Of a DNA stretch of 42,694 nucleotides, positions 1 through 42,694 are shown piece after piece; positions within the stretch are counted from its first letter, which is position 1; every line of letters starts with the position of its first letter. The DNA comes from Candidatus Solincola daggyaiensis (GTDB taxonomy: Bacteria; Actinomycetota; Geothermincolia; Geothermincolales; RBG-13-55-18). Made by a program: the position numbers and the translations under genes. The stretch spans positions 1-42,694 of the forward strand of contig JACVJD010000015.1 in the NCBI GenBank assembly GCA_015711825.1. Direction: 5' to 3'. The notes under the pieces were generated by a model. That model did not search any database. It was given only the letters and a program-made list of their open reading frames with translations, and had not been told where the DNA came from.

Positions 1-432
1 GAGCCCTCCAACCTGCTTTGCGCCATCGGCACCCCCATCTCCGCCCTCATAGACGCCTGCGGGGGCCTGGTGGGCAACCCCGCCAAGCTGATCATGGGCG
101 GCCCCATGACCGGCTGGGCGCAGTCGGGCACCTCCGCCTCGGTGGTCAAGGGCACCTCGGGAGTGGTGGTGCTCACCTCAGACGTGGTGGATCTGGGCGA
201 GGAATGCGAGTGCGTGCGCTGCGGCAAGTGCGTGGAGGCCTGCCCCATGTTCCTCTCCCCCAACTACATCGTGCAGTCCGCCCGCCGCGGGCAGTGGGAC
301 AAGGCGGAGATGTGGGGGGCGCTGGACTGCTTCGAGTGCGGCTGCTGCTCCTTCTCCTGCCCCGCCTACATCCCCCACGTGCAATACGTGCGCAAGGCCA
401 AGGCCGAGATCGCGGCCCTGAAGAAGAAGTAG
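1..432 (+). CDS. rnfC: RnfC, electron transport complex subunit C (C-terminal part only)
   Basis: The reading frame is open from base 1 and stops at TAG 430-432, so only the last 143 codons are here. The visible part starts in the conserved GTPIS and MGGPMTGW segments of the RnfC flavin/SLBB region. It then carries two ferredoxin-like cysteine clusters, CVRCGKCVEACP and CFECGCCSFSCP, which bind the two 4Fe-4S clusters of RnfC. In the Rnf complex RnfC is the peripheral subunit that exchanges electrons with NAD(H) and passes them to the membrane subunits, coupling ferredoxin:NAD oxidoreduction to ion translocation. Lacking a long C-terminal extension, it resembles the short RnfC of anaerobes. 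rnfD follows after 15 bp, as in rnfCDGEAB operons, but no rnfG, E, A or B follows in this window. Confidence 0.93.
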   Translation, partial: EPSNLLCAIGTPISALIDACGGLVGNPAKLIMGGPMTGWAQSGTSASVVKGTSGVVVLTSDVVDLGEECECVRCGKCVEACPMFLSPNYIVQSARRGQWDKAEMWGALDCFECGCCSFSCPAYIPHVQYVRKAKAEIAALKKK

Positions 433-447
433 AGGAGGCGATTGAGT

Positions 448-1404
448 ATGGCTCTTGCAGATAATCTGGCAGTGACCGTATCGCCGCACATCAGGGGCAA
501 GGACAAGGTCCCCAACGCCATGCGCGACGTGCTCATCGCGCTGGCGCCGGTGACCATCGTCGCCATCGTCCTTTTCCGTTGGGACGCGGTCATCAATATT
601 TTGGTGTGCGTGGCGACAGCGGCGTTGACCGAGGTGGTGGCGCGGAGTATAGCCCGTAAAAAGATCACTCTCAACGATTACTCCGCCCTGGTAACCGGCC
701 TTTTCCTGGCCTTGCTGCTGCCGCCGGCGACCAACTGGTGGGTGGGAATCATAGGCACGGTAATAGCGGTGGGTATAGCGAAAGAGCTGCTTGGAGGCCT
801 GGGGCGCAACTATTTCAACCCCGCTCTCTTTGGGCGCGTAAGCCTCATCCTGCTCAGCACCTGGTACGTGTGGATAGGCGGAGGGGGTTTCAAGGGGAGC
901 ATCAACGGCGTAAGCGGCGCCACCCCACTCTTCTACCTCAAGGAAGGCGCCATGGGGGCCAAGCCCTCCTACGGAGCCCTTTTCCTGGCCAACCCCGGAG
1001 GATCGCTCTCCGAGGTCTCGGTGCTCGCCGTGCTAATCGGCGCCGCCTACCTCTTCTACCGCGGCGTGATCAGCTGGGAGATCCCGACTTCCATCATCGT
1101 GAGCGCCTTTATACTCTCGGCCATCCTGGGCGTTGACCCGCTCTACACCATCCTCGCCGGCGGCCTGATGTTCGGAGCCTTCTTCATGGCCACGGACTGG
1201 GTGACCAGCCCGGTGAGCCGCAGCGGGCAACTGTTCTTCGGCGCCTGCATCGGCATACTGGTGGTCCTGATCAGGAAGTTCACCGCCGCCCCCGAGGGCG
1301 TCGCTTATTCCATCCTGCTCATGAACGCCTTCGTGCCCCTGCTGGACAAGGCCTTCAAGCCCAAGCCCTTCGGAGCCGTAACGGCGGCCCAGAAGGCGGC
1401 ATGA
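448..1404 (+). CDS. rnfD: RnfD, membrane subunit of the Rnf complex
   Basis: This 318-residue polytopic membrane protein belongs to the NqrB/RnfD family. The segment INGVSGATPL carries the S-G-A-T flavinylation motif, whose Thr covalently binds FMN in this family, and MATDWVTSPVS is the conserved block near the C-terminus. Hydrophobic segments alternate along the whole length, as expected for an ion-translocating subunit. An in-frame TTG lies at 442, but AGGAGG at 433-438 is 9 nt from ATG 448 and only 3 nt from the TTG, so ATG is preferred. It follows rnfC directly and probably shares its transcript. The next gene, after 34 bp, is a molybdoenzyme rather than the expected rnfG. Confidence 0.93.
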   Translation: MALADNLAVTVSPHIRGKDKVPNAMRDVLIALAPVTIVAIVLFRWDAVINILVCVATAALTEVVARSIARKKITLNDYSALVTGLFLALLLPPATNWWVGIIGTVIAVGIAKELLGGLGRNYFNPALFGRVSLILLSTWYVWIGGGGFKGSINGVSGATPLFYLKEGAMGAKPSYGALFLANPGGSLSEVSVLAVLIGAAYLFYRGVISWEIPTSIIVSAFILSAILGVDPLYTILAGGLMFGAFFMATDWVTSPVSRSGQLFFGACIGILVVLIRKFTAAPEGVAYSILLMNAFVPLLDKAFKPKPFGAVTAAQKAA

Positions 1405-1438
1405 ATGGACGGCTTACCGCTAAAAGGAGGGAATATAG

Positions 1439-3832
1439 ATGAAGCTCGATAGAAGGACTTTCCTCAAGGCGGCCGGCGCGGGAGGACTGGGGCTGGCTTT
1501 CCCCGAGATTTTCAGGCTCTCCACCTCCGCCGCTGCCGCCACCACGGGGGACCTCTTCGATGAGGAGAAATACTTTTTCTGCGGGGTGTGCGACAACGTA
1601 TGCGGCATGATCGGTCGCTACAAAGACGGTCGCATGCGGGAGATAATCGCCAACCCGGCGGATGAGCTGGGGGCCATGGGCAGCATCTGCGTCAAGGGCG
1701 AGTCGGCCATGAACACCCTCTATGACCCCGACCGCCTGAAGTACCCCATGAAGAGGACCAACCCCGAGAAGGGCATCGACGTGGATCCCGGCTGGGTGCA
1801 AATCACCTGGGACGAGGCCTTCGAGACCATCGGCAAAAAGTTCAAGGAGGCCATCGACCAGTACGGACCCCAGACCCTGCTGTACATCGGGCGCCCCAAG
1901 GAGAAGGAGAAGGCCCTGGTGCAGGCGGTGGGCACCCCCAACCAGGTCTCCCACGTGGACACCTGCTATCTCACCCATGACCTCTGCTGGAAGGTGAGCT
2001 GGGGGGCGGGCAAGTCATGGTGCATGGACCTGGACAAGGCCAAGTACATCGTCTCCTTCGGGTGGGATCAGCCCGCCAAGTCCAAGATGTACCAGCTCAA
2101 GGGGTTCCTGGCGGCCAAGGAGAACGGCGCCAAGACGGTGTTCTTCGACCCCCGCCTCTCGGTGACCGCCTCCAAGGCCGATGAGTGGATACCCATAAAG
2201 CCGGGCACCGACCTGGCGGTGGCCCTGGCCATGATCTACGTGCTCATCGAGGAGGAGCTCTACGACAAGGAGTACGTGCAGCAGATGACGGTGGGGTTCG
2301 AGCAGCTCGCCGAGCACGTGAAGAAGGAGGGCTACACCCCAGAGTGGGCGGAGAAGATCTCCGAGGTGCCGGCCCAGGACATCAGGCGCATCGCGCGGGA
2401 GTTCGGCAAGACGCGGCCGGCCATGGTCGCCCTGCACAAGCGCGACGCGGGCGGTCCCAACTACGCCAACTCCTTCCCCCTCTCCCAGGCGGAGTTCATC
2501 CTCAACGCCCTGGTGGGGGCGATAGAGAGGCCGGGCGGGCATTACATGTCCCGCATGCCCTCGCTAAAAGGGGCGGAGGAGTTCCTCATGAACCCCGAGG
2601 CCAAGTACCCCGAGATCACCGAGAAGAGGCGGGTGGACGGGCATGACAAGTACCCGCTGGCGGTGAAGATGGCCAAAGGCTTCGCCAAGGGCGATTTCAG
2701 CCACCTCGCCGACGGTATGCTCAACAATCCCCCTTACCCCGTCAAGGTGGGCATCTCCAAGGGATACGGCATCCTCGCCTTCCCCAACCAGGACACCATC
2801 ATCGAGGCGCTGAAGACCCTGGATTTCTTCGTGGCCATCGATATCCTGCCCAACGAGATGTGCATGCTGGCGGACATCGTCCTGCCCGACGAGCATTTCA
2901 TGGAGTCCAAGGGATACGAGGCCCGCGAATACCACGCCCTGTGGCCGCAGGTGGAGTTCCGCGACGGGACGGCGCTCTACGACAACAAGGGTTTCGGCCC
3001 CATAACCAACGGTATCCTCAAGGGCATGGGCCTGGGGGACTACGCGGTGTGGTGGGACGAGCAGAAGATGAAGCATTTCGAGGCCTTGGGGTATAAAGTC
3101 GAGTGCCCCGAGTACGAGGCTCTGCTCGGCGACCCCGACCCCGCCACCGGCGAGAGGAAGAGGGTGAAGAAACCCGACCAGGCGGCCCAGGACGCCCTCA
3201 AGGCGGCGGTGGAGGAGACGAGGAAGAAGATTATCAAGGAGAACAAAGGCGTCTGGCAGGACAAATCCAAGGCCGCATCGGACGGGAGGCCCAAGCCCAA
3301 ATCGGAGTTCAACACGCCGTCCAAGAAGCTCGAGCTGTTCTCCAGCGCCCTCAACGACAAGGGCTACGAGGCCCTGCCCACCTGGCATCCCAAGGAGGCG
3401 GAGCCGGACGACGAATACCCCTATTATTTCCTCACCAACCACCTTACCTGGAACCGCATGAACAGGAACGCCAACGACCCCGCCCTGCGCGAGCTGCAGC
3501 CGGAGAACTTCATCCACATGCACCCGGACACCGCGAAGAAGATCGGGGTCAAGGACAACGACTACGCCATGGTGGAGGCCAAGGGAGTGGGCAAAGCCCT
3601 CAAGATAAGGGTGCGCACGACCAAGGGAATCCGCCCCGACTGCGTGGTCACCGAGCACGGTTTCGGGCAGTGGTCCAAGGGGTATTCCGTGGCCAACAAG
3701 GGCAACGGCACCTACGACGGCGATCTCACCCCGAACCGTAAAATCGCTGAATCGCTGGAGAAGTTCAAGAAATACGACCCGGTGCAGAGCGCCCGGCAGC
3801 TCGACGTATGCGTGAAGATCACCAAGGCTTGA
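1439..3832 (+). CDS. Tat-exported molybdopterin oxidoreductase, PsrA/PhsA/ArrA-like catalytic subunit
   Basis: A 797-residue member of the DMSO reductase (complex iron-sulfur molybdoenzyme) family. The N-terminus has a twin-arginine signal, RRTFLK at residues 5-10, followed by a hydrophobic stretch and Ala-rich region, so the folded enzyme should be exported. Cys48, Cys51, Cys55 and Cys84 form the proximal 4Fe-4S site. GTPN at 165-168 followed by SHVDTC places Cys176 where polysulfide, thiosulfate and arsenate reductases carry the Mo-ligating cysteine, which argues against nitrate or formate enzymes. The C-terminal part has the molybdopterin-dinucleotide-binding barrel (YYFLTNHLTWNRMNRNAN region). 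AAAGGAGG precedes the ATG. A TorD-like chaperone follows. No Fe-S subunit B or membrane anchor C is adjacent, so its electron partner is unknown. The substrate (polysulfide, thiosulfate, arsenate or another) cannot be decided from sequence alone. Confidence 0.88.
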   Translation: MKLDRRTFLKAAGAGGLGLAFPEIFRLSTSAAAATTGDLFDEEKYFFCGVCDNVCGMIGRYKDGRMREIIANPADELGAMGSICVKGESAMNTLYDPDRLKYPMKRTNPEKGIDVDPGWVQITWDEAFETIGKKFKEAIDQYGPQTLLYIGRPKEKEKALVQAVGTPNQVSHVDTCYLTHDLCWKVSWGAGKSWCMDLDKAKYIVSFGWDQPAKSKMYQLKGFLAAKENGAKTVFFDPRLSVTASKADEWIPIKPGTDLAVALAMIYVLIEEELYDKEYVQQMTVGFEQLAEHVKKEGYTPEWAEKISEVPAQDIRRIAREFGKTRPAMVALHKRDAGGPNYANSFPLSQAEFILNALVGAIERPGGHYMSRMPSLKGAEEFLMNPEAKYPEITEKRRVDGHDKYPLAVKMAKGFAKGDFSHLADGMLNNPPYPVKVGISKGYGILAFPNQDTIIEALKTLDFFVAIDILPNEMCMLADIVLPDEHFMESKGYEAREYHALWPQVEFRDGTALYDNKGFGPITNGILKGMGLGDYAVWWDEQKMKHFEALGYKVECPEYEALLGDPDPATGERKRVKKPDQAAQDALKAAVEETRKKIIKENKGVWQDKSKAASDGRPKPKSEFNTPSKKLELFSSALNDKGYEALPTWHPKEAEPDDEYPYYFLTNHLTWNRMNRNANDPALRELQPENFIHMHPDTAKKIGVKDNDYAMVEAKGVGKALKIRVRTTKGIRPDCVVTEHGFGQWSKGYSVANKGNGTYDGDLTPNRKIAESLEKFKKYDPVQSARQLDVCVKITKA

Positions 3833-3837
3833 CGGAC

Positions 3838-4473
3838 ATGGACGAGGCGGAAAGGGGAGCGGCCTACGGGCTGCTCTCCTTCTTCTTCCTCTACCCCAAG
3901 GATAAGCACCTGGAGTACTTAGACGCGGGCGGCCTGGAGGAGCTCGCGGGGCTGTGCGCCGTCCTGGAGGTACCATGCGGCGATGCGCTGGAGGGCCTGC
4001 GCGAAAGGCTGAAGGCGGGGGAGGAGGCGAGGCCGGAGCTCCTCCTGGACCTGCAGAGGGACTACACGCGCCTTTTCATCAACGCCTTCCCCAAGATGGT
4101 GGCTCCGCCCTACAGCTCCGTCTATCTGGACGGTAAAGGAAAGGTGTGGGGGGAGAGCACCTCCTGGGTGAACAACCTCTACCACGAGGCGGGCCTGGAG
4201 ATAGCGGAGGAGTTCCACAACATACCCGACCACATAGCCGCCGAGCTCAACTTCGCGGCCTTTCTGCTCTCCGGGTCGGGGAATGAGGATGGGACGAACC
4301 TGCGGCTTTACGAGAAACTGGTGGTGGAACATCTGGCCTTATGGGCGCCCCCCTTCCTGCAGCGGGTGATCGAGGGCGCCCGGCAGCCGTTCTACGCCCT
4401 CCTGGCGAAGCTTGTCCTTCGCCTGGTGGAAGAGGAGAGAGGGAGGCTCGAGGACAGCGCGGACGGCCGGTGA
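3838..4473 (+). CDS. TorD/DmsD-family molybdoenzyme maturation chaperone
   Basis: A 211-residue, all-helical protein of the TorD family (PF02613). Diagnostic segments are the central DYTRLFINAF motif, PPYSSVYLD, and the PDHIAAELNFAAFLL block, which match the conserved E/DYxxLF and PDHIxxEL signatures. Such chaperones bind the Tat signal and apoprotein of a specific molybdoenzyme and hold it until cofactor insertion. The gene begins 5 bp after the stop of the molybdoenzyme gene, so that enzyme is its obvious client. A start at ATG 3808 is possible in frame, but it would overlap the upstream gene by 25 bp; ATG 3838 begins at the expected N-terminus. The ribosome binding site is weak, consistent with translational coupling. 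Confidence 0.88.
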   Translation: MDEAERGAAYGLLSFFFLYPKDKHLEYLDAGGLEELAGLCAVLEVPCGDALEGLRERLKAGEEARPELLLDLQRDYTRLFINAFPKMVAPPYSSVYLDGKGKVWGESTSWVNNLYHEAGLEIAEEFHNIPDHIAAELNFAAFLLSGSGNEDGTNLRLYEKLVVEHLALWAPPFLQRVIEGARQPFYALLAKLVLRLVEEERGRLEDSADGR

Positions 4474-4507
4474 AAGGATCGCGATATCGTATCCATGAGA
4501 TCCTTTC
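4472..4507 (+). terminator. inverted repeat after the torD-like gene, possible terminator
   Basis: GAAAGGATC (4472-4480) and GATCCTTTC (4499-4507) are perfect 9-bp inverted arms around an 18-nt loop, at the stop codon of the chaperone gene. There is no T-run after the stem, so termination is only a possibility; it could equally be a protein-binding site. Confidence 0.35.
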
Positions 4508-5225
4508 GGCTCCCGCCTCCGTTTTGGGTCCTTGGACTCAGCCTTCTCGAGCTTAACCTTCATTGTTACGCGAAGCCCTTTCAGCCGCCGTCTCGGCCTG
4601 GGTATTGCCTCCAGGATACCGCTTGCCTAATTGCCCCTAAGTGGCCAGTATGTCGGCTGCAAACCTCCCGACGGTCGCGCTGAGACGAATCCCGGTCAAG
4701 GAACACGAGAGAGCCGACCACGCTTAAGGACGGTCGCCATGGGGTTTAAAACGGTCGTGGGATGGAGATCAGGCGCAAGAAAAAACGCCGGAAGTTCAAG
4801 ATGAGACGAATCCCGGTCATGGAACACGAGAGAACCGGCCACGCTTAAGGACGGTCGCCATGGGGTTTAAAACGGTCGTGGGATGGAGATCAGGCGCAAG
4901 AAAAAACGCCGGAAGTACAAGACCTAGGAAAGTGGGGGGATGACTCCCGACGTTTTCACTTAATTAATATATGAGAATATAATAATAAATATATAATATG
5001 TCAATGGCAGTTTGCCGCCATTTTCAAGGCTTATGGGCAATATGGGAGCTTTTCCCGCTCTTACCGGTCGTGGCGCTGATGCCGCCGCTTCTTTTCGGCC
5101 CGCGAGGGGAAAAAGCGTCTTGCTGCCAAAAGCGAAATCTTGACCCCAGGTATCCGCATGGGTTATGTTTCCCCACATGCTAATATGAAGGTGTTCTTTT
5201 CGGTGCTTTGGTGGCCCGGGAGATC
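4508..5225. other. intergenic region with a tandem repeat and an AT-rich promoter-like stretch
   Basis: No convincing gene is seen. The stretch holds the 121-bp tandem duplication at 4681-4922. After it comes a sharply AT-rich segment (about 4960-5000) with two TATAAT hexamers at 4978-4983 and 4992-4997, in otherwise GC-rich DNA. It lies about 200 bp upstream of the arsR-like gene and is probably a promoter region. A 61-codon frame from 4998 lacks a ribosome binding site and is not called. Confidence 0.5.
4681..4922. repeat. two tandem copies of a 121-bp repeat
   Basis: Copy 1 is 4681-4801 and copy 2 is 4802-4922. They differ at about four positions. Each contains the run GGTTTAAAACGG and a lysine/arginine-codon-rich segment. 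A 28-codon frame crosses the junction (ATG 4763) but has no recognisable relatives or strong ribosome binding site. The function is unknown. Confidence 0.9.
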
Positions 5226-5618
5226 ATGGAGCTTATAGGCCGGTCTGAGGGTTTGAATGAGGAGAACGAGGAGAGGATTCGCTCCTTGTTTGTGATGCTC
5301 AAAGCCCTCGCCGACATCAATAGACTCAAGATTTTGATCCTGCTGTTCGACGGAGAGAGATGCGTGTGTGATATAGAAGAGGAACTCGGGATATCCCAGC
5401 CGCTGACGTCTCACCACCTGCGCATCCTCTCCAAGGCCGGCTTGATCAAGGCGAGGAAAGAGGGGACATGGTCCTATTATTCTCTCCGAAGAGAGGGCAT
5501 AAATAAACTGAACACGTCTTTTTCGTTCCTGCTTGGACCGTACAAGATTAAGGAGGATTATCCTATGCGAGAGAGCTGCGACGATCACCTTGGTGAGGGG
5601 GTAAAGCCTATCCTGTGA
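5226..5618 (+). CDS. ArsR/SmtB-family metalloregulator with Cys-x-Cys sensor site
   Basis: A 130-residue winged-helix repressor of the ArsR/SmtB family. The core LKALADINRLKILILL leads into ERCVCDIEEEL, the alpha-3 ELCVCDL-type motif. Cys46 and Cys48 there bind As(III), Sb(III), Cd/Pb or other thiophiles in relatives. The recognition helix is SQPLTSHHLRIL, followed by the beta-wing GTWSYYSL. ATG 5226 is chosen; upstream in-frame GTG 5211 and TTG 5208 are possible, and no start has a convincing ribosome binding site. The gene heads the thiol-redox island to 10344. A palindrome at 5828-5843 before the next gene is a plausible operator. ArsR proteins normally dissociate from DNA on binding the inducer. 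Confidence 0.88.
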   Translation: MELIGRSEGLNEENEERIRSLFVMLKALADINRLKILILLFDGERCVCDIEEELGISQPLTSHHLRILSKAGLIKARKEGTWSYYSLRREGINKLNTSFSFLLGPYKIKEDYPMRESCDDHLGEGVKPIL

Positions 5619-5983
5619 GGGCATGAGCTTCTCGCCCCTTCGCTTTCAAGATGAAGGGCTCGTCGGCTCATCGCGCGCATCCGTGGTAGCGCATAAAGAT
5701 CTGCGTCCTGATTCTCCGGGGGAACCACGGCTGGAAGCTCGCCCTCCAAACATTGGTCGACGCAGTCCGAATACGCAAAGGAGACCATGAGCAGGAGGGC
5801 GCGCGGCTGGAAGCGCGCTTTATAAACATTAGTTGATGCTAATATAAATTATAATTGATATAATGACGCAGGAGCGCATCGAGTCCAGGAAAAAAGAGGA
5901 AAGGCGTTCCGTTCGGCGTGGTCGAGACCGGGTTCGATCGGGTTTAAACCAACATGAGCACGCGAAGGGCCGGGAGGAGAAAA
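5619..5983. other. intergenic control region between arsR-like and thioredoxin genes
   Basis: No sizeable gene. A diverged direct duplication is present (5729-5763 and 5805-5839, 27 of 35 identical). A 12-codon frame, ATG 5787 to TAA 5825, has a good AAAGGAG at 5777-5783 and would encode an Arg-rich peptide. An operator-like palindrome at 5828-5843 is followed by TATAAT hexamers at 5850-5855 and 5859-5864. Confidence 0.55.
5828..5864 (+). promoter_or_regulatory. candidate ArsR operator overlapping a promoter
   Basis: ATTAG (5828-5832) and CTAAT (5839-5843) form a perfect inverted repeat with a 6-nt spacer, a typical ArsR/SmtB operator geometry. It sits directly upstream of TATAAT hexamers at 5850-5855 and 5859-5864. 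The half-site string ATGCTAATAT at 5836-5845 recurs at 5177-5186, just before the regulator gene, suggesting autoregulation. Assignment to this regulator is inference. Confidence 0.5.
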
Positions 5984-6526
5984 ATGACGGAGGCGATGGT
6001 GAGGACAGCGAAAAAAGCGTCAAAGCTATTACTGGCGGCGCTGGCCGCTGTTTCCATGGTGATGCTGATAACCCTTGCCGACTGCGGGTGTGGAGAGGAG
6101 CAAAAGGTCAAGCAGGACGCGCCGGTGGAAGTGGAGCAGGAGGCGCAAAAACCAACAACCTCCTTGGCGGAGAAGAGTCCCTCGCAGCTGGCCCTTGAGA
6201 ACGCCCTTGAGGACGGCAAGCCGGTGTTCCTCAACTTTCACTCCAACCAGTGCATACCGTGCATAGAGATGGAGAAGGTCATCGGACAGGTGGAGCCGGA
6301 ATACGCGGGCCGCGTGGAGTTCGTGGTGGTGGACGTTTACGACCGCGCGGAGTTGCCGCTGTGCGATTACTTCCAGGTGAGGGTGATTCCCACCAGCTTC
6401 TTCATACGCCCTGACGGCACGGTCATCGACGCGTATGAGGGATTGATCCAGACCGACCAGATGAGGGCATTGCTCGACAAGCTGATCTCGGGAGGGGGCC
6501 AGGCGTCCCCGTCACCGCAATCGTGA
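5984..6526 (+). CDS. membrane-anchored thioredoxin-like protein (CIPC active site)
   Basis: A 180-residue exported thioredoxin-fold protein. Residues 15-32 form a hydrophobic signal/anchor followed by ADCGCG. A lipobox is possible at Cys34, but the Asp before it is unusual, so a signal anchor is as likely. After a charged linker the thioredoxin domain begins at about residue 66, with the redox pair Cys90/Cys93 (NQCIPC) and the cis-proline loop VIPTSFF. It should act on the outer face of the membrane as a reductant or thiol carrier. ATG 5984 has GGAGG 6 nt upstream at 5973-5977; ATG 5954 lacks one. The gene overlaps the next by 4 bp, pairing it with a DsbD/CcdA-like membrane protein that could keep it reduced. 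Confidence 0.85.
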   Translation: MTEAMVRTAKKASKLLLAALAAVSMVMLITLADCGCGEEQKVKQDAPVEVEQEAQKPTTSLAEKSPSQLALENALEDGKPVFLNFHSNQCIPCIEMEKVIGQVEPEYAGRVEFVVVDVYDRAELPLCDYFQVRVIPTSFFIRPDGTVIDAYEGLIQTDQMRALLDKLISGGGQASPSPQS

Positions 6527-7689
6527 AGATGAAGAGACTCTCCTACTGCGCAGCCGCGCTTGCGATAGCCATATTGCTTATTCTGCTGCCCGCGTTTTCC
6601 GGGAGCCGGGCGGCGGTCGCCGCGGGAGACGGCGCTGGAGACCAGGATTCTTCGGTCGAGTTGATATATTTCTACCCCCGCTTCAGGTGCGTTTCCTGCG
6701 AGTGGGTAGATTCCTACGCCGAGGAGGCGGCCTCCACCTACCACGGGCATGGCCGGGAGGGCGTGCCTTATACCAAACTGGCCATCGACGATCCCGCAAA
6801 CCGGGAAAGGGTGGAGAAATACGGGGTCGTGGGTTCGTCCCTCTTTGTGGTGATAAAAGGCGACAATGGAGTAGAGAGCTTCCAGGAGCTCAAGCAGGTC
6901 TGGTTCATGTGGGAGGACCGGGAGGGCTGCGTCTCCTACATCCATTCCGAGCTGGACCGTGCCATCAGCGAGGGAGCGGCCTCGGGGGAGAGCGGCATAC
7001 CGCTTGCGGGCATCCCCTTCCTGGCCGCGTTCGTCCTGGGGCTGCTCACCGCCGTTTCGCCCTGTCCCCTGGCCACCAACATCGCCGCCGTGGCCTATAT
7101 CGCCAGGGACATAGACGACCGCAGGAGGACCGTGCTCTCGGGAGCGCTCTACACCGCCGGGAGGGCGGCGACCTACGTGATCCTCGGCCTGGCCCTGGTC
7201 TATTTGGGGGCGAGCGTGGTGAACATCTCGGGGTTCCTGCGCGATTCCGCCGTATATTACCTGGGCCCCCTGCTTATCCTGGTGGCCCTGGTCATGCTGG
7301 ACGTGATCAACCTATCCTTCCTGAAAGGAGGATACGCGGCGCGTATGGGAGAGCGCATCGCGGGAAAGGGCGCCCTGGGGGCGTTCCTCCTGGGGGCGGT
7401 CTTCGCTCTTTCCTTCTGCCCCTACAGCGCCATCCTCTTCTTCGGGATGCTCATCCCGCTGGCGGTGGGGACGCCGGCGGGAGGCCTGTACATGCCGGCG
7501 CTCTACGCGGTGGGCACGGGGCTTCCGGTTTTCGTGGTAGCGCTCCTCATCGCCTTCGGCGCCGGGGCCTGGGCGGGGCACGTGGACAGGGTGCAGAAAT
7601 GGGAGAAATATATCCGCAAGGGGGCGGGGATCATATTCCTCGGAGTCGGTGGGTATTATATGGTGCTGTTGGTAAAGACGCTGTTTTGA
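6523..7689 (+). CDS. ArsF-like thioredoxin-fold domain fused to a CcdA/DsbD-like (ArsG-like) membrane domain
   Basis: A 388-residue protein in two parts. Residues 1-34 look like a signal or anchor. Residues 45-150 form a thioredoxin-like domain with YPRFRCVSC (Cys56, Cys59), recalling ArsF-family proteins. From about 165 there are six or so membrane segments with SPCPLATN and SFCPYSA, the paired Cys-Pro motifs of CcdA/DsbD electron carriers; the SPCPLATNIAAVAY run resembles ArsG-type permeases. In known ars clusters ArsF and ArsG are separate and linked to aromatic arsenicals, as far as I recall. The function may therefore be transmembrane thiol reduction, arsenical handling, or both. The GTG start overlaps the upstream stop in GTGA; ATG 6529 is an alternative. 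Confidence 0.78.
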   Translation: MKMKRLSYCAAALAIAILLILLPAFSGSRAAVAAGDGAGDQDSSVELIYFYPRFRCVSCEWVDSYAEEAASTYHGHGREGVPYTKLAIDDPANRERVEKYGVVGSSLFVVIKGDNGVESFQELKQVWFMWEDREGCVSYIHSELDRAISEGAASGESGIPLAGIPFLAAFVLGLLTAVSPCPLATNIAAVAYIARDIDDRRRTVLSGALYTAGRAATYVILGLALVYLGASVVNISGFLRDSAVYYLGPLLILVALVMLDVINLSFLKGGYAARMGERIAGKGALGAFLLGAVFALSFCPYSAILFFGMLIPLAVGTPAGGLYMPALYAVGTGLPVFVVALLIAFGAGAWAGHVDRVQKWEKYIRKGAGIIFLGVGGYYMVLLVKTLF

Positions 7690-7723
7690 TATTGACGCCG
7701 TTTACGGAAAGGAAGTGGTGGGC

Positions 7724-8083
7724 ATGGCGGCGCCGAAGAGAATCGAGTTCTTCATTCCGGCGCCCTCCTGCGCCTGCTCGGGAGCCGCCTTTCTAAAGGA
7801 CCAGGAGAAGCTCTCCCGCATGCTCGCTCTCATGGGGGAGCTGGAGAAGAGGTTCCCCGGCGCGGAGCTGGTGCGTCACGACATGGTGGAAGAGAGCGCT
7901 TATGCGGACAACCTCAAGGCGCTTGCCCGCTACCTGCGCGAGGCCGGCGAGGAGGAGTTCGCCTCGCGCATCGCCTTCTCGCTCAAGTTCGTCCTTCCCG
8001 CGGTGGCCGTGGAAGGCAAGCTGGTGGCCTACGGCAAGGTGCCCGATACGGACGAGGTGGTGGCCGCCACGGGCGCGGCCTAG
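7724..8083 (+). CDS. small ArsD-like/thioredoxin-fold protein with a Cys-Ala-Cys site
   Basis: A 119-residue cytoplasmic protein without signal or membrane segments. The N-terminal strand IEFFIPAP is followed by SCACSG, a Cys-x-Cys metal- or thiol-binding site in the position where ArsD metallochaperones carry their cysteines. The C-terminal segment LPAVAVEGKLVAYGKVP strongly recalls the end of ArsD and of thioredoxin-fold proteins (a strand, VDGK turn, then GRYP). It could deliver metalloid to a partner or act as a redox carrier; no ArsA ATPase is present. ATG 7724 has AAAGGAA about 9 nt upstream; GTG 7715/7718 are in frame but too close to it. It sits 34 bp after the CcdA-like gene and 15 bp before the DUF3343 gene. 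Confidence 0.6.
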   Translation: MAAPKRIEFFIPAPSCACSGAAFLKDQEKLSRMLALMGELEKRFPGAELVRHDMVEESAYADNLKALARYLREAGEEEFASRIAFSLKFVLPAVAVEGKLVAYGKVPDTDEVVAATGAA

Positions 8084-8098
8084 GGGCGGGAGAGGCGC

Positions 8099-9154
8099 TT
8101 GGAAGAGGTCCTGGTATTCCCCTCCACCTATCACATGTTGCGCAGCGAGGAGTTACTCAAGCGCAGGGGGTACGGCTTTCGCCTCGTGCCGGCGCCCCCC
8201 CAGGCGGGTGAGCGCTGCACCACCGCCATCGCGGTGCCGTCCCGCGTCCGGGAGGAGGTCACGCGCTATCTCGAGGGGGAGAAGATCGTCATCATCGCCG
8301 TGCTTCCCTACGAGGACCGCCTCGAGCGCTCCCTGGCTGAAGCCATCGGGAAGGCGCCGGAGACGACCCCCTCGCCGTCACTGGGGCGGTTGCTCGGCGC
8401 GTTGCGCGCGGGAAAGCGGCTCGAAGCGGGCGAGATAGCGGAGCTGCTCGCCCTGGCGGAGGGCGGGGAGGGAGGCGCCGCCTTGGAGGCCGCCGAGGCG
8501 GCAGCGCGGCGGTATTTCGGCGACCGGGTGACGGCTCTGGTGGCGATGGAGCTGAAGGCTGAGAGCGGCGAGGCGCTCGGCCTCCGCGAGGTGGCGGAGG
8601 TGGCGGAGGAGATGGGACGCCTGGGGTTAGTGCATCTCCTGCTTGACCTGGGCGATATGGTAGAGGTTCGATGGAGTGTTGAGGAGCTCAAGGGAGCTCT
8701 GGGTGGGGGCATCATCGCCCTGATGTCGGCGCCGTCCCTCGCCGCGCGAGCGGGAGAGCTGGTGCGGGAGGGGGCGGTGAGGCAGTTCCTGGTCCGTCGC
8801 GGAGGCGTCTTTTCGTCCAGCCTTGCGGAGCTGGCGGAGGAGATCTCTTTCCTGAGGGATAACCGTCTCGGGCCCTTGGGGAGCGGCAACCTGGTGCCCC
8901 TTCTTAGCCGGGACACGCAAGGAGTGGAAGGCGGAGGGATACGCCGCTTGAGGGCGGTCCTCGCGGCCTGCCGCCTGGTCCTGGGCGACGCTTTCCTCCC
9001 CGCTCCGGAACCGCTGTGGCGTGAGGGCGGGCTGGCGGGGGCGAACATGCCGGTGCTGGAAGCCGGCGCAATGCCGCTATCCATGGTGGCCGCGGAGGCC
9101 GAAGGCCGCCTGCGGGAGATGGGGCTGTCTCTTGTCAGGGTAAGCCGAGGGTAA
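8099..9154 (+). CDS. DUF3343 domain fused to a cysteine-less HydE/BioB-like barrel
   Basis: A 351-residue fusion. Residues 1-75 match DUF3343, described as a putative Se/S carrier-like domain (FPSTYHMLRSEELLKRRGY, then PAPP and GERCTT with Cys40). Residues 92-345 can be aligned by eye with the radical SAM protein HydE: an N-terminal helical lead (AAARRYFGDRVTALVAMEL), LREVAEVAEEMGRLGL, the LAACRLVLGDAFLPA segment, and EAGAMPLSM where HydE/BioB have a GAN motif. The Cx3Cx2C motif expected after VAMEL is replaced by KAESGEALGL, and only two cysteines exist in the whole protein. This would be a non-catalytic relative. The TTG start has GGGAGAGG 3 nt upstream. The function is unknown; the context suggests sulfur, selenium or arsenic thiol chemistry. 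Confidence 0.72.
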   Translation: MEEVLVFPSTYHMLRSEELLKRRGYGFRLVPAPPQAGERCTTAIAVPSRVREEVTRYLEGEKIVIIAVLPYEDRLERSLAEAIGKAPETTPSPSLGRLLGALRAGKRLEAGEIAELLALAEGGEGGAALEAAEAAARRYFGDRVTALVAMELKAESGEALGLREVAEVAEEMGRLGLVHLLLDLGDMVEVRWSVEELKGALGGGIIALMSAPSLAARAGELVREGAVRQFLVRRGGVFSSSLAELAEEISFLRDNRLGPLGSGNLVPLLSRDTQGVEGGGIRRLRAVLAACRLVLGDAFLPAPEPLWREGGLAGANMPVLEAGAMPLSMVAAEAEGRLREMGLSLVRVSRG

Positions 9155-9198
9155 AGGCGGGGTGCCGACGCAGCCTGGGAAAAGCGAGAAAGCGGGGA

Positions 9199-9801
9199 AT
9201 GAGGGAGATGCTACTGAAGAGGATTGATATCGAACACGTGGAGCCCTGCTTTGCCGACGAGTCGAAGATAAGGCTCATCGCCCGCATCCCCGTGGACGTG
9301 AGCGAGCTCATGCCCTATCTCAACGCCGTCTTGGCCAACGCCTCCTATGTGGGAGAACGCAGCGATGCCGGGGAGGAGCGGGGCGGAACCGCGTCAGCCG
9401 CCGTCGGCGGGGGGGACCGGCCCGCTCTCACCTTCACCAAGGGAGCTCGACTGGTCACCGTCTATCCCCGCAAGGTGACCATCGCCAAGGCGGACGATAT
9501 CGCCGACGCCGAGGAGACCCTGGCCTGGCTGTGCGAGAAGATCAACCACGTGCACGAGCGGCGGAACGAGATCACGCCGGTGTACGAGGGCAAGATAAGG
9601 ATAAAGCCCCTGGACATATACGGGCTGCTGCCCCAGACCAACTGCCGCGAGTGCGGCGAGCAGAGCTGCCTGGCCTTCGCTTTATTGCTCTTGCAAGAAA
9701 AGCACCCACTTGCCGACTGCGGCCCCATGGTAAGAGAGGAGAAGTACGCCGACAAACTACGGCGCCTGCGAGAGGTCCTCGACGCCCTCGGTCTCTCCTA
9801 A
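9199..9801 (+). CDS. Fe-S cluster (PF04060-type) protein of the redox island
   Basis: A 200-residue protein. The C-terminal third contains LLPQTNCRECGEQSC, then LAFALLLL and LADCGP, matching the four-cysteine Fe-S domain found in RnfB, CFeSP and related proteins (consensus NCxxCGxxxCxxFA...C). The N-terminal 100 residues (ARIPVDVSELMPYLNAVL ... LVTVYPRKVTIAKADD) resemble stand-alone Fe-S proteins of anaerobes, with a variable Gly/Ala-rich insert at about 53-72. It has no signal peptide and so is cytoplasmic. It may pass electrons to the neighbouring thiol proteins. ATG 9199 is taken; ATG 9208 is also possible, as neither has a good ribosome binding site. Confidence 0.78.
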   Translation: MREMLLKRIDIEHVEPCFADESKIRLIARIPVDVSELMPYLNAVLANASYVGERSDAGEERGGTASAAVGGGDRPALTFTKGARLVTVYPRKVTIAKADDIADAEETLAWLCEKINHVHERRNEITPVYEGKIRIKPLDIYGLLPQTNCRECGEQSCLAFALLLLQEKHPLADCGPMVREEKYADKLRRLREVLDALGLS

Positions 9802-10101
9802 GGGGGCCAAAGCTAGGACCGTTGATCGAGCCGTTCCGGGCGCTGTTGACGGAGGGGAGGGAAAACCGGCCGGCGTCAAGGCCATCGGCGTTAGCGCATT
9901 TTAGGAGAGGTCGGACCCGGGCTGGGGATCGGGGGACTCGCCGAGGCTCGAGCTCCCGACCAGCTCTCGGAGATCGAAGGGGGTGTTCTGGGGCCAGGCA
10001 CGGACTTAATGGTTGAGATCGGTAAAGGCACGGGGATTCAGGGCTTCTCCGGTGGCCCGGACATGAAAAGAGGCTCGACCCCTATGTCTGGAGGTGAGGA
10101 T
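9802..10101. other. intergenic gap within the redox island
   Basis: No gene is supported here. It contains one copy of the 34-bp dispersed repeat (10058-10091) and, at its end, the ribosome binding site GGAGGTGA at 10090-10097 of the next gene, so the repeat runs into that site. Confidence 0.55.
10058..10091 (-). repeat. 34-bp dispersed repeat, copy 1 (minus orientation)
   Basis: The reverse complement of this segment is identical over 34 bp to 24914-24947 and 26126-26159. Its ends, CCAGACATA and CATGTCCGG, are imperfect inverted repeats, so it may fold. Here it abuts the ribosome binding site of the thioredoxin gene at 10102. Confidence 0.9.
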
Positions 10102-10344
10102 ATGGAGATCGAGGTCGTAGGGCCGGGATGCCCGTTCTGCCGCAAACTCTACCAGAGAACCAGGGAGGTGGTGGAGGAGAGGGGAATAGACGCCGAGGTC
10201 AGGCACGTCACCGACCTCAAGACGGCCTTGAGATACTTCCCCATGACCCCGGTGCTCATGGTGGACGGCCGGGTGGTGCACCGCGGCAAGCGCTTGCCCA
10301 AGAAAGACAAGATCGCCGGGCTCATCGGCGGGGACGCAGGTTAG
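10102..10344 (+). CDS. small thioredoxin/glutaredoxin-like protein (CPFC)
   Basis: An 80-residue thioredoxin-fold protein of the redox-active disulfide protein 2 type. GPGCPFCRKL carries the Cys-x-x-Cys pair at residues 10 and 13, FPMTPVLMVDGRVVHRGK is the cis-Pro loop and last strand, and a Lys-rich helix ends the protein. It is cytoplasmic and probably reduces disulfides or receives electrons from a flavoprotein elsewhere. The start ATG 10102 is set by GGAGGTGA at 10090-10097; a longer frame from 10009 would translate the dispersed repeat and has no ribosome binding site. It is the last gene of the plus-strand redox island. Confidence 0.85.
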   Translation: MEIEVVGPGCPFCRKLYQRTREVVEERGIDAEVRHVTDLKTALRYFPMTPVLMVDGRVVHRGKRLPKKDKIAGLIGGDAG

Positions 10345-10493
10345 GTACGCCTACGCTGCCTTCGGGCACCGGCGATGCGGGGTGGATAACGCGGTCAAGA
10401 TTGCGGGAGCCGGCCGTCGTTGCCCTGCGCCTGCAGCGTGGCCGCTGGTGTGAGGGTCCATGTGCGCACGGGGGGCGACTTCTCCCTGCGTCT

Positions 10494-11636
10494 TCAGCTT
10501 GGCCTGTGGAGCGCGCGTAAGAGGAACGCGACCTCTGCGGCGGTTAGCTCCAGCAGTTCTCCCGCCCGGCGCATGCTCTCATCCAGATCCATGGGGCGGT
10601 CGGCTATGCCCATGACGGCGGTGACGCCGAGTGAACGCAGCGCCTCCGCTCCCGCGGCAATCTCCCCTCCCAGGGCGAGCACCGGAATGCCCTTGCGCGC
10701 CGCGGCCCGGGCGACGCCGGTGACCGTCTTGCCCCGGGCGGTCTGGGCGTCGAGCCTTCCCTCCCCGGTGATCACCAGATCGCGGCCGGCCAGCTTTTCC
10801 TCAAAGCCCACCGCCTCCATGACCACCTCTATGCCCGGACGCACCTCCGCCCCCAGGAAGGCCATGAGCCCGAAGCCCAGGCCTCCCGCGGCCCCGGCGC
10901 CGGGCCGCTCGGCGTAGCTCGCGGCCAGCGTTTGCTCCGTGACCTCCGCCAACCGCGCCAAGCCCCTTTCGAGGCGCTCCACCGCCGCCGCGTCCGCGCC
11001 CTTCTGTGGGGCGTATATCCGCGACGCTCCTTCCTCCCCGAGGAGGGGATTGGTCACGTCGGAGGCGATGATTATCTCCGCCTCTCCGAGGCGCGGGTCA
11101 AGGCTCCCGAGCTCGATGGCGGCGAGGTCCACCAGTCCCCCCCCTCCCGGCGGAAGCCCGGCGCCCGAGGAATCCAGGAAGCGCGCTCCCAGGGCGGCGG
11201 CCATCCCGATGCCGCCGTCGTTGGTGGCGCTTCCTCCGATACCCACGATGATGCGGCGACAGCCGGCATCCAGGGCGCGACGGATGAGGTCGCCGGTGCC
11301 GGCGGTGGTAGTGACCAGGGGGTTGCGCTTGTGTCGCGGCACCAGCGCCAGGCCCGATGCGGCGGCCATCTCCACCACCGCCGTCTCCCCATCCCCCAGG
11401 ATGCCCAGGGGAGCGACGTGCGGCTCGCCCAGGGGGCCCGTGACCTCGCAGTCCAGCGTTCTGCCGCCGGTGGCCTCCACCAGCAGCTCCAGGGTGCCTT
11501 CGCCGCCGTCGGCCAAGGGGCAGAGGGTCAAATGCGCATCCGGCCAGGCGCTTCCGAAGCCCGCGGCGATGGCCTCGGCGGCCGCTCGCGCGCTCAGGGA
11601 ACCCTTGAACTTATCCGGTGCTATCAGTACCCGCAT
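10494..11636 (-). CDS. glycerate kinase
   Basis: A 380-residue enzyme of the glycerate kinase family 1 (PF02595, GlxK/GarK type), which phosphorylates D-glycerate, usually to 2-phosphoglycerate. Recognisable blocks are the N-terminal APDKFKGSLSA, LADGGEGTLE, IVGIGGSATNDGG, the ASDVTNPLLG segment, GAAGGLGFGLMAFLGA and DLVITGEGRLDAQTARGK. The length matches the family. ATG 11636 begins exactly at the conserved N-terminus; a longer frame to 11666 adds ten non-conserved residues, and no clear ribosome binding site exists for either. It lies downstream of the NfnA-like gene on the same strand, 140 bp away. Glycerate could come from serine or glyoxylate metabolism; nothing nearby says which. Confidence 0.93.
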   Translation of the reverse strand: MRVLIAPDKFKGSLSARAAAEAIAAGFGSAWPDAHLTLCPLADGGEGTLELLVEATGGRTLDCEVTGPLGEPHVAPLGILGDGETAVVEMAAASGLALVPRHKRNPLVTTTAGTGDLIRRALDAGCRRIIVGIGGSATNDGGIGMAAALGARFLDSSGAGLPPGGGGLVDLAAIELGSLDPRLGEAEIIIASDVTNPLLGEEGASRIYAPQKGADAAAVERLERGLARLAEVTEQTLAASYAERPGAGAAGGLGFGLMAFLGAEVRPGIEVVMEAVGFEEKLAGRDLVITGEGRLDAQTARGKTVTGVARAAARKGIPVLALGGEIAAGAEALRSLGVTAVMGIADRPMDLDESMRRAGELLELTAAEVAFLLRALHRPS

Positions 11637-11775
11637 GTTTGATGATCGCATCGCCATCGTGAGCAAGGTCGCCGGCCTTATATCGATCGAAGATGGGCCG
11701 CCCTCCTCCTACCGCCGGCGCTCTTCAGATTAGTAACCGCCATCAAGGGCTTCGGCATGTCCGTCGCCATGGCGC

Positions 11776-12591
11776 TTATATGGGAAGCCGGCGAGCCACT
11801 TCTTCCTCTTCCTTATACTGGTCGAGGCGAGACAGCAACAGGTTCCAGTCCACGGCATGGCCGTCGAACTCCGGGCCGTCCACGCAGGCGAAGCGGGTCT
11901 TGCCCTCCACCTCGCAACGGCAGGTGCCGCACATGCCCGTCCCGTCCAACATGATGGAGTTCAGGCTCACCTTGGTGGGGACGTCGTATTCCGCCGTCAC
12001 CGCGCTGGCGAACTTCATCATGATGGCGGGGCCGATGGCGATCACCAGATCCACCTTCTCCGCTTTCAAACGCTCCTCGAGGGCCCAGGTCACCCGACCC
12101 TTGATCCCCCGGCTGCCGTCGTCGGTGGTGAGCACCAGCTCGTCGGTCACCTCGCCCATCTCCTCCTCGAGGATGAGGAGGTCGGCGCTGCGCGCGCCGA
12201 TGATGCCGGTGACGCGGTTTCCCGCCTCGCGCAGGGAGCGGCATATGGGTAGGATGGCGGCGATGCCCACGCCCCCTCCCACGCATACCACGTGTCCGTA
12301 ATCGCAGATCTCCGTGGGGCGGCCCAGGGGGCCCACCAGGTCGAGGATGTCGTCACCTTCTTCCATGAGGCTGAGCTTGCGGGTGGAGCGTCCCACCACC
12401 TGCAACACCAGGCGTATCCACCCCTCGTCCGGCGACCAGTCGCAAAGGGTGAGCGGGAAGCGCTCGCCCGTCTCGTCCAGGCGCAGGATGACGAACTGAC
12501 CCGCCCGCGCCCTGCGCGCCACTTCCTCCGCCTTAACCCTCACGGAGAAGACGGTATCCGCCAGTTGATCCTTGGCCAAGATAGGAAACAT
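11776..12591 (-). CDS. ferredoxin-NADP reductase subunit alpha-like (NfnA/SudB family)
   Basis: A 271-residue protein with an FAD-binding barrel (GQFVILRLDETGERFPLTL), an NAD(P)-binding half (VVCVGGGVGIAAILP) and a C-terminal 2Fe-2S site in GTGMCGTCRCEVEG ... FACVDGPEFDGH. This is the architecture of NfnA/SudB, the small subunit of electron-bifurcating NADH-dependent ferredoxin:NADP reductase or sulfide dehydrogenase, and is close to dihydroorotate dehydrogenase PyrK. ATG 12591 has AAGGAGGG 3-4 nt upstream on the minus strand. The large subunit (NfnB/SudA, glutamate-synthase-like), usually encoded next to it, is absent; glycerate kinase lies downstream instead. Confidence 0.88.
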   Translation of the reverse strand: MFPILAKDQLADTVFSVRVKAEEVARRARAGQFVILRLDETGERFPLTLCDWSPDEGWIRLVLQVVGRSTRKLSLMEEGDDILDLVGPLGRPTEICDYGHVVCVGGGVGIAAILPICRSLREAGNRVTGIIGARSADLLILEEEMGEVTDELVLTTDDGSRGIKGRVTWALEERLKAEKVDLVIAIGPAIMMKFASAVTAEYDVPTKVSLNSIMLDGTGMCGTCRCEVEGKTRFACVDGPEFDGHAVDWNLLLSRLDQYKEEEEVARRLPI

Positions 12592-13120
12592 GCACCCTCC
12601 TTGTACAAAAGAACGGCGGCGCGAGCAGGTTCCGGATTCCTCCCTCACGCCCGACCGACATCCGCCCTCGAGCTTTGCCTCCTAATTCGCTGGAGCAGGA
12701 CCTCGGTGAACGGCGACTTAGGCAACAATAAGATATCACAGGCATGGGGATTAGGGCTCGCAATATACCGGTGTGGGCTTGAGCGGCGAGGGTTAGCGAA
12801 TGTGAAGGAGGCATCGCAGCCCCGCCCGGCCCTGACCCGTCCCCGCGGGCAGCAGACGGCATGATGGCGGAAAGGGGCATGACGTGGGCTAAATACCAAT
12901 AAATACCAATATATACCAATAGCGGTATGATGTCGGGAAAACGCCTGTTTTCTTCCGGCAATGGCCCGATCCTCGCTCCGCCTGGCGAGCCTCGATCCCT
13001 GCCCCTGACCTCCGGTGTTTAAGGGACCGGCGACCGGCGCGGATCGTTCCGCGGCCGAGCGATCGGAAAGATCACGCGGCCGCCGCTTCCCGGTACCCTC
13101 TTTCCGGCAACGGGGGCCGC
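12592..13120. other. intergenic region with three 10-bp direct repeats
   Basis: No gene is supported. It carries the iteron-like cluster at 12891-12920. A GC-rich inverted repeat (GCGGCCG near 13052 and CGGCCGC near 13078) could be part of the end of the cooC-like transcript. Confidence 0.5.
12891..12920. repeat. three tandem 10-bp repeats (AAATACCAAT)
   Basis: AAATACCAAT occurs at 12891-12900 and 12901-12910, and ATATACCAAT at 12911-12920. The 10-bp phase puts all three on one face of the DNA helix, as in regulator sites or iterons. They lie about 300 bp upstream of the NfnA-like start on the minus strand. Confidence 0.85.
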
Positions 13121-13900
13121 TTAGAAGCCCAGCTCCCGGAAGAGCTTTTCCTTGATGGCCTTGACCTCGGCCACGAAAGCGGGATCTGCGTCGTAGGGGC
13201 TGGTACCTTCCAGGTCGGAGAGGCGTATGTTCTGATTGTAGGATATGGAGCCGAGGTAGGGCAGGCCGTCCAGGCGGCCGCGCACCAGCTCCTCCTCTCT
13301 TGAATCCTGCACCTTGTTGAGCACCACGAACACCTTCTGGACCTTGAGGTCCGAGGCCAGACGGCGGATGGTGTTGGCGGTCTGCACGCTTCGCATCCCC
13401 GGCTCGATGACCACGATCATGGCGTCCACCGCTCCCGCGGTCCCACGTCCCAGGTGCTCCAGGCCGGCCTCCATGTCCAGGATCACCATGTCCTCGCGGG
13501 CGAGCAGGAGGTGCTGCAGCAGCGCCTTTAACATCACCGACTCGGGGCACACGCAGCCGCCGCCCCCCTCCTTGACCGTGCCCATGACCAACAAGCGCAC
13601 TCCCTTGTGCATACGCGAAAGGGCCTCGGGGAGGTCGTCCACCTTGGGGTTCATCTTGAAGTATGTCCCGAAGGTCCCGGGCTGCGACCCCGTGCGCTCG
13701 GCGATGAGCTCCTTCATGTCCGCTATGGGCACCACCCCCGCCATCTCCTCCTCGGAGATGCCCAGGCTGGATGCCAGATTGGCGTCGGGATCCGCGTCCA
13801 CCGCGATGACGTTGTAACCCTCATCGGCCAGCAGCCGCGCCAACCCTCCCGCCAGCGTGGTCTTGCCGACTCCTCCCTTTCCGGTAACCGCTATCTTCAA
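13121..13900 (-). CDS. CooC-like nickel-insertion ATPase (CO dehydrogenase maturation family)
   Basis: A 259-residue MinD/SIMIBI-class ATPase. Deviant Walker A GKGGVGKTT lies at residues 7-15, DADPDANLA is the switch I region, and VILDMEAGLEH is Walker B. GGGGCVCPES holds the Cys-x-Cys pair that binds metal at the dimer interface of CooC. CooC uses ATP to insert Ni into carbon monoxide dehydrogenase; related ATPases serve acetyl-CoA synthase. No CODH gene is in the window. TTG 13900 is chosen because AAGGAG is 6 nt upstream and the protein then starts MKIAVTGKGG like its relatives; GTG 13909 is in frame but directly abuts the AAGGAG. It is transcribed on the same strand as the CBS and NfnA-like genes. 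Confidence 0.87.
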   Translation of the reverse strand: MKIAVTGKGGVGKTTLAGGLARLLADEGYNVIAVDADPDANLASSLGISEEEMAGVVPIADMKELIAERTGSQPGTFGTYFKMNPKVDDLPEALSRMHKGVRLLVMGTVKEGGGGCVCPESVMLKALLQHLLLAREDMVILDMEAGLEHLGRGTAGAVDAMIVVIEPGMRSVQTANTIRRLASDLKVQKVFVVLNKVQDSREEELVRGRLDGLPYLGSISYNQNIRLSDLEGTSPYDADPAFVAEVKAIKEKLFRELGF

Positions 13901-14279
13901 AGCAACCACTCCTTCTCACAGGCGCCGTGCCTCTCTGAACCAAAGGGCAACCGGTTCAACCCCGGTATTGTGCCGTGGCCGCAAACTTCCCATTCAAGAC
14001 GTCGTCGACGCCTCTCCCGCAGCCGGCTTTCATCCTTCGTTCGTCTTCTCGATGCCGTTCCTTTCAGGGAGATCTACCCATGACGCCACCGGTCCGGCAT
14101 AAGCCATGGATTCTTCTCCCGCCTCCCGCAAACGCTTTCGCCAACGCGGCGTCACCCGCTCACAACCCGTTCCGCTTCCGCCGCTGCCCGTCCAGGCATC
14201 GCTTAGGTTTTCCCCGCCTTCTAACTCCGGCCGGCGGGGGCTTCACGTGAGTGCCTCGAAGGGAGGCGGCGGCTCTCGG
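13901..14279. other. intergenic region, no gene seen
   Basis: It lies between the CBS-domain gene and the cooC-like gene, both on the minus strand. Only the AAGGAG of the cooC-like gene (13907-13912) is recognised. No repeat or hairpin of note was seen. Confidence 0.4.
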
Positions 14280-14789
14280 CTAGGTCTCGGCTTTCTCTCC
14301 TCGCCCGCTTTTCCTGCGCTCTACCGCCGGTTTTCCCTGTGCGGGAGCCACGCTGTCGCGCCACATGAGAGACCGGGCCACGTCCACCATGGAAAGGCTC
14401 CCCACCAGCTTTCTCCCACTCACTACCGGTAGCGCCTTGCCCCCTTCCTCCAGGAGCAGGCCGAAGGCGCTTTCCAGGGACTGTTCCGGGTCCAGGAAGA
14501 CGCGGACACGCCGCATTACCTCCTTGACCTTGAGATGGGGCAGGAGGTCCGTCGATCGTCTGTGCGGGTGCAGCCGCGATGGGGCGCCGCCCTCCTCCAT
14601 GAGCTCGTCGTATTCCGGGACGAGGCAACGCAAAAGCTCCTCGGCCCCCACCATGCCCACCGCAGCGTCGCCCGCCGTCACCACCAGCTCGCCGGCCTGG
14701 GTCAGCGCCATTCTCTCGGCGGCCTCCTTTATGGTGGCGGTATCGTGGATGCGGGGCGGGTTGCGGTTCATCGCTTCCTTTACGAGCAT
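14280..14789 (-). CDS. CBS-domain pair protein
   Basis: A 169-residue protein made of two CBS motifs: KEAMNRNPPRIHDTATIKEAAERM ending in VGMVGAEELL, and VKEVMRRVRVFLDPEQ ending in LVGSLSMVDVARSL. Such Bateman modules bind adenosine nucleotides and regulate a partner; this one is free-standing, with a short basic tail (VERRKSGRGEK). The ATG at 14789 has AAAGGAGGG 3 nt upstream, while the longer frame to 14885 lacks one. It is upstream of the cooC-like gene on the same strand. The partner and ligand are unknown. Confidence 0.85.
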   Translation of the reverse strand: MLVKEAMNRNPPRIHDTATIKEAAERMALTQAGELVVTAGDAAVGMVGAEELLRCLVPEYDELMEEGGAPSRLHPHRRSTDLLPHLKVKEVMRRVRVFLDPEQSLESAFGLLLEEGGKALPVVSGRKLVGSLSMVDVARSLMWRDSVAPAQGKPAVERRKSGRGEKAET

Positions 14790-15027
14790 CGTCCCTCCTT
14801 TGTGCATGGGCCCGCCTTTCGCCCGCTCAGATATATTATGCCCGCCCGCGCTCTGCGGGTCACCTATAGCCACATTCCTGAACACCAGGCATGTGAATGT
14901 TTACCTCAACAGGCTCGCGTGATAATATAAACTTTCGGTTTTTCCAGCTCTTGCGCGGTATTACCGCATATCCAGCAGCGCCCGGGTAGATTGGCTGAAG
15001 AGAGGCGGTCGGAAACGGAGGTAAGGG

Positions 15028-16251
15028 TTGCCGGAGGAAAACGGGGATAGGAGATACCTGGTCATAGTCAATCCCGTCTCCAGGGGCGGCAAGGCCCAGG
15101 AGGAGGGCGTGTGGCTGCTCAACCGCCTTAAACGCGCCGGGGTCGAGTACGAGGCCTTGTTCACGGAGCGGGCGGGGCACGCCGAGGAAATGGTGGTGAA
15201 GTGGGCGGAGGATTTCGACGTCGTGGTCTCGGTCTCGGGAGACGGCACCACCAACGAGATCATCAACGGCATCATGAAGGTCCCCTCCGCCGACCTGAAG
15301 CTGGCCATGTTCCCCGCCGGCACCGCCGACGATTTCGCCTGCAACATGGGTTATGACCGCAAAGACAAGGAGCAGGCGCTGTCGGCCATCCTGGGCGATG
15401 CCTGTCGCACCATCGACCTCATACGCTACGACGACCGCTACGCCGCGGTGACCTGGGGCCTGGGAGTTGATTCGGAGATCGCCGACGGGGCCTACAAGTG
15501 GAAGCGTTTCCGCATCCCCGCCTATTTCTACAGCGGTCTCAAGAAGTGCTTTTTCGAGGAACGCAAGAGATACCACGTCCGCTTCGACTATGAGGGGCAG
15601 ACCTTCGAGGACTGGGTGCTCATCTCCATCCTCTGCAACGCGCCGCTTTTCGGCCGCTATATCAGGATCAACCCCAACGCTCGCATGAACGACGGCCTGC
15701 TCGACCTCACCATAGGCCGCGAGATGCCCAACGTGTACGGCCTGGTGCTCTTCGGTTTCGCGTGCATGGGAGGGCGGCACGGCTTCTCTCGCCTGGTCTC
15801 CTATCACCAGGTGAGGAGCATGCGCGTGGAGTGCAAGACGGATACCTACGCCCAGATCGACGGCGAGGTCTATAAGTTCGACGCGGGAAGGGTCATCAAC
15901 CTCTCGGTGGTCCCGCAGGCTCTCAGGGTGTTGGTCCCCGCCCGATCCCTCAAGAACAAAAAGCTCCCCTTCGTGCCGAAGGAGGAGGCCATGGAGCCGG
16001 TGCAGTTGCGCCTCATGCCGCGGCGGGAAGGGGTGTCTGAGGAGCTGGAGGAGCTTTCGGGGAAGGTGAAGGCGAGGGTGGACCAGGCGCTGGAGGCGGC
16101 GCGCGCCGGATCCAGGAAGGCCTCAGCTCTCATACGCCGCGGCGAGCCGGGGCGGCAGCAGGTTTTGTTCCGCCCCGACCGCGAGGAAAAGAGATTGGCG
16201 AGGGGGGCGGCCCGGAGGCTGAAGAAGGATCTGAAGGGGAAAATCACCTGA
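15028..16251 (+). CDS. diacylglycerol kinase-family lipid kinase with C-terminal extension
   Basis: A 407-residue member of the DAGK/YegS/LCB5 kinase family. The phosphate-binding NPVSRGGKA lies near residue 15. SGDGTTNEIINGI at about 71-83 is the ATP-binding GDGT motif, and FPAGTADDFACNMG is the conserved GTANDFA-type block. The second domain runs to about residue 315 (YAQIDGEVYKFDAG). A roughly 90-residue basic, helical tail follows that is not part of the usual enzyme and may bind membrane or nucleic acid. TTG is the start, with GGAGG 6 nt upstream at 15017-15021. It should phosphorylate diacylglycerol or another lipid at the membrane. A different family member is encoded at 26391-27512. 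Confidence 0.87.
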   Translation: MPEENGDRRYLVIVNPVSRGGKAQEEGVWLLNRLKRAGVEYEALFTERAGHAEEMVVKWAEDFDVVVSVSGDGTTNEIINGIMKVPSADLKLAMFPAGTADDFACNMGYDRKDKEQALSAILGDACRTIDLIRYDDRYAAVTWGLGVDSEIADGAYKWKRFRIPAYFYSGLKKCFFEERKRYHVRFDYEGQTFEDWVLISILCNAPLFGRYIRINPNARMNDGLLDLTIGREMPNVYGLVLFGFACMGGRHGFSRLVSYHQVRSMRVECKTDTYAQIDGEVYKFDAGRVINLSVVPQALRVLVPARSLKNKKLPFVPKEEAMEPVQLRLMPRREGVSEELEELSGKVKARVDQALEAARAGSRKASALIRRGEPGRQQVLFRPDREEKRLARGAARRLKKDLKGKIT

Positions 16252-16303
16252 TAGGGTTATGACATACGTCAACCAAGAGCTCGAATTATTGTGACCGGTA
16301 TGC

Positions 16304-16332
16304 TTGACACTGATAAGGTACTCTGATAACTT
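16304..16332 (+). promoter_or_regulatory. candidate promoter TTGACA - 17 bp - TAACTT
   Basis: TTGACA (16304-16309) is a perfect -35 hexamer. TAACTT (16327-16332) fits the TAnnnT -10 common in actinobacteria at 17-bp spacing. No gene on this strand follows before the terminator at 16554, so it could drive a small RNA. Confidence 0.5.
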
Positions 16333-16376
16333 CAAGTCAACGGGTGGGACGGTTATATGATGACAAAGAGTTCGTT

Positions 16377-16400
16377 GCCCCATCCGGGGCTGATTTTTTT
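16377..16400 (+). terminator. short hairpin followed by T7
   Basis: GCCCC (16377-16381) pairs with GGGGC (16386-16390) around ATCC, then TGA and seven Ts at 16394-16400. It may terminate the lipid kinase transcript or a short RNA from the promoter at 16304. The stem is only 5 bp. Confidence 0.45.
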
Positions 16401-16421
16401 GAACATTGAAAAAGGCCCTAC

Positions 16422-16519
16422 GCTATAAGCTGCCGGCCAACCCCATATGCCCTATAGCATGAGATGGAATCAGCACATTCCACCCCCTGAAATAGCCCTA
16501 TCCGCCGGTGGCTTATAGC
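16422..16519 (+). ncRNA. candidate structured RNA with a 16-bp closing helix
   Basis: 16422-16437 and 16504-16519 pair over 16 positions. The two non-Watson-Crick positions are G-U wobbles on the plus-strand RNA but would be mismatches on the minus strand, which points to a plus-strand transcript. Inside lie hairpins 16447-16450/16457-16460 and 16465-16470/16477-16482 (TGGAAT/ATTCCA). A rho-independent terminator follows 9 nt later. No known RNA family was recognised; a mobile-element end is an alternative. Confidence 0.45.
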
Positions 16520-16527
16520 TCCCCTTT

Positions 16528-16554
16528 AAAAGGAGGCGCTTCGGCGCCTCCTTT
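16528..16554 (+). terminator. rho-independent terminator
   Basis: AAAGGAGGCGC (from 16529) pairs with GCGCCTCCTTT (16544-16554) around a TTCG tetraloop at 16540-16543. A-runs and T-runs flank both sides, so it may serve the plus-strand unit and the convergent minus-strand CCG gene. Confidence 0.85.
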
Positions 16555-16603
16555 CCTTTAGGGTTCTTCCCCTGTTAGCCCCCACGCCGCCGGGCGAAGT
16601 GGT

Positions 16604-17389
16604 TCAGGCCCGGGAAGCCCGCTCCACGAACTCCGGCAGCATCAGCACCTCGGTCCCGCATCCGGGGGGAAAGACGGTCAAGGCCTGGCCGTAGCAGCCG
16701 GTGCAGATGGTGACCAGCGTGCCCGTCTTGGCGCTCTCGGCGATGTGCGCCGCGCCCTCCGGTTTGTAACAACACTGCGGCGCGCCGATGCGGTTGATCC
16801 TCAGGCCCTCCAGGCGGGAGAAGACCTCCAGGGTGGAATCGAGGTCCATGGGCACGGGGGAGAACTTACGATGCAGCCGGTAGCAACCGGCGTAATAATC
16901 TATCTCCTCGTCGTAAGGCGCCCTTTCCAGGCACTCGGCGATGGCGCGCGGGTAGAAGACGATGTCCTGGTCGGGGAAGGCGTGACGGTAGATGGGATAG
17001 CAGGGAGAGCAGAAGATCACCAGCCGCTTTGCCCCCAGCTCGCGGGCCCTGATGAGGTTCAAGGCCACGAACTCCTTGGAGAGCTCGCGGCAGCGCGAAA
17101 GCGCTTCCTCGTCCCGGGCCTTGATGGCGGGGCGGTAAAGGTAATTGCCGCAACAGTACTCCCGCGACAGGAAGGTGTAGGAGAGGCCGCCCCGGTCCAA
17201 CACTCGCGCCAGGGAGGAGAGAACGCGCGGCAACAGGTGGAGTACCTGGCAGCCGGTGATGATGACGTTCTCCGCCTCGCGGTCGTAGGCGAGCCCGTGT
17301 TTTTCCAACACCTCGGCACGGTCGGGCATGCCCGGCGCGGCGTTGCCGGTTTCCCTGATGGTCTCGACCATCCTCTCGTCGATAAACAT
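16604..17389 (-). CDS. CCG-domain protein, HdrB-like heterodisulfide reductase subunit relative
   Basis: A 261-residue protein with two cysteine-rich CCG repeats. The first half has ITGCQVLH, REYCCGNYLY and FCSPCYPIY; the second half has YYAGCYRLH, PQCCYKPEG and ICTGCYGQ. In HdrB such repeats bind noncubane 4Fe-4S clusters that reduce disulfides; here the second CCG reads CCY, so one site may be altered. No FAD or ferredoxin domain is attached, so it needs an electron donor. Two ATGs lie close together (17395 and 17389); GAGGG is too near the first, so 17389 is preferred. A 38-bp piece of its 5' coding region is repeated upstream at 17444-17481. Confidence 0.8.
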   Translation of the reverse strand: MFIDERMVETIRETGNAAPGMPDRAEVLEKHGLAYDREAENVIITGCQVLHLLPRVLSSLARVLDRGGLSYTFLSREYCCGNYLYRPAIKARDEEALSRCRELSKEFVALNLIRARELGAKRLVIFCSPCYPIYRHAFPDQDIVFYPRAIAECLERAPYDEEIDYYAGCYRLHRKFSPVPMDLDSTLEVFSRLEGLRINRIGAPQCCYKPEGAAHIAESAKTGTLVTICTGCYGQALTVFPPGCGTEVLMLPEFVERASRA

Positions 17390-18055
17390 ATCCATCCCTC
17401 CACCTCGTTCCAGGCCCTCGACCCCGCGCTGTCTGCCGCGCAGCGGTCGGGCATGCCCGGCGCTACGTTACCGGTTTCCCTCGGCGTTTCATCCGTGTTC
17501 TCATCTGACGGCGAATCCGTATCTCCTTACCGGGAGCGGGCTTTCGACCCTGAACGTTCATGCAATATATGGAAATCAACCGTTTAACCCACGCTGGCCG
17601 GAGGCGGATACTCCTCGCTCCTGACAAAAAGAATCTAACACCCGTGGGCATGAAAGCACAAAGGGCACCGTCGTCTCGGGTTATGGTGCGAGAGATCACG
17701 AGCGAATGGGCTATGGCCCGGTCGCCGGGCACGGTTTGACGCCAGGTTTTTCCGCTGCGAGGGCGGCAGAAAGGATAAGGGCGAGGGTGTAGCGGTCGGG
17801 AAGAAGCGGACGGTTAAGGTGAGCAGGAAACCCTGAAGCGCCGGTCAAGGCCGGAAAGCCCGCCTTTTGCGGCTATTGGCCCACGTAAAGAGCATTGACG
17901 GCAAGGAGTCGTTCTCTATGTCGGGTTGTTGCGACAGCGAGGAAGGAAGGTTGTTTTTAAGCACCACGGAGTTGGAGCATCGAGTCGTTCTCTATATGTC
18001 GATATCGGGGTGGCGCAGCGGGTGTCCATAGGTTGGGCCGAATCATGCGCCGCCG
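17390..18055. other. intergenic region with gene-fragment and short direct repeats
   Basis: No gene is supported. 17444-17481 repeats 17319-17356 (35 of 38 identical), a duplicated piece of the CCG gene. A shorter direct repeat, GAGTCGTTCTCTAT, occurs near 17907 and 17982. A 90-codon minus-strand frame at 17463-17732 covers the duplicated fragment but has no family features. Confidence 0.5.
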
Positions 18056-19186
18056 CTATAAGGTAGGGTTTCGAGATCGAACGCCCCTCTTCTTCAACAA
18101 AGCGGGTGCAAAAGGACCGGGGGCGGCGAGTTCCCGCCTGCCGCAGGGAGGCTCCGTGGGGTCGGGGCAGGTGGCATGGCAGTTGGCCGTGCATCCGGGG
18201 ATGGCAGAGAACTCCCTTAGCCCGCTGCGGCGCGAGAAGGGCATCTCGAAGGCCTCGCAATGCGGGAGGCCCGGCGTGTCCGCCTCGCCTGCTCCCAGCT
18301 CCTGACAGACGGCGTAGGTCATGCCCAGCTCCCGCGCGGCTTCCCGCATGTCGCGGTGGAAGTCAAGGCGCAGCTCGTGGAGGAGCATGTAGCCCGCGGA
18401 GGTGTAGGAGCGGTCGTAGGCGTAATCCCGCGCCAGCGCCTCCGCCGCGGGGGCGTAGAGGCCGCGCGCCAGCTCGCGCAGTCTCGCCAGGGTGGAGGGA
18501 GCGAAGCGGCCGGTGGAGCTCACCGCGTGCCTTGCCCCCGCGGCGGCGCAATGCGACAACACCTCCACCGCCTTGAGCTTCCATTCGTTTCCATAGAGAG
18601 CCCGCCACAGAGGAGGGATGACCGGGTCCAGGCGCACCAGGGCCGGCAAACCCAGCGAGGAAGCCCAGCGCAGCGCGTCGAGCCTGCTCTCGTAGGGGGG
18701 AGCGTGCGGCGAGAGGACGGACAACACCTCAGGAGGGCCCTCTATGGTCACGGCGAGGAAAAACCGCCCTGGGCCCGGGAACCCTGGTACCTCCTCCAGA
18801 AAGGAGGGGTCGCCCTTGGTGATGATATGGAAGTTGGCCCCCCACGCCACCAGCACTTCCACCAGTTGCTTTACCGCCCGGCGCAGCTCGGGCACCTCCT
18901 GGCAGGGGTCGGTGGTATTGGATATGGAAAGCGGTGGGCACAGCTCCAGACGGTCGAGCTCTCGATCCACCAGCGAGGCCAGGTTCGCATATACCACCAT
19001 CCCCTCCCCGGCCTGCCGCGAGTAAACGGCGTCACGCGCATAGCAGTACATGCAGGAATGGAGGCAGTGTTTCCTTCCCGGCGGGGTCACGTTGACGATC
19101 CATTTGTGGTAGCACTTGCGCGCGCTTCCCCGGTAGGGGAAATCGTGGAGGGTGGGGGAGCTTCTCTCGCGCATGATGACTTTCAT
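18056..19186 (-). CDS. radical SAM protein of the SplB-like group
   Basis: A 376-residue radical SAM protein. The cluster motif is HCLHSCMYCYARD (Cx3Cx2C), placed after WIVNVTPPGRKH, a layout typical of SplB/Rv2578c-like radical SAM proteins. ISNTTDPCQEVPE and ITKGDPSFLEE follow in barrel positions. The C-terminal part adds a second Cys group, IPGCTANCHATCPDP ... PPCGR, that could bind an auxiliary cluster. ATG 19186 is chosen, with a GGGG stretch just upstream; the frame extends to 19234 without a better site. SplB repairs spore photoproduct DNA lesions, but most relatives of this size have no known substrate, so no function is given. It is divergent from the thiolase operon. Confidence 0.8.
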   Translation of the reverse strand: MKVIMRERSSPTLHDFPYRGSARKCYHKWIVNVTPPGRKHCLHSCMYCYARDAVYSRQAGEGMVVYANLASLVDRELDRLELCPPLSISNTTDPCQEVPELRRAVKQLVEVLVAWGANFHIITKGDPSFLEEVPGFPGPGRFFLAVTIEGPPEVLSVLSPHAPPYESRLDALRWASSLGLPALVRLDPVIPPLWRALYGNEWKLKAVEVLSHCAAAGARHAVSSTGRFAPSTLARLRELARGLYAPAAEALARDYAYDRSYTSAGYMLLHELRLDFHRDMREAARELGMTYAVCQELGAGEADTPGLPHCEAFEMPFSRRSGLREFSAIPGCTANCHATCPDPTEPPCGRRELAAPGPFAPALLKKRGVRSRNPTL

Positions 19187-19615
19187 GTCCCCATGATAGC
19201 AGCCTCCGTTCCTTTCTCCGCCGTCCCCCGGCATCTATCCCGTATGCGGCCACGGCCTCGGGTGTTTGGAGACACGGAACCGTCCCCCCACAGCCTCCGT
19301 CCTTTCCGGGCGCCCCCTTCCTTTAGCTGACGCATTTCAGCCTCCCTCGGCCACCCTCCACTCCCAGCTGCCTTTTTCCTCTCCTCGAACTGACGGGCCG
19401 GTTGCCTTTGCCTGCGCGCCGAACGTATAATTAACGTCGGACGGTAAGGGCGGAAGGAACGGTCGCAGCAATGTTCGCAGCAGGTCTTCTCATGGTCTCG
19501 ATGCATTCATCCCAAGCGGCAATATGGGGTCTCGCGCCCCTTTATATACATGCTCTCACGAGATAACCCGGCTATCACAAGAAGCCGGCCTTGGCGACTT
19601 GAAGGAGGGGAAGTT
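19187..19615. other. divergent intergenic region upstream of the beta-oxidation operon
   Basis: No gene. It contains the promoter candidate at 19402-19431, leaving a leader of about 180 nt before the thiolase start, and an AT-rich patch near 19540. AAGGAGGGG at 19602-19610 is the thiolase ribosome binding site. No operator palindrome was evident. Confidence 0.5.
19402..19431 (+). promoter_or_regulatory. candidate promoter TTGCCT - 18 bp - TATAAT
   Basis: TTGCCT (19402-19407) and a perfect TATAAT (19426-19431) are spaced 18 bp apart, upstream of the thiolase/FadB pair and pointing towards it. Confidence 0.6.
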
Positions 19616-20806
19616 ATGGCCAGGGAACTGCAGGAAGTCTTCCTCATCGACGCCTGCCGCACCGCTTTCGGGAAAGCGCGGCCCGACGGTATATTCGCGC
19701 AGACCCGCGCCGACGACCTGGTGGTCAAGGTGATCCGCAGCCTACTCGACCGCAACCCCGAGGTCCCCAGAGACAAGGTGGACGACAACGTGTGGGCCGC
19801 CTCCACGCAGTGGGGAGACCAGGGGCTGACCATCGGGCGCACCACCGCCCTGCTGGCGGGCCTGCCGGTATCCACCCCCGGCGTGGCCATCGACCGCATG
19901 TGCGCGGGGGGCATGACCGCCATCTGCTTCGGCGCCTCCGAGATCCAGGTGGGAGCCGCGGACATCGTCATCGCGGGGGGCGTGGAGCATATGGGCAACC
20001 ACCCCATGGGCCAGGGAGCCGACCCCAACCCCCGCTTCCTGGCGGAGAAACTGGTGGATCAAAGCGCGCTGAACATGGGAATGACCGCGGAGAACCTGCA
20101 CGACATGTACCCGGACATCACCAAGGAGATGTGCGACGAGTACGCGGTCATCTGCCAGCGCAAGGCCAAGAAGGCCCTTGACGAGGGCAAGTTCGAGAAG
20201 ATCATCGTCCCCATGACCGTGTGGACGGGGAACGGGTGGAAAGTGGCCGACAGTGATGAGCAGCCGCGACCGGACGCCACCCTGGAGGGCATGAGGGACC
20301 TTCGCACCCCCTTCCGGGTGAAGGGCAGGGTCACCCCCGGCAACGCCTCCGGCCTCAATGACGGCGCCGCGGGAGCCATCCTCGCCTCGGAAAGAGCGGT
20401 CAAGGAGTACGGCCTCAAGCCCATGATGCGCCTGGTGCAGTATTCCTTCGCGGCGGTGAAGCCCGAGATCATGGGGCTGGGCCCCGTTCCCGCCACCCAC
20501 AAGGCGCTGGAGAGAGCGGGCATGAAGTTCGAGGACCTCGACGTCATCGAGATCAACGAGGCCTTCGCGGTGCAGGTCATCGTCTTTATGAAGGAGTTCG
20601 GCATCGAGAAGTACGACGACCCGCGCCTCAATCCCTGGGGAGGAGCCATCGCCTTCGGGCACCCCTTGGCCTCTTCCGGAGGCCGCCTTATGGCCCAGCT
20701 GGCCTATTACTTCGCGGAGCACCCCGAGGCGAAGTACGGCCTGGCCACCATGTGCGTGGGGCTGGGGCAGGGCGGCTCGGTGATCTGGGAGAACGTCCAG
20801 AGCTAG
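19616..20806 (+). CDS. acetyl-CoA acyltransferase (thiolase)
   Basis: A 396-residue thiolase. The acylated nucleophile is Cys96 in IDRMCAGGMTA. NEAFAVQ, GGAIAFGHPLASSG (catalytic His) and the C-terminal TMCVGLGQGGS (second catalytic Cys) complete the active site. It cleaves 3-ketoacyl-CoA with CoA in beta-oxidation, or condenses acetyl-CoA in the reverse direction. Pairing with a FadB-type gene 27 bp downstream favours fatty acid beta-oxidation (FadA role). ATG 19616 is set by AAGGAGGGG at 19602-19610; the frame opens at 19550 but without a site there. A promoter candidate lies at 19402-19431. Confidence 0.95.
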   Translation: MARELQEVFLIDACRTAFGKARPDGIFAQTRADDLVVKVIRSLLDRNPEVPRDKVDDNVWAASTQWGDQGLTIGRTTALLAGLPVSTPGVAIDRMCAGGMTAICFGASEIQVGAADIVIAGGVEHMGNHPMGQGADPNPRFLAEKLVDQSALNMGMTAENLHDMYPDITKEMCDEYAVICQRKAKKALDEGKFEKIIVPMTVWTGNGWKVADSDEQPRPDATLEGMRDLRTPFRVKGRVTPGNASGLNDGAAGAILASERAVKEYGLKPMMRLVQYSFAAVKPEIMGLGPVPATHKALERAGMKFEDLDVIEINEAFAVQVIVFMKEFGIEKYDDPRLNPWGGAIAFGHPLASSGGRLMAQLAYYFAEHPEAKYGLATMCVGLGQGGSVIWENVQS

Positions 20807-20833
20807 GGACGGAAGAGAGAAAGGAGGAAAGAG

Positions 20834-22876
20834 ATGCCCGACGAGCTGGTAACCCAGTTTAAAGACACCTATTACGAGTCGCCGGCGGGTAAGATCGCCA
20901 TCGTCACCATGGACAACGGCGAGGACTACCGCAAGCCGAACAGCTTCGGACTCGGCGGCATGGCCAGCCTCAACGCCTGCCTGGATCGCGTTTCCGCGCA
21001 GCCGGACGTCAAGGCCATGATCCTCACCGGCAAGCCCTTCATTTTCGGCGCGGGGGCCGACCTCACCCAGGTCCCCCTCATCAAAACCCGCGAACAGGCG
21101 CTGGAGATCGCCCGCGCGGGACACGCCGCCTTCAAACGCATCATCGACCTGCCCTTCCCCACCGTGGCGGCCATCAACGGCGTCGCCTTGGGGGGCGGTC
21201 TGGAGATCGCATTGGCCTGCGATTACCGCACCGTGTCCAGCGGCGTCACCGCCATCGGTTTCCCGGAGTGCTTCCTCGGCCTCATACCGGGGTGGGGCGG
21301 CACCACCCTGCTGCCCAAGCTCGTGGGTCCCGAGAAGGCTCTGCAGATCATCATCCACAACGCCCTCAACAACAACCGCATGATCAACGGCAAGCAGGCC
21401 TTCGAGCTGGGCATCGCCGACCGCCTCTTCGAGCCCGTGGACCTTATGGATAAGACCATAGCCTTCACCGTGGGCCTGCTCCAGGGCACGGAGAAGGTGG
21501 AGCGTCCCGAGCCCGACTGGTCCGACCTGGACGCCCTGTGCGAGCAGGCCAAGGCGGTCGCGGATTCCAAGGTGCACGGCAACTCGCGGGCGCCGTACAT
21601 GGCCATCGAGAACATCCGCGCCGCCAAGGACAACACTATCGACGAGGGCTTCGCCCTGGAGGACGAGGCGCTGGCGGAGCTCATCCCCTCGCCCCAGATG
21701 CAGGCGGGGGCCTACGCCTTCGACCTCACCCAGCGCCGGGCCAAGAAGCCGGTGGGCGTTCCCGAGGGAGCCGCCCTGCCGGTGCGCAAGGTGGGCATCC
21801 TGGGCGCGGGGCTCATGGGCAGCCAGCTGGCGGTGCTCTTCCTGCGCCGCATGAAGATCCCGGTGGTGATCAAGGACATCAAGCAGGAGTTCGTGGACAA
21901 GGGCATGGGCTACATCACCCAGGAGATCAACCGCCAGGCGGAGAAGGGCCGCATCGACAAGGACCAGGTGGCCTGGCTGCTCAGCCTGGTGGAGCCCACC
22001 CTGGACTACAAGGACATGGCCGACTGCGACTTCGTCATCGAGGCGGTGCTGGAGGAGATGCCCATCAAGAAGCAGGTCTTCGGCGAGCTCGAGGAGCACG
22101 TCTCCGAGACCGCCATCCTGGCCACCAACACCTCCTCGTTGTCGGTCACCGAGATGGCCTCGGACCTCAAGCACCCGGGACGGGTGGTGGGCTTCCACTT
22201 CTTCAACCCGGTGGCGGCCATGCCCCTGCTGGAGATCATCAAGGCGGAGAAGACCGACGACCCCACCTTGATCACCGCCTTCGACGTGGGGAAAAAGCTG
22301 GGCAAGCGCTGCGTGCTGTGCAAGGACGCCCCCGCCTTCGTGGTCAACCGCCTCCTGCTGCGCTCCATGGTGGAGACGGTGAAGCTGGTGGACGAGGGCA
22401 ACGACTTCAAGGAGGTGGACCAAGCGCTGTGGGCGATGGGCACCCCCATGCCCCCGTTTGCCCTCCTGGCCCTGGTAGGCCCGGCCATCGCCCTGCATAC
22501 CAACGAGACCCTGGCCGCCGCCTTCCCGGACCGCTACACGGTGAGCGAGAACTTCAAGGAGCTGGTGGCGCGCAAGAAGCCGGGGGTTTACGGGCCCGAC
22601 GGCGAGGTGGACCCCGAGGTGCGCGAGTTCTGGAAGCAGGCCGACCCGCCGAAGAGGATCGGCCCCCAGGAGATGCGCGACCGCGTCAGCGAGGCCCTGG
22701 CGGACGAGTGCTGGCGCATGATCGAGGACGGCGTGGTGGGAGCACCCCAGGAGATCGACATCTGCATGATCTTCGGCGCCGGCTATCCCTTCTATATGGG
22801 CGGCCTCACCAGGTACCTGGACTACGCGGGTTACTCGGAGAAGGTGAAGGGGAAGAAATTCCATCCCGACGCCTGA
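20834..22876 (+). CDS. FadB/FadJ-type enoyl-CoA hydratase / 3-hydroxyacyl-CoA dehydrogenase
   Basis: A 680-residue bifunctional beta-oxidation protein. Residues about 15-210 are the crotonase fold: PFIFGAGADLTQ (oxyanion loop), NGVALGGGLEIALACDY and FPECFLGLIPGWGGT with the catalytic Glu. From about 320 comes the dehydrogenase: NAD-binding VGILGAGLMGS, NTSSLSVTEM, the HFFNPVAAMPLLEI signature with its catalytic His, and PAFVVNRLL. The C-terminal helical domain follows to 680. It hydrates enoyl-CoA and oxidises 3-hydroxyacyl-CoA with NAD, feeding the thiolase just upstream. AAAGGAGG 7 nt before the ATG is a strong site. A clear terminator at 22928-22958 ends the operon. Confidence 0.95.
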   Translation: MPDELVTQFKDTYYESPAGKIAIVTMDNGEDYRKPNSFGLGGMASLNACLDRVSAQPDVKAMILTGKPFIFGAGADLTQVPLIKTREQALEIARAGHAAFKRIIDLPFPTVAAINGVALGGGLEIALACDYRTVSSGVTAIGFPECFLGLIPGWGGTTLLPKLVGPEKALQIIIHNALNNNRMINGKQAFELGIADRLFEPVDLMDKTIAFTVGLLQGTEKVERPEPDWSDLDALCEQAKAVADSKVHGNSRAPYMAIENIRAAKDNTIDEGFALEDEALAELIPSPQMQAGAYAFDLTQRRAKKPVGVPEGAALPVRKVGILGAGLMGSQLAVLFLRRMKIPVVIKDIKQEFVDKGMGYITQEINRQAEKGRIDKDQVAWLLSLVEPTLDYKDMADCDFVIEAVLEEMPIKKQVFGELEEHVSETAILATNTSSLSVTEMASDLKHPGRVVGFHFFNPVAAMPLLEIIKAEKTDDPTLITAFDVGKKLGKRCVLCKDAPAFVVNRLLLRSMVETVKLVDEGNDFKEVDQALWAMGTPMPPFALLALVGPAIALHTNETLAAAFPDRYTVSENFKELVARKKPGVYGPDGEVDPEVREFWKQADPPKRIGPQEMRDRVSEALADECWRMIEDGVVGAPQEIDICMIFGAGYPFYMGGLTRYLDYAGYSEKVKGKKFHPDA

Positions 22877-22927
22877 TCCCCGGACCCCGCGCCACGAGCG
22901 CATAACGGGAACGTGCGAACGGCCGTA

Positions 22928-22958
22928 GGCGGCTCCCCGCCCGGGGAGCCGCCTTTTT
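22928..22958 (+). terminator. rho-independent terminator of the beta-oxidation operon
   Basis: GGCGGCTCCCC (22928-22938) pairs perfectly with GGGGAGCCGCC (22943-22953) around a 4-nt loop and is followed by TTTTT (22954-22958). Confidence 0.95.
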
Positions 22959-22977
22959 CGGTCAGATCTTAAAGCTT

Positions 22978-23145
22978 GAATTTTCGACCATTATATGGTA
23001 ATTGCAGCCGCGGCGAAGACGGGGGTCCTAAGTCCGGGCCTGACCCCACGGATGCTCGGTCGAATTTTCGACCATTATATGGTAATTGCAGCCGCGGCGA
23101 AGACGGGGGTCCTAAGTCCGGGCCTGACCCCACGGATGCTCGGTC
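22978..23145. repeat. two perfect tandem copies of an 84-bp repeat
   Basis: 22978-23061 and 23062-23145 are identical. Each starts GAATTTTCGACCATTATATG and ends GATGCTCGGTC. A degenerate start of a third unit (CTAAATCCTGGCCTGGCCC) follows at about 23146. It lies between the terminator and the convergent lipoprotein gene. Frames running through it are artefacts of the repeat. Confidence 0.95.
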
Positions 23146-23173
23146 CTAAATCCTGGCCTGGCCCGGGGTGCCT

Positions 23174-23812
23174 TTAAAGAGACTGCTCGATGGACTTTTT
23201 CTCCTCCGTGAACTTTTCGATCCATTTCTCGATGTCCTTCGTGCCCTCAAGGCCGTTCTTCTCGGCGTAATCCCTGAGCATCTCGCACGAGGAGATGACG
23301 GCGGTTATGCCCTCGAGGTAGAGGTTCATGGCTTCCACGGTGGCCTCGAACACCTTGGAACGTTCCTCTTCGCTCTGGCCGGGAGCCTTCTCCAGCTCGG
23401 TGGCGTAGATGGAATTGCCCTTGTCCATGGTCTCTATACCCGAGCGGAGCTTGTCCGCTATTTCCTCGGCCTCGCTGTCCGGTTTCCCCAGGGCCTGCAG
23501 GTCCTTGAGCGACTCGGCGTCCTTCTCGTTGCTCAGAGTGAAGGATTCCGCGGCCTTGGCGGCGCTCTCCAGGTCCGTGAATGCGGACTGGTAATAGCCC
23601 ATAAAGGCCTCTTTGCCTTTTTCGGCTATCTCGGGTTGTGACTGGTTCTTTTCGATGACGGAGATCACGCCGTCCACGAAAGCCTGCTTGGCCTGGTCCT
23701 TGCCGCATCCCGGGAGCGCCGACAGCGCCCCCACGATGAGCAACGCCGTCAATGAGGCAGGTAAGACGATGCTCTTTTTCCCGCCCTCCATGACGCTCGC
23801 CACCCCCTTCAT
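23174..23812 (-). CDS. putative lipoprotein, helical
   Basis: A 212-residue protein of unknown function. The N-terminus has basic residues, a hydrophobic run (VLPASLTALLIVGALSA) and the lipobox LPGC, so Cys36 should be lipidated and the protein held on the outer face of the membrane. The mature part is highly charged and almost entirely predicted helix (KDQAKQAFVDGVISVIEKN, AEKGKEAFMGYYQ, AAKAAESF), which suggests a helical bundle. ATG 23812 is used, with AAAGGTGA 11 nt upstream; ATG 23791 would also give a normal signal. It converges on the beta-oxidation operon and is divergent from the metallo-beta-lactamase gene. Confidence 0.75.
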   Translation of the reverse strand: MKGVASVMEGGKKSIVLPASLTALLIVGALSALPGCGKDQAKQAFVDGVISVIEKNQSQPEIAEKGKEAFMGYYQSAFTDLESAAKAAESFTLSNEKDAESLKDLQALGKPDSEAEEIADKLRSGIETMDKGNSIYATELEKAPGQSEEERSKVFEATVEAMNLYLEGITAVISSCEMLRDYAEKNGLEGTKDIEKWIEKFTEEKKSIEQSL

Positions 23813-23984
23813 TCATAAAACGTTCACCTTTCTACTCGCTCGCCATTTCCTATTATAAAGCCTTGCGGACGGGTTTGTTCGGCGCGGTTGTCTTGGCTTA
23901 TCAAGGTGATGGCGACGACTTTCCTTGTTCGGCTTCTTGCGAAGACGGATGGCGCGTGGGCGTGGTTTGCAATATCATCGAAGC

Positions 23985-24923
23985 ATGCTTCCAGACGGTA
24001 TATCGCTGCACAGAGACGAGGAGACCATCTGGCCGGCCTCGGCCAACGTGCTCATGATCCGGGACGCCGACGGCGCCGTCCTGGTGGACGTGGGCTGCGG
24101 CAAGGAGGAGGTCTACCTACGGCTCAAGGAGTTTCTCTCCTCGCACGGCCTCTCCGTCAACGACGTGCACACCGTGGTGCTCACCCACGCCCACCCCGAC
24201 CATATGGGGGCCATGCGTTTCCTGCTGGAGGAGGTCTCCCCGCGCGTGTTCCTGCACCCGGTGGAGATACCCCTGGCGGCGGAGCCTTCCCGCCTCAACC
24301 GCACCTTCGACATGGACCTGCCCCTGCGTTACGGCATCAACCCCTTCAACCTGGACAAGCCGGACATCCTGGAGTACTTTAGCAACCTCTGCCCCATGTC
24401 CCGGGCCGACGCCACCCACGCCATCGACCCCGACGGCGAGCTGGAGCTGGGGCGGTTCAGGTTCCGGGTCATCGTCACCCCCGGCCACGCCAACGGCCTC
24501 GTCTCTCTCTTCGAGCCGGAAAGCGGCATGCTCTTCACCGCCGACGCCGTGGGGGACGTGGTGGCGTGGTACTCGCCTTCCTCGGGCGGGCTCACCGGCT
24601 TTCTGGAGGGGCTCGAGCGCCTGGCCGCGGTCCCGGCCGCCTTTCTCGTCCCCTCCCACGGGGAGGTGAACGGCTCCCCGGCGCGCGAGATCGCCAAGAC
24701 CAGGGAACGCCTGCTGCGCCGCGAAAAAAAGATCCTGGAGGAACTGGCGGCGGGTCCGGTGCCCTTCCCCGAGCTGGCGGCCCGCGTGTTCAAGAACCCC
24801 ATGATCGCCTTCTTCCCCGGCCCCCAGATCCTCCGCTGTCACCTGGACAAGCTGGAGGCGGAGGGTAAGGTGAGGTGCCGGGGCGAGGAGGACGGCCGGC
24901 TGGTGGAGGCCCTCCAGACATAG
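23985..24923 (+). CDS. metallo-beta-lactamase-fold hydrolase
   Basis: A 312-residue MBL-fold protein. THAHPDHMG is the HxHxDH metal motif; TPGHANGLV supplies the next His, FTADAVGD the bridging Asp, and PSHGE the final His, so both metal sites look intact. The region after about 225 (REKKILEELAAGPVPFPELAARVF) is a winged-helix-like extension, as in glyoxalase II-like and LACTB2-like MBL proteins. The substrate is unknown; a thioester or phosphoester is typical. ATG 23985 is chosen because the conserved part begins there, but no good ribosome binding site exists; the frame is open from 23925. The stop lies inside the 34-bp dispersed repeat, which appears to have altered the last residues (now VEALQT). 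Confidence 0.82.
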   Translation: MLPDGISLHRDEETIWPASANVLMIRDADGAVLVDVGCGKEEVYLRLKEFLSSHGLSVNDVHTVVLTHAHPDHMGAMRFLLEEVSPRVFLHPVEIPLAAEPSRLNRTFDMDLPLRYGINPFNLDKPDILEYFSNLCPMSRADATHAIDPDGELELGRFRFRVIVTPGHANGLVSLFEPESGMLFTADAVGDVVAWYSPSSGGLTGFLEGLERLAAVPAAFLVPSHGEVNGSPAREIAKTRERLLRREKKILEELAAGPVPFPELAARVFKNPMIAFFPGPQILRCHLDKLEAEGKVRCRGEEDGRLVEALQT

Positions 24924-24985
24924 GGGTCGAGCCTCTTTTCATGTCCGACCGGTGCGAGGAGGACGGCCGGCTGGTGGAGGCCCTC
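24883..24985. repeat. 32-bp direct duplication of the gene end, flanking a 34-bp repeat
   Basis: 24883-24914 and 24954-24985 are identical over 32 bp (GCGAGGAGGACGG ... GAGGCCCTC). Between them lie 39 bp containing dispersed repeat copy 2. The second copy continues into TGA, which would be the original stop of the MBL gene. Confidence 0.92.
24914..24947 (+). repeat. 34-bp dispersed repeat, copy 2
   Basis: Identical over 34 bp to 26126-26159 and to the reverse complement of 10058-10091. It contains the current stop codon TAG (24921-24923) of the MBL-fold gene. Confidence 0.92.
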
Positions 24986-25350
24986 TGAAACATGCGCTCA
25001 CATCACCCAAGCGGCGGCATTAAGAAGGTAACGTGAGTTTGCCCCGGCAGTAATCAGCCTTGTGCGTTGGTCCGGCAGGGAGGCAAGGGAGGGGGTGGGC
25101 CATGAACCTTGCGGAGTGGTCACGACCGCCCGTCGCGCCTCCGCCCGAGGAAGAACTGATAGGTAAAATATGGTTACTAAACCTTCAGCGACGCTCCGGC
25201 CCGACCGAAAGCGAGGGCAAGAGCTTTAAGCGCGCGAGAAGGCCATGAAGACCGGGAGAAGCCAAGAAAAGGCAGGTCGTTATATAATGTTCTAGCCTTT
25301 ATGGGCGTGTTGGGAAGCGGCGGCATCCATCGACATCGGGGGTGAGTCTT
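24986..25350. other. intergenic region, no gene seen
   Basis: It separates the duplicated end of the MBL gene from the zinc-ribbon gene. Only GGGGGTGAG at 25338-25346, the ribosome binding site for the next gene, and an AT-rich patch near 25280 are noted. A 62-codon frame at 25060 has no recognisable features. Confidence 0.4.
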
Positions 25351-26121
25351 ATGCGCGGTTGTCCTCAGTGCGGCCAGGCCAACAACGATGACGCCAGGTT
25401 CTGCGTGAAATGCGGGGCTTCGCTGCAGGAGGCCGCGGCGGCCGCGGCGGCCGTGGCGCAAACCCAGGCTCAAGCTCCGCCTGCCGCTCCGTCGCAAGCG
25501 TACCAACCCCCGCAGCAACCATCCCCGCAGCCCCCCACGCCATATGCGCAGCAGGCCTACCAGCAACAGGCTCCCTTCCCGCCCGGGCAGCCGGGCGCTT
25601 ACCCCCAGCAGCCATATCCCGCCGCGTCCGGGGCTTACCCGTATCCCACGGCTCGCGCGAGGAGCAGGGGAGGTATGTTCTGGGTGGGGACGCTTATCCT
25701 CCTGGTCGCGGGCGCTCTCATCCTCGCCAGCACCTGGATGGCCTGGGGCAGCGGGCCGGGTGGTTTTCTGAAGCTAACGGGCTGGGACTGGTTCAACCTG
25801 GGGAAAGAGGGAGGCGCCGGTCAGGGAGAGGTCGTCAACGCCTTTTTTGTCTATTCCGAGGGGCGCCCTCTCTTCACCGGCCTGTGCTCCCTCATCCTCG
25901 GCGCCTTGATAGTCCTCATCGCCTTGCTCATGCTCTTGTTCCAGAGCAGGGGTTTGGGTGGGGTAGCGATACTGTTCTCAATATTCGCCCTGGGCATGGC
26001 CGTCACCAACCTGACCACCATATTGCGCACCGATGGGATCTCGGTGGGAATGGGCACCATCATATTCATCGCCTTCTCCTTCCTGGGTTTAGTGGGGGGC
26101 GGCATGGCCATGTCCGGCTGA
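25351..26121 (+). CDS. zinc-ribbon, Pro/Gln-rich linker, multi-spanning membrane protein
   Basis: A 256-residue protein. Residues 4-24 form a zinc ribbon (CPQCGQ ... FCVKCGA). A low-complexity linker of Ala, Gln, Pro and Tyr runs to about 105. Then come about four membrane segments (MFWVGTLILLVAGALILAS, LCSLILGALIVLIALLMLL, GGVAILFSIFALGMAV, MGTIIFIAFSFLGLV). The ribbon should face the cytoplasm. Such architectures are widespread in actinobacteria and have no assigned function. ATG 25351 is fixed by GGGGGTGAG at 25338-25346; the GTG at 25342 overlaps that site. The 34-bp dispersed repeat begins 5 bp after the stop. Confidence 0.75.
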   Translation: MRGCPQCGQANNDDARFCVKCGASLQEAAAAAAAVAQTQAQAPPAAPSQAYQPPQQPSPQPPTPYAQQAYQQQAPFPPGQPGAYPQQPYPAASGAYPYPTARARSRGGMFWVGTLILLVAGALILASTWMAWGSGPGGFLKLTGWDWFNLGKEGGAGQGEVVNAFFVYSEGRPLFTGLCSLILGALIVLIALLMLLFQSRGLGGVAILFSIFALGMAVTNLTTILRTDGISVGMGTIIFIAFSFLGLVGGGMAMSG

Positions 26122-26125
26122 CCTC

Positions 26126-26159
26126 CCAGACATAGGGGTCGAGCCTCTTTTCATGTCCG
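26126..26159 (+). repeat. 34-bp dispersed repeat, copy 3
   Basis: Identical over 34 bp to 24914-24947. It lies 5 bp past the stop of the zinc-ribbon gene. CATGTCCGG at its end also occurs at 26108-26116 inside the gene end, giving a 9-bp direct repeat around it. Confidence 0.92.
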
Positions 26160-26390
26160 GTCGCTCGCGGCAGGCAAACCGCCCCGCCCTCCCCACACTT
26201 GAGCGGGAAGCAGCTTCCGAATCGCCTCTCGCCGAGGTGCCGAGGTTCATCCCAGAGGCTCACATGGATTAGAATCAACGAGTTGGAGCCCGTCGGCGAT
26301 AAAGGCGCCCCGGCCAGAGTCTCCATAAGCTTCCCCAGGGCGTCCAGAGTCCCGGGGCACGGTTTTTCGAGAAAGGAGCGCGGTGAGGGC

Positions 26391-27512
26391 ATGAGGCTCG
26401 CGGGACAAGAAAACGGCGCACCATGCAGGAGAAAAAGTCTTAACGAAGCCCGCGGCATGGTCCTGGCCCCGGCTATTCTGTTGGTGACCCTAGTCTTAAC
26501 GGTCGCATATAGTCCAGTAAAGGGATTGCCGGCGCTTTTCCTTCCCATCCTCGGCATCGCGGTGCTCACCAACGTGGAGGCAGGCAAGAACCGCTTCGGC
26601 CGCTACCGGCGCTACGGCATTCCCGACATCGTAGGCGAGCGGGGCATGGTCATGGAGACGGAGACCATGGAGGAGATCGACGGGGCAGTGGAGCGCATGC
26701 TTGCCGCGGGAGAGCGTCTGCTGTGCCTCAATGGGGGAGACGGCACGGTGCAACGGACCGTCACCCACATGGTCAACAAGTACGGCGAGGGCTCCGAGCG
26801 CATACCGGTGATCTATCCCCTGCGCGGCGGCACCATGAATCTATTGGCGGATCACCTTGGCATCAAGGGGACGCCTCCCGAGCTTCTGCGCTATGCCGTG
26901 GACATCGAGCATCTACGGGAAGAGCTTCCATGCGTCGAGGTCCCTACCCTACGCGTTACCCGCCGCATCGGGGATCGGGAGGAAAGGGAATACGGCTTTT
27001 TCTACGGCAACGGGGCCCTATACCGCTTCCACCGCGTCTATTACCGCGAGACCAAAGGTGGGCCGGTGGCAGCAGCCAAACTCTTCGCCAAGTGCGCCTT
27101 TGGCGGGGCGACACGGCGCACCCGTTACAAGGACGTGTTCGGCCTCACCCCGGCGCGGGTGGTCATCGACGATTTCGAGCTTCCCGCGAGCGAGGTGACG
27201 GTGGTGCTGGCGGTCATCTTCCAGGTGGTGGTGATCACCTTCGATGCCTTCCGCGACGAGGGAGAGGGCGATTTCTACGTCATCGCCACCAGCGTCCCCA
27301 TCTTCCGCCTCGCCCGCAAGCTCCACAAGCTGTTATGGGCGAGGGAGGGAGAGCCTCCATATCCCAAGGAGGAATTCTTCAACCAGCGCGCCTCCCGTAT
27401 CTTTATGGAATGTCATGAGGGATACAGCCTGGACGGCGAGGTCTTCGAGCTGGAGGAGCCCTACTCCTTGACCATCGAGCGCGGCCCCTCGGTCAAGGTC
27501 CTGAGGCCCTGA
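26391..27512 (+). CDS. membrane-anchored diacylglycerol kinase-like protein
   Basis: A 373-residue protein with one or two N-terminal membrane segments (MVLAPAILLVTLVLTVAY, LPALFLPILGIAVL) followed by a DAGK-like catalytic domain. LCLNGGDGTVQRTVTHM is the ATP-binding GGDGT block, and YPLRGGTMNLLADHLG replaces the usual GTxNDFA motif. EGYSLDGEVFE near residue 345 matches the family's C-terminal DGE motif. It is divergent from the typical kinase at 15028-16251 and may act on another lipid. ATG 26391 is taken, with GAAAGGAG 12 nt and GGTGAGG 2 nt upstream, neither ideal; the frame is open from 26199. It is convergent with the debranching enzyme. Confidence 0.78.
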   Translation: MRLAGQENGAPCRRKSLNEARGMVLAPAILLVTLVLTVAYSPVKGLPALFLPILGIAVLTNVEAGKNRFGRYRRYGIPDIVGERGMVMETETMEEIDGAVERMLAAGERLLCLNGGDGTVQRTVTHMVNKYGEGSERIPVIYPLRGGTMNLLADHLGIKGTPPELLRYAVDIEHLREELPCVEVPTLRVTRRIGDREEREYGFFYGNGALYRFHRVYYRETKGGPVAAAKLFAKCAFGGATRRTRYKDVFGLTPARVVIDDFELPASEVTVVLAVIFQVVVITFDAFRDEGEGDFYVIATSVPIFRLARKLHKLLWAREGEPPYPKEEFFNQRASRIFMECHEGYSLDGEVFELEEPYSLTIERGPSVKVLRP

Positions 27513-27607
27513 CCACCCCAAGCCGTAAGGGAAGCCTTACCTCACGGCGGCGAGATGTTGTCCGCTCAACCGTGCCGTCCATGCGCAGGCCTCGTCCACG
27601 CTCATGC

Positions 27608-29797
27608 CTATTCCTCCACGACCACGCGCACTTCCCCCTGCTTGCCTATGACGCTGAAAACGGTGACCTCCTCCTCGCGGCGGAAGAGCAGGGAGAGCCT
27701 CGCCGACCCCACGCGCAGGTTGCGCAGCGTGACCTTCTCCAGCCAGGGCGGGAGGCAGGGGTTGTTGACGTATAGAATGCCCTTGGCGGCGTCGGGGGAG
27801 AGTCCCAGCAGCGCCTGCAGGATGAGGAATACGCTCCCCGAGGCCCATGCCTGGGGGCTGCACGCCACGGGATAGGGAACGGGTTCGCCGAAGCGCGTGC
27901 GCCTGAAACCGCAGAAGAGCTCGGGCAGGCGCAGGTGATCCATGCTGATGCCCGCCTTGGAAATCCCTTCCACCACCTTGAGGAGGGCGGCGTGATCGCC
28001 GTAACGCTTGATCCCCTTGAGGATGATGGCGTTGTCGTGGGGCCAGATGCTGCCGTTATGGTAGCTTATGGGGTTGTAATAGAACTCGCGCGTGCTCAGG
28101 GTGCGGATGCCCCAACCCGAGAACATATCGTTGGCGGTGAGGCGCTCTATAACCCGGCGAGCCCTCTCCGGGGCGGGAAGACCGGTGAAGAGCAGGTGCC
28201 CCCCGTTGGAGGACACTACGCGCACCGGCTTCTTCTCCCCGTCGATGGCGATGACGTAGAAACCCAGCTCCTCGTCCCAGAAAAGATCCTCCACCTTGCG
28301 GCGCAGCTCCTCGGCCTCCCGCATCAGCCTTTTACCCTTCTCCAGGTCGCCCTGGAAGATGTACAGCTCTCCCAGGCGGCGCTTGGCATAGTACACGTAC
28401 CCCTGGGTTTCCACCGTGGCCACGGGGCTGCAGGGCAAGCGACCACCGGGGAGGAGTAAGGAGTCCCCGGAATCCTTCCAGTACTGGTTGGTGAGCCCCC
28501 TCTCGCTGCGACGGGCGTATTCCACCAGGCCGTCGCCGTCCAGGTCGCCATATTCGTCTATCCACCGCAGCGCCGCATCGACGTTTTCCTCCAGGGCGTT
28601 GAAGGTTTCCATGTCGTCGGTCCACTTCAGGTACTCGGTGAGCAGGAGCAGGAAAAGCGGCGTCGAGTCCACGGAGCCGTAGTAGGGGGTATGGGGTACC
28701 TCCTCCATCCTGGCCATCTCCCCCTGCCTTATCTCGTGCAGGATCTTTCCCGGCTCCTCGTCCCTCCAGTCGTTGACCGTCTTGCCCTGGAAGGCGGCGA
28801 GGAAGAGGAGGCTGTCGCGGGCGAGCTCCGGCTTGAGCATCAGGATCTCGTAGGAGGTTATGAGGGCGTCACGCCCGAAGGGGGCGGAGTACCAGGGCAC
28901 CCCGCCGACGATGATATCCCCGTAGCGGGTTCGCGTGTGCAGAGCCCTGAGGTCGCGAACGCTGCGCTGTATGGTGAGGTTGAAGACGTTGTTGTCGGTT
29001 TCCACGCGGGTGGCCGGCCCCACCCACTCCTCGTATGAGCGGCGCAGGGCGGTGCGCGCTTCGCTGAAGCTCAGGGGCGCTCGGTCCTCTCCTTCCTCGA
29101 GGGGGATCACCTGCAGCTCGAGCAGTTCGACCTCGTACTGGTTGAGCAGAAAACGAAAGACCACCTCGACTCCCGCCTTTCCCAGACGCCACTCGTCTGG
29201 AGGGCGCGAGAAGACGATACGTGTGCTGCGCTTCATGCGGTCGGTTCCGGTATAGGAGAGCACAAAGGCGCCGTTCTCCATGCGAGGGCGGTGTATCCTG
29301 CCCCGCTTCTTGCGGCGCATGCCGCGCACCTCGAAGATGTCCGCGAAGTCCGAGGTGAAGGCGAGGCTGAAGCTTAGGTGCACGGGCGCTATGTGGTAAT
29401 TGCGCACGTATAGGCGCTCCAGGAGCCCGTAGTGGATCAGCCTGCTGCGGCGGATGCTCACGGAGTCCTGCGGGATTATCGTCTCGCCGTCGGATATGAT
29501 GTCGGGGTTGGAGAGGTGGATGTTGGCCATGTAGCCGCGCTCCACGGAGGAGGAGAGGAAAAGCGGCTGCATATCCTCCACCCGCGTTTCCAGGCTGGTG
29601 AGGTAGCGGGTATCACGGTAGTAAAGCCCGAGACCGGCCCGGTTGCCATGGGTCATGTCGCCGTTTTCATAGGTGTAAAGGAAATACTCCCCCTCTTTGA
29701 TGATCAGGGACTGTCTGGGAACCTCGCTTACTATGAAAGGAAGCCCCCCGCTGCTTTCCAGGCACAGAAACCCGTCCTCTACTACCATCCTCTTCAT
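27608..29797 (-). CDS. amylo-alpha-1,6-glucosidase / glycogen-debranching-type glycosidase
   Basis: A 729-residue protein in two parts. The N-terminal half (LYYRDTRYLTSLETRVEDMQP, then VERGYMANIHLSNPD) matches the GDE N-terminal bis domain. The C-terminal half is an (alpha/alpha)6 barrel with VPWYSAPFGRDALITSYE, YYGSVDSTPLFLLLLTEYL and YHNGSIWPHDNAIIL, characteristic of the amylo-alpha-1,6-glucosidase group. The likely role is hydrolysis of alpha-linked glucans or glucosylated compounds; no signal peptide is seen, so it is cytoplasmic. Two ATGs (29797, 29788) and a GTG (29800) cluster at the start; 29797 is used. TACAAT lies on the minus strand shortly upstream, so the leader may be very short. 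A divergent glycosyltransferase follows at 30874. Confidence 0.88.
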   Translation of the reverse strand: MKRMVVEDGFLCLESSGGLPFIVSEVPRQSLIIKEGEYFLYTYENGDMTHGNRAGLGLYYRDTRYLTSLETRVEDMQPLFLSSSVERGYMANIHLSNPDIISDGETIIPQDSVSIRRSRLIHYGLLERLYVRNYHIAPVHLSFSLAFTSDFADIFEVRGMRRKKRGRIHRPRMENGAFVLSYTGTDRMKRSTRIVFSRPPDEWRLGKAGVEVVFRFLLNQYEVELLELQVIPLEEGEDRAPLSFSEARTALRRSYEEWVGPATRVETDNNVFNLTIQRSVRDLRALHTRTRYGDIIVGGVPWYSAPFGRDALITSYEILMLKPELARDSLLFLAAFQGKTVNDWRDEEPGKILHEIRQGEMARMEEVPHTPYYGSVDSTPLFLLLLTEYLKWTDDMETFNALEENVDAALRWIDEYGDLDGDGLVEYARRSERGLTNQYWKDSGDSLLLPGGRLPCSPVATVETQGYVYYAKRRLGELYIFQGDLEKGKRLMREAEELRRKVEDLFWDEELGFYVIAIDGEKKPVRVVSSNGGHLLFTGLPAPERARRVIERLTANDMFSGWGIRTLSTREFYYNPISYHNGSIWPHDNAIILKGIKRYGDHAALLKVVEGISKAGISMDHLRLPELFCGFRRTRFGEPVPYPVACSPQAWASGSVFLILQALLGLSPDAAKGILYVNNPCLPPWLEKVTLRNLRVGSARLSLLFRREEEVTVFSVIGKQGEVRVVVEE

Positions 29798-30873
29798 CAC
29801 CTTGCGTTATATTGTATCGAGATCTCCCTCTTGCCTTGCTCATCGGCGTGAAACCGCCGTGGGGACCTCCCCCATATGGCCCGCCGTGATGATACGCTCT
29901 CGGGCCTAAGGCCATGGTCTATCCGCCACGGCATGGTCTATCCGCCACGGAATACACCGATTACATATTATCCCGCTGTGGTCAATACGCCCGCCATCCC
30001 CGGGCCCGGCTATTGCTATCATCCCCAAGTTTTTCTATCCCGAAACCCGCCCGGGCCTTCCGGCGGGGAAATCGACCGATGAGGGACTAGACGACGTCCA
30101 TGTCGCCTACGATGTGGCCCCTGGAAGGGTCTTTCCCAGACCCGAAACCCGCCCGGGCCTTCCGGCGAGGAGTTCGAATCGGCATGGGGGACTTGGGGTG
30201 CGGCGTCCACGGCGCTTACGCTGTGACCTTGGCGGATGTTTCCCCGCCGCTCGCCCACGGCACCGTTCTCTCCCCCGTACCGGAGCGCGAGGCCGGTCGT
30301 TCCCCCGCGCGCTGGGCGATGGCGCAGAGGGCCGGGGCACGTAAGCGCGGATGATCGCGGGAGGATTCTTCATCCTCTCCCCGCGAAGCGCGGCAGGGCT
30401 CGGGAACCCTCAACCCCCCTCAAGCGTCGAAGTTTAAAAGCGCGTCCCGTGGAGAGAATAATACTTGAACGATACTTGAACGGGAATCAAATCGGGTTCT
30501 CCGAGAACTTCCAGGTAACGAAACGCGTGCGAGCGTTTTATTTGCATATGGAGGAACACGGCGAACCGGCGCCTTTTTACGGCAGATATGCGAAAGCCTG
30601 CCGGCGGGAACGCGGCAGGTCGGGAGAAGGCGGGCGGAAGGAGCGCGCTTAGGCATCCGTCTCGCGTCGGGGCGAAGAGCGCGAGCAGGTGCGAAAAAGA
30701 AGGTACGGGAAGACGGCAAGGAAGGATAGAGCGGGTCGTTTCCGGTCCTGTAGGCCGGCGCGGATTTGCAGCCCAAAACCTTTCCCCGGCTGCCCGCAAG
30801 GAGAAGGACATCGAGGCATATAGGCCTCGCTTGGCGGCGGAGGTCGGAGAAGAGCATAAGGAGGTCGGTGGTA
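29798..30873. other. long intergenic region with several short repeats
   Basis: No gene is supported in about 1 kb. It holds a 19-bp tandem pair (29913-29931, 29932-29950), a 27-bp perfect direct repeat (30039-30065 and 30141-30167) within a more diverged unit of about 102 bp, and an 11-bp tandem pair (ATACTTGAACG at 30461-30471 and 30472-30482). AAGGAGG at 30858-30864 belongs to the next gene. Frames such as 30236-30652 have Arg/Pro-rich translations without family features. Confidence 0.55.
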
Positions 30874-31938
30874 TTGCGTATAGCGATGGTGGCACCGGTA
30901 TGGATACCCATACCGCCCGATGGGTATGGGGGAATAGAGAGGATGCTTAAACTGCTGGTGGACGAGCTGGGGGGGCGGGGCGAGGAGGTCACCCTCTTCG
31001 GCGCCGGAGACTGCCGTACCCGCGCCAGGCAGCGCATCCTTCTCGAACAGGCTCCCACGCAGCACATGGGCGAGACCCTTTTCGACGCCCTGCATGTCGG
31101 CCAGGCCTACCGGGAGATCGTCGCCGGGGATTACGATGTCGTGCACGACCATTCCGGGTTTCTGGGGCCGGCGTTCGCAAACCTGCTGCCGCAGCCCGTG
31201 GTGCACACGCTGCACGGACCCTTTACCCGCGACACGCGGCTTTTCTACGAGACCTTCAAGGACGATTGCTGGTACGTGGCCATCAGCCGCAGGCAGATGG
31301 AGGGCTGCCCGGGGTTGAACTATCTTGGGGTGGTGCCCAACGCGGTCGATGTCGAGGAACACCGTTTCGAGGGAGAGAAGGAGGATTACCTGGTCTGCGT
31401 GAGCCGCATATGTGAGGCCAAGGGCACGGAGAACGCCGTGCGCCTGGCGCTCAAGACCGGAAACCGCATTCTCCTCGCGGGCAAGATCGACCCCGGCGCG
31501 GACCGCGATTACTTCGAGGCGCGGGTGAAGCCCCTCCTGGACGGCGAGCGCGCCTCTTACCTGGGCGAGGTATCACAGGAGGAGAAGGTGCGCCTGGTTT
31601 CACGCGCGCGCGCGTTCCTGTTCCCCATACAGTGGGAGGAGCCCTTCGGGCTGGTGATGGCGGAAGCCCTGGCTTGCGGCACGCCCGTGCTGGCGACGCG
31701 CTGGGGGGCGGTGCCCGAGGTGGTGGAGCACGGGGTGACCGGATTCCTCGCCGATTCCCCCGAGGGGCTCGAGCCCTATATAGAGCGCATAGACGAGATC
31801 GACCCGGCGCAGTGCCGACGCGTCGCGGTGGAGCGTTTCAGCCCCCACGCCATGGCCGAGGGCTACCTCGAGATATACCGCAAGGCTCTGGAGGCCGAGG
31901 CCGCGCGCCTGGAGCCCAGCAGGGCCCGCTCCGCCTGA
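30874..31938 (+). CDS. glycosyltransferase, GT4-like
   Basis: A 354-residue GT-B glycosyltransferase of the group 1 type. The N-terminal domain opens RIAMVAPVWIPIPPDGYGGIER with a Gly-rich donor/acceptor loop and has YDVVHDHSGF. The second domain has YLVCVSRICEAKGTENAVRLA and the signature FPIQWEEPFGLVMAEALACGTPVLA, with the E-x7-E that binds the nucleotide sugar. The start is TTG 30874, 9 nt after AAGGAGG (30858-30864), giving the usual MRIAMVAPV; GTG 30868 is only 3 nt from that site. It is divergent from the debranching enzyme, so the two may share control of glucan or glycolipid metabolism; the acceptor is unknown. Confidence 0.88.
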   Translation: MRIAMVAPVWIPIPPDGYGGIERMLKLLVDELGGRGEEVTLFGAGDCRTRARQRILLEQAPTQHMGETLFDALHVGQAYREIVAGDYDVVHDHSGFLGPAFANLLPQPVVHTLHGPFTRDTRLFYETFKDDCWYVAISRRQMEGCPGLNYLGVVPNAVDVEEHRFEGEKEDYLVCVSRICEAKGTENAVRLALKTGNRILLAGKIDPGADRDYFEARVKPLLDGERASYLGEVSQEEKVRLVSRARAFLFPIQWEEPFGLVMAEALACGTPVLATRWGAVPEVVEHGVTGFLADSPEGLEPYIERIDEIDPAQCRRVAVERFSPHAMAEGYLEIYRKALEAEAARLEPSRARSA

Positions 31939-32374
31939 TGGGGCGGGGGCAGGAGCTGCGAATGACTTGGAAATTGCTGGTATGAATGAGGCGCCCGGCG
32001 TTGCTCCCGGGCAGGGGGCAGATTTGCGTGATCTTTCCGGCTCCGTCATGATGGCGGAGCCGGCCCGCATTTATGGGCCGTAAGCACGCCCGGGACGGGA
32101 GAACCCCTTAACGCCGCGCATGCATTGCCCGTCCCCCTGGAGTGGGATCTTCGAATGTCAGGGGTTGGAGAAAACAAGACGACGACATCCCTGTCTCACA
32201 GGAGATCTGAATGCCCCCCGGCAGGATGGCGTGGAGACCTCTCCTTCCGCTCCGCCCGCGCCAGGACCATCCTCTAAGGGTAAAATAAGCTGGTATTGTA
32301 AAAAGGAGCGGCCTGGTGAAGGTAGAGCGGCGCGGGGAACAGGCGCCGGGAACGACGGGTAAGGGAGGAAGTAC
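31939..32374. other. intergenic region with a hairpin
   Basis: No gene. It includes the stem at 32037-32063 and, before the next gene, an AT-rich patch (about 32280-32305) that could hold a promoter. GGGAGGAAG at 32363-32371 is the ribosome binding site of the flavoprotein gene. Confidence 0.45.
32037..32063 (+). terminator. GC-rich hairpin, possible terminator of the glycosyltransferase gene
   Basis: CCGGCTCCG (32037-32045) pairs perfectly with CGGAGCCGG (32055-32063) around a 9-nt loop, about 100 bp after the stop. No T-run follows, so function is uncertain. Confidence 0.45.
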
Positions 32375-33490
32375 TTGCACTACGACGCCGTGGTCATCGG
32401 GGCGGGGCCGGGGGGCTGTATGGCCTCCCGCGTTCTCGCGCGGTCGGGCTTCAAGGTGCTGTTGCTGGAGAAGGAGAGGATCCCCAGGGATAAGGCCTGC
32501 GGCGGTTTCCTGCCGCCACAAGCGGTGAAGCTGGTGGAGGAGGCCTTCGGCCCCATACCCGACTCGTGCCTGACCCCGCAGCCCGAGGTGCTGGGGGCGC
32601 GGCTGCTCTGCGAGGGGGGAGGCGAATACGAGTTGCCCTTCGCCTCTCCCGGCATGGCGGTGGAACGCCACCGCTTTGACGCCTTCCTGGCCGCCGCGTG
32701 CGGGGCCGAGGTCAGGGACGGCAGCGAGGTGGAGGAGTTCACGGCCCTGCGCTTCAACGTGCGCCTGGCCCTCGCCGGGGAGGGGGAAGGGGAGGAGATT
32801 GAGCCCACCTACCTGGAATCCACCTACCTGGTGGCGGCGGACGGCGCCGACTCCCTGGCCCTGCGCCTCTTGCGGCCGGAGTTCCATCGCCTCTACGCCG
32901 CTCCCGCCCTGGAGCGGGGCATGCTGGTGACCGTCGAGGGGGAGATGGACTGGGACCCCCGCTGGTTGGGCCTTGCCCTGCTGCGCAAAGGCGGGGGGGT
33001 GGCGCGTTTCTTCCGGCGAGGCGAGATGGTGGGAATGGCGGTTAACGTCTCTCCCGGCAGAGAATGGAAGGAAGAGCTGGAAAGGCTCCTCGCCTTCCTG
33101 CGCCAAAGGGTGGGCCTGCGCACGGGCGGCGATATGGTGCGCAGGACGGCGGCCTCCAACCGCATGGCGGCGGCGGGGCACTACAACCTGGGAGCGGGAT
33201 GCGCGCTGCTGGCGGGGGAGGCGGCGGGCCTGCTCGATCCCTGGGGTTTCGGCATATCCCTGGCGCTGGAGAGCGGGAGGGTGGCGGCGGAATCCCTGCT
33301 GGAGAGCGCGGGAGAGCGCATCACTCCCCACGTGCGCTACCGCTATCGCATGAAGGGGATCCTGGAGCGGGAGGCGGCCCAGCGCAAGGGATTGGGCGGC
33401 CTGGTGGGAGACCTCGACACCACTTCCCTGTCCTCCGGAAAGACCGCCCGGCGCGACCGGCGCGCCCTTGCCCGCGCCTTCCGCGCCTGA
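32375..33490 (+). CDS. FAD-dependent oxidoreductase, geranylgeranyl reductase-like
   Basis: A 371-residue flavoprotein. The N-terminus HYDAVVIGAGPGGCMASRVLA is the FAD-binding Rossmann motif, followed by KACGGFLPPQAV, the CGG motif typical of geranylgeranyl reductases and related FAD enzymes. VAADGADSLALR and the later AGEAAGLLDPWGFGISLALESG are the two further FAD-contacting motifs. Family members reduce polyprenyl chains of lipids or quinones; some are halogenases or epoxidases, so the exact substrate is open. TTG is the start, 3-6 nt after GGGAGGAAG. It stands as a single gene. Confidence 0.85.
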   Translation: MHYDAVVIGAGPGGCMASRVLARSGFKVLLLEKERIPRDKACGGFLPPQAVKLVEEAFGPIPDSCLTPQPEVLGARLLCEGGGEYELPFASPGMAVERHRFDAFLAAACGAEVRDGSEVEEFTALRFNVRLALAGEGEGEEIEPTYLESTYLVAADGADSLALRLLRPEFHRLYAAPALERGMLVTVEGEMDWDPRWLGLALLRKGGGVARFFRRGEMVGMAVNVSPGREWKEELERLLAFLRQRVGLRTGGDMVRRTAASNRMAAAGHYNLGAGCALLAGEAAGLLDPWGFGISLALESGRVAAESLLESAGERITPHVRYRYRMKGILEREAAQRKGLGGLVGDLDTTSLSSGKTARRDRRALARAFRA

Positions 33491-33818
33491 GCGGCTCTTT
33501 TCTCTTACCACGTCTTAGATCCCATATTATGGCAGGATGCTCGGGGAAAATGCGGGTTTCCGACCGTTGCGGGTTATGGAGGACGTCGCCCGGTACCAGG
33601 CACCGCTTTTTCCCCACCCCCGCCTCGTCGCCGGGGGTGTCCCCCGCACTTTGGGGAGGATAGCCGCGTGGCGAAGAGCCCTTTACGCGTCACGCCTAAG
33701 CGGTAGGCGCCCTCCGTGATGGGCGGCAGCCTCGCGATGGGGTTATGGTGGCGGGATGCTCGCGGTGGATAAAGGCCATTTCCCTTCTTGGGAACCGGCG
33801 CAAAAACGGCGGGCCGGG
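33491..33818. other. intergenic region between convergent genes, no gene seen
   Basis: Between the convergent flavoprotein and ATC-hydrolase-family genes. GC-rich short inverted repeats occur (for example around 33690-33715, CGCCTAAGCGGTAGGCG) but no clear terminator with a T-run. Confidence 0.4.
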
Positions 33819-34595
33819 TTATCCGCTCCCTCCGGGATCGTTCGCGGGGTGGTAGCGGAAATGCTCGTACCAGGCCATGGGCTGTTCTGGACCCTTGGTC
33901 ACCAGAATCCATATCGCCCCCGCGACGCTCTTGAGGGCCTGCTTGGCCAGCTTTTCACGCAAACCCGGCGCCTCGAGGCGAGGGGGGAATGCTCCCGGCG
34001 TGGCCTGCGGGGACGCCTTCCCCGCCTCGCGGCGCGCCAGCGGCAGCTCGATCACCGCCCGGCAACAAGGGTCGCCGCGCGATAGGAGCTCCGTTATCTC
34101 CGGGATCTTGAGGTCCGGGTTGAGGACGGAGAAGGTCCCCGCCTCCATGGCCAGCATGAGCTTGGTGCACACCTCCGGACAGCGCTCGAGGTCCTGGGCG
34201 GCGGGGCAGTAACGCTCCTCCTTCACCGCCCGCCCCCGGGTCTCCTCGGTCCAGATCCCCTTCACTCCCACCAGGCCGTCCTCGTAGTCGAGGACGCGTC
34301 CCAGGCTGCGCGCGTCATAGGGGTCGATGTCCAGGGCCTCGCGCAAGAGGGGCGCGCGCTCCTCCCCGATGCGGTAGAAGACGTACTGCAGGGCGCGTAC
34401 CCCGCGTTCCCCGAAGCGGTCATAGAGCTCCGGCAACAGCCACGCCAGGCCGCGCATGACGACGCGCACGGGCACCTCGCGGTGCCAGGAGGGGTCCAGG
34501 ATGTCCTTGGGCTTGGGGCGCAGGGACCACGCAGCGGCGCCGTAGGCCGCGGTGCCGAGCATAAGCACGCGCTTCGCTTTCTTCACCATGCCCAT
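33819..34595 (-). CDS. L-2-amino-thiazoline-4-carboxylate hydrolase-family protein
   Basis: A 258-residue protein. The central segment ERYCPAAQDLERCPEVCTKLM and the following NPDLKIPEITELLSRGDPCCRAVIEL match the Cys-rich core of the ATC hydrolase family (PF14196): spaced Cys residues, then the GDxxC element. An N-terminal hydrophobic stretch (VLMLGTAAYGAAAWSL) may anchor it. The founding enzyme opens the thiazoline ring on the way to cysteine, but most family members in anaerobes have no known substrate. ATG 34595 is chosen, 9 nt after AGGAGG on the minus strand; ATG 34589 is also possible. It lies 62 bp downstream of a lipoprotein gene on the same strand. Confidence 0.72.
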   Translation of the reverse strand: MGMVKKAKRVLMLGTAAYGAAAWSLRPKPKDILDPSWHREVPVRVVMRGLAWLLPELYDRFGERGVRALQYVFYRIGEERAPLLREALDIDPYDARSLGRVLDYEDGLVGVKGIWTEETRGRAVKEERYCPAAQDLERCPEVCTKLMLAMEAGTFSVLNPDLKIPEITELLSRGDPCCRAVIELPLARREAGKASPQATPGAFPPRLEAPGLREKLAKQALKSVAGAIWILVTKGPEQPMAWYEHFRYHPANDPGGSG

Positions 34596-34657
34596 TTCCG
34601 CTATCCTCCTTGCTCCGGAGGCCCGTAAACTCCCTTCTGCCGAGGCGAAAAGCGGCC

Positions 34658-35761
34658 TCACCCCCGGCTCAGGGGCTTGTTGACGTCTATCTCCACCACC
34701 TCGCCGCTCCCGGCGCGAACGGCGAAGACGATACCCTTGGTATTATATTCCATAATGGTGGTCTCCTCGCCCTGGTGGCTGACGGTGCTCTGCCTCTCGG
34801 GGTTGCCGAATTCCTTTATCACCTCGGCGGAGGACGATCCTATACCCACCCCCTTGGGGGTTTTCCCCTGGTATGGGATGCGCACGCTGATGGAGACCAC
34901 GGTGTCGAAATCGCCCAGGGCGTCGTTCTTATCCTTGTCCTCCAGATAGAGGTTGAGCTTCCAGGTGCCGTAGCCCCCGGTGTAGGTGGCGTAAACGTAT
35001 CCCTCGGTGGTGAAGCCGGTGCCGTCGGGCGGGCCGTATAGGTCCTTGGCGGCCTTGAAGTCGTCGCCCACCGTTATGCCCGCCGCCGTCTGCCCGGGGA
35101 CGATGGGAGCGGATGAGTAGGAACCGAAGACGCCGCCGGCCTTGCCCTCGTTGACGCCGTCGCTCTCCGCCGGGCGCAGGCCGCCGTAGGAGGTCACCAG
35201 CACGGTGATCACGCCCTCCCGCGAGGAGACCAGGAACTCCACCCCCCTCTGCAGGTAGGAATACAGCTCCAGGGTCTCTTCTACCCGGCTGGCGGAAGAG
35301 GTCACGCTCTCCGCCTTGCCGAACTCGGCTTCTATGTCCTGGGGGGAACTGCCCACCCCCACTCCCCCGGCGGTCTTGCCGTAATAGGGGGCGGAAACCT
35401 CCACCCCGCCCACCTCGTCGCCGGCGTCGAGGTAGCCGTTGCCGTTGTCGTACAGGGTCACCACCAGGCGCCACGACGCGGGGTCGTCTATATGCCCGCC
35501 TTCCGTGGTGCGCCCGTAATAGGCGTAGAGATAGCCGCCCTCCTTGCGCTTGTCGGCGGGGTCGCCGTGCACCTCCCGCACGGCGGAGAACTGCGCGCCG
35601 ATCTCTATCTCCGCCAGGGAGTATCCCGGCACGATGGGGTCGCGCTCCCAGGGCGCCAGGTCGCCCCCGCCCTTACCGCAGGCGGAAGCGGACAGCGCCA
35701 GGGCGATGAGGAATACGGCCACCGCCGCCACGCGGCGTCCGCTCGCAACCCGCTCCGGCAT
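34658..35761 (-). CDS. lipoprotein with two repeated domains
   Basis: A 367-residue secreted lipoprotein. The signal is basic then hydrophobic (VAAVAVFLIALALSASAC), with lipobox Cys28. The mature protein is an internal duplication. Unit 1 starts IVPGYSLAEIEIGAQFSAVREVHGDP and unit 2 IVPGQTAAGITVGDDFKAAKDLYGPP. Each also has YYGKTAGGVGVGSSPQDIEAEFG or YQGKTPKGVGIGSSSAEVIKEFG, plus a D-x-D-x-N/D loop (LYDNGNGYLDAGDEV, LEDKDKNDALGDF) that could bind calcium. No family was recognised beyond SmpA/BLIP-like resemblance. AAGGAGGG lies just before ATG 35761. The function is unknown; an extracytoplasmic binding protein is plausible. Confidence 0.75.
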   Translation of the reverse strand: MPERVASGRRVAAVAVFLIALALSASACGKGGGDLAPWERDPIVPGYSLAEIEIGAQFSAVREVHGDPADKRKEGGYLYAYYGRTTEGGHIDDPASWRLVVTLYDNGNGYLDAGDEVGGVEVSAPYYGKTAGGVGVGSSPQDIEAEFGKAESVTSSASRVEETLELYSYLQRGVEFLVSSREGVITVLVTSYGGLRPAESDGVNEGKAGGVFGSYSSAPIVPGQTAAGITVGDDFKAAKDLYGPPDGTGFTTEGYVYATYTGGYGTWKLNLYLEDKDKNDALGDFDTVVSISVRIPYQGKTPKGVGIGSSSAEVIKEFGNPERQSTVSHQGEETTIMEYNTKGIVFAVRAGSGEVVEIDVNKPLSRG

Positions 35762-35826
35762 AGCCCTCCTTTATCCGTCCATCCATGCGGACCTGACCGC
35801 GCCGCCCTCGTCTCGTCCCCGCCGGC

Positions 35827-36444
35827 CTAGCCTTCGCCCTCTTCCCCCTCGCGTTTGGCATCTGCCGCCCCGTTGCGCTCCCCCGACTCCGGCGGCAGGC
35901 CTTTGACGCCGCGGCGCCTGTAGGTGACGGGCAGGTCGGCGGCGTCCGCGAGGGCCTGCGCGATGAGAAAGGCGGCACGTCGGTTGTCCGCAGGCGCCCC
36001 GGTCATACCCGAGCGGAAGACCTTCAGCCTCCTTCCCCCCGAGAGCACCAGGTAAACGCGAGCGTAGTAGGAAAGGTCGTGGCGTGATCCCCTCTTGCCC
36101 TCAGCCGCGGGAAGCCGGGGGGATTCGATGACCTCGATGCCCTCCAGCGCGTCCTTTCGCAGATGGCGCCGGAGGGGAATAAAGAAGCGGTACTTCACCA
36201 GGCTTATGCCGTCGCCGTCGATGACCACGAAGCGGGGGCTGGAGAAGATGGCCAGCATGCTGTAGAAGAGGAGGACGATGGCGGCTATGCCGAAATATAC
36301 GCGATAGACCCCCGCCGTCGCGAGCCCCGCCATGGTCACCGCGGCGTAAAAGACCAGCGCGTGGATGCCCTCCCAGGCGCCGCCGCGTATCTCGAACTCC
36401 GACCTCTCGCCGCCGCTGGTCAATCCCGCAATCCCTTCTCTCAT
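35827..36444 (-). CDS. membrane protein with a PH-like cytoplasmic domain
   Basis: A 205-residue protein with two adjacent membrane segments (IHALVFYAAVTMAGLATAGVY and FGIAAIVLLFYSMLAIF) followed by FVVIDGDGISLVKYRFFIPLRRHLRKDALEGIEVI, the look of a bacterial PH/YdbT-like domain. YYARVYLVLSGGRRLKVFRS completes it. The charged tail (residues about 180-205) is low complexity. Such proteins have no defined activity. The start ATG 36444 lacks a good ribosome binding site, and the DNA around it is duplicated at 36497-36525, so the true start may be upstream; the frame is open to 36573. It lies upstream of the two-domain lipoprotein gene. Confidence 0.6.
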   Translation of the reverse strand: MREGIAGLTSGGERSEFEIRGGAWEGIHALVFYAAVTMAGLATAGVYRVYFGIAAIVLLFYSMLAIFSSPRFVVIDGDGISLVKYRFFIPLRRHLRKDALEGIEVIESPRLPAAEGKRGSRHDLSYYARVYLVLSGGRRLKVFRSGMTGAPADNRRAAFLIAQALADAADLPVTYRRRGVKGLPPESGERNGAADAKREGEEGEG

Positions 36445-36525
36445 ATGCGCCGCGATGGCTGGGGGGCGGACCGGGCCGTGCATTTCCAGACGGTCGATCC
36501 CGCAGTCCCTTCTCTCATATGCGCC
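36423..36525. repeat. 29-bp direct duplication of a gene start
   Basis: 36423-36451 and 36497-36525 are identical at 28 of 29 positions, offset by 74 bp. On the minus strand both copies carry ATGAGAGAAGGGA, the start of the PH-like membrane protein. Confidence 0.9.
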
Positions 36526-36698
36526 TCCACCCCGGAACACGGCTCGTCCGCATCCGCCATGGATATCCGCCATAGATATTATACATGGCTCAAGAGACGG
36601 AGCCGTCTCGCCCGGGAGACCGTCCCCGTTACCGGTCCCCGATCTCGGAGAGGAAGAGGTGAAACCGCGGGAAGAGGTGAAACCGCGGTATGTAAAAG

Positions 36699-36953
36699 TC
36701 AGTCTTCGATGACCTTGTATACTACGTCGTGCTCACGGGCGTGGCCCTGCACCTTGATGCCCACCACCGTCCCGGGGCCGGCCTTTTCCACCGTATCGTG
36801 CTCCACCTGCATGGAATCGACCCGCTGCTTCCAGTCCGAGGTGTGACCTCGCACGTGGATGGTATCCCCCACCTTGAGCTCGTCTTCCAGCTCGATGGCC
36901 GCCACCCCGATCTTGCCGAAATAGTGAGTGACCCTGCCCACCTGTTTTTCCAT
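36699..36953 (-). CDS. EF-Tu domain-2-like small beta-barrel protein
   Basis: An 84-residue stand-alone beta-barrel resembling domain 2 of translation factors: KQVGRVTHYFGKIGVAAIEL, KVGDTIHVRGHTSDW, VDSMQVEHDTVEKAGPG and VVGIKVQGHAREHDVVYKV line up with the small elongation-factor-like proteins of archaea and anaerobes and with the tail of some U32 peptidases. Its function is not established. The G-domain is absent, so it is not a GTPase. AGAGGTGG precedes the ATG at 36953. It is a single gene between unrelated neighbours. Confidence 0.82.
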   Translation of the reverse strand: MEKQVGRVTHYFGKIGVAAIELEDELKVGDTIHVRGHTSDWKQRVDSMQVEHDTVEKAGPGTVVGIKVQGHAREHDVVYKVIED

Positions 36954-37550
36954 CTTTCACCACCTCTCGTTCACGGGCGCCTTTTCGGGACGCGAAAGGA
37001 GATCCACTCGGTGCGTTCGCGATGCGCCGTCTCCGCTTGCCGGGCCGGATCATCCCCCGCCCGCCCTCGCTTTTCCAGATCCGGATCCCGGTGCCGGTGG
37101 GTTCTTGCCGCCCCTAAGCCGCACTCCCCCGTTTGCCTTTCGCCCTTATCCATACCCAGATCGCCCGCGGCTTAAACTGCTCGCGTTACGGTGCGCCGCG
37201 CCGCTCATGTGGCAGGGAGAGAAAAGCGGGAAGGGAGGGCGAGGGCGAGGGCAAAATGGCATAATATGCCATCGCAATGCGGCATGGCACCGCCGTCCTG
37301 CCTCGGGCGGTCCGTCCTGACGCCGCGGCGTCGGCGGCGTCGGGGAAAGCGGCGCGGACATGCCGGCAAGGGACGGTGGAACGGCGGAGAGAGGGCGCGT
37401 CCGCAAGCGGCGGGAGGCGGACACGCGGGCGACGGGTCAGAGGTCAAGAACGCCAGGGGAACGGCGATATAGATAATGGAGGGCGTGTCCGCCAGCGGCG
37501 GGAAAGCGGATGAGATAATATAATGGATTCGGCGCGCACAAGGAGGAGAC
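36954..37550. other. intergenic region upstream of the CsoR/CstR-family gene
   Basis: No gene. It includes a perfect palindrome at 37256-37272, an imperfect direct repeat (about 37391-37421 and 37479-37510, sharing GTCCGC, AGCGGCGGGA and GCGGA), TATAAT at 37519-37524 and AAGGAGG at 37540-37546 before the regulator gene. Confidence 0.5.
37256..37272. promoter_or_regulatory. perfect palindrome, candidate operator
   Basis: ATGGCAT (37256-37262), AAT, ATGCCAT (37266-37272): 7-bp perfect arms with a 3-bp spacer. The nearby ATGCGGCAT at 37277-37285 is a further small palindrome. The position, 280 bp before the regulator gene, fits a transcription factor site, but the factor is unknown. Confidence 0.4.
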
Positions 37551-37844
37551 ATGCCTAAGAACGACGACACCAGGGAGGCCATCCTGCGCAGGCTGCGCCG
37601 CGTGGAGGGCCAGGTGCGGGGGATCATCCGCATGGTGGAGGACGGAAAGGACTGCGAGGATGTGCTCACCCAGGTGGCGGCGGCGCGCTCGGCCATGGAC
37701 CGTGTGGGCATCCAGATCATCAGCCACCGCATGAAGGAATGCCTGAAAGAAAACCCGCCGGAATCCTTTGAGGAGGCGGTGAGCCAAGCCATCGACATCT
37801 TCCGCCGCTTCAGCTCCAACCTCGGCCCCGTCCCCCCGGACTGA
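37551..37844 (+). CDS. CsoR/CstR-family regulator, CstR-like cysteine pair
   Basis: A 97-residue all-helical DUF156 repressor (CsoR/RcnR/FrmR/CstR family), starting REAILRRLRRVEGQVRGIIRMVEDGKDCEDVL. Cys35 and Cys64 are spaced 29 residues apart, as in CsoR and CstR. The position that holds the Cu-binding His in CsoR (25 after the first Cys) is Arg60; a His occurs one residue earlier. Loss of that ligand with both cysteines kept is the CstR pattern, which forms di- or trisulfide links with persulfides and derepresses sulfur genes, so a persulfide sensor is more likely than a copper sensor. AAGGAGG lies 4 nt before the ATG. An operator-like palindrome follows at 38122-38137. Confidence 0.85.
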   Translation: MPKNDDTREAILRRLRRVEGQVRGIIRMVEDGKDCEDVLTQVAAARSAMDRVGIQIISHRMKECLKENPPESFEEAVSQAIDIFRRFSSNLGPVPPD

Positions 37845-38099
37845 AACCTTCCCCTTTCGATGATTCTCGCCCGCACGGACACGCAAGAACCCCTTTTCGG
37901 TTCCCTTTCTTGTATGAGCATCATGCTTATCCGCACGGGCACGCAGCCGGCTGCATAGCAGGGCAGGCGGCGGGGCCATGGGTGCCCCGCTAAAAACCCG
38001 CGTGCACTTCGGAGGCGCGGTGTAAGACCGTACGATACCGGGAGATATCTGAAACTCCGCTATGAGCCCGCGCGTACGCTTACGAAACACGCACGTGGA
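37845..38099. other. intergenic region after the CstR-like gene
   Basis: No gene. A near-repeat CCGCACGGACACGCA/CCGCACGGGCACGCA occurs at about 37871 and 37930, and a weak hairpin (CAAGAACC ... GGTTC ... TTCTTG, 37884-37912) may end the regulator transcript. Confidence 0.4.
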
Positions 38100-38143
38100 G
38101 ATGATATAGATTATGTCCCTAATACCCATAGGGGTATATCATC
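38100..38143 (+). promoter_or_regulatory. CsoR/CstR-type operator within a larger inverted repeat
   Basis: ATACCC-ATA-GGGGTAT at 38122-38137 closely matches the ATACCC...GGGTAT palindromes bound by CsoR/CstR repressors. It is flanked by perfect 9-bp arms, GATGATATA (38100-38108) and TATATCATC (38135-38143), and sits about 45 bp upstream of the FAD/Fe-S gene and downstream of the regulator gene. Assignment of the regulator is inferred from proximity and family. Confidence 0.7.
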
Positions 38144-38184
38144 TATAGACGGAAAGTCTTCTCTCCCGTTTCCGGAGGTGGGTG

Positions 38185-41100
38185 ATGAGCGTGATCAAGA
38201 AGGCAGATTCCGTGAGCATATCCGGCTATGTTCTGGATGAGCTGAAAGACCGCTTCGGAGAACGCTTCAGCGCGGAGCCCGTGGAGCGCTACATCTATTC
38301 TCGCGACATGGGGGAGTTTCCCTCCCTGGTGGGGAGGATCGTGGGCGGCCTGGCCCAGGCGGTGATCCAGGCGGAGAGCGAGGAGGAGCTGGCCTGGCTG
38401 TGCGCATTCTCCCTGCGCCACGGCATACCCCTCACCCCCCGCGCCGCCGCCACCAGCGGTTACGGGGGCGCCATACCCGTGAACGGCGGGGTGGTGGTGG
38501 ACCTCACGCGCATGCACCATGTCCTGGCCATCGACGAGGAAGAGCCCTCGGTCCTGGTGGAACCGGGCGTGGTGTGGTGGGACCTGGAAAGGCTGCTTCG
38601 GGGACACGGCATGGCGCTGCGCTCCTACCCCTCCAGCGCCCCATCCTCCACGGTGGGAGGATGGGTGGCCGAGGGCGGCTCCGGCATCGGGGCCTTCCGC
38701 TACGGCGGCATCTCAGAAAGCGTGCGCGAGCTCCGCGTGGTTGACGCGAAGGGAGCGCGCAGCGTGAGCGACGCCGAGGAGCTCCGCCTCTACGTGGGGT
38801 CCGAGGGCATACTGGGTTTCATCTCCGCGGCGAGGATCGCGGTGCGCAAGGCCGCTGCCGACGAGCCGCACTTGTTCGCCTTCCGGTCCCCGGACGGCGC
38901 GCAGCGTTTCCTCAGCTCCTTGAAGGGCACCGAGCTCCCCGTTTTCCACCTCCAGTTGATCGCTCCCCGGCTCGCTTCCCTGAAAAACGAGGTGTCCGAT
39001 GCGCCCTACCTTCCGGAGGGCTCCTACCTGGCGTTGGTGGCACTGGAGAAAAAGGATGAGGGCGAGGAAGACCAGTCCCCGCCCTACGGCGAGGAGCTCG
39101 CGCGCCTGGCGACTTCCGCCGGGGGCAGCCGGGTAGAGGGCGGCGCGGCAGAACGCGAGTGGGAGGAGAGGCTTTATCCCATGCGCATAAAGAAAGCCGG
39201 ACCCTCCCTGGTGCCCGCCGAGGCCAGGGTCCCCACCTCCAAGGTGGGCGATCTTTTGTCCGACGTGGCCGGGCGCCTTCCGGAGCTGGCCCTGGAGGTG
39301 GTGGTGGGGGGAGAGGGCATGTCGGTGTTCCTGGGTTTTATTCCCAGCGATTCCCGCGCCGCCCATTTCACCACCGACTTCACCGCCTCCTTGGAGTTCC
39401 TGCGGCGGGCGGAAAAATACGGCGGCGCCCCCTACGGCACCGGTCTTTATTTCGTTGACAAAGGCGCTAAGAGCATGGGCATGGCGGCGTGGCGTAAGCT
39501 GCGGCAGGCCAAAGGGGAGGTGGACCCCGCATGCCTCCTCAACCCCGGCAAGCTCGTGGATACCTGCGCCGCCTCCCCTCGCTTGCGCGCCCTGCGCGCC
39601 ATGATGGCCGCGGCGGAGCTAACCCTCCCCCTGGCGGCTCCCGCCCGCAAGCTGGCTCCGCGCGTGCGCGTCATGCGCCGCCGCCTGCCGGAGAGGGTGG
39701 AGGAGGCCGCCTTCACCTGCGCCCGGTGCGGCTACTGCAAGGAGGGATGCACCCTCTACGCGGGGCGAGGCTGGGAGAGCGCCTCCCCCCGCGGCAAGAT
39801 GCAGTTCCTGCGCGGCTACGCCAAGGGAGAGGTCCCCTTCAGCGAGGAGATGTCCGACACCTTCCTCCTCTGCACCACCTGCAAGAAGTGCGACCTCGCC
39901 TGCCAGACCGACCTGCCCGTCGAGTCGGTGTGGGGGGAGATGCGCGGCGAGCTCATCGCCAAGGGGAAGTTCAACACCTTCCCGCCCTTCGAGATGATGG
40001 GCGCCTCCTACGACCTTGAGAACAACATCTGGGCCGGCTTCGCCCAGGACCGCGACGCCTGGCTGCCGGAGGACATCACGCCCGCCGAAAGCTCGCCCGT
40101 GCTCTTCTGGGCGGGGTGCACCGCCTCCTACGTGGAGCGGGACATCGCCCGCGGGTCGGCGCGTATCCTCAAGGAGGCGGGCATCGACTTCGCCTACCTG
40201 GGCAAGGACGAGACCTGCTGCGGCGTGCCCTTCTTCATGAGCGGCAAGTGGGACGTCTTCGAAAAAGCGGTGCGCAAGAACATCCGCAACATAAAGGAGC
40301 GAGGGGTGAAGACCATTTATGCATCCTGCCCCGGCTGCTGGGTCACCCTGGCCCATCACTACGAGGAATGGGCCGAGAAGCTGGGCCTGGAGTGGGACGT
40401 GGAGGTCAAACACATCTCCGAGCTGGCGGCGGAGCTGGTGAGTGAGGGCAAGCTCCCGTTCAAGCGCGAGGTGCCCATGAAGGTCACCTGGCACGACCCC
40501 TGCCATATCGGGCGCCACGGCGGCATCTACGAGGAGCCCCGCCGGGTGCTAGAGGCCATCCCCGGCCTGGAGCTCGTGGAGATGGAGCACAACCGCGAGG
40601 ACGGGCTGTGCTGCGGCAGCGTGCTCACCTTGATCGGGGAGACCCGCCCCACCTCGGGGCGCATCGCCCACCAGCGCCTGGAGGAGGCCCGCGCCGCCGG
40701 CGCCGAGGCCATCGTCACCACCTGCCCCTGCTGCGAGTTCCAGCTGCGGGTGTGGAACGCGGCGGAGGGGAACGGCCTCAAGGTGCTGGACTTCGCGGCG
40801 GTGGTCGCCGAGGCCCTGGGCGAGGAGCTGGAGGACCCCGACCCCAAGGTGCAGGATTCCTGGGCGGTGTTCGACGTCATGATCCAGCTCATGACCCCCC
40901 AGGGCATGGCCGACTTCATGTGGGAATTCCTGGATTCCGTCTCTCCCCTGCTGGGAAGGACCATGCGCCTGGGCAAGAAGCTGCCGGGGCCCCTGAAGAA
41001 GGCGGTGTTCGCCGCGGCGGACCGCGCCATGCCCCCGCTGATGCCCAGGATGCTGCCCGTCATGATGCCCTGGATGCTCCCGCGCATGATGCCCCTCATG

Positions 41101-41223
41101 GAGGCCAAGATGCTCACCATGTCCGAATCCATGCGCGAGCTCATGCCGGACATCCTCCCCAAGGTGATGGAGAGGATCATGCCCGAGATGATGCCCCGCA
41201 TCATGAGGTGCATGCTGAGGTAG
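38185..41223 (+). CDS. FAD-linked oxidase / Fe-S / double-CCG fusion protein with Met-rich tail
   Basis: A 1012-residue protein in four parts. About 50-235 is a PCMH-type FAD domain (RAAATSGYGGAIPVNGG, EPGVVWWDLERLL, SSAPSSTVGGWVAEGGSG), with the oxidase cap to about 460. Near 512-575 are two 4Fe-4S motifs (CARCGYCKEGC, CTTCKKCDLAC). From about 640 there are two CCG domains (WAGCTAS, ETCCGVPF, SCPGCW; HDPCHIG, LCCGSV, CPCCEF), as in HdrD/GlpC. Residues 949-1012 hold 19 methionines in 64. It resembles fused D-2-hydroxyacid dehydrogenases (GlcD-GlcF type) or HdrD-linked oxidoreductases. The site GGAGGTG fits ATG 38185; an in-frame GTG precedes it. The CstR-type operator upstream suggests sulfur- or metal-responsive control. 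The substrate is unknown. Confidence 0.85.
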   Translation: MSVIKKADSVSISGYVLDELKDRFGERFSAEPVERYIYSRDMGEFPSLVGRIVGGLAQAVIQAESEEELAWLCAFSLRHGIPLTPRAAATSGYGGAIPVNGGVVVDLTRMHHVLAIDEEEPSVLVEPGVVWWDLERLLRGHGMALRSYPSSAPSSTVGGWVAEGGSGIGAFRYGGISESVRELRVVDAKGARSVSDAEELRLYVGSEGILGFISAARIAVRKAAADEPHLFAFRSPDGAQRFLSSLKGTELPVFHLQLIAPRLASLKNEVSDAPYLPEGSYLALVALEKKDEGEEDQSPPYGEELARLATSAGGSRVEGGAAEREWEERLYPMRIKKAGPSLVPAEARVPTSKVGDLLSDVAGRLPELALEVVVGGEGMSVFLGFIPSDSRAAHFTTDFTASLEFLRRAEKYGGAPYGTGLYFVDKGAKSMGMAAWRKLRQAKGEVDPACLLNPGKLVDTCAASPRLRALRAMMAAAELTLPLAAPARKLAPRVRVMRRRLPERVEEAAFTCARCGYCKEGCTLYAGRGWESASPRGKMQFLRGYAKGEVPFSEEMSDTFLLCTTCKKCDLACQTDLPVESVWGEMRGELIAKGKFNTFPPFEMMGASYDLENNIWAGFAQDRDAWLPEDITPAESSPVLFWAGCTASYVERDIARGSARILKEAGIDFAYLGKDETCCGVPFFMSGKWDVFEKAVRKNIRNIKERGVKTIYASCPGCWVTLAHHYEEWAEKLGLEWDVEVKHISELAAELVSEGKLPFKREVPMKVTWHDPCHIGRHGGIYEEPRRVLEAIPGLELVEMEHNREDGLCCGSVLTLIGETRPTSGRIAHQRLEEARAAGAEAIVTTCPCCEFQLRVWNAAEGNGLKVLDFAAVVAEALGEELEDPDPKVQDSWAVFDVMIQLMTPQGMADFMWEFLDSVSPLLGRTMRLGKKLPGPLKKAVFAAADRAMPPLMPRMLPVMMPWMLPRMMPLMEAKMLTMSESMRELMPDILPKVMERIMPEMMPRIMRCMLR

Positions 41224-41306
41224 GGTTAGCTCTCATTTGTTTAGAGAATGTTGCATGGGGTTTTTGGAAAAGAGCGAGAAAGAACTTGTCTCCGCTCAGG
41301 AGATTG

Positions 41307-42694
41307 GTGTCAGTCAATTACCCTTATGCCGAAATACGCAATACCAGTTTAATGAAGAATGGTGACAAAAGCAGTGGTCTAGTCTATTAGGTTTATGCCG
41401 GCTTATGCGACTCATTTCCCCGATGTTTGGACAAATGAGTTTCCTGGCGTGTCAGTTGATCAGGTTTATGCCGGCTTATGCGACTAGGGCTCCACCTTTT
41501 CTAAGACGCGCCCAAGAAGTGTCAGTTGATCAGGTTTATGCCGGCTTATGCGACCGCGACCTATTATATTACCTATCGTTATATCGACGCGTGTCAGTTG
41601 ATCAGGTTTATGCCGGCTTATGCGACGAGGAGCTGCCTGTTGACGAGCTCTTGCGCTCGGTGTGTCAGTTGATCAGGTTTATGCCGGCTTATGCGACCCA
41701 AAAAGATAATCTAATATAATACTGCCAGTATTTGTGTCAGTTGATCAGGTTTATGCCGGCTTATGCGACTTTTTGCGCATGGTGCGCGAGCTGAAGCCTC
41801 GGGCAGTGTCAGTTGATTAGGTTTATGCCGGCTTATGCGACGACTAGGGGAAAGGGGGGTGATGGTGTGAGTTTACTCCCGTGTCAGTTGATTAGGTTTA
41901 TGCCGGCTTATGCGACCTAGTCGCTGATTACGTGGTGAATGAGCTAGGGAAGTGTCAGTTGATTAGGTTTATGCCGGCTTATGCGACGCGGCCTTCGAGG
42001 ATTGCCTCAATCTCATCGAGCTGTGTCAGTTGATTAGGTTTATGCCGGCTTATGCGACGGGGGTGGGGGAAGCCGCGCGATGGCCCTCTGTGTTGTGTCA
42101 GTTGATTAGGTTTATGCCGGCTTATGCGACGCGGGCTCAGGGCTGATAACCCTGGGCCTCGCTCTGTGTCAGTTGATTAGGTTTATGCCGGCTTATGCGA
42201 CACTATGCCGTGAACATCTATGTCGTGCCCATCGTGTGTCAGTTGATTAGGTTTATGCCGGCTTATGCGACGACAACGGATTCCTCAAATTCCAATCGAC
42301 ACTCAAGTGTCAGTTGATTAGGTTTATGCCGGCTTATGCGACGCAGGTTGGGCATCTCCGCGTTCTCGTATTGGAGGTGTCAGTTGATTAGGTTTATGCC
42401 GGCTTATGCGACGTACCAAGATAGCCAGAGAGGGCACATGGACGTACATGTGTCAGTTGATTAGGTTTATGCCGGCTTATGCGACCAGATATTCAAGCCC
42501 GGCAATGGTAGGGATATGGTGTGTCAGTTGATTAGGTTTATGCCGGCTTATGCGACGGCACGGAAGCCACCATCTCCGGCGGTTCCACCCGTGTCAGTTG
42601 ATTAGGTTTATGCCGGCTTATGCGACATGAGATGTGGGTCATCGCCCGCAAGCAGATTAAGGTGTCAGTTGATTAGGTTTATGCCGGCTTATGC
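41307..42694 (-). CRISPR. CRISPR array, distal end, 36-bp repeats, continues past the window
   Basis: Eighteen near-identical repeats start at 41449, 41519, 41591, 41662, 41734, 41806, 41881, 41952, 42023, 42095, 42166, 42236, 42307, 42377, 42450, 42521, 42591 and 42662 (last cut at the window end). As written on the plus strand each is 36 bp, starting GTGTCAGTTGAT and ending GGCTTATGCGAC. Two decayed units precede them in register: 41376-41411 and 41307-41342. Spacers are 34-39 bp, except 33 bp between the two decayed units. Position 13 is C in the five units 41449-41769 and T in the rest. Decay at the left end suggests this is the trailer, so the leader and cas genes should lie to the right and transcription would run on the minus strand. 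No cas gene is in the window; repeat length and spacer size fit type I or III best, but the type is undetermined. Confidence 0.97.

Follow-up and report, generated by a model that had tools for sequence, protein, structure and literature searches.

In Candidatus Solincola daggyaiensis, an arsenic-resistance operon contains a gene for a DUF3343 domain fused to a barrel of the HydE type that has lost its radical-SAM active site. The operon lies within the 42,694 nucleotides of DNA analysed here (the window). It seems that an existing enzyme fold was put to a new use here, probably in arsenic handling. The explanation that we favour, tentatively and with somewhat less than even confidence, is that the protein is an accessory of the arsenic operon and that, in the cytoplasm, it serves an ArsD-type chaperone as thiol partner where ArsA is absent. 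The initial annotation had described this reading frame as a DUF3343 domain joined to a HydE-like barrel, and Pfam, profile searches, an AlphaFold2 model and Foldseek all agree with that description (Table 1).

Table 1. Features of the fusion gene and of the surrounding arsenic operon, in window coordinates.
Feature	Position	Strand	Basis
ArsR/SmtB-type regulator	5208..5618	+	NF033788, 96.5 bits (cut-off 55)
Thioredoxin-like protein, probable lipoprotein	5954..6526	+	PF13098, PF00085
ArsF-ArsG fusion: ArsF-like domain and DsbD_2/ArsG membrane domain	6523..7689	+	NF040495, 261 bits (cut-off 200); NF040494, 56 bits (cut-off 60)
ArsD-type thioredoxin-fold protein, invariant CxCxG (Cys19, Cys21)	7715..8083	+	Profile, Foldseek, alignment
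DUF3343/pseudo-HydE fusion protein, 351 aa, TTG start	8099..9154	+	Open reading frame, 7 full-length homologues, model
DUF3343 (PF11823 Se_S_carrier), residues 4-68	8108..8302	+	Pfam, 54.5 bits (cut-off 25)
HydE-type barrel without cluster site, residues about 93-345	8375..9133	+	Profile matches to HydE, Foldseek, colinear hhalign
Residues 153-162, KAESGEALGL, where HydE has CxxxCxxC	8555..8584	+	Alignments, frame check
Point where HydE alpha4-beta5 with GIMVGxPGQT is missing, residues about 234-239	8798..8815	+	Alignments with HydE
Best-conserved barrel region, residues 251-303, with FLRDNRxGPxGSGNLxPL and RLVLxxAFLPxP	8849..9007	+	Alignments, dN/dS
[4Fe-4S]-type protein, PF04060 FeS at residues 144-175	9199..9801	+	Pfam; fused to DUF3343 in G029
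Small ArsE/MTH895-family thioredoxin	10009..10344	+	TIGR00412, 67.5 bits (cut-off 62)

The fusion gene ends with a stop codon at 9152-9154, and its third-codon-position GC content is high and matches that of the neighbouring genes. PF11823 is matched above the curated cut-off in all eight members of the fusion family, whose alignment columns carry the DUF3343 motifs FPSTxHML and GxxCTTAIA. The cysteine count agrees with the two that had been claimed, Cys40 and one other, which is Cys291; Cys40 (8216-8218) is invariant in the family, and no other cysteine is common to all members. Stand-alone DUF3343 proteins share the domain and the conserved cysteine, but they normally comprise 80-100 aa and carry C-G, whereas the present copy is fused, carries C-T and lies in an ars operon. 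Residues past the DUF3343 domain match no Pfam or NCBIfam family.

The relationship of these residues to HydE emerges from profiles and structure. The single sequence gave no match when the PDB was searched with phmmer. When a profile of the eight family sequences was compared with all PDB chains, the best eight matches were HydE (E 0.004-0.007) and the ninth was PylB (0.12), and the HydE match was reproduced with the C-terminal domain alone. The matched segments are colinear (query 97-156 with HydE 15-75, and query 252-314 with HydE 217-280). The AlphaFold2 model, built from the eight-sequence alignment (pLDDT 85.3, pTM 0.77), retrieved Thermotoga maritima HydE at ranks 1-9 among 350,542 PDB chains in Foldseek (E 6.6e-7 to 4.3e-6, prob 1.00), with TM values of 0.48-0.56, of which those near 0.5 are moderate. 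Only related radical-SAM enzymes followed, namely ThiH, MqnE, BioB, HydG and PylB, to an E value of about 1e-4. Because HydE leads both the profile and the Foldseek matches, the C-terminal domain is a HydE-type barrel; it falls within the fold of HydE and the radical SAM superfamily, and the proposed kinship with HydE and BioB holds. Alignment by hhalign with three Actinomycetota HydE-like sequences was likewise colinear over 221 columns (E 0.0038), with a probability of 9% because both profiles are thin, and it served for gap positions only. A resident HydE that could be the direct source of the barrel was not found above cut-off in the 31 genomes of the class.

Compared with its closest structural relative, the T. 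maritima [FeFe]-hydrogenase maturase HydE (PDB 3ciw/5few, TIGR03956), the fusion protein has the same order of secondary structure, the same N-terminal lead helices and the same colinear blocks, but it lacks the cluster cysteines, the GED motif and alpha4-beta5, has DUF3343 in front and resides in an arsenic operon. Barrels of the PylB, BioB and ThiH families belong to the same radical-SAM group and are the next-best but weaker matches; unlike them, the fusion protein has no cysteine motif. No fusion-family member matches PF04055 (Radical_SAM) or TIGR03956 above cut-off in Pfam and NCBIfam, and in this sense the earlier claim that the protein has no described counterpart stands within the libraries searched.

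The catalytic site has been lost in several places. KAESGEALGL occupies the position of CxxxCxxC, as had been noted, and among homologues this loop varies in length from 0 to about 20 residues, with the cysteine motif in none. The SAM-binding GGE/GED motif after beta-2 is replaced in the alignments by LxLGxxxxL without a conserved E. Further, the beta-5 GxIxG segment is absent from all family members, and the barrel is shortened by about 45 HydE residues around alpha4-beta5, beta-5 included. The initial annotation had raised the possibility that intact cysteines lie in another frame of the homologues; a frameshift hiding them was rejected, since CxxxCxxC occurs in no forward frame of the fusion gene or of its seven homologues. 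An apparent in-frame TGA in G027, which lies past the homologous stretch at the extreme end of a contig, was not taken for a selenocysteine codon. The HydE-type fold would suit a working radical-SAM enzyme, with cysteines concealed by a frameshift or a cluster bound otherwise, but the probability of this is practically nil, given eight genes without the motif, the additional loss of the GED and beta-5 motifs, and a sole conserved cysteine that belongs to the other domain.

The search for homologues returned the same fusion in seven other genomes (35-49% identity, full-length or nearly so, one meeting a contig end) together with one shortened form, and chance is excluded because this architecture recurs at such divergence. 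All hosts, a small clade of uncultured bacteria, belong to the same Actinomycetota order, Geothermincolales, and include Solincola, Geothermincola and other Actinomycetota MAGs. A profile search of 396 Actinomycetota genomes found no full-length relatives beyond this order, and no relatives were found among plasmids, viral contigs and PHROGs. The genome-wide scan, by which relatives outside the Actinomycetota were sought, used two strict DUF3343 patterns, which barrel-only relatives there would escape. The known occurrence of the fusion protein is this one order.

Selection was estimated as dN/dS by the Nei-Gojobori method within one genus (G025, G026 and G027). The values are rough, since divergence at synonymous sites is fairly high (dS mostly 0.6-1.9): 0.18-0.28 for DUF3343, 0.29-0.38 for the middle of the protein with the front half of the barrel, and 0.11-0.19 for the barrel's late part, compared with 0.08-0.17 for the ArsD-like gene, 0.10-0.12 for the Fe-S protein and 0.04-0.09 for Acr3. 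All parts of the fusion protein are under purifying selection, which is strongest within the barrel in its late part. There, the two most conserved blocks (Table 1) are the counterparts, in the alignments, of HydE GIGPFIPHPxTP and IPATTAL. Judging from these sequences, the barrel is a functional pseudoenzyme, neither a sequencing error nor a decaying domain. It might instead be an evolutionary remnant that is being lost while DUF3343 alone matters, as the weakly conserved front half (mean identity 35%, with the highest dN/dS in that one genus) and the deletion of the barrel in one genome would suggest; its retention with invariant residues in eight of nine genomes and the low dN/dS of its late part make this quite improbable.

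The deletion concerns a member of the same genus (G029), in which the barrel has been removed in frame and DUF3343 with its linker has been joined to the Fe-S protein in an open frame of 294 residues (L025 9324-10193). The natural fusion is evidence for a joint function of DUF3343 and the Fe-S protein, and the deletion shows that the barrel is dispensable at least in this genome.

Of all the evidence, the arsenic operon, which the initial annotation had missed, tells the most about function. The fusion gene follows the genes for ArsR, a thioredoxin lipoprotein, ArsF-ArsG and the ArsD-like protein and precedes those for the Fe-S protein and the ArsE-like thioredoxin, and its location in an ars gene run is conserved across species. 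Acr3 belongs to the same run in six relatives (TIGR00832, 402-405 bits for the two scanned), and several relatives have ArsC, an ArsP-type permease and a DGC-domain protein nearby. ArsE-like, ArsF-like and ArsG-like genes are all present, as in the ArsEFG system reportedly described by Chen, Zhang and Rosen in 2019 (cited in PMC9144182); the three genes that give this system its name include neither the DUF3343-barrel protein nor the Fe-S protein. Both the operon content and the genes recurring in relatives count in favour of the thiol-partner role.

Several other features were observed around these genes. At 70-4473, a short way upstream of the arsenic operon, the end of RnfC, RnfD, a PhsA-like molybdopterin oxidoreductase and a TorD-like chaperone lie in a row, and the oxidoreductase has a weaker similarity to ArrA. 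Between the TorD-like gene and ArsR (about 4680-4925) there are two head-to-tail copies of about 120 bases (gatgagacgaatcccggtca...), and a short open reading frame at 41405-41719 contains repeated SVDQVYAGLCDRD-like units. In addition, a second cassette of ArsR, a paralogue of the Fe-S protein and an ArsE-like thioredoxin recurs among relatives (L022 12939-16502, L024 11707-13067 and L025 3432-6904), to which L022 and L025 add an ArsP/SO_0444-type permease and a DGC-domain protein.

A gap of 15 bases separates the ArsD-like gene from the fusion gene downstream. Its family profile retrieves ArsD (3ktb) first from the PDB (E 2.7e-4), and Foldseek ranks 1-7 for its model are all ArsD, so that the protein has the ArsD fold. 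Cys19 and Cys21 are invariant across the 13 ArsD-like sequences aligned. It shares fold and operon type with ArsD (PDB 3ktb, 3kgk), but it differs in scoring below the NCBIfam ArsD cut-off (16 bits vs 90), in carrying CxC only, and in the company it keeps. ArsA is the known client of the metallochaperone ArsD, and ArsA was not found in eight of the nine fusion-gene genomes, which are mostly metagenome assemblies; therefore, the ArsD-like protein there is without its textbook client. Such absences (ArsA, Acr3, SelD) are approximate because of this origin of most of the genomes.

The nine genomes with the fusion gene or its truncated form, and no others, carry a close ArsD-like orthologue (at least 56% identity). 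Four outgroup genomes have a more distant ArsD-like gene adjoining Acr3 and no fusion gene; hence an Acr3-ArsD core already existed when this clade acquired the fusion gene. In outgroup genomes, Acr3/ArsD-like genes are accompanied by an MtrA-like protein (PF04208, tetrahydromethanopterin S-methyltransferase A; L118 2963-4521, L119 10178-10873 and L120 6125-6826), and in L118 an ArsM-like methyltransferase adjoins the MtrA-like gene.

The co-occurrence in nine genomes, the outgroups without the fusion gene, the missing ArsA, the universal conservation of Cys40 alone among the cysteines, the purifying selection on every part and the natural fusion in G029 all argue for a thiol partner of the ArsD-type chaperone. 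Arsenic binding, the chemistry of Cys40, the partner role and a ligand are what we infer for the protein. Trivalent arsenic, or its adduct with a thiol, would be handed on or held jointly by the CxC pair of the chaperone and Cys40, while the barrel may hold a small ligand or dock partner proteins. The Fe-S protein and the thioredoxins could act as electron donors or maintain thiols in the reduced state until efflux, which would finally proceed through Acr3 or ArsG. Other points count against this role. Pfam ties DUF3343 to Se/S rather than arsenic, a single cysteine alone is a weak As(III) site, and the outgroup ArsD-type protein works beside Acr3 without the fusion protein. Further, G029 does without the barrel, and G015 keeps the fusion gene with ArsA present and Acr3 absent. 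A stronger version, in which the cluster-stripped barrel was recruited as an arsenic-thiol carrier or receiver replacing the ATPase ArsA, with Cys40 contributing the third thiol to an As(III) site formed between proteins, is in our view rather unlikely.

The main rival is carriage of sulfur (as persulfide) or selenium within the arsenic response, with the barrel as a docking scaffold; Cys40 would deliver S0/Se0 or sulfide, with the Fe-S protein or arsenic as the recipient, in thioarsenic chemistry or cluster repair. DUF3343, with its conserved cysteine, has been proposed to traffic Se/S, as a prediction only (PMC5322559). The invariant Cys40, the adjoining Fe-S protein that is fused in G029, and a selD family match above cut-off in the same genome are in line with such a role. 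However, the Se/S label on this domain comes from the Pfam name, the canonical C-G motif has become C-T, and the operon has no cysteine desulfurase, SelD or YedF. Moreover, a second, canonical stand-alone DUF3343 with C-G is encoded elsewhere in the genome (L125 7069-7311, G000:C10) and has a BcrAD-type activase and a class-V aminotransferase nearby, the kind of selenium-cluster context described for DUF3343 (PMC5322559), and G015 has the fusion gene but no SelD match above cut-off (MAG 82% complete). Since C-T takes the place of C-G in the fusion copy, and this copy is surrounded by arsenic genes, an arsenic-thiol role is favoured, and we regard Se/S carriage as possible but doubtful. The selD matches in most genomes of the class contain one in-frame TGA (G000:C70:10011-10934 and homologues), which suggests a selenocysteine-containing SelD.

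The scaffold or carrier role that the initial annotation had envisaged for the pseudoenzyme is compatible with the data. A redox or regulatory variant, with the barrel sensing a small thiol or metalloid ligand and the complex gating electrons to arsenical reduction, would draw on the Fe-S protein and the several thioredoxins of the operon and on the late barrel half, which is best conserved, as a retained ligand pocket would be. It is an unlikely reading, as it has no known ligand, no catalytic reductase was identified beside the fusion gene, and G029 has dropped the barrel.

Radical-SAM enzymes are among the largest enzyme superfamilies. Our literature search found no reuse of a cluster-less radical-SAM barrel in the HydE branch, and no paper that mentions DUF3343 together with arsenic. 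The reuse of the barrel is directly testable because the loss is fixed throughout the order, selection acts on it, and it is linked to arsenic genes. The fusion gene gives DUF3343, a domain of unproven function, its first firm arsenic context, and the fusion protein offers a candidate explanation for the role of an ArsD-type protein in genomes without ArsA. If the barrel does stand in for ArsA, this would be an undescribed arsenic-handling route in anaerobes.
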